From contig JAJGOT010000133.1 of the NCBI GenBank assembly GCA_022457155.1, positions 475,001 to 539,000 on the forward strand: a stretch of DNA of 64,000 bases, in the 5' to 3' direction. This document shows, one piece after another, positions 1-64,000 of the stretch (positions are counted from its first letter, which is position 1; each line of letters starts with the position of its first letter). The notes beneath the pieces are model-generated. The model did not search any database, had not been told where the DNA came from, and saw nothing but the letters and a program-made list of their open reading frames with translations. The translations under genes were made by a program, and so were the position numbers. The DNA is from Cladopsammia gracilis. Taxonomy: Eukaryota; Cnidaria; Anthozoa; Scleractinia; Dendrophylliidae.

Positions 1-307
1 AGATGGCGGCTAAACAAACAGAACGATCATGGTCTGGGGCAGACACAGCCATAGAGACACACCTAATTTTGAGGACATGCTTACACTGATCAAAAGAGCC
101 GAAACAATCAAACTCGAGTGGTGTGTCTGTGAATTAGCTAGAATAGCTAAGTGTGACATTTTTACAACATTTTGTACAACACACTGGAAAATAGGGGACT
201 GCGAACAGTCAACATTAAGCTTTAAACTATTTTATAGCACTTGGCTAGAAAAATGAAAAAAAAAATAACATAGTATGTATAATGTTTTCATTTTACTTTG
301 TGTCTAG

Positions 308-3300
308 GTCATACTGGTTGAGAATGTGCACAATGGTGAAACATATGTTGTCAAGGTATAATTCAAAAGTTTCAAAACACACTAAACAAAATCTACACCA
401 CAACCCAAAGGCCTGATGCCTACTGGTATCAATAGGGTCTTTCCCTGGGCTGTGACCCTTTTATTCACCCACGCAGGTTAAAAAAAAACAATTCACAGCA
501 AAGTTTCTTTCTTAGAAAACATTGCAATAGACAAATTCGACTAACGCATTGTTGTACCCAATTCAAACCTTTTGGGATTAGAACTCTTTGTTCGTCATAT
601 TTCCATATCAATGAAGCATTGACATGGAAATTATATGGAAATATTGTGAACAAAGAATCTTATTCCCAGAAGGTTTGAATTGGGTACAACAATGCATTAG
701 CCGAATTGGTCTGTTAAGCCGCTGAAGGCCATGCTCAAACCATTGACTCCATATCAAATGTCCCACCATTAATTTTCCCACTGGAGTGAATGGTTTAACT
801 TTTTGTTACAGAAGACCTGACTGTGTTTCCCCAGAAAGTTCATATTGACTAGTGACTTTGATTCAAACTGTACAAAACATTTCACATGATTTTAGGCTCT
901 TTGCAAGTCAGGACCAGCACGGGCACATGGTCACTCCCATGGAAGTGAGCATCGGCGAAGGAAGTCTGTGAGACGTCTCTTTGTGAGTTATCAAAAGTTT
1001 CCACTCATGATCTCAAAATTTAAATAAAATCTCAAAAACAAATGGTACTGTGCAATAGGTTCTGCCGAAGAGGTTTCATTTGAGTGGTCACACCGTAGTC
1101 GATAGAATTTTTTGACAGACTCAAAAGTTAGAACTGCATTGCATGTCTCCATAATTGACTTGGAGCCTATTTTTATGAAGGTCAAGTTTTAAAATAAATT
1201 TCAGGATATAGTGAGAAAAATGCATTGGTCTTCGAGTGCTATAATGTATATTATCTTTAGTTAGTTATTTATGTATAACAACAATTTCTGCAATGAATTT
1301 GGTATAGTTTACTGCTTGAACATGTTCACAAAGATGAGAATCAACCATAAAGAACTCAGAAGTATTTTGTTTAAATTTTAAAAAATAACATTTAAAAGAT
1401 AAACAGAGAAACAATATATTATATAGTGTTTGATGCAGTCGTAGGAGACTGTAGGAGTGCTCGATGCAAATACATGCAGAGCGAAATACAATTTTAGATA
1501 AAAACTCGAGTAACTGTCTCAAAGAATTTTCTATCTAAAATTATTTAAAAAGACACATTTATTATTCGACATAGCATTCTAGAGTGTAAATATGCATCAA
1601 AATGAAATATGACACTTTATTACACTCTTCTGACCACGCACTAGGAAAAACAGTTTCAAAAACTTAGGTTTAGGGGAAGATTACTGTAAGTTGTATAATA
1701 TTATAAATAACTTATTCAGCAAATACATGTAGTTGTGTCATAATTATTAATACGGCTGGGCTTTTTTACTTGTCATTTTTTTTTTTTGTAAAAATACTCA
1801 GCCGTATTAAACAACTTGACACCGAATAACCTCTATGTACTGTGTCAGGATAGTTTGTTCAATGTAGTTGTTTATTTACATCACTTTTCAGTAGCATCAG
1901 CAACACAAATTACTGAGCATGCACCAGCTAAATGTGTATAAATCAATTCTTTGTTAATAATTTTAAAACATAAAAATAATATTAAATGTCTAGTGGCTGT
2001 ATTGCAAAATGTTTTTAATATGGCCATCTTTGCTATCACCCTTTTTGATTGCAGGGTAAATATCCAAACATAGTGCGACTCTACAGATACTTTGAGACTG
2101 CTAGTACAATTTATCTTTTGTTGGAATATGCCCGGGGAGGCAGACTATGGGATCACATTGCCTGTTACCAGCGTGATACAGAGTCACACGTCCTGGGAAA
2201 TACGAATAAAAGAAATACTCAGGACTTGAACGAAACTACTCACGGTCAACCTGAGACAAAAACTGTTTCTGATAATGATACAACGAATGTTAACAGACTT
2301 TCAGCTCAAGGTGTGGCAAAACCTTTGGTAGGAGAAGACACTTCTTTTAAAAGCAGAACTGACAACTCGCCCACAAATTCAACAAGACTGCAAGTTAGTG
2401 AAGATTCTGCAAAAGCTTCAAATGATTCTGTTGTACAACCAGAGCTTAAACAAAATAGTGACGGTATCACAGTTCATCGTAACGGCAACAATAATTCATC
2501 AGTTGATAAAGTAAACAAAGACTCCGATGATAAATGCAGTGGAAAGGAAGCTGAAGCTTCTCGTGCCAACAAACACTTAGTTTTCAAAAAACTGGATGAG
2601 TATTTTGCTTCATCGGCCCAATATGTGCCCCATGAGCACGTCAGAATTTGGGCAGCAGAAGTTGTGTTGGCTGTTGCATATTTGCATACAGCTGGGATTA
2701 TTTGCAGGTAAAAAAAATAATTATTATTAAACTACCAATGATTTTCTGACCAAAAATAAATGTAGACAAGTACTAATTATTTTAATAATAATTATCCTTA
2801 AAGGGACTGTGCCAAGGCTGAAATATTGAGTTTTCATGGTTATGGCAAATCCAAAAGTTTGCTCTATTGACTATAGAATCTTTTATCCAATTTAGTTGTT
2901 GATGGCATTTGGTGATATAATATACTTAGAAATAGTTTCTAGAAGTTAGTGTATAATAGTCAAATACACACAAAAGAAAACAATGGAAATAAGATCTACT
3001 AACCTCTATTAGTGTACGGTACTATTTCATGGTCTGAGGAAAATCACTCTTGACTACAAGAAGCCAGTCAATCAGTCAATCAATCAATCCGTACCTTTAT
3101 TTTGAGTGTCAGACCAAAAGCAGTGAATGGTCACAGAGTTGCATGTCTGTATAAATTAAAAGACCTTATTTGTATTCCCAGGATTGGACTGTAACTAACT
3201 TGCAACAGAGGTACATGAAGGAGAATTTCATTGAAAATATGTGAAAATACAAATTCCTCCCGATAGAGTATGAGCCTCAATTGCAAGCTGCAATCTTGAA

Positions 3301-6300
3301 CGAAACTAGTGCTGGGCATACCGAAACTGTGCCACCATTTTTTTGTATTTTCACAGAGACTTGCATCCTAAGAATTTGCTCCTTGATGAGGAAGGTCATG
3401 TTCTTCTCACATATTTTGGTTCATGGGAAGAAACTGAGCATATTCCTGATGAAGAGGCTATGAATCACTTCTACTGTGCCCCAGGTTCGTCTCATAACAC
3501 TGTAAAGCACTTAGACAGTGAGCATGAGATGTCATTTACTGCAGGTGTATGCTTTTGGAAAGAGCTGTGCTATTATTCATCAGATGTAAAACTATCGTCA
3601 TTACCCTCACCATTATCATCGCTGACATTGTTGTATTTATTTATTTATTTATTTATTTACTTACTTACCATACAGGTCTTTCACTCAATGTTGAGCTGAG
3701 CATTTTAAACCGCTCTAAAAGAAAAAGAATATTAATAAAAAGGTAGCAAGGTGAAAAATACAAGCTGGAAATGGCGCTTATAAGTGAGGGGAATAAATGT
3801 TAATAAATGTTTGAAATTGCATTTTTAAATACAGCCAGTGAGGCAGACAATGCTGTCTCTTTTGGGAGTTGATTCCATTGTGCAATTGTACTTGGATAGT
3901 AAGAATACTACTTATAAAAGTCCCTATTTGCGGCTTGCGGCTTGTGGCTTGTCATCATCTGCATTGATCTGCATCAATCAGCCCCAGACATCATCATTGA
4001 CACTATCGTCATCATCCTTAATTTATTGTCATCATTATCACCTTGAATCACCGATGTCAACATTATCACCATCATTGCCATTGTTAGCTTTATCATCATC
4101 AGCAGCAATGTTATCCTTGTGTTATCACATTAGATGATTACGTTTTTCCCAATTAGTAGAAGGTTGCACCCTTGGCTGTGCTCCCTCTGACATGTTAAAG
4201 GAGCTATGTTATGGAAATTTATATGTTGTAGGGTCTTAACTGCCTCAAATTAAAACAAGCACCTTTGTCGTACAGGAAATGCTTATAGAACTCTAAGAGG
4301 AAAATATGATGTGAATTTTCGAAGAGAGAGTCAACCATACTCAGAGTTTTAGCATGTTTTCCCAGGCGCAAGGTTGTAAACTTGAAAAACTTAGCGAATT
4401 TTTCAAGGTGCAATCCATTTCCTTCCTGGCCATCTCCAGCCAACGACACTTATTTTCACTCTTGGAGCACTGGTAGAGTAATGTTAAACAAAACTGGGCA
4501 ATTTTTGTTGGGTGACATCGCCCCTTGCTGTTCTTGTTCTTGTTGTTGTTCTCTAGCTCCTCCTCCTTCTCCTATGTCACCATTATAGTAGCGAGTGCCA
4601 TAATAATTATTATCCATCATGCATTGTCATGAGATTATTCCACCACTGTAATTATTTTCGGGCTAACTACATAAATTATAGCACAAAACAAGCTATTTTT
4701 TAATGTCTTCTATAAAATCTGGTATCACTGCCCCTCAACCCCTCCCCTAATGAACCTATGGCTGACTGCATAAACCTACAGTTAACCTAGTTACAAGCCG
4801 TGATTGTTTATATTTTCTGGTGTTTAAATTCCACAGAGATTTGGCAGGTTGATGAGGTAACTGCTGCAGCCGATTGGTGGAGTGTAGGAGCTCTGCTATA
4901 TGAATTAATCACAGGACAGGTCAGAAGCAAATTAATCTTGACAAAAATTCAAACACCATGCGTTTCTCAAACTCCCGGCATACGTTTCTCAAACTCCCGA
5001 AGGCATTTCGGTCCCGAAAGCTGTTTTAAATTCAGTTTCTAATGAATCGCGTTGACGTTTTTAGCCCACAAACCGACTAACATGTGCAGTAAACGTAAGA
5101 GCTTTTACTTAGCTTTCAAAATGAAGAAAAACCGAATCTTCGTTGTAAACACCCTGCACATAACATAGCTTTTCGGCCCGAAAAAGTTTTTGGCTTTCAA
5201 GAAACGCACGCCAGGGCTCAATTAGAAGGATACTTGAATAATCACCAACTTGAAAGTAAAATGAAATGATAAACACTTAATGACTGGTCCTGAGGAAAAC
5301 AGTGAATTTTGTTTCCCGAGAATCTCGTTGTTTAAGGGAAACAAAATTCACTGTTTCCCGAGGGATCAGTCATTAAGTGATTTGTTATATAGCAACACAA
5401 AAACACAACACAACACAGTTTGAAAAACGCGCCGAACACGCGAGGTAAACATCAATCGCATTATAATCATGCCACCTTTTGTCACGGTTTGATCATGTGC
5501 GCTAGCGGGCAACAGTGAAAATGTTGCCCGCTTTCGCAAATTTTGCCCGCTCATGGACGTTTGGTGGGAAACAGTTTGTTTGTTAGACGTCATGTGACCA
5601 TGAATCAACCAATGAACGCGCGCGTTACATTGAGAAAAACTCCCTATATAACACTGTTTGAATAATCCACAAATGGTACAATGTGATTTGCGTGTTAATT
5701 TCTTGAATGGAAGGTTGGTGGTTCCAACCGACCGTAAAGAGTACAAGGAAATTCTGGGTAACCCTAGCTAAGCTTACAGAGGACTAACGTCCTATTCATG
5801 AAGGAGTAGTAATGTTCCTATTAATTGCATCATACTGCAGAAACCAGTAAAGTGTAGTTTATAGATGAGCCATATGTGGTCGCTTACTGAAATTTAAAGC
5901 CTAGCTTAAGTTTATGCTTTACGCTGCCGTCAATCATAATTATGGCAGTGACAAACGTTGGACCTCTGAAAAAAGAAACTGAAAAAATGGATCAAACTCC
6001 GCCAATCACAACCGGCTGCCTGTAGCGTCTGCCTGTAGCGTCTGCCTGAGGCACCTTCATAAGCTGACGTCCGATCTCATTCTGATACATGTAAGTGCGT
6101 GTAAAGCGCCATGAAACATACATGTGATATGTGTGCTATGTAGATCGTTATTATGTATTTATTTATTTATTTATTTATTTATTTGACCTTTTTGCGCAAA
6201 GCATCGTTGTCTCCTGAGATGTCCGCCAGTCAGTCAGTTGCTGAAAAGCAAACTTTCTTAGTTTATAATCTATTCAATTTTTTTTTGTAATTTATTGCTT

Positions 6301-9300
6301 CAGGCACTCTCAAGTGCACATCCATGGGGAATAAAAACTCACACTGAACTGCAGCTGCCAAACAAGATTTCACCGGAGGCTAGATCCCTTCTGAAAGAGG
6401 TGTGTGTGCTGATAAAACATTTCTAATCACATGCAAATTCCTCGGTAATTGAAAATTATAAATGCTAACTTAGGCTCCATCAAAAATCATTAAACATGCA
6501 TTGTATGGAATGATATAAAGACTATAAAAGGTAACGATTTTGTCAAATCGGAATACTTCAGCACTGATCATACAAGTTTGAGATACATGTATGTCTAGAA
6601 ATGCAGGCAGGGTGGGAGGGGGGAGGGGGGGCACACTACTCCATGACTGGCATCGCAAAGTGTCCTCACCTGTAAAAGTTCACCAAAACAGATGAAAATG
6701 ATTCTATCACATATGACAGAAGTACTATGAAAATAACAAACATGTTAAACACGTTTAATAAACACGTTAAACAATACTTGCCTGAATTTCTGGACATAAG
6801 TGAAAAGTTTGTTGGGGAATCAATAATTTAATTCCTTAAATACAAATTATTATTGTTATCAGTTCTGACAGCCGCCATCTTGGATCTGCCATCTTAAATT
6901 TCTGAATTTCTCCAACACCTCAGAAAACCATCCAAATTGACTCAAACGTATTCAAAACCATTAAAGTAACACCAAAAAGGCGTAAAAATGTTATAGTCAC
7001 GGTGACGAACATAAATTGCGAAAAACATGGCTGTCAAAATCTTGTTGCCATGGAACACCAATTCACGTGAACAGCGAACTGTCAAAACTAAATTGTTGCC
7101 AGATAAATTTAAGGAAAAGTCACGAACTTTGGCAGTGTTTGCTGTAATATAAATGAAGTTATAACATAGCTAGCAGAGCCGTGCAATCAAATTCAGTATA
7201 CGTAAGCGTGCTCAAAATCCCGATAGTGCACGCTGATAGCGTGAGCAAATCGGAAGTGCCTTTCTTGACCGTGATTTTTTTTTTAAAAATAAAGAATTTT
7301 GTATTTAAACTGCAGTAAAATAAAACTCGAGCTTTCAATAAATTTGAAATAAAACAATTCTTATTTTGCTTCATATTTCGCTTACCGCGAACAATCACTT
7401 CTGATATTGTTGTCCGTTTTTTGCGTCGGATTTGATGCACAATTCCACTGGCTATGTTATAAAACAATTGGTTCATGCTTTAAACTGTGCACTATCGAGT
7501 TATGGAGCACGCGGGAAGTTTGGAGAGTACTCAAGAAGCTAGAGTTGCCCGAGGCGAACTCTTACGCTTCTTTCGTGCTCTCCAAACTTCCCGCGTGCTC
7601 CATAACTCGATAGTGCACACTAACGCTAGCCTCCTACGCAGACGTCCTTAGGGCTCGTCACGCAATCTTTCCTCCCCCACGAACGTCTGCTGAAACGAGC
7701 GGTTAAATTCCATTCCTTTTGTTCGCAAAGATCAGCTGGATATCACGTGCAGATTGCTGGAGGACCAATCGGCGTTAAGTCATTGTTTAATAAAAAGCCA
7801 ATCATAAGCTGTGTTAGAACTGGCTCCCTAGACCTGGCGACGATTAATTTTCCTGCGAGTACTCGACCGCTAAGTTTATTTATAAATGCGAAGTGATTCC
7901 AAATTCTTGCTTCATGTATGGGCGAAACTCCGAAAAAAATCGTCGGAAATAACTGCTTTCTCTGTAGTATTCATTTGATTCCTACTGGGAGAGTACGAGT
8001 GTTCGGCAAGAGCTCGGTGAACATCTCGGGCGTTATTGAAAGCGCCGAGGAAATAGATGTAAGTGTGTTTTCGTCGAGTGACCCGTTCGTCTGCACCAAG
8101 TACATCCAAGTGTTACAAGCGGTTACTCGGATTAAGAAAGGAGTACTAGAACTAAACGACTTCGCTTGCTTCGCTTGCAATTTTGCTTAAAGAGTGTATA
8201 AAAGTAACCACTTGCATCCGTAATAACTACAAAACAGCTACCATGCTGGAGATTCAAATATTTCAAACCGGAAGCAATGACGCCGTACTTCTGACAATGG
8301 AGGTACTGCCTAGCTCTGAGAAACACGTAATAAACTCTGAGGAGAGCTAAAAACCATTGCAATATTCCACTATTCCAATATAGACCGTGACTATCGCATA
8401 AGACTTGGATCTTACACTCTTTTAGCCGTCTATAGCCTCTCGTTGATAAGGATTTAAATCGACGATCTTAAACGTCTCACATACTCGTTGAAAGGCCACG
8501 CGTCTCGCGTGAAATTTCCCGAGGTCCAAAGTGCACACTTCCTTGCTTTGGAAGTGCACTGTGATTGGTCTATGTTTTTAACCGCTCGTTTCAGCAGACG
8601 TTCGTGGGGGAGGAAAGATTACGTGACGAGCCCTAAGGACGTCTGCGTAGGAGGCTACACTAACGCATGAACCAATTGTTAATTATGTATATTGAAAGTC
8701 AGCACGGGCACTTTGTTCCTCCCTCCCCCCAGGCTAAATAAGGTTAATGCTCCCGAAGTTTTATTTACTTTTTTAATGGTATTTTGCATTCTTTTTGAAA
8801 TTCAGCTCCTTCGAGTAATACCCTCAGAGAGATTGGGTAAGTTTTAGTTGTTTAACCTGTAACACTAAGCAAATTATTTTTGCAGTGCTGGCCCCAGTTG
8901 TTCAAAAGGTGGATAGCGCTATATAACACAATTGGTTTTGTTAATGCCTATCAACTGGATAGTGGTGTATCCGGTGGGTAGCGCTATCCACCTTTTGAAC
9001 AAGTGGGCCCTGAAGTACATTTTGTTAAGTTTAGCTCTTTAAGGGCTGCATGCAAAAAGGTCTATATTTGCTGCGGAACGAGCGTAGCGAGTGAGCAGCA
9101 ACATAATCAGGATTTAAGAGAAATATATGAGAAAAAAATATAAGCTAGGAAAAATCTCGATTTGATCGCTTTTTACCAGAATTCACTGCGCCACGAACAC
9201 ATTTTGGGCCAGAATGCACTGCGCCGCGAACAATAGCCTCGCTTGCTGCTTCAAGCTCAGTGTTCGCTGCGAGATTTGTAATACAGTATTTTGGTCCAAC

Positions 9301-12189
9301 ATGTCCCAGTCGAAATGGGAACTGAAGTGTCGAAGACTACCACGAGTTGAGCGGGGGACTGCGAGGCATGGTGATAGGACCGTTGAATGGCAAAGATTTT
9401 CGAAGATTGTACGGAATAAAAGACAAATTTATTTTGAAATCACTCCGACAGGGGTCGATGAGACTGAGCTGAGCTGAGCGCTTGGGGACGCGAAACCTGA
9501 GCTGAGCTTGGGAGACGTGAACACACAGTAATTAACCTAAATTTTCACACCTTCCTCGTGGTGAACCGTCCTTTACTCAGCAATATTCTACAGACATTGC
9601 AGGAACTTGATGCGTGAATTACAAACCAAAATTACTATAGTCTTATTAGCTGGAATTTTCGTCGATTCATCTCGGTTACATTTGCTTTGTTTCCCCTCAA
9701 AAAAGGAAAGAGAAAATTCTGTAATACCAGCGAGACGATAAAACAGCATTGTTACAACAAATTTACCGCAGCAATTATTATCTTTTGGATACACTAGTAT
9801 AAAGATTATGTTACCAGATTTTACTATCATTTTGAAACCTCAAAAGACCTATTTCTATAAAATGATAAAAATAATGGTCGAGTTTTGTTACCCACTACTA
9901 TTAGGGCGGTTTACAATTGAGTGTCGAAATTAATTGCTGCGGAGCGAGCGCAGCGAGCGAGCAGCAACATAATCAGGATTTAAGAGAGAGATATATAAGG
10001 TGGGACGAATTCTCGAATTCATCACTTTTTACCAGAATGCATTGCATTTAACCACACTTTTTACCAGAGTTCTTTGCGGCATTTTTGACCGGAATGCATT
10101 GCGCCAGGAAAGAACGTCGTACCGTCGTCCTTTTTCGCGCGGATTTCAGTGGGAAAGGTTAGAGGTGATGTTTTGCCTTGATTTACCTGTAATACGATGT
10201 GAAGAAGCTCGTACTTGACTTTCCCAACTCAGTGCCGCTTTCGTTTTTAATGCAGTATGTGAAAGTTTCACAAATCTGGACGCTTTCGATTTGCGCGATC
10301 TGTATAGTTTCATGTCCAAACATAAGTTTAGTTCACCATGTACTTAAACAACACGATCTCTTGATGCGATAGTTTGTGAACCGCAAGAAGGAAACTTGCC
10401 TCAATAATTATGATTCTTACCATGTTCTCGACAGCCAGCAAAGCCGATCTCACATAAAAGGTATACAAGTCTAGCAGCGCGTTACTGTGAATGTAGCGTG
10501 TATCATGCACTCTGAACTTGACATGTCCGTGCATCTTGGCCCTAGTCAGTTTCTTACTTCCGCGAAGTACTCAGTTAACAAGAGTGGTTTGGAAAAAGGG
10601 GGCAAAAGTGTTCGACTCAAACAGGCTAAGAATATTGTATCTATCTGTCATAAACACTGCGAAATTCGAATTTCAGTTCGAGTTCGAAGTTAGAATTCGA
10701 GTTAATTCGTACGCGTTATGCGTACTGCAAAGGAAACATCGTTTTCGTTTGTTCAAAATAAAGCTATTTTACAGGCGATTGTTCCTTGTAAATTAAACTT
10801 GATTAAATGCTGTTATTATTTGGAATTTGTTAGAACGAATACTGTGATTGTATTATTGCATTTAGCCATCGCATTTAGCGAATTTCGATACGCGCCATTT
10901 TGTTTACTATGGCGCGTGTCACGTGGTTACTAAGGTTAACCAAGGTGGCCGCTTGTTTACATTTAAACAAATTCTTTTCTTTGGCTTTTTTCGTTCGTCT
11001 TCGGTGTTCCTTCATTGCCAAAAGCTTCGAAATGTTCGACAAACATAGCCAACACTGTTTTAACACAGGTGTTTTGACAATTTGAGGTTCAATTTTACAG
11101 TTTATAACCACAACGCTCACATTCGTGAGTTACGTGCTAGATGCGTATTCTTCGATCGGAGGCGCTCTTGGGCCTCTTGCTCCTCTGTTAGAGAAACAAG
11201 ACTCACTTTTCTAAGTTCACAAACCATTTAGAAACACCTTTTCAAACCCTTCTCAAACCCTTTGCTTTTAAACATTTTTTGCCTGGGGGTGGGAGGGTGG
11301 TCTTAGTTTTAAAAACACCGCACAATTTGCGACTATTTTCAGAGTCTCGCGCAAGCAGATGGATCACTGCCTACCTAATGTCAACATCAACAGAATGAGC
11401 CGCAGCATTACTATCTTTTGGATACCCTAGTTTTCGTAATTACTTTTCACACTCAATTGAAAACTGCTTTATTCAAATTTATTATTTTCTATACAAAAAT
11501 TAGCGAAAGTAGTAAACGACGTTTCGACATCTTCGGGATGTCATTGTCAAGTAAAATGTGTAGGTTTTACCATCTTAAAGAACAAGAGTAAACTTGACTG
11601 CCTGATATATGAAATGTTATATATCAGAGAATTTAAGCCAGTACTCAATACTCAGTCAGACTCAATCAGAGCAAAATTGTTTGTTTAATTAACGCAGTTT
11701 CCTATTAGTCACTTTTTCTTGTCACTAAACATATTTTGTCACCTTATGCTTATAATCGTAGATCTATTTATAATGCAAGAACTAACCTACACATTTTATT
11801 TGACAATGACATCCCGAAGATGTCGAAACGTCGCGCGGGAAATTTGAAAGCGAAAACAGGCGATATTATTTTATATCCATTTTATTTGTACACTAAAATT
11901 ATATTTGCACCTGCTTTTTAAAAATTTTAAATTTCAACTTTATTTCCAACAATTTAACGTCAATTTGTTTTGACAATGGAGGTTCCCTTTAAGCCTTACT
12001 TATTACTTTCTACCAAATATGTATGAGATTCTTGTGGAGCAGGCTTAGGGCTCTCACAGTCTAAAATGTACCATGTTTTTTTCTTTTCCTTTATCAATAG
12101 GCTCAGGTGTTAATGGTGTCGAAGAAATTAAGTCACATCCTTTCTTCAGTGGAGTAAACTGGGCATGGCTTTGTTCAAGAATTAATTAA
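308..12189 (+). CDS. RPS6KC1: RPS6KC1-like ribosomal protein S6 kinase family member, 3' part (seven exons)
   Basis: Seven exons with canonical splice sites join in phase: 308-355, 2055-2707, 3357-3484, 4837-4919, 6304-6399, 8806-8836 and 12101-12189 (stop TAA 12187-12189). They encode the last 375 aa; the 5' exons lie upstream of the window. The protein is the kinase-like C-terminus of the RPS6KC1/RPS6KL1 family. Visible parts are GKYPNIVRLYRYFE, LLLEYARGGRLWDHI, a Ser/Asn/Asp-rich insert of about 140 aa (exon 2), the catalytic loop CRDLHPKN (Cys replaces the usual His), LTYFG where DFG is expected, CAPE, ADWWSVGALLYELITG and a final IKSHPFF block. The long insert and the missing DFG aspartate are family traits and suggest a pseudokinase or weak kinase. 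Human RPS6KC1 adds PX and MIT domains upstream and acts in endosomal/sphingosine-kinase trafficking; that part is not visible here. RPS6KC1 versus RPS6KL1 cannot be settled from this part alone. Confidence 0.88.
528..714. mobile_element. Foldback MITE in intron of RPS6KC1-like gene
   Basis: Two arms of about 65-70 bp are inverted copies around a short loop. The left arm starts near 528 and the right arm ends near 714. They share the block gcattgttgtacccaattc in opposite orientation with few mismatches. There is no coding capacity and no clear target duplication. It is a non-autonomous inverted-repeat element. Confidence 0.7.
1747..1810. repeat. Short inverted repeat (hairpin)
   Basis: The block ttaatacggctggg at the left is matched by ctcagccgtattaa at the right, around an A/T-rich loop. 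It is probably a tiny MITE remnant in the first visible intron. Confidence 0.5.
3634..3659 (+). repeat. (TTTA)n microsatellite
   Basis: Simple tetranucleotide repeat in the intron after exon 3 of the RPS6KC1-like gene. Downstream (about 3950-4120) the same intron is rich in imperfect TCA/ATC triplets. Confidence 0.9.
5274..5379. mobile_element. Small inverted-repeat element
   Basis: The two ends are inverted copies. The left arm reads cacttaatgactggtcc then a block ending aattttgtttccc, and the right arm is its reverse complement (…gatcagtcattaagtg). The arms are about 45 bp with a few mismatches and a loop of about 15 bp. It lies in an intron and has no ORF. Confidence 0.65.
6156..6184 (+). 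repeat. (ATTT)n microsatellite
   Basis: About seven copies of ATTT in the intron upstream of exon 5 of the RPS6KC1-like gene. Confidence 0.9.
7627..8657. mobile_element. Non-autonomous Mutator-type element with 80 bp TIRs and 9 bp target duplication
   Basis: The ends are inverted copies of about 80 bp: the left starts tagcctcctacgcagacg and the right ends with its complement. The flanks carry a perfect direct repeat cactaacgc at 7618-7626 and 8658-8666. A 9 bp duplication with long TIRs is the signature of Mutator-like elements (established knowledge). No transposase is present; the interior holds a small ORF at 7918-8190. Confidence 0.8.
7918..8190 (+). CDS. Small ORF with a CxxC knuckle inside the Mutator-type MITE (possible captured exon)
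   Basis: A 90-codon ORF with a TATA-like tataaat about 37 bp upstream. The protein has NCFLC (CxxC) near residue 12, then a VFGKSSVNISG segment and a later FVCTK. This hints at a zinc-binding module whose second ligand pair is incomplete here. It sits between the TIRs, so it may be a host gene fragment carried Pack-MULE style. No stop-free extension or obvious downstream exon was found. Function is unknown, and it could be chance. Confidence 0.3.
   Translation: MGETPKKIVGNNCFLCSIHLIPTGRVRVFGKSSVNISGVIESAEEIDVSVFSSSDPFVCTKYIQVLQAVTRIKKGVLELNDFACFACNFA
8891..9010. mobile_element. 120 bp palindromic MITE
   Basis: The left end gccccagttgttcaaaagg is the inverted match of the right end ccttttgaacaagtgggccc. 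Both arms also share ggtggatagcgctat. The core is short (ggttttgttaatgcctatc). It lies 54 bp after exon 6 of the RPS6KC1-like gene. Confidence 0.75.
9069..10105 (+). repeat. Two diverged direct copies of a 160-170 bp repeat
   Basis: Copy 1 (about 9069-9230) and copy 2 (about 9935-10105) share the start tgctgcgga, then cgagcg-agcgag-gagcagcaac, then ataatcaggatttaagag, and further on a ttttaccagaat block. They lie about 0.87 kb apart in the last intron of the RPS6KC1-like gene. Nothing coding was recognised between them. Confidence 0.6.
11517..11837. repeat. Inverted repeat with PLE-terminus-like motif
   Basis: Arms at about 11517-11570 and 11783-11837 are inverted copies, containing gacgtttcgacatcttcggg on the left and its complement (…cccgaagatgtcgaaacgtc) on the right. 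The motif resembles the ends of Penelope-like elements elsewhere in this window, but the core reads CCGAAGA rather than CTGAAGA. No RT or GIY-YIG coding lies nearby. Confidence 0.45.
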
Positions 12190-12388
12190 CCCTTTTAAGC
12201 TTCAAAGTTGAAGTTTATATCTGGGGAACCCAATGAATCGTTTCGTTGTTCGGAAGATTTAAGTCATCTTAAAAATTCGTAATTAATTATACTACTTACA
12301 AGAGATTCCTATAGTAAAATGTCTCCTCGAACTTTGTAGAGATCGGAAAATCAAACGCCTTTTGTTTTCAGATGGATGAAATTGTCTT

Positions 12389-12634
12389 ATACCCCGTTCA
12401 CACCAACGCTTAAACATGTTTAAATGTTGTTTAGTTTAAAACAGGTTTAGAAAAATACCCCCAAACGTGCCGTAATATTTGGAGTGAAATCTTTACTACT
12501 TTACACTTATTGACTTTAATTACCATTCCACGTAGTATGAGTCATATACATTTAAAAACGTTCAAGAGACAGGCTAAAAACGTAGTTAAACTAAACATTT
12601 AAACAGGTTTAACCGTTGGTGTGAATGGGGTATT
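12389..12634. mobile_element. MITE just downstream of the RPS6KC1-like gene
   Basis: The left end ataccccgttcacaccaacg pairs with the right end, whose reverse complement starts ataccccattcacaccaacg. The TIRs are about 50 bp and include ttaaac/gtttaa blocks. It is about 246 bp and has no ORF. Confidence 0.75.
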
Positions 12635-12998
12635 ATAGTTTTGGGTACGAAATAAGGTCATCTAGGATTTTCGGAAAGGAGTAATAAGCTAGTAAATGTG
12701 GGGGATCGGATTCCTTTCCGACGCTGAAATATTCAGCAAAGGGATCCGAAAAACTCAAATTGTAATAGGCTTCATATAGTTTCCTTTAAAGGCACTAAAA
12801 TGATATGGAGAAGCAATACAACGCCATTACAAGCGTTTCCTAAACGTTCGTCGTTGGGTGCGCCTGTTAATTAAAATTATAATTATTGCAATCATTCCAA
12901 GAGGATTAAAACGACAAAAGCGCAGCGGCCATGCTGGAGGACGGAACGAAAGAAAGTATTAGAAGCTAATGAGAAATCTTTTGTTTCGTGCACCAGCT

Positions 12999-13131
12999 AG
13001 CCTGCGAGCAAGCTCTCGGCTCGGGTTTGGGGTTTCGGGCTTGGGGTTTGGGGGAGCGGAGGGCGATCCTTTCCCTCCCCCACCCCCAACCTCCTCCCCC
13101 AAACCCGAGCCCGAGAGCTTGCTCGCAGGCT
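12999..13131. mobile_element. GC-rich inverted-repeat element
   Basis: Arms of about 40 bp start agcctgcgagcaagctctcg and end with the reverse complement. The 7 bp direct repeat caccagc at 12991-12997 and 13135-13141 may be a target duplication, though it does not abut the arms exactly on both sides. Confidence 0.6.
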
Positions 13132-13196
13132 TTACACCAGCGTGACGTCAGGTGAAAACTTCCTCTAGTGATTAGTCTTACGCTAGAAGTTCACTC

Positions 13197-13394
13197 AAGG
13201 CCCGGCCAAACGAACGCAACATTTCAACGCAACATCTTGCAACATTTTTGCGCGCAACGTGTTAACACGCGTTTGGCCACCCTGTTGCAACATGTTGGAT
13301 AGTGTTGGATCATTTTTGACCATTCTCAACACTGCGCGCGCAACAATGTTGCAAGATGTTGCGTTGAAATGTTGCGTTCGTTTGGCCGGGCCTT
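13197..13394. mobile_element. MITE with 50 bp TIRs
   Basis: Inverted ends aaggcccggccaaacgaacg and its complement, followed by caacatttcaacgcaacatc in inverted copy. The interior is made of cnaacatgttg-type words. It is about 198 bp and has no ORF. Confidence 0.8.
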
Positions 13395-14057
13395 AATGAT
13401 AAATCAATGTAGGTTTATTGCTGGCAATAAATAGTTTGAATCAGCAATTCTATTAATCGACAAAATATATTTGTATTCATCATTGAATTCTGTGAATAAT
13501 GATAATTTGAGTGATGATAATGATAATTGTGAATCTAAATTAATTTGAACAAATTTCTGTTCTTTAGAATTTTCAAATTTCTGTAGTTTAGGAATGTAAA
13601 AACAAACACCCACAATGCAGACTTTTAATATATATTTTTGTACATTGTATTTTGTGTCTTGTAATGCGAAGAAGTTAAATTTAGTTTAAACGTTTTTTAC
13701 GGCCTTTTCACAAGGAGTAAGTTACAGCATTTTCAGTACAGTTTTCAATAATTGTAAGTGTTTTAATTTATTTCAATTTGATCTGTTTTAAAAGCCATAT
13801 TATTAGTTTGAGCTGATAACCACAGGAATACAGCCACTTTAATACACTTAAATACTTTAAAACATGGTAAGAACTTTGTAACATACCCCTAATAAATTTA
13901 TCTTTAGTGGCACTAGTTTGATATCATCACATAAGCAATACTACGATTACAATACCCCGAGAACACCACCAAAACAGAGGCTGGTAAGCCTGTGGCCAAT
14001 GCCGTCACTTATGCCCTAAGCTATTAAAAAAGAACCCTTTTTTTCCTGAAAGTAAGG
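13395..14057. other. Intergenic, no feature recognised
   Basis: A/T-rich sequence. The open frames here are short, without domain signatures or plausible splice structure. I see no gene. Confidence 0.5.
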
Positions 14058-14514
14058 TAATAGGCCTTTATTCACGATAGCCGCCATGTTGGTGGCAACA
14101 TGATGCAAATTAGCCATGTGCTCCGCCAGGGCGCAAACAATGGATAAAAGAACAATTTTCGGAAGATCGGTTCTTTCTAACAGTTAAGTATCCTTGTAAA
14201 AATCTTATTTGAGGGCTAGATAGTTGGCAGTTATGAAGTGAGAAGTTTGGAATGGTTGCTCTATATCTGACTCGTATTAGTTTTGTTAACTACGCAAACT
14301 GTTTACTTGTTACTAAAGCGACGAAAATAACTTAAATTTAAGTATGTTAACTACTGTTACACTGAAAAATGCATTAGCTCTGAAAAAGATATCAGCATCA
14401 TAACTGGTTTGAAATCTCCCGAGTTTGAGTTGTTTGCCCCCTCAGAAATCACGTGGTAAATTTGCATAATAATATAAAAACCAACATGGCGGCTATCGTG
14501 AATAAGGCCTATTG
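14058..14514. mobile_element. MITE with 33 bp TIRs
   Basis: The left arm aataggcctttattcacgat, continued by agccgccatgttgg, is the inverted match of 14481-14513. The subterminal words atgcaaatt/aatttgcat are also mirrored. It is about 457 bp with no ORF. Confidence 0.75.
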
Positions 14515-14962
14515 CGAATCCGGTCTTTGCATTTCAGGGAGCACAGGGAAAAGTTTAAGCTTTCGATGATATTAAGTAAATGCTGGCTTGCAGGCTTCAG
14601 AAGAAGAAATAAATGGGAATTTTATGATTAAACAATATGACCCTTTTCTCGTGTGCTGCACTTTCAAGAGTGCTCGAATAAACAAGAAGCTTTTTATAAC
14701 AAGAGGCTACCAGTAGCCTATACTCACGCGCTTGCGTAAGAAAGTTTTATGGTTTATTTTAAACGGGTCACACACCCTTACCCCTCAACGAATTTTGCGT
14801 GGCACACATTGCACCATCACTCAAGACATGTTGATTGAAGCTACCAATTTTTCTGTACTCGCTTTGAATATTTAATGTATGGATTCCCGATCAAACCCAC
14901 ACTAGTCTAATACTTCCCAAACCGTGAATTATTTCTATTACATTGGGTTATTCCAGAAAGAA

Positions 14963-14989
14963 TCCCCCCCACCCACCCCCCCCCCCCCC
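14963..14989 (+). repeat. Poly-C tract
   Basis: Near-pure cytosine run with two interspersed A residues. It may mark an assembly or element edge. Confidence 0.85.
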
Positions 14990-15599
14990 AACGATGGATG
15001 GCAAGATTGTTTGACTTCTCCCCCTCCGCCCGGATTTCCTGGCCCGCTGGATCGATCGATCCCGCGCTGTTTTTTCATGATCATGAATCCAAAATATTTG
15101 TTCTAAAGGTCAAAACGTTTTAATGAATCTCATATTTCCTTGAATGAAAATGTCTTTCCCTTCAATAAAAGAGTTAAACGCTTATCAGAATTCAGTGATT
15201 TTCTGCTTCCGGAAGGCTTGGCGATTTATTTATCCTAACTGCAGCGCGGAGCGCTAGGGTCTGCGAATTATATTATAAACATCACAAAATAATATTTAAA
15301 TTCAGCAACCTGCTTTATTATATCTAGTGCTTTCTAAAATTTCCGTCTTTTCCTGTGTATATAGAATGCCATTCTTATCCGTAAAGATGATTCGCATAAT
15401 GTTTTCGCGAATCAAAAAATCCTGAAAGCAAACTTTATTTCAGAAAGCGCTATTTAACTTAATTATATTTACACTAGCGTGCCTTTACCGTGATTATTGG
15501 CTTCACGAAGAAAACATTCGAAATTATTACTTACAACATGAACGATGTTGTGACCAGAAGCCGAAAAAAGTCAAAAGATCCGGTCACTACGGTACCGGC

Positions 15600-16508
15600 A
15601 AAAGAGATGTTTTCATCGTTTTGCCTTATCTAGGGTTCTACAGTAAAGTTATCACACAGCAACTTAAATCCTGTATCTGCAAGTTCTATGGTTGTTTTAA
15701 CCTCAGAATTATTTTTCGAAACACTCGCCGGATTAAGTCTTTTTCCCCCTACAAGGACAGACTTAGCCGCTCTCTCATGTCAAGGGTCGTTTACAAGGCA
15801 AGCTGCTGGGACTGTGACGATTTTTACATAGGTAAAACAAAACGTCGATCTCATGACAGAAAAACTGAACATTTTAAAGCACTCACTAAGGGTTGTCACG
15901 CATCAGCCATTGCAGATCATATGACTTCAACTTGCCACAACATTAAATGGGATCTAACAACTGGGCGATCGGATATCCATTGTAGAATTAAGGAGACATT
16001 GGCCGTTTTTATGCTACAGACGTTAATATCGTCTAAGACGTTAAAGTCGTCTCGAGACGACTTTAACGTCTAGTATAAAAACGTAAAATAAGCAAGACGG
16101 ATTTAACGTCTGACGACATTAACGTCTTCTTTTAAGTGCGTCGTTCAGACGCACTTAACAGACGACTTTAACATCTCAGACGTTAAATACGTCTAGTATA
16201 AAAACGGGACAGCCTTAACGACGACGAATTTAGCCCCATTTGTATATATTCATGCTCTTAAAATTTATTTGGGGACGACTTTAGTCGTGTCCAGTTACTT
16301 CCGAGAATATTTTTTTAGAAAATCTTGTGTTTTTCTCTGTGGCCATCTACTTTAATGTGTCCAGTTTTTATACCAGACGCATTTAACGTCTGACACGTTA
16401 ATTGCGTCTAGACGAGTTTAACGTCTCTAGCATAAAAACGGCCATTATTGATTAAGGATTTAAAACCAGCTATAAATGAAAATGTGGGTAGTGAGAAACG
16501 TTTTCTTT
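15600..16508 (+). pseudogene. Penelope-like element fragment: RT tail plus GIY-YIG endonuclease, split by a MITE
   Basis: In one frame the region from about 15600 encodes the linker after the PLE reverse transcriptase (VLPYLGFY…, then a basic stretch) and the start of a GIY-YIG nuclease: VVYKASCWDCDDFYIGKTKR, with the expected DDFYIG signature. The frame is broken at 16000/16001 by a 442 bp MITE. Directly after the MITE (16443 on) the same protein resumes (LIKDLKPAINENVGSEKRF) and ends in TAG at about 16508. PLE RTs upstream of this point are absent, so the copy is 5'-truncated, as is usual for target-primed insertion. The 3' end with a hammerhead-like motif follows near 16646. Confidence 0.82.
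16001..16442. mobile_element. MITE inserted in the PLE GIY-YIG reading frame
   Basis: The ends are inverted: ggccgtttttatgctacaga at the left, and the right end reads …tagcataaaaacggcc. The interior is packed with palindromic gacgttaa/ttaacgtc words. ATT flanks both sides (3 bp duplication). Removing the element restores an open GIY-YIG frame, which fixes its boundaries well. Confidence 0.85.
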
Positions 16509-16645
16509 ACTAGCCTTGTATATATGTTTATATTTTCTAGCAGACTTTAAGATAGGTCTGTATATTATCATTTCTTTTAAATTAGGTTCCAGTCTTTCTC
16601 CATGTAGCATTTAAATTTTATTGTATTATATCCAACCGTCATCTT

Positions 16646-16677
16646 CTGAAGATGTATGTTGAAGCATACGAAACGTC
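16646..16677 (+). ncRNA. Hammerhead-ribozyme-like core at PLE 3' end
   Basis: CTGAAGA (16646-16652), a perfect 5 bp stem II gtatg/catac (16654-16658, 16665-16669) with a short loop, then GAAA (16670-16673) and CGTC. This matches the order of the hammerhead core (CUGANGA, stem II, GAAA). Such ribozymes have been reported in Penelope-like elements. Stem III would be minimal; activity is inference. Confidence 0.5.
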
Positions 16678-16699
16678 GTCATTAATCAAAGTTTTTTTT

Positions 16700-17183
16700 A
16701 CAACATGCGTTGTTTTTTTGTCATGTTTATAACCGCAGTGTGTATTTTATATCTTTAAGCTTATTGTTATTTATATTCGTTTACAACAATTTAGTTATTG
16801 TTATCGCTGGATTCACGTTATTCTTGTTACAAAACGCATTCGTAACAAACATTTCGTCACTAAGTTTACAGCTGATGGAAGGAGCGAGCGAGTGAGTGCT
16901 CATTTGCATATCCGTCTCCGTTACCGATAATCCGTTCATTACGCATGCGCGTATTCACGGGTTAAAAACGACAATATGGACGCCATGTTGGATTGCACAA
17001 GTGACTCGCGTCAAAGTGAAGATACACGTAATTGTCGTATTTATGCGATTTTTTTCATAATTATTACATTTATTATATTTTTGCTCAAATTGAGTACATT
17101 ATCAGCTGCTATTTTTCTATTTGCGCCATTAGTTTTGTTACTTTTGTGTGAAAATTATATTCGCATGTTGTGCAGCAATGCAG
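16700..17183 (+). other. Region between PLE and giant transposon; hydrophobic ORF interrupted by it
   Basis: An ORF begins at 16976 (MDAMLDCTSDSRQ…) and predicts two hydrophobic segments (about residues 24-36 and 41-60). The giant transposon interrupts it at 17192/17193. On the far side of the transposon (27276 on) the frame runs only about 13 more codons. I do not recognise it, and it may not be a gene. Confidence 0.25.
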
Positions 17184-17192
17184 CAATGTTTG

Positions 17193-18139
17193 GGGTGTTA
17201 CGAAAACGAAGACCCTCGAAAACGAAGACCTAAGACCTAAGACCGGTCTTCGTTTTCGTAGTACGAAAACGAAGACCCCGGTCTTCGTTTTCGTACTACG
17301 AAAACGAAGACCCCGTAAAACAGAAAAACATTGAAATTACAAGTTAAAATCAGCAAGGCTTAGTAATATTATACGACGTTACACTTCACGCGTTCCTTCC
17401 CCATTTATTACGGCAACTACTTGTGCCGCGTCTGCTCTGGCTGCTATGTTTCGCTATGCGAGATAACTTGATTTGGTAGCGACATGGTGGGATAAACTTA
17501 CCAAAATCCGGATATTCTTACGCTAGAGTAAGGATCCAGGATCGGCAGGCATTAATCGAACGCTTGCTGCATGCCTTTGATAAGCCAGGATTGCGTGACA
17601 GTATGAACGCACTCTGTACAGGAAATGATCCTGGGTTTCTGCAAATAAATAATTTTTGTCTAGTGTATCTAGCGAAAAAGATTCAAACAGTCAGTAAGGC
17701 ATGTCAGCTGTGAAATTCTCGTTAAAAAGTAAGCAGTTCTCTTTGCTAAGGACGGGTCTTCGTTTTCGTAGTACGAAAACGAAGACCCCCGGTCTTCGTT
17801 TTCGTACTACGAAAACGAAGACCCTAATATAAAATATCCGAAATCCATTGAAATTACGTGTTTAGACGTGCACTGAGCACCAGCAAAGGTTATTATAGAT
17901 TTTAATACATTTGTACACTTCGCGCGTGGTGTTTTCTTGCTCTTTTTACAACTGCTTTCGGTTCTCTGCTTTGTTTTCCTACGCAAGATGTGCAAGCTCG
18001 TTACAGATTTTCCCGTTGATAGGGCGATTGGAATAGTTTAGGTTTGAATAAGGTTAAGCAAGCTGAATTCGGGCGCGTACTCTCGTTGTTGTCCCAGCAT
18101 TGCGTGACGGAAGTGTACAGTGAAAGAACATGTTCTTCG
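17193..18139 (+). repeat. Left terminal inverted repeat (947 bp) of the giant Mutator-type element
   Basis: Starts gggtgttacgaaaacgaag. It contains two palindromic arrays (17245-17312 and 17755-17823), each built from two inverted copies of a ggtcttcgttttcgta half-site and its complement. These are plausible transposase-binding or foldback sites. The inner end (…gttcttcg) lies 98 bp before the start codon of the element's gene, so the TIR may supply promoter sequence. Confidence 0.93.
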
Positions 18140-18183
18140 AGGTTACAAAGGTCGGCTGTCGCACGTGAGACAGACGTAAACAC

Positions 18184-18210
18184 TTTGGCGCGAAACTTGA
18201 GTCACATGTG
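18184..18210 (+). promoter_or_regulatory. E2F-like and AP-1/E-box motifs just upstream of the transposon gene
   Basis: tttggcgcgaaa (18184-18195) is a perfect palindromic match to the E2F/DP consensus. It is followed by tgagtca (18198-18204, AP-1/bZIP type) and cacatgtg, an E-box. All lie 28-55 bp before the ATG at 18238 and outside the TIR. The motifs are seen; use by the host in cycling cells is inference. Confidence 0.4.
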
Positions 18211-18237
18211 AAGATGGAGCGGTGAAAATTTTCAGCT

Positions 18238-20593
18238 ATGTCTGTTTTTCGAAAGTTTAAGCTTCCTCAGCTATTACGAAAAGGTTCACCTGAAAGTGAA
18301 ATTGGCGAGGACATTCCACGCTTCAAATGCAGCGAATTTCCTATTAAACAGAGAATAGGACAAGGTTCATTCGGAGATGTTTATACAACGGAATACAAAG
18401 GTGCAGGAGACACGAAGTGTCACACTGTTGTCGTGAAGAAAATGCTGCAAGTTCTCGATCAAGAGGAAAAGAAGCTATTCTTTAAAGAAGTTAAAATCCT
18501 CAACGACTTGCATCATCCAAATATTGTGCAATTGAAAGGTATTTCTATCCAGCCGCTTGCCATGATGCTGGAATACGTTTATTTTGATTTCAAGCACTTC
18601 GGTAATGATGATTTGCGCGTTCATTCTCTCTCCGATTTTCTACGGCAATTCGACGAGTTCAGCTTTGATGGAATGTGCGAGCTACTGAATCATGCAGCAA
18701 AGGAAATCATCGATGGGCTGGCTCACCTTCACTCAAAAGGAATTGCCCACAGGGATCTAAAGCCAGCAAACATACTGATAAGTAATCAGCACTATTGCAC
18801 ATTATCAGACGACAACGAAATGATGAAGCAATTCGAATCCAGGCCTGTTGCCTGCAAGCTGACCGACTTTGGGGAAAGCCGCTCCCAGCTTATCCAAACA
18901 CAGTCTCTTGTTGCCTCAAGAACAAGCAACATTGATCGAGGGACAGTTGTATATGAGGCACCAGAACTTTTTGTTAAGGAGATGCTTTTAATTGACGGGA
19001 CGATGGATGATTTTTTGTTGGCGGATATTTGGGGCCTGGGCATGATATTTTTTTCCATGATTAATCCAAGCGTCAAGTACCCCTACCGTTTGGAGATCAG
19101 ATCGGCGGGAAACATTTCTTCTCAAGAACAATTAAAGATTTTTATCTCTTCCCTTTTACGCGAAAAGAAACTTCCCCTGCCTGACGAGAAGTACGGTGTT
19201 GAACGCGCAACCGTCTGGAGAGGTTTAGAGGAGATATACAGAGGATGTGCAAACTTCGGCAGACACAGTCGGCTATCCTTAGAAGAAGCAGCCACCATCC
19301 TAAGCAGGGAGAACAAGAGGGTCTCAGAAGATCTGGACGTTTCGCACCTGAAAGTAAGTCAAGCAACAGCAGTGCAACAGTTCGACCACCGACTTGCAGT
19401 CCAACTGAAGGACAATGCCGAAGAAACAGCCGAGCAGTTGGAATGTGCGCTGAATAACGACGGAACTAACGCATGTGCCTTTCTTTCTGTGAAAATCGCA
19501 GACATTATACTAAGTGAGTTGGTAACAGGGATCGAATTTTTCACTGAGTTGTCCGAAGCTATTGAGGACACTATTTGGCATCTACCGGAAAGAATAAATG
19601 TCCATCGTGACCTCCACAGAATGTACGACGCACTGGAAGCGTACGGAATTCTGAGGGAACAGAAGGTAATAACGTCTCTGTACGACTTCTCTGAGGAGTT
19701 ACCATTTGCGGACACGGTGTTTTCATATGAAGGCAGGAAAAAACTGCACTCCAAGCTCTGCGACCTTGGGTGTAATGACTTCCTTGCTGTCTTCACCTGT
19801 GAGCCCTTGGTATTGACTGTTGGGTGCCGTGATGGCAAGCCTTACATGATCGACACCCATCCAGTGACGCTGGCTCCGGGGAAAGGTGAAGGCCTCATGA
19901 TGATCGGAAAGAAGAACTCCCCAGACGTTTGGTTATCACTCTGCATTTGGCTTTGGAAAAGGTTGCATTACCAAGGTGTAGAACCAGACACATGTCAATC
20001 ACTCGCAGTTGTTACAAGTAAACCTAGGTAAATGTTAGCAACAGCTCCTTATCTTTGTTTAAATGCTTTGAATTATTTTTTTTTTCCATTTGCTTTTTAG
20101 TATTAACTATCCCCACCCAGCAGCCGAATCGGCTCCTGTTCCCACCCAATCCCCCCCTCCCGTGGGAACTGCAGTGACCTAGTGGTTAATGCGCTGGACT
20201 CCGGATCGAGCGGTCCAGGTTCAAGCCCTGAGTGGGGCACTACGTTGTATTCTTAGGCAAGACAATTTTCTCTAATAGCGCCCTCTTCACCCAGGTGTAT
20301 AAATGGGTAGCATCCCATCCAGGGGGGAGTAGTAATACTCTCAGTCGCTTCATGCTACATACAGAAACCGGGATAAGTTCCGGCCTGGTGGGCCGCTAGG
20401 CCCGTAGGCGAACTTTACCTTACCTTTTATCCCCACCCCTCCCCAACGAGATCAGAATGAACAGTTTTTAAAAACACCGGCAAGGGTGGTCCGAACATTT
20501 GATGCTTTAGATTGCAACATCTCTACTAATGAGACTTTTAAAATTATTGTAAAGCGCTATTGGATAAAAATAGCGCCATGTTTATTTCGATTC

Positions 20594-20646
<53 letters not shown>

Positions 20647-23600
20647 GTCTTCGCAGTTTTTATTCACAATAAAGTTTTGATTATTATTATTATTATCGCA
20701 AGTTAAACCGGGAAATTATAATTATAATATATTATTTTAATTATTATTATTACACCTTAATGTAGCTTTCCCTTTACAACATTTATCTTATAGTCGTGAA
20801 AGTGAACAACCTGGTGTGAGTGTACCCGTCTCTGGAAGTGGACGTCACGTGGATGGTGCGAGTGAGCAGACACATGCGAGTTCACCAGTAGCTGGCAGCA
20901 AACGAGCGAGAAAAGAAGAACGTGAACGGCCTGGTGTGAGCGTATCCGGCGTTGGTAGTGGACGTCGCGTGGATGGTGCGAGTGAGCAGACACATGCGAA
21001 TTCACCAGTAGCTGGCAGCAAACGAGCGAGAAAAGAAGAACGTGAACGGCCTGGTGTGAGCGTACCCGGCGTTGGTAGTGGACGTCGCGTGGATGGTGCG
21101 AGTGAGCAGACACATGCGAATTCACCAGTAGCTGGCAGCAAACGAGCGAGAAAAGAAGAACGTGAACGGCCTGGTGTGAGCGTACCCGGCGTTGGTAGTG
21201 GACGTCGCGTGGATGGTGCGAGTGAGCAGACACATGCGAATTCACCAGTAGCTGGCAGCAAACGAGCGAGAAAAGAAGAACGTGAACGGCCTGGTGTGAG
21301 CGTACCCGGCGTTGGTAGTGGACGTCGCGTGGATGGTGCGAGTGAGCAGACACATGCGAATTCACCAGTAGCTGGCAGCAAACGAGCGAGAAAAGAAGAA
21401 CGTGAACGGCCTGGTGTGAGCGTACCCGGCGTTGGTAGTGGACGTCGCGTGGATGGTGCGAGTGAGCAGACACATGCGAATTCACCAGTAGCTGGCAGTC
21501 CCGTAGAAGTAGTTATCCTGGACGGGCCAGATGACAGTTCGGTCACCAAATCCGCTGCAAATGGCAGACGAAGCCGTAGTACTTGTTCTGAAATTGTTGA
21601 CTTAGATGAGGGCCAAGATACACCTTCCTCTTCATTGCAAAAGAGCAAAGATAACAGCTGTCCTGAAGCAGACACTGTTAGCAGTTTGTCTATGTGTGAG
21701 GTATGTTGACATCTTTGTGCAGCCTATGGAATGTGTGACATTGTGTAAGTGCTAGGTGAATGCTAGTGCTTTTGCAGTATGTGTAACTCCCAAGGTATTG
21801 TCAAGTTGATAGCAACATTTCAAATTTGTACTTCAGATGAACCCGACAAATGAAATATACTAGTTTCATTATTATATAGACTGTTGGCTCCATTTGGCAC
21901 GAAAATATGTTTGATTATTTGTATTCCTATTCTTATATTATATTCCTAAAAAATGTTCTGATTGATTCAAATGCACAATTCACTCGTGATGAAAATCGAC
22001 TGCAAATATCGCAGAAAAGAAGCGTACACTTATCATATTTTTGGCCTATGGTATATATGAGATCATATACCATTGCCTGTTAACCAATCATAATCCAGGA
22101 ATTGCAATATACAATAGCTAGTTTTTAATAATGGAAAATACAGTGCTCGTGAAATTTATGCGAAACTGCTTCCGGGATCTGAGTGCCATATTAGCATATC
22201 GATGACGTCGTATCCATAACTATCCAAAATTGTTCAACAAGGCCAGCACAGCTGGATCTCGGATTAGGTATACAAATACGATGAACTGAACCATGAACTG
22301 ATAAATTGTCTCTTTTTTGTATAGAACGTGAGATACTGGAAAGAGAAAAAAGAAAGTCCCATTTTTGAGTCTGGGAAGAAGTCAAGGTATACGCCAAGAG
22401 AAGCAGCGGAAGTCATTCTTTTGCAAAGTTCTAAAAAACCACTCTGCGAACGTCATCCTTTACGAGTACGTGGAAACGCAGCATTCCTTGTAAACGTTGA
22501 CTTATACAATCATTGGGAAGACATCAAGGATGACATGAATGGTGCGTACACAAGGGTGTTAAGGTGTGGTATATGGACAGTTGAGTGCCAAAAGGATGCT
22601 GAAGATCTGGAGGTTAGAATCGTGGCTAGGAAAGAGATGAAGCTTACGAAAAGTAACCAATACCACTTGTTGATCTACTCAAAAGGAAACAAAGCTTGTC
22701 CGAGTCTCGTGAGGTCAATCTTTCTACTGAAGGATTCCAGTAGCAAAATTGTGAACGGAGTAGCCTTACTGCAGTATCATATAGATACAGGGGAAGACAA
22801 GGTCGATTTTCAAGTGGCTCTCCACGGGAACAGTCGCAAAGGCTCAAAGGTACCCTTCTACCCTACGGCTAAGAGCACGCTACTGTCTATGAAGCAACAC
22901 ATGGTCAACACAGCGCCTTCCCAGGTATATAAAATGGTTTCGGATCAAGCAGGAGGTTCTACGCAGGCTAGAACACCTTGTGCATTGCCACGTTCCAGAA
23001 AGCAGGTGTACGATTTAAAATCTAGAGACGGAAGAGAAATCGATCCGGTTGATGATTTGTTGGTCTATGTGAGGAACAGAGAGGAAAACGGAACGAAGAT
23101 ATGCATGCGGCACGAAGATATACCTATAGACCTTTGGGTCCTTGGTACGAAGGTTATGTGCGGCGATCTTGGACGGTTTACGTGTTCAGAGAAACTAAGC
23201 CATCCAATTTGCATAGATCCAACTTTCAACATGGGTCAATTCGAGGTAACCCCAGTCGTGTATAAGCATCTGTTCTTAACATCAAAGAGAACTGGAAACA
23301 ACCCTGTTTTCCTTGGTCCAACTATGATACATCATAAAAAAGACTTCTTGACCTTCAAAGCTTTGTCGTCTGCATGCGTAACAAGTTGCAAGGGGCTAGA
23401 AAAATGTAGAGGCTACATAACTGACGGTGAGGAAGCTCTTGATATTGCATGGAGAACGGAGCTACCGAAAGCAAGACATCTCAGATGCGTGAAGCATTTT
23501 GAGGGTAACTGTAAACAAAAACTAAATGTCATTGGAATAAAAGAAAAGAACAAACAAAAATTCTTTCTGGAAAAGGTCTTCGGCGTGGTGAACAAAAGCG

Positions 23601-25051
23601 AAGGAATCGTGGATGCCGAAGACAAACGAGAAGTGAAAAGCAAAGTGCGAAATGTAAAGAAGGACCTTGACGAGAAGGAGATGGAGCTGTTGCAAAAACA
23701 TGAAGGCTACGTTCCTCAGTTTTCTAAGTACCTCGCAGACAGGCAAGAAATGATTGGCAAAACCATGACGCTTAAGGCAAGACGCAAGGCTCATATGCCA
23801 CTAGACAAGGATGGAAAACCTATTCGTCCATACACCAATTTATCCGAGTCAATGAACAATGTCATGTCTCAAGCAAAAACAGATTTCTTAAACTTCAACA
23901 ACAAAGGAAAGACAGAGAACCTTTCCAAGCTTGAATTCACGAAACACGTTTTTGAAGAAATCCACGGAAGACAAATGCGAGAGTTGAAGTTGGCATTGTG
24001 TGGCTTAAGCGAAGAATACCAGTTAGATAAGACCGTGGAACATTTAGCTGTATCCGTTGATACCTGGTTCGATTGGAGCGAACATCAGAGGGAAGATTAC
24101 GTTGCTAAATTCAATGCAATGTCTGTCGATGATGCCATACAAGGAAAAGAAATCAGAGTGGCACAGGATCAAGAAGGAGATACAACAGGAGAAGAGTACA
24201 AGGAACTCTCCATCGACGTAGCCGCCGCTTTAAAGGAGCGTAAACACTGCAAGGATGAAGTCATTGACGCTGTAATTCATGGTGCCCTAACACTACTTAA
24301 CCACCCATCCGCCATCCAACAGAAGCCGACTCTTCATCCCTCTAAGACCAACAAATACCAAGTTGCCTCAATGGAAGCTAAAAACAAGGAAGTCGAGTGC
24401 ACGGTTAACAAAAGCTATGTGTCGTGTCGCTGCCCCAGTTTCAAATTCGATAGCGTGTGCAAGCACTCCATTGCTGTAGCAGAGAAAGTGGGAATTCTGG
24501 AACAGCACATTCAGTTCATTTCCAAACCATCCACGAAGGCAGGCCCACGTTCAGCTTTGGCAGAGGCAAATGTAAACAAAGAGGTGGCAGGAAAAAAAGG
24601 TGGAAAGAACAAGTACCCGTACCGGCCTTCACGATCACAGCAGGAGGTGACAGACAAAGCCAGTGGCCAAGGTCTATCCCAGAGCTCCAAAACGTACACA
24701 TATAACGAAATCCATCACAACGACAATCCATTCGTTTTGCGTATCCTACCACAGAATGCGAAGACATGCAAACAGTGCAAAACGGATTTTTGCCACCGAC
24801 TGCGAATTATCCCGAATGACCTGGTATTTGAGCATCAAGAGCGCTTTTATTTCCCGCTTAATGGCGACTGGAAACAAAAACAGGCATCGGCAAAAGAAGC
24901 AATCAGGTACTACCATGCAGACTTGGCCTGCATGAAAGCACGGTTTCCGTACTTTACCAAAGAATACATTGCCATTCCGCCAGAGGTGTCCTCTTTGCTG
25001 CACGAGTCGCACAAGACCTATCTCAACACTCATTTTGGTCTTCACCTGTAA
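18238..25051 (+). CDS. Kinase - cysteine-peptidase-like - repeat - MULE transposase fusion protein (three exons, 1807 aa)
   Basis: Exons 18238-20027, 20794-21700 and 22325-25051 join in phase at cctag^gtaaat / ttatag^t and gag^gtatgt / tatag^aac. Residues 35-355 are a protein kinase: GQGSFG 41-46, Lys67, HRDLKPAN 171-178, DFG 210-212, APE 241-243. Residues about 400-590 show DGTNAC (Cys413) and, later, DTHP (His541), as in papain-fold peptidases. A basic 40-aa repeat region (about 603-833) and two SUMO-interaction-like motifs (VVILD 836-840; IVDLDE 864-869) follow. Residues from 900 on are a MULE transposase: Asp1197 (CIDPTF), Asp1266 (YITDGE), Glu1407 (LSESMN), and SWIM CRCPSFKFDSVCKH (1600-1613). 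The transposase would cut and join DNA at the TIRs in the nucleus; the roles of kinase and peptidase are unknown. Three separate genes are the alternative, but both junctions keep frame. Confidence 0.8.
20163..20427 (+). mobile_element. tRNA-derived SINE
   Basis: A-box tgacctagtggttaatgc (from 20175) and B-box ggttcaagccc (20218-20228) are spaced as in tRNA genes. They are followed by an unrelated body with a ccgggataagttccggcctg segment and a ttaccttacctttt tail. It lies in sense orientation within intron 1 of the transposon gene. Confidence 0.75.
20596..20646 (+). repeat. (ATT)n microsatellite
   Basis: About 17 ATT units in intron 1 of the transposon gene; a short second run follows at 20681-20696. 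Confidence 0.9.
20811..21499 (+). repeat. 120 bp coding minisatellite (5.7 copies) in exon 2
   Basis: Exact period of 120 bp (40 codons). Copies 3, 4 and 5 and the truncated copy 6 are identical at the DNA level; copy 2 differs by about one base and copy 1 by several. Each unit encodes a spacer (GVGSGRRVDGASEQTHANS) and a strongly basic KRARKEERER block resembling a nuclear localisation signal. Because the unit has few stops, long frames also appear on the other strand; these are shadows. Confidence 0.92.
21701..22324 (+). other. Intron 2 of the transposon gene
   Basis: Bounded by gtatgt and tttttgtatag. If retained, translation stops three codons into it (gta tgt tga). It is A/T-rich and no element was recognised inside. 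Confidence 0.65.
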
Positions 25052-26319
25052 ATATTGGGAGCGCAAGGAATCGCGACAGCGCCGGCGAGCCATGTTTCCC
25101 TTTCGTAAACGGTCTATGCCACTGTAGGGTTCAATTTTTCCACTGTCATTGAAATTTTTTTCTACTTGAAGAAAAAAGGAAAATTGCGCTTTAACACCAG
25201 GAAATTTCATACATTTTCTTGTAGCAGCAGCGTGACTGCATCCGTTAAAAAATGGCGTCGCCTGGTTACGAAAGGAAAATTTGCGACGGCGAGGATAACT
25301 TTTTGGTGAAAATGATTTTGTTGACAAACAAATCTAGCAATTATCTAGATAAATGAAGTTTACCTTTTGCGTTAAGAAAGAGTTACAGAAGGTGATTTTT
25401 AGAAATTTGAGCTATGAAGCTCGATGATTGCCTCTTAAAAAGGAGACTTGAAGGATATAACTTCCCTTCCATATATATACCTATTTCAATAAAGGTTGCT
25501 TTGGTCATTGGTAATTGGGCATCAGGAAGCTATTGTTTGGCGGTCACTCAAGCGAAACATTGCATTGTGTTCGTATGCCAAATGCCAATTCCCAATCACC
25601 AATGACCAACTGCCAAAGCAACCTTTATTGAATTAGGTGTATACAGTGACAAAGGTGATTGTAGACAATTCTAAAGGAAACCACCCAAAAGAATCAAGTT
25701 ATTGTTTTGCCTGCCGTTGTGTTATGTTCATGTTAGTCCTCAAACGTGGGGGATCAAAGCATGACGTTTATTGTTTCGTTCATAATAAGTAATAACGTTT
25801 GACTTAACTGTACCCTTTCATGGTTTTTAACCCAAAAATGTTAAGCATGGTACAATATAATACAATGTAGCTCGTTTCGGTTACTGTTATCATTTGATTT
25901 AAATGCGAAAATATCTATTTTGACTGTATTTTATTTTCTTATGGTAAGTGTAGCTTAGTTGTTAGTTGTCGAAAAGAATGTAGAGACCTTATGTGGAAAG
26001 CCATTTTCGTACACTTGGTATAAGTATCAAGTTACCATTCGCCGCGAGGTCTCGTTACCCCCTGGTATTCTGGTTTTGAGTTCAAACAAAGCGGAAACAA
26101 AATAACAAATAACTAGAAAAGGTAGCGTTCCCTAAAAATTCGAAGGCGACATGTGGTATTGTGATTCCAATTTATTTTAATTTGTAATAATAAAGTGTTA
26201 ATAACCGGATATAACTGGACTGTGTTTATTTAACAACGTTTCCATTGCTGGTACACCCTGGTACAGGTATTTCAACCAAAAATGGCCTTCAGTTAGGAAA
26301 AAATATGCTAACTGTCTCA
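25052..26319. other. 3' flank of the transposon gene inside the element
   Basis: Non-coding. It contains an inverted-repeat element at 25475-25644 and an A/T-rich stretch with aataaa-like words (e.g. aataataaagtg near 26187) that could serve as a poly(A) signal before the right TIR. Confidence 0.5.
25475..25644. mobile_element. Small MITE inside the giant transposon
   Basis: The left arm (tatacctatttcaataaagg…) and right arm (…cctttattgaattaggtgtat) are inverted, as are ggtcattggtaattggg and cccaatcaccaatgacc. It is about 170 bp, non-coding, and sits between the transposase stop and the right TIR. Confidence 0.65.
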
Positions 26320-27266
26320 CGAAGAACATGTTCTTTCACTGTACACTTCCGTCACGCAATGCTGGGACAACAACGAGAGTACGTGCCCGAATTCAGCTTG
26401 CTTAACCTTATTCAAACCTAAACTATTCCAATCGCCCTATCAACGGGAAAATCTGTAACGAGCTTGCACTTCTTGCGTAGGAAAACAAAGCAGAGAACCG
26501 AAAGCAGTTGTAAAAAGAGCAAGAAAACACCACGCACGAAGTGTACAAATGTATTAAAATCTATAATAACCTTTGCTGGTGCTCAGTGCACGTCTAAACT
26601 CGTAATTTCAATGGATTTCGGATATTTTATATTAGGGTCTTCGTTTTCGTAGTACGAAAACGAAGACCGGGGGTCTTCGTTTTCGTACTACGAAAACGAA
26701 GACCCGTCCTTAGCAAAGAGAACTGCTTACTTTTTAACGAGAATTTCACAGCTGACATGCCTTACTGACTGTTTGAATCTTTTTCGCTAGATACACTAGA
26801 CAAAAATTATTTATTTGCAGAAACCCAGGATCATTTCCTGTACAGAGCGCGTTCATACTGTCACGCAATCCTGGCTTATCAAAGGCATGCAGCAAGCGTT
26901 CGATTAATGCCTGCCGATCCTGGATCCTTACTCTAGCGTAAGAATATCCGGATTTTGGTAAGTTTATCCCACCATGTCGCTACCAAATCAAGTTATCTCG
27001 CATAGCGAAACATAGCAGCCAGAGCAGACGCGGCACAAGTAGTTGCCGTAATAAATGGGGAAGGAACGCGTGAAGTGTAACGTCGTATAATATTACTAAG
27101 CCTTGCTGATTTTAACTTGTAATTTCAATGTTTTTCTGTTTTACGGGGTCTTCGTTTTCGTAGTACGAAAACGAAGACCGGGGTCTTCGTTTTCGTACTA
27201 CGAAAACGAAGACCGGTCTTAGGTCTTAGGTCTTCGTTTTCGAGGGTCTTCGTTTTCGTAACACCC
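26320..27266 (-). repeat. Right terminal inverted repeat (947 bp) of the giant Mutator-type element
   Basis: Reverse complement of 17193-18139, with 5 substitutions. The matching palindromic arrays are at 26636-26704 and 27147-27214. An open frame at 26464-26652, mirrored at 17807-17995, is a by-product of the repeat. Confidence 0.93.
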
Positions 27267-27802
27267 CAATGTTTGTGTGGTTTCAAATAACGTGGTGTCA
27301 GACGAATTTGATATATTAGACAAAGGAGCGTTATTATGCGTACAACAAAAGCGTCATGTAGTAGGCAAACTCATTCGTTATGTAGTCCCCAAGGAAGCTC
27401 GACTTAACGCTTTAAACAGCGTCTTGTTCTTTGAAATCTGAAGACTGGTGTTTGATAAGTGTCAAAAGTGTTTGGGAAGGGAAGGGGGAGAATAGTCAGG
27501 AGAGAGACCGTGTTTTGTTGGCCCCTCCCCATTAACGCCTGCGTGAATACGCCGCAAAATGTAACAACTTTTGACGTGAAATGTAACAGCTGACGTGAGA
27601 TGTGAAATGAACAACTGGTGACAAAAAAAATGTAACATAAACGCCAAAATGCAAAAACTTCTGACGCAAAATGCAACATTAACGTGAGATGTAACAACTA
27701 TTGACGCAAAATGATACTAACTAATGTTGACTAATCTTTGAAAACCAATCAGAGATAAGTCTGGCACAGGCTTCCCTGGAGATCTTCTCACCTTTAGACA
27801 TG

Positions 27803-27822
27803 CCCCCCCCCCCCCCCCCCCC
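27803..27822 (+). repeat. Poly-C tract
   Basis: A run of 20 cytosines, extended to 22 by the adjoining sequence, just before a PLE remnant. Confidence 0.9.
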
Positions 27823-27844
27823 GGCAAACATTCCTAGGCTTTCG

Positions 27845-28336
27845 TTAGGAACTTAAACTAAATGCAAGGCTGTTCGGACAGCTATAAAGGGTATTTTATT
27901 GCCCAATATTTCGGTTAGGCAAAACTAAACTTCATCAGGGGCTACAAAGAGCTAAGTAAAAATGGAATAAAACGGTTACAAGATATAAAATGATTCAAAT
28001 GAAAGATTAAATATGATTGGTTAACAAAAATAAACAGTAGAAACGTTTACAAAGGCTACTATAAAAAAAAAAGAAATATATTAAGTTTCATCGCACCTGT
28101 TCATCCCATAGGGTTCAAGAGTCTTGCCCTTGGAAATTAAAAATGCTTCTCTGGCCTTACGAATGGCGTCTCTGTCAGAGTTAATGAGTTCAAGGGGAAT
28201 GAGTTCTATGTCGTTGATTGAATGGCCAGGAAGAGTAAAGTGATCTGAAAGGGCGGTAGGCTGATGAATGTGATGTTGGTTAATGGCTTTTTCGATTGCG
28301 CGTCTGTGTTCGTTAGGAACCCTGTTCGCGGGCAAT
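27845..28336 (-). pseudogene. Penelope-like element 3' fragment with GIY-YIG C-terminus
   Basis: On the minus strand the frame 28335-28081 reads the end of a PLE GIY-YIG domain (LPGHSINDIELIPLELI, then a KAREAFLISKGKTLEPYG block). The YIG part is missing, so the copy is truncated at about 28336. Downstream in element orientation are the 3' non-coding end and a hammerhead-like motif (27942-27901). Confidence 0.8.
27901..27942 (-). ncRNA. Hammerhead-like core (canonical CTGATGA) at PLE 3' end
   Basis: Read on the minus strand: GCCC, then CTGATGA, a hairpin with gtttag / cctaac arms, GAAA, TATT, GGGC. GCCC and GGGC can form stem I. CTGATGA is the exact consensus for the first half of the hammerhead core. 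Confidence 0.55.
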
Positions 28337-28518
28337 TCAAATCATGATGAGCTTTTAATAGTACATCCGATATTTTATTGATTATGAGTTTTAGACATCT
28401 TTACAACCAATATTAAAACATTACAACTTTCTCATTTAATTACTGAGCTTAACATGTACCATCTTCCTTTATTTTCGACTATGCTGATCCTAGCAGTATG
28501 CAGGGCCGTTGTCATACA

Positions 28519-28660
28519 TGAACCTAGAATATAGCCAAGCTCGCCACGAGTCTCTCATAACTCAGTGGTTAGAGCATCCGACCGGTGTGTGAACCTAGGA
28601 TATAGCCAAGCTCGCCACGAGTCTCTCATAACTCAGTGGTTAGAGCATCCGACCGGTGAG
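28519..28660 (+). repeat. Tandem duplication of a 71 bp tRNA-like 5' half
   Basis: Two copies (28519-28589, 28590-28660) differ at about two positions. Each contains ataactcagtggttagagc, then atccgaccggt, the look of a tRNA D-arm and anticodon stem with an A-box. No B-box follows, so this looks like duplicated SINE heads rather than tRNA genes. Confidence 0.65.
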
Positions 28661-28736
28661 TCACCTTTAGAAATGACGTTTTCCAATAAGCTACAACAGG
28701 CAACTTCGAAATGATAATACTCTTAAAGGGGGTTTA

Positions 28737-28864
28737 CCTCGGTGTAAAAACCTGTGACTTTTCCCTTTGTTTTCTACCGTTGTTTTCTTGCACTCTATTG
28801 TTTCAGTACCTTTTGTTTTCTTTGTTTTACGTCACTGGTGAGTTGGCAGGTTTTTACACCGAGG
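28737..28864. mobile_element. 128 bp MITE nested in copy 1
   Basis: TIRs of 18 bp: cctcggtgtaaaaacctg at the left and its complement ending at 28864. The interior is rich in ttttgtttt words. ctttaa/ttaaag words flank both sides. Confidence 0.65.
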
Positions 28865-28920
28865 ATGAGCCCTTAAAGGTACAGGTTTGGGTGGTGCTTG
28901 ATGTAAGCCTGATTTTTCCA

Positions 28921-29106
28921 ATAGGCCATTTCCGAGTTGCCTTTAGCCTCTCTATCAGAGCGAGGCTAGGTGCGAAACCTTTCATATGAAAATGAGTTTT
29001 CATTCACATTATTTGCATGTGAATGAAAACTCATTTTCATATGAAAGGTTTCGCACCTAGCCTCGCTTTGATAGAGAGGCTAAAGGCAACTCGGAAATGG
29101 CCTATT
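28921..29106. mobile_element. Near-perfect 186 bp palindromic MITE
   Basis: Arms of about 85 bp are almost perfectly complementary, starting ataggccatttccgagttgc and ending with the complement. The loop is about 15 bp around ttcacattatttgcatgtgaa. Its transcript would form a long hairpin. Confidence 0.8.
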
Positions 29107-29336
29107 TCTTTTGTTTTCAGCACAAACTGCACGTGCTATGCTTCAACCTTTTGGCAATTTGCATACGGTGCACATTTGTATACGTACACACAATGCTACG
29201 TCCTAGCGTTCCTACATGTACTCTGAATTACATTGTGCCATTCTAACAAAGGAGACTTGAATAATTACACCCCGTTGAGGCTGAGCCCGCACAAAGATTA
29301 TTATTGGTATATTTCGAAATGGCCTATAGTGTAGTC

Positions 29337-31640
29337 ATACAGTATAATATTAAGTACTTACAAAAATATTAATTCGAGTTTCAATAAATTGATAACAATA
29401 TTTAACACTCAAGACACACTTTATACTAATGTTACAAAGAGATATGAATTGTTTTAACAATTTGGACAGACCTGGATTATTTTCAGTATAAGAACGATGC
29501 ATTATTTTAGGACCCATGAGAATGCACGAATTGGATTGGGCAACACATTATATTCTAAAACACTGTTATTCTGCCAGTGAAAATAATTCTTGGTTTAAGT
29601 CACAACAAAATTCAGAAGCATTAAAAAACAGATTTCAATTCCCAAATGTTGATGGTATTCTAGAGAGTTTAAAACTACTGAGCCAACTTTTGAAGTGCAA
29701 GAGCATTTTGTTGAAGAGTCGTAGGCTTGTATGGAGCAGCCATCTTGGTGTGCCACTTAGGGACACAAACATGGCGGCAAAAACTTCAAAGTCTTAATTA
29801 CACCAAAAATCTCATCGCACAAAAGATTGGATTCACTATACGTCCCATTAATTCGGCTAATAAGCATCTACATATATAATGCAAAAAATAACTTTCAACT
29901 GGTTCAATTTTGTTATTTTCACCCCTTATCTGAAATAGTGTGACGAATTGTGTGACACATTTAAAACCTTCACAAATCGGAAGTAAAACATTATTAAACC
30001 TTAACCCTTTTTGTGGAAGATTGTAATACTGGTATCCACATACCACGTTAGAAACAGCTTTGTAGGATGTATTTTATAGTTTAAATTTTTGAATTTTTAT
30101 TACTTTATGTGCAAACCAAGAATTGAAACTTCAGGGCCGGGTTATTCATAGCCAGATAAGGCGACATGTTTGAATTAATAAGCTTGTGAAAACATTTAAA
30201 CAAAAGAAATGAAATCATTGGTAAACTTTAAATCCTGGATTAGCATCAGTTGGCTTTTGAACAACTGACGGCCCAGAATAATTAAGTTTCATCAACAAAA
30301 AATAATAATTATTAAACTAGAATTAAGGGAGACAATGACACAGTGAAAATAACAGTCATACTTTTCAATAACTGCCGGAGTTTTGTTTATCGTAAAACCA
30401 TCTAAAACCAAGCCAATTTATAACTAGAATTCACACAACTTGATTCAGATTTTTTTTGTGTGAAGTTGGTTCACATTGACCAGTATAGTTTCACTAACAC
30501 ATTATCGGGACTGATATTTTTAGTACAAAAATACAACACATTTCATGTGAGTTAAGGAAACCAACAATTTAAGGAGAATTTCCCCTTGAAATTATTATCT
30601 ACACTTCATTAAAAAAATCACAACATTGCTAAGCATAGCTCTGGAGAATGAACAAAATAAATGAAAGGGCTCCAAAAGCCATCTTGTGAATACGAAACAA
30701 AAGGATAAGTCCACCGTAGATCGGTTTTAATTTTCCATACTGAGTTTGAAGTCAAAGAATTGAAGAGTAAAACAGATTTAAAACGATTATGTGTGAAATG
30801 AGACTGTCTAGACAACTGTATGATGTAATTACCCTGGGGAATTAAAGTTTACTAAACAGCAATCATCTTTTAACACGTAATACACTGAAACCTGAACCGC
30901 CCGTACAAGACTCCACTGCTTTAATAAATTGCAACTTTCTCAATCGTGCGAACATTGCCTTAACTAGCAGTTGTGAGCACTGACTAGAACGTCCCTCAAA
31001 TTGAGATACCCAATAAACACGAAAAAGTCAGCGATTTTTGCAGAATATCAGCGTTTGAATTTGCACAATAACAAAAATGACCATTTTTAACAACAAAAAT
31101 CACGTTTTTGCCTTTAGTTTTTTTTTCTTCAAATCATCGTGGCAAACCCAAAAGTCAAAATTCACAGTAAAATTCAGTCCTAGTCCTAGTTTAGCAGCGA
31201 ATTTTTTTGCTGTTATTCGTTGCTCGGGCCGAGCTACAGCCTCTCGTTCTAATGCATGCTGACCTTGCCTCGATTTTCAATATCACCACCGCACTGCATG
31301 CTGGGAAATGGCCACAATTTTTGGCAGCGTTCCTTCCATCCTCCACATATTTCATATCGCGCTTGTTGTGTTCTCCTGTGGTCGCAACTTCCAAAATATG
31401 CCGCGGTAGGTCGAGAAATTCATCCAGAATTGAGTCCCAAGGCTACTTCGTTCTGGGCGGCCATTTTTCCAGTTTACCGAGCAACGAGCCAAATTCGTAA
31501 ACAAAGTACAACACCTAACTCGCTTCACTGAGAAAGTGGACTCTGAACTACCTTCAAGCTTAATGATGCTCATCAGGCAGCTACTAAAGATGAAAAATGG
31601 CTGTGAACTTATCAAAAATCGTAGATAATTCATATTAGTC
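29337..31640. other. Intergenic, no gene recognised
   Basis: A/T-rich. An ORF at 29516-29797 (MRMHELDWATHYILKHCYS…) and short ORFs at 31077-31642 show no domain I recognise and no supporting splice structure. I leave them uncalled. Confidence 0.5.
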
Positions 31641-31960
31641 ATGTTAGCGGAGCACTTGCCAGGCCGAAGGCCTGGCTGCGCAGCCCCATACTCATAGAAC
31701 CTATGCTGTCATTTTTCATGGTCATGGCTAGCGGAATGTTTCGCGGGCGCGCGTGTGCCCTCCGCCGTCACGGGCACGCGTGTGCCCTCCGCCGTCACGC
31801 AGGACCGGGCTCCGTCGCACAGTGCTAGCTCGCGGGCGCGTATGACGTCGCAAAACATGCGAGTACGAGGTCATGTTGAAACCAAAACGAGGCTTTTTTT
31901 TCGCGCGGTTACACGGCCGAATGTCACGTCAGCAACACTTTGATGTTTTGCTGTGTTTAC
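31641..31960. repeat. GC-rich repeat block with 27 bp tandem duplication
   Basis: A sharp change to GC-rich sequence. It contains gccaggccgaaggcctggc (a small palindrome) and two copies of a 27 bp unit starting cgcgtgtgccctccgccgtc (31750 and 31777). It looks like the end of an unidentified repeat family. Confidence 0.5.
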
Positions 31961-33421
31961 TGAGCGGAGAAAACGGTTTAAATTAAAGTCGTTATTTTCC
32001 TGCATTTTTTCGCGGTTTGCTACTCAAGACATGGGTACTAATTAAGGTATACTCAGAAGCTGTGGAAAAAGACGAGCTTTCAGGGATAAAATCTTGCTTC
32101 GAGGAACTTCATGTATTACGTTTTTATCAATGCGGGAGATGTTTGTTTTCTACGGATTTCAGAACCAGAAGCGGAGATTTGAATTTCCAAGCAAGCGAGG
32201 GACTTAAAGATCGATCTCTTGAATTTCATCGAAGAAAGCTTGAACTCGATGAGCTATAATTAAATGGTACGCGTTTTGCTTTTAAACGTGAATGGAGATT
32301 TGAATAATTTTTTTCGAAAGAAGATTGTGTTGTCCGTTTTTATGTGTTTCTTCATTCATTAGATCGATTGAAAAGCGATTTTATGTAAATAAAACAAGAC
32401 TTTGATTTTATAGTACAGTTCTATCTTTACTCGCATCGCCTTATGCAAATATGTTTGTGTATTTTTGCAATTTTTGATTTTCAAATCAGTTTCTCGGGCA
32501 ATTTTTGACAAACATAAACTGTATTTTATTCGGAAACTAGTGGTACTAGTTATTCTAGACAGAGAAAAGTTGTTTTTGTGAACTTTTGTACGGTCTATAA
32601 AAATGTACTGTGCACATGGACGGACGCGTAATACTGTTTTTGAGAATTGCTAAAACTGAAAATAGCCCGTTCGTCAATCTTAATTCTTGTGCTTCCAACC
32701 TTTCACCTTAGTTAAGTTTCACCTTAGTTAAGCTTGTTCAAAATGCGACGCTGTTAGGCTTGGGCTATCTATATATATTAGACCCTTTATTGCAATTCAA
32801 CCAAGCAAAATGAAAACGTCACAATGACGTTTCCAGTAAACTCGAGCCTTCAGTGTTTTAGAACAGCAGCACTTTCAATGGTAACTTTAAATATGGAGTC
32901 ACGAAATCCTATGGGGCGTGTGTATGCAGGCAATCGCTCCAAAACGTAAAAATTCTCAGGTGTCAATGGGTTAATAACAGATGGTGGAACAAGTGAAAAT
33001 TTGCATACATGTATCTGTCCCTGTATACTTCTTTCTTCTTTAAATGCTATCATAAATTTTACTGTGAAGTTTTTTAATACACAATTCAGCCTTTCGGTTG
33101 TAACAGTAGGACTAAATAATCTATAATTCAATGCTTTGCATCTTCACGAGATAAAACGATATTAAATTTCAGCGGTACACTAACAGGTGTAACTACTAAC
33201 AATAGATGCTTAACTACTTGTAGGCTTTGATGCTTAAGCATGTTTTAAATTACCTCCTAATATTCAAGAAGCACGACTTTACACATTTTAAAACTAAACA
33301 AAATTTTACCTTGAAATTTAGCACAATTTATTTAAACCTAATGTGATGGAATTCAGTTTTAAAAATCCAGGCATATTTTAAAACTACATGTAACTTGTAA
33401 AATGTTTGTCAGTTGTTGCTG
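31961..33421. other. Intergenic, downstream of the SLC3A-like gene
   Basis: A/T-rich. An 80-codon frame at 32017-32259 is not recognised. There is a short duplicated tttcaccttagttaag near 32700. This span should include the 3' UTR of the minus-strand SLC3A-like gene. Confidence 0.5.
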
Positions 33422-36400
33422 TTACTTCTCGTGCCATGTTTCATTTCCTCTACTCACAATAAGAACCTGACCAGGATTGAGTATGATCCTGTTCACATCC
33501 ACTGTGTTGTTGCCAGGCGCATCAGACTCACTATCGAACACCACCACGCCTCTTCCCGATAGACCAGTAAAATCCTCCGTCCACTTAGTATTACCAAAGT
33601 TGAGGGAGATATGGAACTGATTGTCATCTGGACCGCGAGTATAAGAAAGCACGTTCTTGTCAACATGAACAATCTTGATGTCATCACTGGCAAAAGCAGG
33701 ATCCTTCCTGAGCTGAACAAGCTTTATATAATTGTTGTAGAATGACTCAGGGTCAGCCTTCTCAGTCTTCACATTCAAGGTCTTGTAGTCAGGAGCAACA
33801 GCCAGCCATGGTTTTCCTTTGGTGAAACCTGTAATTACGATGACAATAAAAAAATCTATGAGCCATTAGACTCATGAACATGAAATGTTGAGACCCCCCC
33901 CCCCCCCCCCCCCCACTGTCCTAGTGGACTTTAATAATTTGCTTCATCCACCCAACTCCTTGCATCCAATTCCCCACCCTCCCCTCCCTCCCACAACATC
34001 CCCATGGGTAAGGCAGGTCACCAACACATATTGCAAGTTCAATGTTAACAGCAATTGAGCAATCAAGTGAAATTTTGTGTATTTACTTCTTGATTGGAAT
34101 AGATTTTCTCAATACATGCTCTGGACAATCATATTTCCTACTGGCCAATCAAAATGCGCATCTGACAACACATGAACCAATCAAAATTGGCATTACAAAA
34201 GTCAAAATCAAGTTGAAATTTGTGGCAAGCGCCAGTGAGCGCCATGTGGATGAAAGCGATTTCAGCTTTGAATCCTCCTAAATCTTGCAGAAAAATACCG
34301 AAAGTTCGGTGAAAACTAGAAGAAATGTTCAAAATATACGCTTCATCGCTCTTGAAAGACCGCTTGAAAGTGACGTGAACTTGCCCGATTTGGCAGCCCG
34401 AGAACATGATTGAGAAGTTGAATCCATCGATATTTTCTTCTTCACAAGTCAGAACCAAAGAAGCGAAGTTTTATAGAATTTTCAAGCAGCTGAGCGACAT
34501 TACGGTAAAACAAATTGCATTTTGAATTATTAACGGCGAAGTTTTTGGTCTGCATAAATTTGTATAAAGAAACTTATTTGCGAATTTTAAATTTTCTTAA
34601 GCAATAGAACACATTTTCTATGACTTTACCGGCGTAATAGAACCACTTGGGATGTTGGGAGAACACGAGAAAAGCTTGTAAACCACGAGCCGTAGGCGAG
34701 TGGTTTACAAGCTTTTCGAGTGTTCTCCCAACATCCCAAGTGGTTCTATTACGCCGGTAAAGTCATAGAAAGTGTGTTCTATTGCTTTTATGAAATAACT
34801 ATGAAAAGCGTTTGGAAAGAGAGAAATTTGTTGTAGTTTTGTGCCGATCAAGTAGCTTGTTCTCATAACATTCATCATATGACCGGGAAAACCAATCAGA
34901 GCGGCTGAAAGAATGAACTTTACACGATGCCACTGACAAAAGAAAGCTGCACTGACAAATTCACGGGTTCAACGAAAGTGATGAAAAGTTTTCGCGCTTT
35001 GAAATTCATCAGTTGGAATTTATCAGCTGAAAGAAGAAAATATATTCAATGATTCAAAAGTTCTTTGAATGGGAAATCCAGAAAATTGTGTCCGGAATCT
35101 GCCGCCGCAAACATGAATGTACGAGGAAAGTTTGAAAGCCTAAAATTTTTATGGCGTTTGTTGGATTCAAAGATTGCCTTCTTGTCAAGAATTTTTCAAT
35201 TGGAATAAAGGTTAGTTCCAGAAAATCAGCTTCTGAAAATATTTTCGACTTTATCCACTTACTTTGAAGTGTACAATGAAGCCCGTACTTCTCTACATTT
35301 TAAGTTCTGAATGAAAACTAAGCTCATTGTTTTTTAAGCCTACAGTTGAATTGTTTGATCATTCCATGCAAATAATAAACCTATTATTTTTGTTGGCTTC
35401 ATTTTCTTCTTGCTAATTGATCATCCTTGCTTGGACACATAATTAGACTTTAAACTGCATCCGGTACAAAAGTATTCCATGAAAAAATCTCAAAAACAAA
35501 ACACGATAAAGCGTGTAAATGGAATCGGCGTAAAATAATTAAGCTTAAGTCTTATCCTAAACAACAAAGCTATAAGCTTAAGCCTTGCATTTTAATTCCA
35601 CTGTGAAAATCCATCTTATTTAGAAGTTATCTTAGGATTTGTAGGAACATTTATAAACTTCAGTTCAGTGAATTTCAATCAAAAATTCCTCAGTTTGAAA
35701 GCCATTGTTTTCTCTTTGGGATCCATAATTTTTGAGCTTTCCACTAATAGCTAAACCCAATTCAGTTCTGAACTTCACAAAGTACATATCGAAGTTGTTT
35801 TGATTGTCATTGATCGCTGCATGTAAGCCTTTCCAAGCCAATGTTAGATGAAAATATATTCCTGTTGTTGATATCAGTTTTAAAATATTAAAGCTTAGTG
35901 TTCTTTTGTCGTTAAGCCATTTTTTGCTTGCGTGCGTGGGAATTTTTTTTTTATTTTGTAGGTTTGAGCAGCAACTTATCGTTTACAAGAAACATTTCTT
36001 CTCTTCTCATCTTCTAACAGACCACAATATGCAATAAGACACTAAACCGGCTCGAGTTGTGAAATTCTTTCTCCTCACGCTTGTGTTGATGCAGTGGAAA
36101 ATTGAACTTTGTTTACTTTACAGTTTCGCTTGCGCGGTTTTCTATGAGTTTACCGGCACAATAGTTAACAGGTCTTTGGCCAATCAGAACGCGCGTAGTA
36201 TCACAGTTATTTTATAATCTATTATAGGAACTTAAATGCGAAATTCGCATTTGTCTCAAGCCCATTGGCATTCTCAATGCTCAACAAAAATAGGCCTTGC
36301 TATTAAGGTAGCAACTAGCAAATACAAACCAGGAAACTGATGAGGTTTGAGAGGAGAACCGAAACCATGGTCTTGCCTGAATGAAATCAGATAGTGGCAT

Positions 36401-39400
36401 AAACAAAACAGTCGCTAGATTCAATGCCAAAATTGCCAATGGAGGAATAATAAACATCGAGCTCCATGCAGCTATAAAGCAAAGTAAATGGATGCTAAAA
36501 TCACAGCCTTGACTGAGGGAAATTTCAACTCTCTACAAGTTAAATAGCTTTCTTTTTAAGCTTCAACTCTTTCTGCTAAGCTTGGATCTACAAATTTAAT
36601 AAATTAATATCCTGCAATGACAAGAACTAAAATAGCTGGGCCCAGCATGACAAAATAGCAGGATTAATACACTCACGACCAACAGATCATTTCAGATCCT
36701 GTCATTTCAGAGAGAAAAGCTAGAGAAGTTTAAACCTTTCTTACACAAAAACCAATATGCCAGAAAATAAAGATAAAGAGGTCAAATTCTACAAGAGCAT
36801 TGAAACACCACTGGAAATCACAACAGCCAGATTTGACCTCTTGTCCGTTGCATGCGGCATTTTAAAGGTTTACTCAGTCAACACTAAAATCCTCCATAAC
36901 AAACTATATGTACTATACCCCATTCAAATCATGCAGAAGGAGCAAATGGCATTAAAAACACGAGGTAAGAGTTGTGCAGGCCTGTCACCCCTATTTTACA
37001 CATCATTTTAGTCTCTTTCTGCTAAAACGGATTTGGTTTTGGCATTGCGATGACATGTAGATTGACAGAATGCTAAGAAAAAGAAAATCTGATACCGAAA
37101 AATTGTTCGACCGTGAAAGTTCATTCGTCTTGGCTTAGTCTGTAGACAGTCTCTCTTTTCCCATGCGTCCATCTCGCCCCCAGTTTTGCGCGACCATTTT
37201 TTCCGCTCGCTGATGTTTCTCACTTGATGGACTAAGCTGGGAAAGAGTTACTGCTCGTGGTCTAGTATCTCTAAGTTGTGACCATTTAACATGTAGGTGC
37301 CATGGCAACTACAATTTTGGCAATGGCAGCTCAATTTGAATAGTGTACAGTCACCAAAATGATGACCATAGAATCACAATCAGTAATATAAACTATATAT
37401 TTTATCAGAACAATGGAAGGAATGTCCCTAGAAAAATAATGGCTTTTTCCATTTCAAATACATGTATCTCAGATTGTAACACAACCAAAGAGGATCCGAT
37501 CATTCCAAAAATATACAACTCTGCTGACTATTTTTTTTATTTAATTTGCCCTTTTTAATTTTTTTTTGTGTGTGTGTGTTTGGAAGGACAACATGTAAAT
37601 ATAAAGAGTAGGCTGACAAATGGCCATTAAAGAAAAATTTCAACTTGACAGGTTACACACTACAATGAAGAGTTACCCACCAGCGTTGGTTCCGTTAGTC
37701 CACTGCATTGGGGTTCTTTCGTTGTTTCTAGGATCAGTTGGTGTGGATTTATTACCATTTAACATGCCAATCTCTTCACCATAGTAACAGGTTACAACCC
37801 CTGGGAGGGTAAGCAGAAGGGCGTTCATTGTATTCCTGTTGCCTTTACCCACACCATCACGGCTGCCAACACGTACTGCATCGTGATCACCAATCACCCA
37901 GTTTGGTGTGTTCTTTTTAACAGCATCCAAGTATTCTGTGATAGTCTTACTAATTCCCTGTGCCAGCGACATCCCTTTCTGGTTTAATACTTTAGAAATC
38001 AAGCCAAAGTTTTTGGGTATGTCTGACTGCGCAAAATATCGTGATGTTCTTGCATAATCACCATGCACATCGGCAATCAGAAGATGACTTCCCTTATAAC
38101 TGTTCAGAACATCACGGAAAATCTTCAGAATATCAAGATCCTGGTCAAGATCTGCAGAAAAACAGGAAAATGGGTTCTCATTAAAAGAATTTAAAATCCT
38201 TTACAGGGTTCATCACAGCCAATTGACACGACTTTCCTTAACCATTTTTATAAAATTTTGAAGTTGTTCACCTGAGCTGTCTTTCTTTTAGGGTTGTCTT
38301 CTGTATTTTTATTCACAAAAATATAACTACGTTTTAGTTTATGAGGATAAGTTTACACTAGAGGAAAAGTCATATTTCCGTGATTGCTTTTGAACAGTAA
38401 TGGTGGTAGACATGCATGCTCAACTAAGTAGCAGTACTCTTATCCATACAATTTATACAAGGCTGAATTTTTTTATTCATAGTTAGTACTTGTACATGGA
38501 TGTAAACTGAGAGTCTGCCATATGTACGTGGCCTCTATGATAAGGATTCTGTGCATAGACTGTTTATCTTTAGTAAAATTGCCAAGATGCAGCTTAGACC
38601 TGGCTGCAAGTATAATCAAACACGAGGAAGAGTGATTTTTATCAGGATGTATCCAAACACCGAGAAGTGGGTTGAAAAACGAGGTGTAGCCAGTTTTTTT
38701 TTAACCCACTTCGATGTGTTTGGATACCTGATGAAACACTCTTCAAGTGTTTTGTTGTAATATAATTAAATATATGTGAAAAAAATTACTTGAAATTCTG
38801 ATTGGCTAAGAGCAGTGGCAGTGTAGTTCAGTGGCTTAATTGTGCAATTTGAGCTTTTTGAAAAACTCCCTTGTGCAAATAAATCACAAATTATTTCGAC
38901 ACCGTGTAATTACTGAAAGGATATCCAAAACACCGAGAAGTGCGAGAAGTGGGTTGAAAAACGAGGCGCGGTTGATTTTTTTTAGCCCACTTAAAAAGTT
39001 TTTGGATACATGATGAAACACTGTTTGGAGTACATTTTGATACACAAGTAGCTTCTCAAACTGATCACTGATTGCGTAGAAAACGAAAGAATAAAATTGC
39101 CAAAATCTATGCAAATTAAGAAGAGGGGTATCCAAAATGTGAGCCTGCAATTTTGTTACCTACAGTCAGTTATTTGCCATCCACTTCACTGGAGTTCACA
39201 AATGACGACTACAGTGTAATAACAAAATACATCACAAACTCTTATTTAACAGGGATTCTGACAGCGTGCGGGACAAAAACTAAAATTGTGCGGGAGTTTT
39301 GGGGCAAATTGTGTGGGAAATAACTTCGATTGTGCGGGATTGCGCAATCCTGTGACCAACCAAATATTCAATCCCCAGTGTTCTAGCCAGGCAAGAAAAA

Positions 39401-42400
39401 TATGACAGGGAGGAAATTCTGCATAAATGAAAAATACAAATAGATGTTTTACTTTGGGGATTAAAATGTACCCAGCAATAGCCAATTTGCAGCTGTTTTT
39501 CTTCACCAAAGTTTATTTGTCTCAACAAAATCACATTGCGTGACACAATGAACTTGATCGGGTAAAACCGAAATACCACATCTAAATAAAATGTTTCCAA
39601 TCTGAGCGAGTTCCTTTATGAAAAATCTGTACATTTTATGTAGTGTGAATAAGTTTCATTAAAGGTTCACACAATTTCTTCAAAAGTTTGCCGTAAAAAC
39701 ACAACCTCAAGATGTATGCAAATTTGCGTGCTAAATGTAATTTGATAGCATGTTTGTTTTGTATTTTCCTGAATGAAAACGTCTTTCACTTGATTGAAAA
39801 AATCAAATTCAGTATTCTGATCAGAACTTAATAATTTTCTCCCATCAATCCGAAGTTCCAGCGTTTTAATAGTTTGTTTGTCCATTCGCGAACTTGATCA
39901 GTTCTTTGCGAAAATAATTCAGACAGAGTGACATTCATTTCAGCGCGACCGGGTACATTTCTTCTGTGTTTCTTCTTCGGCTCCGACATATTAAACTGAA
40001 ATAGGAAGCGAAAGCACTCGAAAAAAATATCAACAGGCTGCTAAGAAAAACGACATAATGTCTGGAAAACGACAACTACATGTAAAAAGCTATGCAAAAA
40101 ATTCTTTAGGAAGTCGGAAAGAAGTAAAACTGAGACTAGTTCCCAGGACAGCGAAGAGAACGCCTTGTTGTTTTTATATCGATCCGCTCGAGCTGTTCGA
40201 GGAAAGTGAGGGATTTCTCGATTGTTTGGAAGGAAAATGGGCTGAAAATAGCCTAAAACGTTTCTCGAAAGCTTGGTAATCAATAGAAATACCTGATTTA
40301 ATTAACATTTTAAGCAAATATTTCAGTATTGTGCGGAATTTTAGGAATTGTGCGAAATTGTGCGGGTTTGACCAAATTGTGCGGTCCCGCACCCACGCAC
40401 CCTGCCAGAATCCCTGTTATTACCTACTACAGCTGTACTTCTGTTACCCCGTCTACCACTACAAAACAATCTGACAGGGCTGCACAAGCAGACACTTTTT
40501 CAGGTCCTAATGGTGTCCATTTATGGAACATTTGACTGTAATTGCATTTTTGGTGCTTTTATGCCCTGATGACTCGATCCATACAAACCCTTCTAATTTT
40601 GCATTTGTTAATTACAGTCGATTCCATTAACGTTGTTCAAGAAAAAAAGACATTTACAAGTTAACAAAAGTCACATGCCTCATTAACATTCAAATTACGC
40701 GCGTGTGGAAACTGAATTATTCCATTGGAACGTGCAGCTGAACACATGTGTATAAAATGGCCACGGCGGGAAGTTCAAAACAGTTTTTAAACTGTTTAGA
40801 AGTACGCGTTTTGGATGAAAAGAAAAAAAGTAGTTACCTAACAAGAAGAATAACTAATTTACCAGTTCTGGAAAGCGTCGAAGAATTCCGTTCGAAACTA
40901 GCTCACATTCTGCCAGATTTGGCGGATAAGCTTATGAAAAAATGTCAAATTGGCTATATTACATACAAGTGCGTTTAACTGTCATTGGACTTACAAAGAG
41001 ATTAGTAGCTATCTCCTGGTACGTTTTTGCATAAAACAAGTGTTGATATATTATTCTCCACCTCAAATCGTCGGAAAAAGGACGAGGCATCTTTGAATAT
41101 CAACGACTTTTCGCCGTGTTATTATTACGTGTTATTATGCAAATTCAAGGTCTCGCGCGAGGAAATTGAATATTTGATTGTTTTGTTAACTTGTAAACTT
41201 CTTTTTTCTTGAACAACGTTAATGGGATCGACTGTATGTGTAGAGGCAAAATTAGAAGGGTTTGTATGGAGTCATTGGAGCATAAAAGAGCCAATATCTC
41301 ACCCCCAAAATTTATATCTGATCAAATCCCACAATTTCACAAATTTAGTTTTGTGACATCATCATTTTAGGACTCTATTCATTTGGCATCGATCTCTGCA
41401 ACATCTTACATCTGATGTTGTTCTCAAAGCCATAAAAACAAACTGCGTAAATGTAGATGAAAAAGATCTATAGCATGCTCCAGGTACTTTATACATTCTA
41501 CTGAACGAGAGAACGAAACATGATATTTGCATGATCTATATCAACATGGTTACCTTCCATTGGGCCATTCCATTTATTGTCCGCACCTCCCCTATTGAAG
41601 GGTAGGGAAATCCTAGGGGGAGGGGAGAGGGTTCAAGAGTCATTTCTGAAGGGGTAACTTTGTCGGAACCTTTGATCAATCAACAACATCTTCCTTTTTC
41701 TGAAGGGGGAAATGTGTCGGCACTTTGATCTTTTTTTTCCTAAGGGGTAAAATTCATAATTACCCTTCAATAGGGGGGGGGGGGGGGGGTGCGGATATTA
41801 AATGGAATGGCCCATTGTTAAACTAAATTTAAGCTTACATGAATAAGCTTACCGCTTTCTAAACTCCACAACGGAAGACATGTAACTTATAATTGAGAGA
41901 GAAAGTAATACAAAATTGAATGCAATCACTTACCGAAAGTGTATTTATGGTCGAGCTTGTCGTAATGGGGATCTGATTTGTTGTAGTCTGCCAATGGGGG
42001 GTCGTCCCGAAACTTGCCGTCTTCTAGAAAGTATTGCACAGCGTCCACACGAAATCCATCAACTCCCCTGTCAAGCCAGAATGTCAGCGCCTTCTTCAGC
42101 TCATTTATAACGTCTTTGTTTCTCAGATTCAAGTCAGGCTGCTGCTTTTTAAACTGATGAAGGTAGAACTGTTTGGTCGTGTCATCGTATTGCCACGCGC
42201 TACCCGTATCAAATACACTGAGCCAGTTGTTGGGGGGATCGGTTTTGTCCTTTCCTGTACCATCACGCCAGATGTACCAATCCCTTTTTGAATTCGTTGT
42301 GTTGGCCTTGCTTGTCACGAACCAAGGATGCTTCTCTGAGGTGTGATTCGGAACGAAATCCATGATGACCTTCAGACCTTTCTTGTGAGCGTCTTCAAGA

Positions 42401-42891
42401 AATTTTTTGAAGTCGGTCATATTTCCGAAGATCTTGTCGATAGTTGTGTAATTTTGAACATCGTAGCCTCCGTCGGCCATAGGGGACTCATAAATCGGGT
42501 TTAGCCACAGAGCGTTTACTCCCAGCTCGCCGAAGTGATCTAACTTGCTATCGATCCCGTTCAAATCGCCGATTCCATCGTTGTTGCTGTCAAAGAAGGA
42601 TCGAGGGTAAACTTGGTAAATAACCGCGTGCTTCCACCACGAATCATCAGCGTTGCTTCCTGAATCATCTGGAACCTCTTTAACTTCACAGCGTGGAGAG
42701 ACAATTATAATAATTATAGCCGCCACTACCATCGCAAGAACAACAATACCGAACAGAACCACGAGGACCCAGCGTGTTTTGTTGTGGGCTGCTATTTCTT
42801 GCTCGGTCGGTTTCGACGCACGCGAAGGTTCTTTGGAAGTAATTTTCACATTATCCTTCTCCATACCGTTAAAAGCCACTTCGTTCGACAT
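33422..42891 (-). CDS. SLC3A-like amino-acid transporter heavy chain / maltase-like type II membrane protein
   Basis: Minus-strand exons 42891-41934, 38151-37681 and 33828-33422 join in phase (g^gt / cag^at; g^gt / cag^gt) into a complete 611 aa protein. Residues 1-40 are cytosolic and 41-66 a hydrophobic anchor (WVLVVLFGIVVLAMVV…). Cys68 follows directly, placed like the cysteine that links SLC3 heavy chains to SLC7 light chains. From residue 86 comes a GH13 alpha-amylase fold: KHAVIYQVYPRSFFDSNNDG, DFVPNHTSEKHPWF, and GFRVDAV with nucleophile-position Asp283. The general-acid position reads LIADVHG (Asp347 instead of Glu), and the GNHD motif reads GDHD (Asp410 kept). Known SLC3 proteins chaperone amino-acid exchangers at the plasma membrane; related maltases cleave sugars outside the cell. 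The altered acid residue favours a non-enzymatic role, but this is not proof. Confidence 0.9.
33894..33914 (+). repeat. Poly-C tract in SLC3A-like intron 2
   Basis: 21 consecutive cytosines on the plus strand (G on the transcript). Confidence 0.9.
34601..34785. mobile_element. Near-perfect 185 bp hairpin element in SLC3A-like intron 2
   Basis: Arms of about 85 bp are complementary almost base for base: the left starts gcaatagaacacattttcta and the right ends ctattgc. The loop is about 15 bp (gagccgtaggcgag). The blocks ccacttgggatgttgggaga and actttaccggcgtaatagaa occur in both arms. A related ctatgagtttaccgg end occurs near 36140, so a larger decayed element is possible. Confidence 0.75.
38611..38763. 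mobile_element. Inverted-repeat element in SLC3A-like intron 1, with a related copy at 38918-39020
   Basis: The arms share gtatccaaacac, gaagtgggttgaaaaa and aagagtg words in opposite orientation. The second, diverged copy (38918-39020) has atatccaaaacaccgagaag and its mirrored ttttggatacatgatgaaac. Confidence 0.65.
39248..40418. mobile_element. 1.2 kb TIR element with subterminal ttgtgcggg repeats
   Basis: Ends: aacagggattctgacagcgt and its imperfect complement (…gcaccctgccagaatccctgtt). Several attgtgcgg(g) words lie near both ends (e.g. 39282, 39332, 40326, 40355, 40376), a common arrangement for transposase-binding sites. Short internal frames (minus strand near 39667-39989, plus strand 40058-40279) are not recognised. 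It lies in SLC3A-like intron 1. Confidence 0.65.
40546..41297. mobile_element. 750 bp element with about 110 bp TIRs enclosing a small ORF
   Basis: The left end (ttggtgcttttatgcc…, tccatacaaacccttctaat, tacagtcgattccattaacg, ttgttcaagaa) is repeated inverted at 41205-41297 with moderate divergence. The interior has the ORF at 40757-40978. It lies in SLC3A-like intron 1. Confidence 0.65.
40757..40978 (+). CDS. Short ORF inside the TIR element (unrecognised, possibly captured exon)
   Basis: Starts ATGGCCACGGCGGG and encodes about 74 aa with a compact, non-repetitive composition (CLEVRVLDEKKKSSYLTRR, then an EEFRSKLAHILPDLADKLMK helix-like part). It is antisense to the SLC3A-like intron and bounded by TIRs. 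I know of no function; it could be a captured first exon, since no in-element continuation is seen. Confidence 0.3.
   Translation: MATAGSSKQFLNCLEVRVLDEKKKSSYLTRRITNLPVLESVEEFRSKLAHILPDLADKLMKKCQIGYITYKCV
41560..41815. mobile_element. MITE with poly-G tract
   Basis: Ends gggccattccatttattgtc and the complement of aaatggaatggccc. The words cccctattgaagggta and tacccttcaatagggg are also mirrored. The right arm contains a run of 18 G (41773-41789 region). Confidence 0.7.
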
Positions 42892-43299
42892 TTTGCAAGG
42901 GACTGCTCACTTGGATATTAAGCGAGAAAAATCCTAGATAGGAGAGCGAGCGACGCAACACGTACGGAAATGGCGTGAGAGGCAAAACAAACACAGTATC
43001 CGCCCTGAATCCCGACTGATCCCAGCAATCCCGATATTCCGATTGTCTGTTCCGGTAAATCCCGCTCCCAAGGGTCTCTTCTTCCCGTCCCCTAAAGCCC
43101 CGTTCACACGAGCGATTTTGCTACGATTTTAGTGCGATTTTGACGGAGATTTTTTATGGCGATTTCATTGCGACGCAAAATCGTGCGTGTGAACGGCCGG
43201 CGATTTTACTGCGATTTTAGAAATTTACGTCGCCGCGATATGGCAGGTGTTTTGAACATGTTCAAATTTCATTACATGTTTGAAATGTATTACATGTAA
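42892..43299. other. Upstream region of the SLC3A-like gene
   Basis: Should hold the promoter and 5' UTR of the minus-strand gene; no TATA or other motif stands out. Around 43098-43215 there is a cgttcacacgagcgattt / cgtgtgaacgg inverted pair, probably a small MITE. Confidence 0.4.
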
Positions 43300-43440
43300 C
43301 GTCTTTCCATTGTAATCTTATATTTTTTGTTTCTTGGCTGTTTGAATTGTAACGGTTTTCTTGTAGTCCTTTTATTCCCTGAAGAAGTCAGGCCGTGGCT
43401 GACGAAATATTGGATAGAATATACATATTTAACTATTATA
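43300..43440 (+). mobile_element. PLE 3'-terminal remnant
   Basis: Only the non-coding 3' end of a Penelope-like element is seen: a T-rich lead-in, the hammerhead-like motif at 43377-43412, and a aatattggatagaatatac tail. It abuts the nested block that follows. Confidence 0.5.
43377..43412 (+). ncRNA. Hammerhead-like core at PLE remnant
   Basis: CTGAAGA (43379-43385), a perfect 5 bp stem gtcag/ctgac (43387-43391, 43399-43403) with a 7 nt loop, then GAAA (43404-43407) and TATTGG. Stem II is complementary although its sequence differs from every other copy in the window. Confidence 0.5.
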
Positions 43441-43459
43441 GCGCGAAAGCGCGCGTGAT

Positions 43460-44066
43460 ATCGCCTAATACTTAAGCCCGGTTTCCATATGATCGCTACG
43501 ATCGCTACGATCGCTACGATCGTTGCGATCGCTGCGATCGCTGAAAAAAATAGTTCAGCGATCGCAGCGATTGATGGTTTCCATATGATCGCTGCGATCG
43601 CTACGATCGCTGAGAAAGTGAATGAAGATCGAGGGGACCTGGGTCTGACAAATTCTTGAAATTCAACATAGCGGCTGTGAATTGTTTTCAAAATTTGATA
43701 TAAAGACAGTCGTATCTTTGCACTTCTTCCATAAAAAGGGCCAAATCACACCCTTTGAGTGGGCGTACGCAGTGCATCTTGGTATTTTTGCTGTCGCTGC
43801 GATCGCTGCGATCGCTGCGATCGCTGGAGAGTGGTTTCCATATGATCGCTACGATCGCTACGATCGCTGAGATAAGAATCACAGCGATCGCAGCGATCGT
43901 TGTCGCTGCGATCGCTGTGATCGCTACGATCGCTGGAGAGTGGTTTCCATATGATCGCTACGATCGCTGAACTTTTTTTTCAGCGATCGCAGCGATCGCA
44001 GCGATCATATGGAAACCGGGCTTTAGCCGACGAGGCCGTAGGCCGAGTCGGCTAAAATTAGGCGAT
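43460..44066. mobile_element. 607 bp inserted element with atcgcctaat ends
   Basis: Ends atcgcctaat and attaggcgat are perfect inverted copies. The uninterrupted right arm of the surrounding element reads straight across this point, which proves insertion. It contains the GATCGC repeat body and a gccgacgaggccgtaggccg palindromic segment. Confidence 0.65.
43474..44023. repeat. GATCGCT(A/G)C-rich foldback repeat
   Basis: The ends aagcccggtttccatatgat are inverted. The body is runs of the 9 bp unit gatcgctac/gatcgctgc on both strands, including many GCGATCGC palindromes. Open frames through it are a by-product of the 9 bp period. Confidence 0.8.
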
Positions 44067-45768
44067 ACTATCGATCTCAGACGAGTGTAACTTTTTGTCG
44101 CGGGTCGCGAGTCGCGACTCAAAGTCGCGAGTCGCGACTCAAAGTCGCGGGTGCGGGTAATAGGTGCGGGTGCGGGTAATAGGTGCGGGTGCGGGTAAAA
44201 GTCACGGGTAACAAATTATCAAAAAATTAAAATTAAAATACCCAATAAAGGTTAATATAAAATAGCGAACATAGTAGGTTTATAATTTTTTGTTTGACCT
44301 TTTCACGCAGCGGCTATTTTGCATTACAGTGAACCCATTAAACCGTGAACGCCTAAAATTATTTCTGGAATGTTTATTGTTCTGCGACCAATCAGATTCG
44401 AGACGTAACTGCAACAAACCACAAGAGTAATTAGCTGAAAGGTTTCCATCACGAAACGAGTCGGTGGCTTTTGCCGATCCACGATAAATCCTCAGTTTCA
44501 CCGCCGATTTACAAACACTCTGAAATTGTTTTTTTTTTCTATTTCAGAGTTTATGTATAAGCAAAGAATAACTATAAACGATATTTTACTGAAAAGAGAT
44601 ATTAAAATAATCGAACAGACACGGCTAGACAGCGCGTCTGGAAGCAGAATAATTGTATTCAGTTTTCGATTTTTTAAAAAAACGGCCTCTCTGGTGTTGT
44701 CAGTTATAATTACATGTAGGTTTCAGCCTTTTCCCTGTTTGACCAAAACAGTTTACTGAATAAAGTTTGCAAAAGTTTCCCTTACCTTACTCTGGTGCGG
44801 AGAACAGTGCATGCAAATTTTGAAAAATTGCACTCGCTTTTGATTTAGGCCTCAGTTCGGTAGTTGTGTTACTTTGGACCGACGGAATCGAAAACATCAA
44901 ATGACGGCCAAAAACAAGCACGTTTTGAGGCAAAACCAAAGAAGTGATAAATAAAATGTTTATGCAAACACCGAAGGAAACGTATCTTTTTTTTTAAATA
45001 TACTAAACGCGCGAATTGCTTCCACTACTGTACTAGAACTGGACATTTGTTCACTTCTGCCGTCTATCCTTCGCTCATACACTAACAGAAGCTCTCTGAA
45101 ATAGTAAAGAATAACAACTTCAGTATTTCCAAAGGGTTTAAAAAAAAAATTGAGAATCGTGGAAGAAAAATCCAGATCGTTATTTCATGTCGTTAAATTG
45201 TTCGGCTAACGACTGGCGTGACGGAAGAGTTTTGCCGTGAGCGAGGTTCGTGACATTTCATGCACTGTTCTCCGCACGAGAGTAAGGTAAGGGAAGCTCT
45301 TGCAAACTTTATTCAGTAAACTGTTTTGGTCAAACAGGGAAAAGGCTGAAACCTACAAGTGATTATAACTGACAACACCAGAGAGGCCGTTTTTTAAAAA
45401 ATCGAAAACTGAATACAATTATTCTGCTTCCAGACGCGCTGCCTAGCCGTGTCTGTTCGATTATTTTAATATCTCTTTTCAGTAAAATATCGTTTATAAT
45501 TATTCTTTGCTTATGCATAAACTCTGAAATAGAAAAAAAAACAATTTCAGAGTGTTTGTAAATCGGCGGTGAAACTGAGGATTTATCGTGGATCGGCAAA
45601 AGCCACCGACTCGTTTCGTGATGGAAACTTTTCAGCTAATTACTCTTGTGAATGGGGTTAGTTTCTAGAGAAGCTGTGGTGCTGCGTCGGTGGGGGTGAA
45701 GCACAAGAATTTGGTTTTATCGACTGAGTCGATAAGGTAAATTAGCCACCGTAAAAAGATTCGAGAAA

Positions 45769-45799
45769 GCTGACGTTTCGAGCGCTAGCCCTTCGTCGG
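45769..45799 (-). ncRNA. Hammerhead-like motif, first of an inverted pair
   Basis: Minus strand: CGACGA, stem gggc/gctc with one wobble and loop tagc, then GAAACGTC. The first half departs from CTGANGA at one base, so activity is less likely. Confidence 0.35.
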
Positions 45800-45806
45800 A
45801 GCGAAT

Positions 45807-45836
45807 CGACGAAGGGCTAGCGCTCGAAACGTCAGC
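45807..45836 (+). ncRNA. Hammerhead-like motif, second of an inverted pair
   Basis: Same motif on the plus strand, 7 bp from its partner. The two together form a long palindrome. Confidence 0.35.
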
Positions 45837-47278
45837 TTTCTCGAATCTTTTTACGGTGGCTAATTTACCTTATCGACTCAGTCGATAAAACCAAATTCTT
45901 GTAATTACTCTTGTGGTTTGTTGCAGTTACGTCTCGAATCTGATTGGTCGCAGAACAATAAACATTCCAGAAATAATTTTAGGCGTTCACGGTTTAATGG
46001 GTTCACTGTAATGCAAAATAGCCGCTGCGTGAAAAGGTCAGACAAAAAATTATAAACCTACTATGTGAGACATAAAAATTCGCTATTTTACATTAACCTT
46101 TATTGGGTATTTTAATTTTTGATAATTTGTTACCCGCGACTTTTACCCGCACCCGCACCTATTACCCGCACCCGCACCTATTACCCGCACCCGCGACTTT
46201 GAGTCGCGACTCGCGACTTTGAGTCGCGACTCGCGACCCGCGACAAAAAGTTACACTCATCTCAGACGTCCTTGGACAAGGGATTTTTTTCGGCCCGCTT
46301 CACGGGCCGTTGGTTTCAGTCTGCGGTTAAAAAAATGTCGTCACGTGATGACATTTTTTTGGCTCTGCGGTTTCAAAAATGTTGATCACGTGACGCCATT
46401 CGGTTACTCGCGCCAAAAAGAAAACCGGCAAAGTGATCAAAGATGTTGGGGAGTAAAACCGGCCGAAGCTATCATCCAGGGAAAGCTTTGTCCAGTGACA
46501 TAAGAAGCGGAATAATAGATACGATAGTACAGGCCGGTGGCGACTTTACTACAGGTAAAAACGAAAAACTACGCCGTAAAAAACCTTAAATTGTACAACG
46601 GACATGTTGGCGCGAAAATGAATTCACGGCTGTGGGAAGTCGAAATAAAGCATCACGTGATCAACAATTTTGAAACCGCAGAGCCAAAAAAATGTCATCA
46701 CGTGACGACATTTTTTTAACCGCAGACTGAAACCAACGGCCCGTGAAGCGAGCCGAAAAAAATCCCTTGTCCAAGGACGTCTGAGATCGATAGTATCACG
46801 CAAGCTTGAGCGAAATTTTCGCGCCTTTTTTGTCCAATCATGTGAACAGTATTTTTCTCTTTTCTTTTCTTCTCTTTTTTTTCTTTCTTTTCCCTTTTCT
46901 AACTTATAGTTCACGCACTTTTTCGCCAAAAAACACCAAATTGCAGGCAGCGGTCATTTTTACTTTTCTTAAAAATGCGAAATTTACCGCCATCGCTGGT
47001 TATACGTCATGTAGACATAACGCATATCGATAACTTTTTTACCATATTTGGGCAGTGTATCAATGTGTTGAATTATAATCCCGGTTGTACAATAAAATAT
47101 AAAATATCAGCAAGACCACAGCGACAAACCGTTGAGTGGTGCCGGATCTCCCAGTTGTAGACCTGGATCAGTACAATAATTACTTGTAGAAAATCAGGAA
47201 ACGGCAAACTGATCCTTACGGCAAGGCGATGAAGGAGTAAATAAAAGAATAAAACAAAATTTATATTTAAACGAATTT

Positions 47279-47318
47279 GCCCAATATTTCGGTTTGAAAA
47301 CAAACCTTCTTCAGGGGC
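47279..47318 (-). ncRNA. Hammerhead-like core (minus PLE copy)
   Basis: Mirror of 48171-48210: GCCC, CTGAAGAA, perfect stem ggtttg/caaacc with loop tttt, GAAA, TATT, GGGC. Confidence 0.5.
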
Positions 47319-47433
47319 TAACAGAAAAATGAAAAATGTAGTTAAAACTAAAAGTTCGTTACAAATAAGAGTTTGAAATTATGAAAATAAAAACAATAGA
47401 TTATTATTGGTGCAGGAGACTAGGTGTCGTATG

Positions 47434-47698
47434 TCAATGAGTTTCGTCACGTCTATTTATTCCTAGAGGAGATAACGTTTTCCCTTTGTGTATCAAATGA
47501 GCCTCTCTCGCCTTTCTCACTGCGTCACGATTGCTGCGTATGAGTTCAAGTGGGATTAGAAGAACATCATTGATTGAATGTCCAGCTTGATTGAAATGTA
47601 GGGAGACAGGAGTGGGATCGTTGAGTTGATGATGGTTTATGATGGAACGGCGGTGTTCTCCAAATCGTTCATTAAGTTGCCGTTTGGTCTCTCCGAAA
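47434..47698 (-). pseudogene. PLE GIY-YIG endonuclease fragment (minus copy)
   Basis: Identical at protein level to the C-terminal part of the plus copy, starting at GETKRQLNERF; the LIYLIE half is lost at the poly-A junction. Identity of the two copies points to one recent event. Confidence 0.8.
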
Positions 47699-47717
47699 AA
47701 AAAAAAAAAAAAAAAAA

Positions 47718-48055
47718 TCACCGACAACTTATCCTGCAAATCCAAAAATCTTATTTACTTGATTGAATGTAAGAAATGTAAATGCCAATACATCGGAGAG
47801 ACCAAACGGCAACTTAATGAACGATTTGGAGAACACCGCCGTTCCATCATAAACCATCATCAACTCAACGATCCCACTCCTGTCTCCCTACATTTCAATC
47901 AAGCTGGACATTCAATCAATGATGTTCTTCTAATCCCACTTGAACTCATACGCAGCAATCGTGACGCAGTGAGAAAGGCGAGAGAGGCTCATTTGATACA
48001 CAAAGGGAAAACGTTATCTCCTCTAGGAATAAATAGACGTGACGAAACTCATTGA
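47718..48055 (+). pseudogene. PLE GIY-YIG endonuclease fragment (plus copy)
   Basis: Reads LIYLIECKKCKCQYIGETKR with the GIY-YIG signature (LIYLIE…QYIG), then EHRRSI, a long basic stretch and GKTLSPLGINRRDETH, stop. RT is absent. The N-terminal lysine run in the open frame comes from the poly-A junction and is not protein. Confidence 0.8.
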
Positions 48056-48170
48056 CATACGACACCTAGTCTCCTGCACCAATAATAATCTATTGTTTTT
48101 ATTTTCATAATTTCAAACTCTTATTTGTAACGAACTTTTAGTTTTAACTACATTTTTCATTTTTCTGTTA

Positions 48171-48210
48171 GCCCCTGAAGAAGGTTTGTTTTCAAACCGA
48201 AATATTGGGC
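48171..48210 (+). ncRNA. Hammerhead-like core (plus PLE copy)
   Basis: GCCC (stem I), CTGAAGAA, perfect 6 bp stem II ggtttg/caaacc with loop tttt, GAAA, TATT, GGGC (stem I partner). It is the cleanest secondary structure of the set. Confidence 0.55.
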
Positions 48211-48308
48211 AAATTCGTTTAAATATAAATTTTGTTTTATTCTTTTATTTACTCCTTCATCGCCTTGCCGTAAGGATCAGTCTGCCGTTTTCTGATTTTG
48301 TACAATAA

Positions 48309-48768
48309 AAGCACGTTTACACCATGTACACGGCAGAAAAATCGGGTACGGACTCGTCAAAGAAGTGGTACGGACCGCATAATTCTAGCCGTTTACACGG
48401 ATAATGTACTACTGCAGGTGGGACAAAAAAGGCCTAAGAACCAAGTTTGGAAGGTTGAATTTATACTTTCTACACTTTTTGGGGGACCGAACGAATTTCC
48501 AGTCCCCAGAGGCACGCGGATTCTTACTGCGCATGTCATCAGTAAAGTTATTATGCAAGCTGACGTAAGGAATGAAGAAACGGGTCCGGACCCGTGTTTT
48601 TTCAGGTTTTGGGGCCATAGACGTCTATGGCCCCAAAACCTGAAAAAACACGGGTCCGGACCAATCCCATAAAACATGGTACGCATAGTTTACATGGGCG
48701 AAAATGTGAGGTCCTTTCTTGACGGGTCCGTACCCATTTTTTCTGTCGTGTAAACGGCCTTTTTTAGT
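48309..48768. mobile_element. MITE with central 80 bp perfect palindrome
   Basis: Outer ends share gtttacac, acggcagaaaaa and gggtacggac-cgtcaa words in inverted order. The core 48583-48662 is a perfect palindrome of two 40 bp arms centred on agacgtct, containing ggtccggacccgtg. It is non-coding. Confidence 0.7.
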
Positions 48769-50621
48769 TATTTCGTATTTATATAACGTGATATAAAATT
48801 TGCTGACAAGATCCACCAGGATCTGTACGGGGCAAAAATTTAAAAATTTATTCCCACTGTTCTTAAACACAATTTAGGTCTTAGGACCATTCTGAGATGA
48901 ATAACAGTGTCAACAAGATATGACAAATGACTAATACTGGTAGTTTCTTGGTGTTGCGGATGGTGTGATCACCAAATAACGTCAAACAAAAGATTCAAAA
49001 GACACTGAACAATACCCACACTAAAACACAAAAGCTAACCAACAATGGCTTCCGCAACACCAAGAAACACCCCAATACTGGCTAGAACATTTTTTTACGA
49101 TTAACATTTTTTACGCCTAACGGTTAAAATGTTTAAATTTTTACGCCTAACGATTAAATTTTTAGGGCGTTTTTACCCATTGAGACCCTCTTAGGCGAGG
49201 GGAGGGTCAGAAGGCCTATGCAGAATCTTATAATTAGGGCATTTCGTATTTAGGAGCCTTTAATGATATGGTTACAGCTTTCGGTTCACAGCACAGTGTA
49301 CACTTAATTGTTCAAGCGCAGTAGACACACAAATTAGTCATTTCTATCGACAAATAAATGTCCTCTTGATATGAATCATAGCGAGGAACTCCATTGCAGG
49401 TGTCCTTCTCGTTCCTTGAATTTTGAGGCCCGGTATCTCGAAAACAAAGTTTGTGTTTTTGAAATCAAAAGTCTCATAAAAGGTGACGTAATACTGGCAA
49501 CAAATCTTTAATCTTGCAGCTTGTCGTATAGACTTATCTACCCACAAGTCGAGCGAGCGAGCGCGTAGGCCTTCTCCCAGACCGGAACCGGAAACAAGTG
49601 ACTGCGACTTTGAGAAAGTCTACCTGCCATGCAACTTGTTGCGCCACAATGCTTTGCAGGCGGCTGCCCTGATGTTGCGCGTATCACTACCTACGCGCGC
49701 AACCAATTTTTATGTTGCAAAAGGAAGACGTCGCTTCTACTTTTTTGCAAAATGAAACTTTTGTTGCATGCGTAGGTGGTAATTAAAATACGCCAACATC
49801 ACGGCTGGTTAGCTCTACAAGTTGCACTGTTTTGTTACTTCTTCTAAAGGCAAAAGACAGGATCAGGTTTATTTATTTCTTTTCATTTCTTTTCCAAAAC
49901 GCCATGGGCTGTCCCTTTGGCAAAATTTGTGGACAACGAGGGCAGATGCAACGTGACAATTTTTGCGAAGATCGCCGGCTAAAATGCGTTTTAGAAAGAC
50001 CAAAAGGATCAATTTAGATATCCAACAAAGGAGAAACCTGGGGATGTGCCTTACTGGTCCTCACTGAGTTATCGCGCGCTCGCTGCGTCATAAGTCTTAT
50101 TGTGATGTCAAACATTCACTTTGCTTTTCTCGCAGAACAGGCCAGTTGTACATGTGTGTTTCGCGCGAAGAAAAACAAAGTTTCGCTGCGAGAGAGAAAG
50201 TGACAATTTTGATTACTGCATGGCAGTTTTCTTTTTGTTATGAGACTTTACGCTTATAAGGCTCAAAGACGAGGTAAGACATTTTTATTGTTCTTTTTTA
50301 GAAATATCTTTTTTCTTTACGATTGAACAAAAAGATAGAAACAAGTTCTCCTGTGGTACACGAATAAAAAGAAAGTGGTTTCTTTTCATTATCGAAATTT
50401 TAACCTTCTCCGTAATAAATCTTGTCATTTTTACCATTTGAAATCGAAGTTGAAAGAAAGATCGTGATCCTATATAACCGGCGAGAATATATTATTATAT
50501 CAATGGCACTTTTTACAAACTTTGTTTACTTTTCTGAAGACCAAACAAGTTTTCCGTTGCCATGGTAGTCTCCCTGAGTTTTTCGCGCGTGCGTACACGT
50601 GTGCTTTAGCGGTTATTTAAC
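48769..50621. other. Intergenic with weak repeats
   Basis: No gene recognised. Contains a duplicated ttttacgcctaacg(g/a)ttaaa near 49110-49160, and an imperfect inverted repeat at about 49628-49830 (mirrored gatgttg, taccta and caacttgt words), probably a decayed MITE. Confidence 0.4.
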
Positions 50622-51693
50622 GGTGGTGACGAGAATGGATACTCCAAAATCAGGTTGGACACCTTATTGAGACTTATATAACGGAGTAACTGGTTAGCTT
50701 TCAGTTGAGGTTAAGGGCAGCAGTTTATATAGTTAGGGTTACAGTGTACCTTCAGATCGAAAATTTATTGAAAATTTTTTTTTGGCGTTAAAATAAAATT
50801 TACAGAATGAACTTTCATCCAAAAAAAAAAGTATCGAAAAATAGTGAAAATTGACGGAGAAATGACAGTATAACTTTTGTGGGCGGAGTTTGTTTATTAA
50901 GCGATATGTTTTTTTAAGCGCCGTTTTCTCAAAGTTAATTTTTCGCTTGTTGGGGACACTTTAAAGAGCTACAACTCAAAGGGAATTTGTTCGATTTTCC
51001 TTAAATTTGGACAGAAGCTAGGCTAACATATAATCAACAAAAACGTGTCGGCGAATTTCTTAATTCCGAAAACTTTTTTGTCAAGAGGCATCTCCGTGCG
51101 ATCATTCCAATTTTTTCTCTCCCCTTTTCGAAAATATTCCGTAACTTTTCACTGCAATTGAATATGGAAAATCGCCGACACGTTTTTTTAGCGCTTCGTG
51201 TCCGGAAACCCGAGAACAAATCAAATTAGCAAAATATAATAATCGCTTTGAGTTATAGCGTTTTAAAGCTGATTCGGACGTTCGAATTTAGACGTCGTGA
51301 AAAATTCGATAATTCATTTTATTACCAAATAGTTTCCATATTTAGATAGCGAGCTCTATAAGCTTTAATTTGATATCTGGGTTTAGGTATATTAAGTGTA
51401 ATCTTAAGACGCTAGAGCTGTTATACTGGAGACACCCCCGAAGGTACACTGTAACCTTAAATTTAGAACTAAGCAACCCGAGAAGATAGGTGGTACAGTG
51501 GTACGGTAGGCTATGTAAGCCTAAGCCTAGCTGAGGTCACAGGTTCAATCCTGAGTGGGGATTTTAGATTTTTTTTTTACACTTAAAAATTTATTGAAAA
51601 TAAATTCTAAGTGTCGACATTAAGTTATATAATTCTCAATAAGTGTCCGAGGTGATCCAACCTGATTTTGGAGTATCCATTCTTGTCACGACC
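50622..51693. mobile_element. 1.07 kb TIR element with 10 bp target duplication
   Basis: The left end ggtggtgacgagaatggata continues with ctccaaaatcaggttgga; the right end is its reverse complement with few changes (about 60-70 bp TIRs). Flanks gttatttaac at 50612-50621 and 51694-51703 are identical, consistent with a Mutator-type (9-11 bp) duplication. A second inverted pair lies inside (ggttacagtgtacctt at 50739, complement at 51440). Confidence 0.75.
51486..51578 (+). ncRNA. tRNA-like Pol III unit inside the TIR element
   Basis: A-box-like taggtggtacagtggtac, B-box ggttcaatcc (51542-51551) and, after agtggggattttaga, a run of 10 T (51569-51578) that would end Pol III transcription. I cannot fold it into a clean cloverleaf, so it is more likely a SINE-type promoter than a functional tRNA. 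Confidence 0.4.
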
Positions 51694-51707
51694 GTTATTT
51701 AACTAAC

Positions 51708-52352
51708 TAATAGCCCATTTCGAAAAATACCATAATAATCTTTTATGTGCAGGCTCAGCCTCACCGGGGTGTTATTATTCAAGTCTCCTTTGTTAGAATT
51801 TCACAATGGAATGGAGGGATCAGGCTAGGACGTCTACCGCGGTTAAACGTCCGAAGCGTTTTTCGTTTTATTTAGTGGTATTTTATTTAATATTAAATGG
51901 AAATATGGGCAAGGATGTATTAAAAAAATTAGTTGGCGTTACTATCCTGTAGTTTTTCTCAAAATGATGAACTTTTTTTCTGTTGAAAACTGATCAAAAC
52001 TATTTGCGCCTGATCAAAATTATGTTGGCAAATGGCGCCGACATTTCTGAAGTTCACAGTTTTTAAACGCTTAGAACGTTTTTGGTAAACTTTCAAAACG
52101 TTTGGTAAATTGACAGTGTATTGGCAATGTATTAAACTTTAAACAGTGAAAATGACAGCCTTAACTTTTAAGTACTTTGCTTAACTTTTGCAAATTTCTC
52201 TCGTTTGACCGCGGTTAAGCTAGGACGTAGCATTGTGTGTTCGTATACAAATGTGCACCGTTTGCAAATTGCCAAGAAATCGGGCTTACATCAAGCACCA
52301 CCCAAACCTGCGCTTTAAAGAGTATTATGGCATTTTTCGAAGTGGCCTATAG
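51708..52352 (+). mobile_element. Non-autonomous TIR element, copy 2, interrupted by a Mutator-type MITE
   Basis: Ends ctaatagcccatttcgaaaa and the complement of ttttcgaagtggcctatag. The body matches 28690-29336 in opposite orientation. It begins 5 bp after the target duplication of the preceding element, so the two sit back to back. Confidence 0.7.
51833..52218. mobile_element. 386 bp MITE with 9 bp target duplication, confirmed by an empty site
   Basis: Ends tctaccgcggttaaacg and the complement of cgtttgaccgcggttaa. Flanking direct repeats gctaggacg at 51824-51832 and 52219-52227. The related copy near 29199 has this 9-mer once and no insert, which establishes both the insertion and its boundaries. 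Confidence 0.85.
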
Positions 52353-52714
52353 TTGAACTCATTTTGCGTAACTAACAGTGGAAATAACATTTTCCGTTTT
52401 TTTTTTTTGAAAAAGCGTTGTTGCACATTACGGCGTAAGTTAGATACCTATAAACCTTAATGCATAACAAGACATTCAGAAAATCTTTTTTATCGTATTT
52501 CTTAACATTACGCCATGGCAATGTTATTCGTAATTTTCTTTCGGAATTCGAGCTCGTTTTATTGCTTGTTTCAACGCCGTTCTCCATTTGACGCCACCAA
52601 CTACAAGCTCACCTCCCACCCGACCTCCAAGGAACTTATTTGACTAACACGCACTCGGTTTGGGGAACATATTTCCGGGCATCGTTCGGTTTTTCGCGTC
52701 CGATGTAGTCGCAT

Positions 52715-53064
52715 TGCAGTGGCGGATCCAGGGGGAGGGTCGGGGGGTCCGGACCCCCCGCTATCAGACCTGTGTCTCCCATGTGGTTCATAAAAATAAT
52801 AGAATAAAATTGTTTTGGGTTGGTGTTGGGTACTCCCATATAAAAATGGCGGGGGTGCTCGTCGTATCTTTTAGGGTTGAAAATTTCTAGATTGGCACCG
52901 CTTTGAGTAATAAAATCTAAAATGACCAGTGTTAGAATTATCGCGGTACCTTTTAGAGTATTGAGCCGCAAAAATATGACAGAATACGACGTGTTGTTTT
53001 AGAATTGGTACCTCTTAGGGGTCGACCAGTTGACTTTTAAGAGGGGGGGGGGGGGGGGGGGGGG
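52715..53064. repeat. Repeat-end-like GC block and poly-G tract
   Basis: agtggcggatccaggggga then a ggggggtccggacccccc palindrome (52742-52759) looks like the terminus of a repeat family. A poly-G run of 22 lies at 53043-53064. The minus-strand frame 52971-52636 crosses this and is not convincing as a gene. Confidence 0.45.
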
Positions 53065-53719
53065 CGTTGGGTGGTTGGATGATTAGGTTTGGGTAAGAAT
53101 TTTTTTTCCCAAACCTCTGGTGGTGGAATTTTTTCCTGACTTGCAAGGGTGTCGAATTCTTTTTCCAGCGTTATACGCCATGCAAGACTTTTTTTTTGGA
53201 AATACAATTTTTTTTCTTCAAAATCAAGATGTGTGAACATAAGTTTAACATAACTGCTCGCCTATAGCTATAGGAAAACCACATTTAACACTTAAATGTT
53301 GGACTGCTCTGCGTAAAGTGCCCTGGAAATTAACATTATTAGAATTTTTGTTCTTTGGTGGCTTTTGATACCAAGATTATAAATGTACCAATACTGACCT
53401 TTAATTAAACTTTCTCCATTTTCTATCAGTCTCACTTTAGGTTAACTTTTTGACATCTGGCATAAATGTACACTGTAGGGAGAACCCACCCCCCTTGCTG
53501 TATATTCAGATGGTTATTTCCCTGAGAGATTGGTGTATAAATTTAAGATCAAAACCACGCCGTATCATTTTTTCTTGAAATAGGTTACAAAGTAGTGACA
53601 GGCCTGCACGACTTCCGCTGTTCGCCAATGTGATGTTCTCGCCTTTAGAGTTTCGCTATAACGAGTATGTCTTTAAGCGATTTACCCCTTTTATGGGAGA
53701 TAATGGGAGGCTCTTTACA

Positions 53720-53994
53720 TACAGTACTTACCCGCTTATAAGAACCCATTTTTTCAAATTTAGCCCAAACGGGTTCTTATGTAAATGGTGCTTAGTGGAA
53801 TTTTAGGCTACGCAGGTTCTTAAATAGGTTCTTATTTAATGAGAAATATATTATACACCTGTGAATGGTAGAAAGGTGGCATGTATATTTATTTAATTTA
53901 ATGCCAAAACAGGCCTGGCCTTTAGACAGTATGTGACCATGACCCATTTTAGTAGATATTTTAATTCTCAGTATCAGGCTAAAAGTTGATTTAA

Positions 53995-54056
<62 letters not shown>

Positions 54057-54621
54057 AATGCAATATATACATATATGTGGATATAATGTTTTCTAAACAC
54101 TATAAGGTATAACTGAAACATTTTTTTAACTACTTTCTATGTCCTTTATGTACAATCTGCATGATATAAAATCGAGAACTATGGTACCCTACTGTAAACC
54201 CTAATTCAAGATCAAGAACTCAATTTGAATGTGGATATAATGTTTTTTCTTCTAAACACTATAAGTTATAACTGAAACATTTTTTTTAACAGAACTTTGA
54301 ACTCATCAAAGAGACACATCAATTGTAGTTTTAATTCATCACTGAAGACAGGGCTTATCCCTTATGTAATGAAAATTTACAAGGTTTTCAAACATTATTT
54401 ATACCAAAATTTAGAAGTGTATACATGTTCAAGTTCACTACTTTTGAGTCATGTTTTTTTTCATGAAGATTTTTTTAGGTTAATTTCTATAAAAACCTTT
54501 CTATAAGAACCTGTTTCAAATTTTAGGCTAAATAGGTTCTTATGTAAATGGGGTCTAAATTGATATGTTTAGGCTAACAGGTTCTTAAATTACAGGTTCT
54601 TATAAGTGGGTAAGTACTGTA
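53720..54621. mobile_element. 902 bp Tc1/mariner-like MITE
   Basis: TA-flanked ends cagtacttacccgcttataa and its complement (…ataagtgggtaagtactg). The subterminal aggttcttat words recur several times. Contains a (TA)n tract and two copies of ggatataatgttttctaaac (about 54080 and 54234). It inserted into a PLE RT fragment, whose sequence resumes on both sides. Confidence 0.75.
53997..54053 (+). repeat. (TA)n microsatellite
   Basis: About 28 TA units inside the Tc1/mariner-like MITE. Confidence 0.95.
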
Positions 54622-55170
54622 TCTCCCTCAGCAACGGTTGGTTCTGTATTAAATGCCATTTATCCAAAAGGATTTTCTTTAAATTGGACACCGCTGGGTG
54701 ATATTGTGTGACAAAAGGTAGAATTTTCTTGTACCCATTTTCCTTCTGTTGAAGGGCCGACTTTCTCTCTTCGAATTTCATTTCTGACCAGAGTATCTGG
54801 ATACCCTCTCAAATGTAGGCGTGATTTGAATTTTCTTATATTCTCTTCAAACGTTATTTTTGAAGAGTTAGCGCCTTTTATGAAGCCTTTACTGACCCTG
54901 GTGGGTGGCTGGAAGAGAAATGTGTGTACTGAAATGTTTCTGCCGGTTTGTAATGGGTGCGTACGTCAAGGATAGCCGTTTCTTTAAACCTATCACCTTT
55001 GTAGACGCACGTATCCAAGAAAATAGTTTTTTTTCTCTGAGATTTCAGCCGTAAATTTAATGGTTTGGTGATATGATCTGTTAGCCAGCAGTTCAAGATG
55101 AACCCATTTATTTCTTTCATGCTGGTGTTCCAGAAAGGGAACACGTTATCGATATATCTTTTGCACACGA

Positions 55171-56159
55171 GTGTTTTTCAGTGTTTTTGTTTCGTTGTGA
55201 CTTAATTCAGGGACCGCGGAGCATATTTTGGATTGGTGGGGTACGCGCGAGCTCAACGAGCGCCGAAGGCGCGAGGTTATCTAGAGCTTCTGAAATCACC
55301 GGAAACGCGTTTATTTCTATCAATCCTAAGAAAATTTTGTCACATTTATTTTATCACCATTCTGTTAGTTTTTTTGCACAAAAACGTACATTTAAAACAT
55401 AATTTTAATATGATACGACGTTCATTCAAAGTGACAAAAGTTCTTTTGCCATTTAAAGTGGATTTCACCAAACAGAAGAAATTATCAAGAAAAAAGATAT
55501 GTCTTTAAGTTTTCGCGTTGGACCTATTTTAGGTTCATGATATACTAGTCCAGTTAGTTGGCTATATGAAAGAGGTCAGCGTCAGTGAAAATGTTCCAAA
55601 GTTACGCTTGCGGTTATCATTTCGACTGACAAATTCGCTAGCCACATCAACAAGTCGCAGAGCGTCAGTTCTTGTCTTGTGCGTATTTAAGATTGCAACA
55701 TTGTTTAATCTCTTGGTTGGGTCATCTTTGCTCGCATTCCGTTTGCAACGCCAATTGCCCATCCACGGATGGAAACGAAACTTCGGTCGCTAACTTCTGA
55801 TCGTCTAAACTTAATTGTAAAAATGCAGCAATCAATGAACAGATATAAAAAAATAACGCGAACCGGCGCTTGGAGACATGTTGAATTTGATCGAAACACT
55901 CTGAGAATAGAGAATTGGAAATGGATGCGATTTCAAAACACGTGATACTATAGAAACATAGGACAACAGAAAATTCGCATAATGCTTAATGGGTACAGTA
56001 GCCATTAAATATTAATCATTATGCGAATTTCCTGTTGTCCCATTTTATCAGTGTCATGATTTAATATCAGTCTTAGTGTCATAATGACTAGTGTCTTAAT
56101 GACTTAGTGTCATGACATGGCGACATTTGGAACATTTAAATAGCTGACGCGCGTTTTCA
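55171..56159. other. Intergenic, no gene recognised
   Basis: Frames at 55181-55402, 55233-55508 and 55566-55793 have no recognised domain. Around 55966-56043 aaattcgcataatgctta and its mirrored tattcattatgcgaattt-like sequence suggest a small decayed MITE. Confidence 0.4.
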
Positions 56160-56174
56160 GTTAACGGCTATTCA

Positions 56175-56204
56175 CTGAGGAAGGGACAGAAGTCCCGAAA
56201 CGTC
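56175..56204 (+). ncRNA. Hammerhead-like core at PLE 5' terminal repeat
   Basis: CTGAGGA (56175-56181), perfect stem gggac/gtccc with loop agaa, then GAAACGTC. It lies about 390 bp before the PLE coding region, as expected if the terminal repeat is present at both PLE ends. Confidence 0.5.
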
Positions 56205-56565
56205 TGAACATTAAGTTTCAAAAGCGCTTTTATAACTTTTTTCAAACATATTCATTTGATACGATTGGCGCTACACAGTTCATATCTATTATGATTTTAT
56301 TAACTACTATCCTACCTCTCTCCTCCGCAGAGGCCTCCTTGTCACGCTCCCGCTTGGCAAAATACGCGCGGAGGCTGGGTAGAGGTAAAAAGTAAAGCGC
56401 GCGGGGAACTCTGGCAAGGGGAAAGAAGGAAGGGAGACCTCGGCTCCCGCTCTTTCGCTCTTCCCATCGTTCCTCGCGCTCCGCCATTTTATATTTTACT
56501 GTTCTTTACTGATAGGATCCTCTGCGGAGGAGAGAGACTATCCTACTGTAATTTTATAATCTACT
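56205..56565 (+). other. PLE 5' leader with inverted tcctctgcggagg words
   Basis: Non-coding lead-in to the RT. cctctctcctccgcagagg (about 56313) and cctctgcggaggagagag (56519 on) are inverted copies about 200 bp apart enclosing a GC-rich segment, so another MITE is probably nested here. Confidence 0.45.
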
Positions 56566-57502
56566 ATGCTAAAACTGTGCGATCACGAAAAGACCATCCT
56601 CAGAGAACACAACGACGACCTACGGAAGCAGTTTTTATGGCTAGCAGACAAAACGTTTGCGAAAACGCGTTACTCATTACATGTTGGTTTCATTAGCAGT
56701 TGCCTCCGACGAAGATTGATCCCGAATGGATTTCTTTTAAACTTCCACACGTCGGGCCTCTGACAAAACAAGTACCAACTACAAAAGGGAAGTGTCTCAT
56801 ATTCTTAACGTTGCTTCTCGTAGGCTCATGGTAACAACCGTTAGGACCATGCAACAACGGTGTCAGACTCTCACAACGGAGATTAGAAACCTTCGCAATG
56901 ACTTAAAAACTGTTTGCGACAATGACACTTACCGCCCAATCAGTAAAACTGTACACGAACTTAACTCTGAATTATTCAAGTTCCTTTCCACTACTAAAGA
57001 AAACAAGCTTCGCAAACTGTTAAACTCGACAATGCCCGTCAGTAACATCTCTGACTGCCATAAGAACAAAATCGTGGTCACGATTCCGGAAAACCTCCAT
57101 CTTGACGAGAGTGAGAGATCCATTCTCAGCAAGGGTCTCTCTTTCGTGCCAACGCGACCTTATCGTGATGAATATACAACGAGAGATTTTATCGCTGTCT
57201 TCGCTTGAAAACTCACTTTAGTTAAGAAATGCCACCAGTATCGATCAGACCCAACAATCTTACCAGACTGACGACATTTTCAAAACTTTGAAACCTACAT
57301 CTTCAACATGGACCCCACCCCCGAGAAAATTTGCTGCTTTGGACTACTATATTACTAAATGTCGCAAAGAAGATGATAGGCTCAATTTCAAGCAGCGCAA
57401 CACCGGCATGAACGTATCACGTGATGAACTGACCGTAAATCAGCCGACAAGGGTGGTGCTGTTGTGGTTTGGGATCGCTCTCTTTACATTCAAGAGGCTG
57501 AA
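56566..57502 (+). pseudogene. PLE reverse transcriptase N-terminal part (frameshifted)
   Basis: Three frames carry consecutive parts: 56566-56763; 56792-57208 with KIVVTIPENLHLDESERSI then LSKGLSFVPTRP, a recognisable PLE block; and 57288-57502 with FAALDYYITKCRKEDDRLN, later GGAVVVWDRSLYIQEAE in a shifted frame. At least two frameshifts are present. The sequence is cut by the 5.5 kb insert. Confidence 0.78.
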
Positions 57503-57785
57503 TAGTCCAGCTGCTAACGACCAAAAAATGGTCGAATTGTTCACTTTTTGATAAAAGCATGAAACTTTGCCAGATTACTAACAACCCTATGGTGAACATT
57601 TTCAGATATGGAGCCAGCGCAAATTAATTACCAGAGCTTGGTACTGCGCATGTCCCAAATCACAACTGTATGAAAACGAGGCTCAGACAAACAGTCTGAT
57701 ATTTTGCAGTATTCTTTTGTTCTAAGTGAGCACTTTGTATTGGTTGAGAGACTAGCTGGCTCTTTGTCTCTCAGGAAGTTATTTT

Positions 57786-57811
57786 TGGTCACGTGACATG
57801 TCACGTGACCA
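57786..57811. promoter_or_regulatory. 26 bp perfect palindrome with two CACGTG E-boxes
   Basis: tggtcacgtgacatgtcacg followed by tgacca is its own reverse complement and places two TCACGTGA sites (MITF/USF/TFE type) 11 bp apart. It lies about 0.9 kb upstream of ORF1 in the insert. Confidence 0.4.
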
Positions 57812-58410
57812 GTCAAATAACTAGTTATGGATATTTTGAGGAGCAAAAAGTGACTATAAACACTTCAAATTCTCAGAACTTTAATAATATCGAAGAAAAA
57901 CCTTAAAAAATATATTTTGTAACTTTTCTCAAAATTTACTTGGCAACAATTCATTCCCGTTTGTCTAAGGAATTCAATGGCCAAACGGACATTGGACCAA
58001 GATGTCAAGATGTCATTTAAAAGTATATGTAATCCCCATACAACTTATAACATCACGAAACCTATTCGCGAAGAAGGCAGGTTTGGAAAAACAATTTATT
58101 CTCCAAGTTCCAATCTTGTAGTTTTACAGTTGTTGATATTGTGAAGATGGAGTTAGGACCTCCCGGCCTAAAGACTAAGAAAAACTCAGAAAAAATAGGC
58201 TTCAAGATTCGGAATTATCACTGTTTTAATTGTCAATATTTAATTGATCGTGTTTAAATATTTTTCTAATTTTGAAATACAGTATATATCACCAGTAAAA
58301 ATCTTTTGATTCTACGGATTCGGCTAAGAAAGAGAGGCGGCCCTGGGGATGAAAATGATATTTAATTGAGTAGAAACTGGGAACTAGCATCTAGGCCACG
58401 CGCGGTTTTA

Positions 58411-58653
58411 AATATGGCCGCCTCCATGCGAACTTGCAGTCATTCTAGGTAAGTAACTTTTTTACATGAACCTTTTAGTTTCTTCTTTGAATACATATAA
58501 TTTAGAAAGCAAATAGTTTTAGAGTAATAAGAAATATAAGAAAACGAGCAAAACAAAAGGCCAACAGAAATTTCAAGCAGTAAATTATATAAAACGTAAT
58601 CGATCGATAATAAAGCTGTAATTAATCATTGTTGTAATCTCGTAAAATTTCAG
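58411..58653 (+). promoter_or_regulatory. Probable 5' UTR exon edge and intron of the insert gene, with YY1-like site
   Basis: aatatggccgcc (58411-58422) matches a YY1-type initiator-proximal motif. Next comes tctag^gtaagt (donor at 58449) and an acceptor aaatttcag at 58645-58653, 40 bp before the ORF1 ATG. The only ATG in the putative leader opens a frame that stops right after the splice. Confidence 0.45.
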
Positions 58654-58693
58654 TTGATAATGGGCTCCTGTTGGAACTAAATAACTGTATATC

Positions 58694-59728
58694 ATGGACT
58701 GGAGGTATTGCATCATCTGTCAAAAGCCGGCAATAGAACATGTACAGTGTCCTGCGAGTTCAAAAAGAAAAGACAGTGGTGTCGGTCACAAGTCCTTTGC
58801 AAATAATATTAAGGAATTTAACAGTCTTGGCATGTTGCCATTTGAAATAAACATTGATTTGTTCGATGAAGGTAGAGGCATTGAGCAAACACTAGTTGAT
58901 CATAAGGCAGTGTGGCATAAATACTGCAGAGATCGTTTCAGCAATACAAAGTTAAACCGTGCAAAAAAGAGAAAGGTAGCCGAAGCGTCGGTAGATGAAA
59001 CTGGTAACCCTATTAAGGCAAGGCGATCAAGTATAAAGGCAGCTAGTATTAAAGATCACTGCTTTTTCTGTGAGCAATCTGACAACCAATCAGATCTTCA
59101 TCAAGCTGAAACCCTGAAGGTGGACAAAAAGGTTAGAGATTGTGCTGTTCTCTTAAATGATGGCAAGCTGATAGCTAAGTTGTCCGTTGGCGATATGGTG
59201 GCACTGGAAGCAAAATACCACGCAGCGTGTCTTGTTTCTTTGTACAATCGGGCAAGAAACCAAAGGTCAGTCACTTTTAAGGAGTTGAACACCACAATTT
59301 CGGATTTAGATGAGCTTGCTTTTGCCCAAGTGGTAGCTTATATCGATGAGAATCTAGAAGGAGGTGAAGACGTTCCTGTGTTTAAGATGAACGAACTGGC
59401 ACAATTGTTTTCCTCAAAGCTGGAGGAACTAGAGGTCGAGCATGGAAGGGTCAATACTTCCAGATTAAGGGAGAGAATCTTAACTGCTTTCCCAGATCTC
59501 ACAGCCGTAAGCCAAGGGAGAGATGTCGTTCTGGTTCTTAAGGAAGATATCGGAGAGATGATAAAGCGGGCAAAAGAAAAAGATTCTGAGGCATGCAACC
59601 TGGCCAAGGCTGCAAATATTGTCAGAAGAGATATGTTAAGGGTAAAGAACACATTCAATGGAACATTCCAACATAGCTGCCAGAAGGATGCAATTCCTAT
59701 GTCTCTCAAGATTCTGCGATTGACATGA
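58694..59728 (+). CDS. ORF1: paired CxxC/HxxC zinc-binding-like protein (344 aa)
   Basis: Starts ATGGACTGGAGG after a good 5' UTR acceptor. Two similar modules are seen: Cys6-x2-Cys9 … His75-x2-Cys78 (WHKYCRDRFSNTKLNRAKKRK) and Cys123-x2-Cys126 … His176-x2-Cys179 (YHAACLVSLYNRAR). Both look like C2HC zinc-binding folds. A basic KKRK segment lies between them, and the C-terminal half is helical. It ends four bases into ORF2 (atga overlap). Adding one base near 59710 would let the frame continue into ORF2, so ORF1 and ORF2 are probably one ancestral protein of about 1.4-1.5 thousand residues broken by a 1 bp loss. I do not know the family's function. Confidence 0.7.
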   Translation: MDWRYCIICQKPAIEHVQCPASSKRKDSGVGHKSFANNIKEFNSLGMLPFEINIDLFDEGRGIEQTLVDHKAVWHKYCRDRFSNTKLNRAKKRKVAEASVDETGNPIKARRSSIKAASIKDHCFFCEQSDNQSDLHQAETLKVDKKVRDCAVLLNDGKLIAKLSVGDMVALEAKYHAACLVSLYNRARNQRSVTFKELNTTISDLDELAFAQVVAYIDENLEGGEDVPVFKMNELAQLFSSKLEELEVEHGRVNTSRLRERILTAFPDLTAVSQGRDVVLVLKEDIGEMIKRAKEKDSEACNLAKAANIVRRDMLRVKNTFNGTFQHSCQKDAIPMSLKILRLT

Positions 59729-62700
59729 TTCTTAAAGGCTCTTCAGTCAACAAGAAAACAGCTACCGACACCACAGACATAGTGCCCAATCAGGCATCCC
59801 TTACAATCGCACAGCTGCTCATTTTCAACAGCATCTCACGCGTTCGTGACCGAAAAGACCCATCTACCACCCATCACACAAGAGAAAAGGAATGCCCCCT
59901 TCCCATCTATGCAGCTCTGAAAATCCATGGAGCAACAAGGGACAGATCTCTCGTAGATGCCTTCTTTAAACTGGGGATATGCATCTCTTACGACCGTGTA
60001 CTATCTATTTCTACAGACATAGCGAACAGTGTGATAGCTCGCTATGAGAGGGAAGGAGTCGTGTGTCCATCCAAGCTGTGTAAAGGATTGTTTACTACAG
60101 CTGCGGTGGATAATATTGACCACAACCCAAGTTCGACCACATCCAAAGACTCTTTCCACGGCACTGCTATTTCCCTTGTTCAACATCCAACTACCGACGA
60201 CAAAGGAGAGGAAAGGAGCATTGATACATTTGATCCCTCCCAGTCCAGAAATTCTAAGAAAGTGGATCAACTTCCATCCTATTACCGTGACGTACCTCCT
60301 GTAACAGTGCCTTCAGGTGACCTTTGTGCTCCAAAGATATCGGGAAGAATTAAATGTCATCCAGTCGTGTCTGATCGTGGAAAGGAAGAGGAGAAAGACT
60401 GGTTGGATAGCTTAAATGAACTGCTTTCAAGGGAAGAGCACAACGAACATGGAACTGTGTCTTGGGCAGCATACCGTGCCTTGCAAGCTACTCCGACTCA
60501 CCATCTGCCTGCGATCATCACACTTCTTCCCATGTTTGTAGAGAATGCTCATACACTGGCAATGGTCAAGCATTCTATGGATGTCGTCAGGAATGCAGTG
60601 CACCATGTGAATCCATCTCAGATTCCGGTAATTGCCTTCGACCAACCATTGTTTGCGCTGGCCAAGCAGATCCAGTGGAGTTTTCCTGCTACCCATGGAG
60701 AAGATCATTTTGTCGTGATGCTCGGTGGCCTTCACATTGAAATGATAGCCTACAAAGCGCTTGGAAAATGGATGAATGGTAGCGGATGGACGGAAGTTGT
60801 TTCTACAGCAGGCGTAGCAACTCAAGGCGTGACCGATTCGTTTATCAGTGCAAGCCACCTCACCCGGACAAGACGTGGGCATCAAGTAACAGCTGCCAGT
60901 CTTCACCTTCTGCAGCAGAAAGCCTACCAGGAATACGCCTCAACAGCTACTGCAACTGACGGCCAAGACGTGAAATCGTTTGATGAGTGGAAAGAAGAGA
61001 TGTCAAACACTTTTCCACTGTTTCTTTACTGGGATCGCGTTCTCTATTTTGAGGTTTGCTGTTTGCAACTTGTCCGGGCTTTCAGGGAAGCTGACTTTGC
61101 TCTCTACATTCATGCCCTGACCAAGATCATCCCCTGGATGTTTGCCCTGGACCAGACCCACTATGCAAGGTGGCTTTCTGTTCACATCCGGGACATGTGT
61201 GAACTTCCTGTCCAACACAGAGATGTTTTCCAAACGTTTTGCGATGGCTCGTTCGTGGTACAAAAGACAGAGAGGCTTTTCTCATCCATCGCTCAAGATC
61301 AAGCCCATGAGCAGCTGAATTCCGAAGTAAAAGGAGTAGGAGGAGCAGTTGGGTTGACCGAGAACCCTGCAGCACTTGCAAGATGGATGGTAGGTGGTCC
61401 AGAAGTTGCACGAATGACCAAAGAATTTGAAGAGTCGACGCCAGCACTAAAGTATCAGCATCATGAACAAACGCCAGCCACACAAGCCGCATTTGCGAAA
61501 GACGTCTTGAACCTTGTTTTATCATTTGAAGACCTGGGAAATCCTTTCAGTGAAAAGAGTAAAGACCTCATTGCAGTCCATACGAGGGATGTAGCAGACG
61601 AAAGCGTCGTTAGCACCGTGCAGAATATTGTATCAATCGGTGAGACCCAATTTAACACCTTTGTTCAGGAACGGTTCATCGACAGGAGCAAACCGATAAC
61701 GGACCCCATCAAAAAGAACCAGTTGCCTACATTCAACACTTCAAGCAAGAAAGTAACGTCGAAGGACAAAGAAAAGATTGGAGCTCTCAAAGACGACTGT
61801 GCCCTTTTCTCTAGGCTTTATATTGCATGCCAGAGCCGCGATGGAAATTTGGAAGAATTTTTCAAGTATGAAAACCAGCCATGGCCACCCTCTCTTTCAC
61901 ACATGGGTCAGCTAAGAGAAGGACAAAAGGCAGATCTTGTCAAGTGTCTCAAGGCCGTCGCTACCCCAGTAACAGAGCAGCCAACTCCAGATGCAATGAT
62001 ACTGGATGGAGCAGTCATCGTTCAGATGTTGCCCCCGGTAACTGCGCGGACTTTTGAAGGGTACTGCCAAACAGTGTTTGGTCCCTACATTGCAAGACAG
62101 CTCCAGTGTGTGAAACGAGTAGATGTAGTGTGGGACGTGTATCGAGCGGGCTCGCTAAAGAAAGCCACACGTGAAAGAAGAGGCACGGGTCAACGTCGTC
62201 AAGTCACAATGTCAACTCGAATCCCCACAGACTGGAAAGGCTTCCTTCGAAATGACGAGAATAAGAATGAACTGTTTCTTCTTTTAGCAAGCTTCATTGT
62301 AACGATGACGATACCTGGTAACAAGGAGCTTTACGCCACTTCTGGAGAGAGTGTCTTGTCATCCACCAACAGAGGGGACCTGGCAAATCTAGCACCATGC
62401 AGTCATGAAGAGGCAGACACGCGACTGATGGTACACGTCTTGGATGCCAGTCTCTGTGGACATCGTAGAATAATGATTAGAACCAACGACACAGACGTGG
62501 TCGTTTTAGCTGTATCCATTGCAAGCACTATCCCAGCAGAGGAACTCTGGGTTGCGTATGGTACAGGAAAGCACTTGCAGAACATTGCGGTCCATACCAT
62601 TGCTTCAGCGTTAGGACGCGAGAGAGCTGCAGTTTTGCCAATGTTTCACGCTCTTACTGGGTGCGATACAGTTTCCTTCTTCGCAGGCAGAGGCAAGAAG

Positions 62701-63237
62701 ACAGCGTGGGACATCTGGGGTGTATTCCCTGAGCTTACAGCTACACTACTAACCCTATCCTCGTTACCTGAAGCGGTCGACGATGCTTGCTTGACTGTGA
62801 TTGAACGATATGTCGTTCTCTTATACGATCGCACAAGTCATCTTACAAAGGTTAATGAGGCGAGACAAGAACTTTTCTCTAAGAAGTCCAGGACCCTGGA
62901 AAAAATTCCTCCAACCCAAGAGGCACTCCTACAGCACACCAAGCGTTCAGTGTATCAAGGTGGGTACGTTTGGGCCCAAACACTTCTAATAGAACGTCAA
63001 CTCTCCGATAGCAACTTCTATCAGCGGGTGGATCATGATCTTACAATGGAACATCACAACAAGGTCATTTCGGTTGTCCAGGACGCAATCACTAAGGGCG
63101 CGCTTCCAGCCACAGCTTCCAATCCAATCGTGGATCACCCTCGCACTTCCAAGTTCTACCTTCTCCCAAAAGCCACAAGCCAGGGAACACCAGGAGGCCC
63201 ATTGTATCCGCTTGTAACTGCCCTACTGAGCTCTTAG
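59725..63237 (+). CDS. ORF2: large protein with FEN1/PIN-like nuclease motifs, read through into PLE RT
   Basis: 1170 codons. Residues 896-898 (EAD in EEADTRLM), 922-924 (TNDTDVVVLA) and 979-989 (TGCDTVSFFAGRGKK) match the order of acidic motifs of FEN1/asteroid-type PIN nucleases (EAEA, DSDxL, GCDY…GxGxxxA). The rest, including a helical middle part (residues about 250-600), is not recognised. Residues 1090-1170 (ERQLSDSNFYQRVDHDL…TSKFYLLPKAT) are PLE reverse transcriptase, so the natural C-terminus is replaced by the recipient element's frame. The start codon overlaps the ORF1 stop and may not be used. Possible nuclease of a mobile element; activity unproven. Confidence 0.7.
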   Translation: MILKGSSVNKKTATDTTDIVPNQASLTIAQLLIFNSISRVRDRKDPSTTHHTREKECPLPIYAALKIHGATRDRSLVDAFFKLGICISYDRVLSISTDIANSVIARYEREGVVCPSKLCKGLFTTAAVDNIDHNPSSTTSKDSFHGTAISLVQHPTTDDKGEERSIDTFDPSQSRNSKKVDQLPSYYRDVPPVTVPSGDLCAPKISGRIKCHPVVSDRGKEEEKDWLDSLNELLSREEHNEHGTVSWAAYRALQATPTHHLPAIITLLPMFVENAHTLAMVKHSMDVVRNAVHHVNPSQIPVIAFDQPLFALAKQIQWSFPATHGEDHFVVMLGGLHIEMIAYKALGKWMNGSGWTEVVSTAGVATQGVTDSFISASHLTRTRRGHQVTAASLHLLQQKAYQEYASTATATDGQDVKSFDEWKEEMSNTFPLFLYWDRVLYFEVCCLQLVRAFREADFALYIHALTKIIPWMFALDQTHYARWLSVHIRDMCELPVQHRDVFQTFCDGSFVVQKTERLFSSIAQDQAHEQLNSEVKGVGGAVGLTENPAALARWMVGGPEVARMTKEFEESTPALKYQHHEQTPATQAAFAKDVLNLVLSFEDLGNPFSEKSKDLIAVHTRDVADESVVSTVQNIVSIGETQFNTFVQERFIDRSKPITDPIKKNQLPTFNTSSKKVTSKDKEKIGALKDDCALFSRLYIACQSRDGNLEEFFKYENQPWPPSLSHMGQLREGQKADLVKCLKAVATPVTEQPTPDAMILDGAVIVQMLPPVTARTFEGYCQTVFGPYIARQLQCVKRVDVVWDVYRAGSLKKATRERRGTGQRRQVTMSTRIPTDWKGFLRNDENKNELFLLLASFIVTMTIPGNKELYATSGESVLSSTNRGDLANLAPCSHEEADTRLMVHVLDASLCGHRRIMIRTNDTDVVVLAVSIASTIPAEELWVAYGTGKHLQNIAVHTIASALGRERAAVLPMFHALTGCDTVSFFAGRGKKTAWDIWGVFPELTATLLTLSSLPEAVDDACLTVIERYVVLLYDRTSHLTKVNEARQELFSKKSRTLEKIPPTQEALLQHTKRSVYQGGYVWAQTLLIERQLSDSNFYQRVDHDLTMEHHNKVISVVQDAITKGALPATASNPIVDHPRTSKFYLLPKATSQGTPGGPLYPLVTALLSS

Positions 63238-63790
63238 CTACTTATCTCGACAACATCACTTCTCCTTTGGTTCGTGGTTTAGGCCTAGCTACGTCAAGGA
63301 ATCTAATCATATGCTAGACATTGCACAATCCTTTCGCTATCCCAGCTTCAATTCTAATCGCTTTGTTTTCACAATGGACATCAAGTCACTGTATACAGTG
63401 ATACCCAACAACGATGGCCTTAAAGGTTTACAACATTTTCTAAACAAGCGGTCGGTGCTAGAACCACCTACAAAGACCTTAGTACGTCTTGCTGAATTGG
63501 TCCTCACACTTAACAGCTTCACTTTCAACGGCAGACACTACCAACAAACGGGTGGTGTCGCTAGGGGAAGGAAATTTGGTCCTAACTACGCCTGTCTGTT
63601 CGTCGGTCACATCGAGGAACAAATCTTCTTACAATTAATATCCAGGAAGTGAAACCTGACCTCTACAAGCGATACATTGACGACATCAGTTTCCTGTAGA
63701 GAAAGCGAACTTGACAACTTTGTCAACAACTTCCACCCGAGCCTTGGGTTTGCTTTTAACACAAAGATTAGAAGTACTTTTCTAAAAATT
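62992..63790 (+). pseudogene. PLE reverse transcriptase core (frameshifted)
   Basis: Begins in the ORF2 frame (ERQLSDSNFYQ) and shifts near 63180-63310. It continues at 63311-63652 with FVFTMDIKSLYTVIPNNDG (RT motif A) and GGVARGRKFGPNYACLFVGH, then shifts again to LYKRYIDDISF (motif C with YIDD, about 63661-63695), which is followed by a stop. Coding similarity ends near 63790. Confidence 0.8.
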
Positions 63791-64000
63791 CCCGGCAAAA
63801 TTATTGGTGGGGCTATAGCCCACCCAGCCCCATAGCTCCGCGGTCGCCCTTAAGATTTCGGTCTCAACCGCTGCCATGAAAATGATGGCAAAAACCACTG
63901 AATTTTCGTTTCCATCGCGGTGCCTTGTGTAAAATGCGGTAAAATGTAACTTGGTCATTTGGCTGTACTTTGATTTACAAAGTGTACAGAAGGTGCCAAA
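63791..64000. other. Right edge of window, nothing recognised
   Basis: Contains ctatagcccacccagcccca and aaaatgcggtaaaatg words but no gene, TIR or RNA motif that I can support. Confidence 0.5.

Follow-up and report, generated by a model that had tools for sequence, protein, structure and literature searches.

The window, by which we mean the whole 64-kb stretch analysed here, contains an element of 10,074 bp (17193-27266) bounded by terminal inverted repeats (TIRs), the left of 947 bp at 17193..18139 (+) and the right at 26320..27266 (-), with five mismatches between them. The motif CGAAAACGAAGACC recurs 10 times without mismatch in either TIR, in both orientations (six and four in the left one), and outside the two TIRs the 64-kb window contains no exact copy. 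The element termini, GGGTGTTACG...CGTAACACCC, abut a perfect 9-bp target site duplication, CAATGTTTG, found at 17184..17192 and again at 27267..27275 (strand not applicable). Elsewhere in the window, a host gene of the SLC3A type has an exon on the minus strand at 41926-42906 (domain matches Alpha-amylase E = 7.8e-80 and SLC3A2_N 9e-9), and two overlapping long open frames of 347 and 1,186 aa at 58685-63237 (+), with no Pfam match above cut-off, possibly belong to another mobile or repeated element.

Between the TIRs, three exons on the plus strand are separated by GT..AG introns and join in frame into a predicted protein of 1,807 aa with no internal stop, ordered as kinase, conserved Cys/Asp-His domain, repeat linker and MULE-type transposase with a SWIM finger. 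Exon 1 (18238..20027, +) encodes the protein kinase domain at residues 36-351 (18343..19290, +), in which GQGSFG, VVVKK, HRDLKPAN and DFG are all present; with a Pfam Pkinase match at E = 1.7e-32, both the fold and the catalytic letters of a eukaryotic protein kinase are found, and we take HRDLKPAN to suggest the Ser/Thr class. The kinase is followed by a conserved domain (19438..20028, +) with NDGTNACAF (C413) and Asp-Thr-His (539-541), whose letters are strongly retained among the rows that cover them (C413 in 31/32, D539 in 29/30, H541 in 30/30), a measure of conservation and not of activity. Exon 2 (20794..21700, +) forms the linker, made of 5.8 copies of a 120-bp tandem repeat with basic KRARKEERER stretches, followed by an acidic tail that by eye resembles the linker tail of the C1094 family described below. 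Intron 1 spans 20028..20793 (+), with a donor at the same position as in C1094 and C964, and intron 2 spans 21701..22324 (+). If intron 1 were retained, the first frame would be 597 aa long, its stop at 20029-20031 lying inside the GTAA donor. An ARAGORN scan found no tRNA in the element; by eye, a stretch of intron 1 (20160-20420), also without a tRNA according to ARAGORN, looks like a tRNA-derived SINE.

Exon 3 (22325..25051, +) encodes a MULE-type transposase of 908 aa. Its window copy falls below the Pfam cut-offs for both MULE (E = 0.0013) and SWIM (E = 0.028); among 33 aligned members, the window included, Pfam MULE is found in 26 and SWIM in 18 at E <= 0.1, with best values of 3.6e-8 and 8.9e-5, respectively. 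D298 (IDPTF, 23216..23218, +) and D367 (TDGE, 23423..23425, +) are invariant in the 33-row alignment and E508 (SESMN, 23846..23848, +) is nearly so; from their motif positions in MULEs we presume these to be the catalytic residues. The predicted SWIM zinc finger (24422..24490, +) has C701, C703, C712 and H714 nearly invariant, and in a second family of the same genome (C997/C964/C318) its match lies above the cut-off (E = 6.2e-5). An AlphaFold model of exon 3 (pLDDT 83.0, pTM 0.49) had ISCth4 as its top three PDB fold matches (E = 1.7e-4, 1.3e-3 and 1.6e-3), so that Pfam matches across members, the D298/D367/E508 triad and the fold comparison all point to a MULE DDE domain. The sequence-only reading of this locus had described the 947-bp TIRs with five mismatches, the perfect 9-bp duplication and three exons with two in-frame junctions, all of which we recovered. 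Of the domains it named, the kinase, the repeat and the MULE/SWIM transposase stand, the last through the 33-member alignment, and the profile search it proposed bore out the kinase and left MULE and SWIM short of the cut-offs in the window copy. Its ‘peptidase-like’ label was not accepted: the Cys/Asp-His domain matched no family in Pfam, NCBIfam or PDB sequences, cysteine peptidases of papain-like, Ulp1/OTU or herpes-tegument type included. Fold searches with the exon-1 model against viral and PDB structures were filled by kinases or unnamed entries in the 50 matches listed and bear on the kinase part; a papain-like protease is a guess from the motifs.

Traces of past activity of the TIRs are scattered through the same genome. 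The window TIR sequence occurs at at least 36 other places (best 40 of 297 candidates), and by our own count 31 of the 36 listed have arms of at least 100 bp in both orientations within 3 kb, i.e. they are short TIR-TIR elements. Three such derivatives were checked for duplications: one (L050) has a perfect 10-bp duplication, another (L048) one of 9-10 bp offset by one base, and the third (L049) none. C1413 has a short element whose TIRs enclose codons 1-45 of exon 1 at 100% identity. These derivatives at other sites are a sign of past mobility only. Among the best 50 of 367 transposase and 73 of 341 exon-1 candidates, a single full copy represents the family to which the window element belongs, and no relatives appeared in viral and prokaryote contig collections with the patterns used.

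Other families in the same 878-Mb genome show that the arrangement is not peculiar to this copy. Copies of a second family, which shares about 50% identity with that of the window, lie on C964, C997 and C318; the C997 element (C997:801414-816367, 14,954 bp) has TIRs starting GGGTGTGTCTGAAACGAAGACC, a perfect 10-bp duplication AAGCACATGT, and both kinase and transposase inside the TIRs. A third family is represented at C1094:511385-521295 (9,911 bp), again with TIRs, a 9-bp duplication (CGGAATTAG) and kinase plus transposase inside, and here too a single frame, of 1,808 aa, runs through the joined exons. Long TIRs with a duplication in the 8-11-bp range of MULEs are thus found in all three (947 bp with 9 bp in the window, 10 bp for C997 and 9 bp for C1094). 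A second C1094-family copy, on C1040, sits at a different site, is 98.9% identical over 5,755 bp and has the same arrangement, its transposase frame being broken near the end. The C1094 transposase gave no Pfam MULE match, and its SWIM match (E = 0.001) is just under the cut-off; it is called MULE-type because of its blastp match to other transposases (1.9e-33 to that of the window). The sequence-only reading had proposed looking for kinase and transposase together between TIRs in several copies, and the two further families show exactly this.

These copies also bear on whether kinase and transposase might have met merely because a MULE landed next to or within a kinase gene of the host, or through nested insertions. 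The genome is rich in transposons, and the C964 copy lacks a right end, the DNA beyond it differing from that of the other copies, as such a chance neighbourhood would allow. Against it, the kinase lies between matching TIRs with 9-10-bp duplications in three families, and the C1094 and C1040 copies keep the same arrangement at different sites. The genome-wide searches gave 57 transposase matches (best 50 of 367 candidates scored) and 74 exon-1 matches (best 73 of 341), which merged into 50 transposase and 57 kinase places; at least 9 of the 50 transposase places have a same-strand kinase match in the 10 kb upstream of them, where 0.017 would be expected if places were random, and this is a lower count because the transposases of C1094, C1040 and C450 are outside the table. 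We therefore find chance hardly credible as an explanation; C997 and C1094 refute it unless those assemblies are wrong.

Not every transposase of this group seems to come with a kinase. One young, kinase-free-looking family accounts for 25 of the 50 transposase places. Among related MULE families, one with a transposase of 963 aa (L017-L030, on C115 and others) appears to have spread very recently: over 5,652 bp, its C115 copy shares at least 99.9% identity with each of 13 further copies. Searches with four relatives detected no kinase in the ~7.4 kb upstream of C115 or C1112, for which reason the kinase is probably optional for this group of transposases; since the kinase of the C964 copy starts 8.5 kb upstream of its transposase, this absence covers 7.4 kb and a kinase may lie farther away. 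C450 seems to add another instance of a kinase with a MULE: an intact kinase frame (36%) precedes MULE-like exons of the same strand, whose best match is the C115 transposase (35%). At C248:1508251-1513149 (L005), an internal deletion joins kinase residues 7-278 to transposase residues 267-908 in a single 905-aa frame.

The history of the kinase and that of the transposase appear to differ. Between the window and C1094 the kinases are 75% identical and the transposases 23.5%. In the kinase tree C1094 and C1040 join the window and P0066 (support 100/99), and the transposase tree places C1094 outside the group formed by window and C964. Constraining each tree to the opposite grouping was rejected (AU p = 0.00014 and 6.6e-6), in tests where C1094 has a long branch in the transposase tree and where the groups were chosen after the first trees had been seen; P0052 and C579 (long branches) as well as the C115 and C1287 families are included in the first trees and lie outside the tests. 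Given these unequal identities and discordant trees, the kinase-Cys-linker module seems to have recombined onto another MULE transposase, judging by sequence comparison; the MULE transposases found with it are of at least two deeply divergent kinds. The Nei-Gojobori estimates between window and C1094 are dN 0.135 and dS 0.929 for the kinase (dN/dS ~0.15) and dN 0.134 and dS 1.037 for the Cys/Asp-His domain; therefore, purifying selection keeps both. Silent sites between the window and C964 are saturated.

MULEs are known to capture pieces of host genes (PMC13317346, PMC6431247), and a recently captured host kinase could in principle be carried along without function in the manner of a Pack-MULE. 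Such a passenger would hardly be expected to remain intact with a dN/dS of this size between two families, nor to recur with the same Cys domain inside the TIRs of further families and in both hexacoral and octocoral records, and we judge this origin very improbable. The element itself has an intact transposase frame beside its constrained kinase, and it was not classed as a Pack-MULE. That the kinase is integral to the MULE, as the sequence-only reading had supposed, is borne out by its position inside the TIRs with duplications in C997 and C1094, by purifying selection, and by a database protein, P0052, that holds both parts. The regulatory role that reading proposed for the kinase, acting on transposition or host chromatin by phosphorylation, is an inference.

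Protein databases extended the picture beyond this genome. The searches yielded 55 transposase relatives and 38 relatives of the Cys/Asp-His domain, 26 of the latter with a precomputed kinase domain. Alignment A1 holds 28 of the 38 together with P0052, P0054 and P0055, alignment A2 holds 32 of the 55 transposase relatives, and alignment A3 the window with eight relatives. P0052 is a single protein of 1,304 aa with Pkinase, Cys domain, repeat linker and most of the transposase, matching window residues 28-592 of 908; it may represent an unspliced reading frame or else a gene model. Gene models of Porites lobata (P0054: Cys/Asp-His domain and transposase pieces) and of Paramuricea clavata, which we take to be an octocoral (P0055: partial kinase, Cys/Asp-His domain and a transposase piece), combine the parts as well, and kinase and Cys domain occur in records of both hexacorals and octocorals. 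A search with the complete 1,807-aa model as query gave no match and is uninformative because it also missed the known P0052. The closest named relative over the Cys/Asp-His domain is from Acropora millepora (86%), which makes a coral the likely host. An Acropora millepora relative is publicly annotated as ‘probable cyclin-dependent kinase 8’. A transposase relative from the sea cucumber Apostichopus japonicus (P0029) has its own tandem-repeat stretch in front, which means that repeat linkers occur beyond cnidarians; a kinase is not among its precomputed domains.

Whether kinase and transposase form one protein is the point on which these records divide. One element might instead hold two genes, with a kinase-Cys protein made from ORF1 alone and a transposase expressed either from a promoter of its own or from exons 2-3, the two acting in trans. 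In the window, ORF1 meets an in-frame stop at the very donor site, and of 31 aligned ORF1 relatives 18 terminate there too, which counts against fusion in that two separate products would also give this, and most exon-3 relatives listed are about as long as the transposase alone. Three observations oppose separate genes: P0052, be it unspliced frame or gene model, spans both parts as one protein, the intron-1 donor position is common to three families, and both junctions keep frame in the window as well as in C1094. P0091, a gene model of Acropora millepora (isoform X2), extends beyond the ORF1 stop at that same intron-1 junction. Two separate genes thus strike us as rather improbable, and the fusion of kinase and transposase is a model predicted from the exon structure.

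We consider it probable, with some reserve, that the window harbours a MULE whose intact kinase frame, inside the TIRs and predicted to be spliced to the transposase, likely controls transposition by phosphorylation. Exons 1-3 would be spliced into one 1,807-aa kinase-transposase polyprotein, the basic linker repeats might mediate nuclear entry, the transposase would bind the 10 CGAAAACGAAGACC motifs of each TIR, and the DDE domain would perform cut-and-paste. The kinase would then act in cis at the transpososome by phosphorylating either its own transposase or host proteins at the ends of the transposon, which could set when or where transposition completes. As the in-frame stop sits inside the donor site, unspliced mRNA could yield the free 597-aa kinase protein as a possible second product. 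Within the same polyprotein, the kinase might alternatively be directed at the host, as a counter-defence or chromatin effector next to a Cys domain that would be a ubiquitin/SUMO-related protease. Other transposons carry Ulp1 or OTU proteases (PMC2836005), and fusions of certain MULE-related transposons with immune adaptor domains are described as well (PMC8195603). The linker tails of the window, C1094 and P0091 contain by eye an acidic IDLSED-like motif, a lead only. This motif, in our estimation, resembles a SUMO-binding motif. However, a preset SUMO-motif regular expression matched 2 of 8 linkers against 1.26 expected, leaving the idea of a SUMO-binding linker unsupported, and the Cys domain matches no protease family. 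We regard a host-directed role as unlikely, though worth keeping in mind.

A broader proposition is that animal MULEs evolved a self-regulating kinase-transposase, that is, an intron-bounded kinase-Cys-linker cassette passed by recombination between MULE transposase lineages and phosphorylating the transpososome in cis. We advance it tentatively, being nearly evenly divided and inclined slightly against it. If true, a transposase that is its own kinase would be a first among DNA transposons, and coral genomes would contain a large, hidden source of kinase genes. Irrespective of this, a signalling enzyme is tied to a eukaryotic transposase and the pair is kept together by selection across families, and the findings point to cassette exchange between MULEs. 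Self-regulation of a transposon by phosphorylation becomes directly testable by comparing wild-type and kinase-dead versions. In counts of coral kinomes, kinases of transposons may pass for host genes, given the Acropora millepora relative named as a cyclin-dependent kinase.

The sequence-only reading knew of no described MULE of this kind, and we likewise found no MULE with a kinase in the open-licence PMC literature. The word kinase has no occurrence in the main texts of a MULE survey (PMC6446971), PMC13317346 and PMC2836005, and it is not mentioned in passages of PMC6431247. A paper on coral MITEs (PMC2872659) deals with piggyBac-type MITEs and not with the window family.

Among known systems, the best fold match of the exon 3 model is ISCth4 (PDB 6xg8), which differs in being prokaryotic and shorter (matched chain of 401 residues); we take it to be an IS256-family element of a prokaryotic host. 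With the MULE/Mutator superfamily the window element shares the DDE transposase, SWIM fingers in several clades, long TIRs and 8-10-bp duplications, although the survey passages give TIRs of 14-500 bp and those of the window measure 947 bp (PMC6446971). Extra domains on transposons have precedents: plant KIU/VANDAL MULEs and the Mutators of hydra and lancelet carry Ulp1, which is conserved in eudicot MULEs, and Ginger1 carries OTU or Ulp1 (PMC13317346, PMC2836005). Unlike the window element, these have no kinase, and the window Cys domain matches neither protease by sequence. TRADD-N/MULE fusions similarly join a signalling domain to Mutator/MULE-related transposons and were proposed as a route to new host architectures, but theirs is an adaptor domain and the passage names no kinase (PMC8195603). 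The nearest precedent is found in the TBE transposons of Oxytricha (Tc1/mariner), which, according to PMC4724952, possess a 57-kD kinase ORF; there, the kinase is encoded on a separate ORF in another superfamily and is not joined to the transposase, whereas in the window both are predicted to form a single protein.
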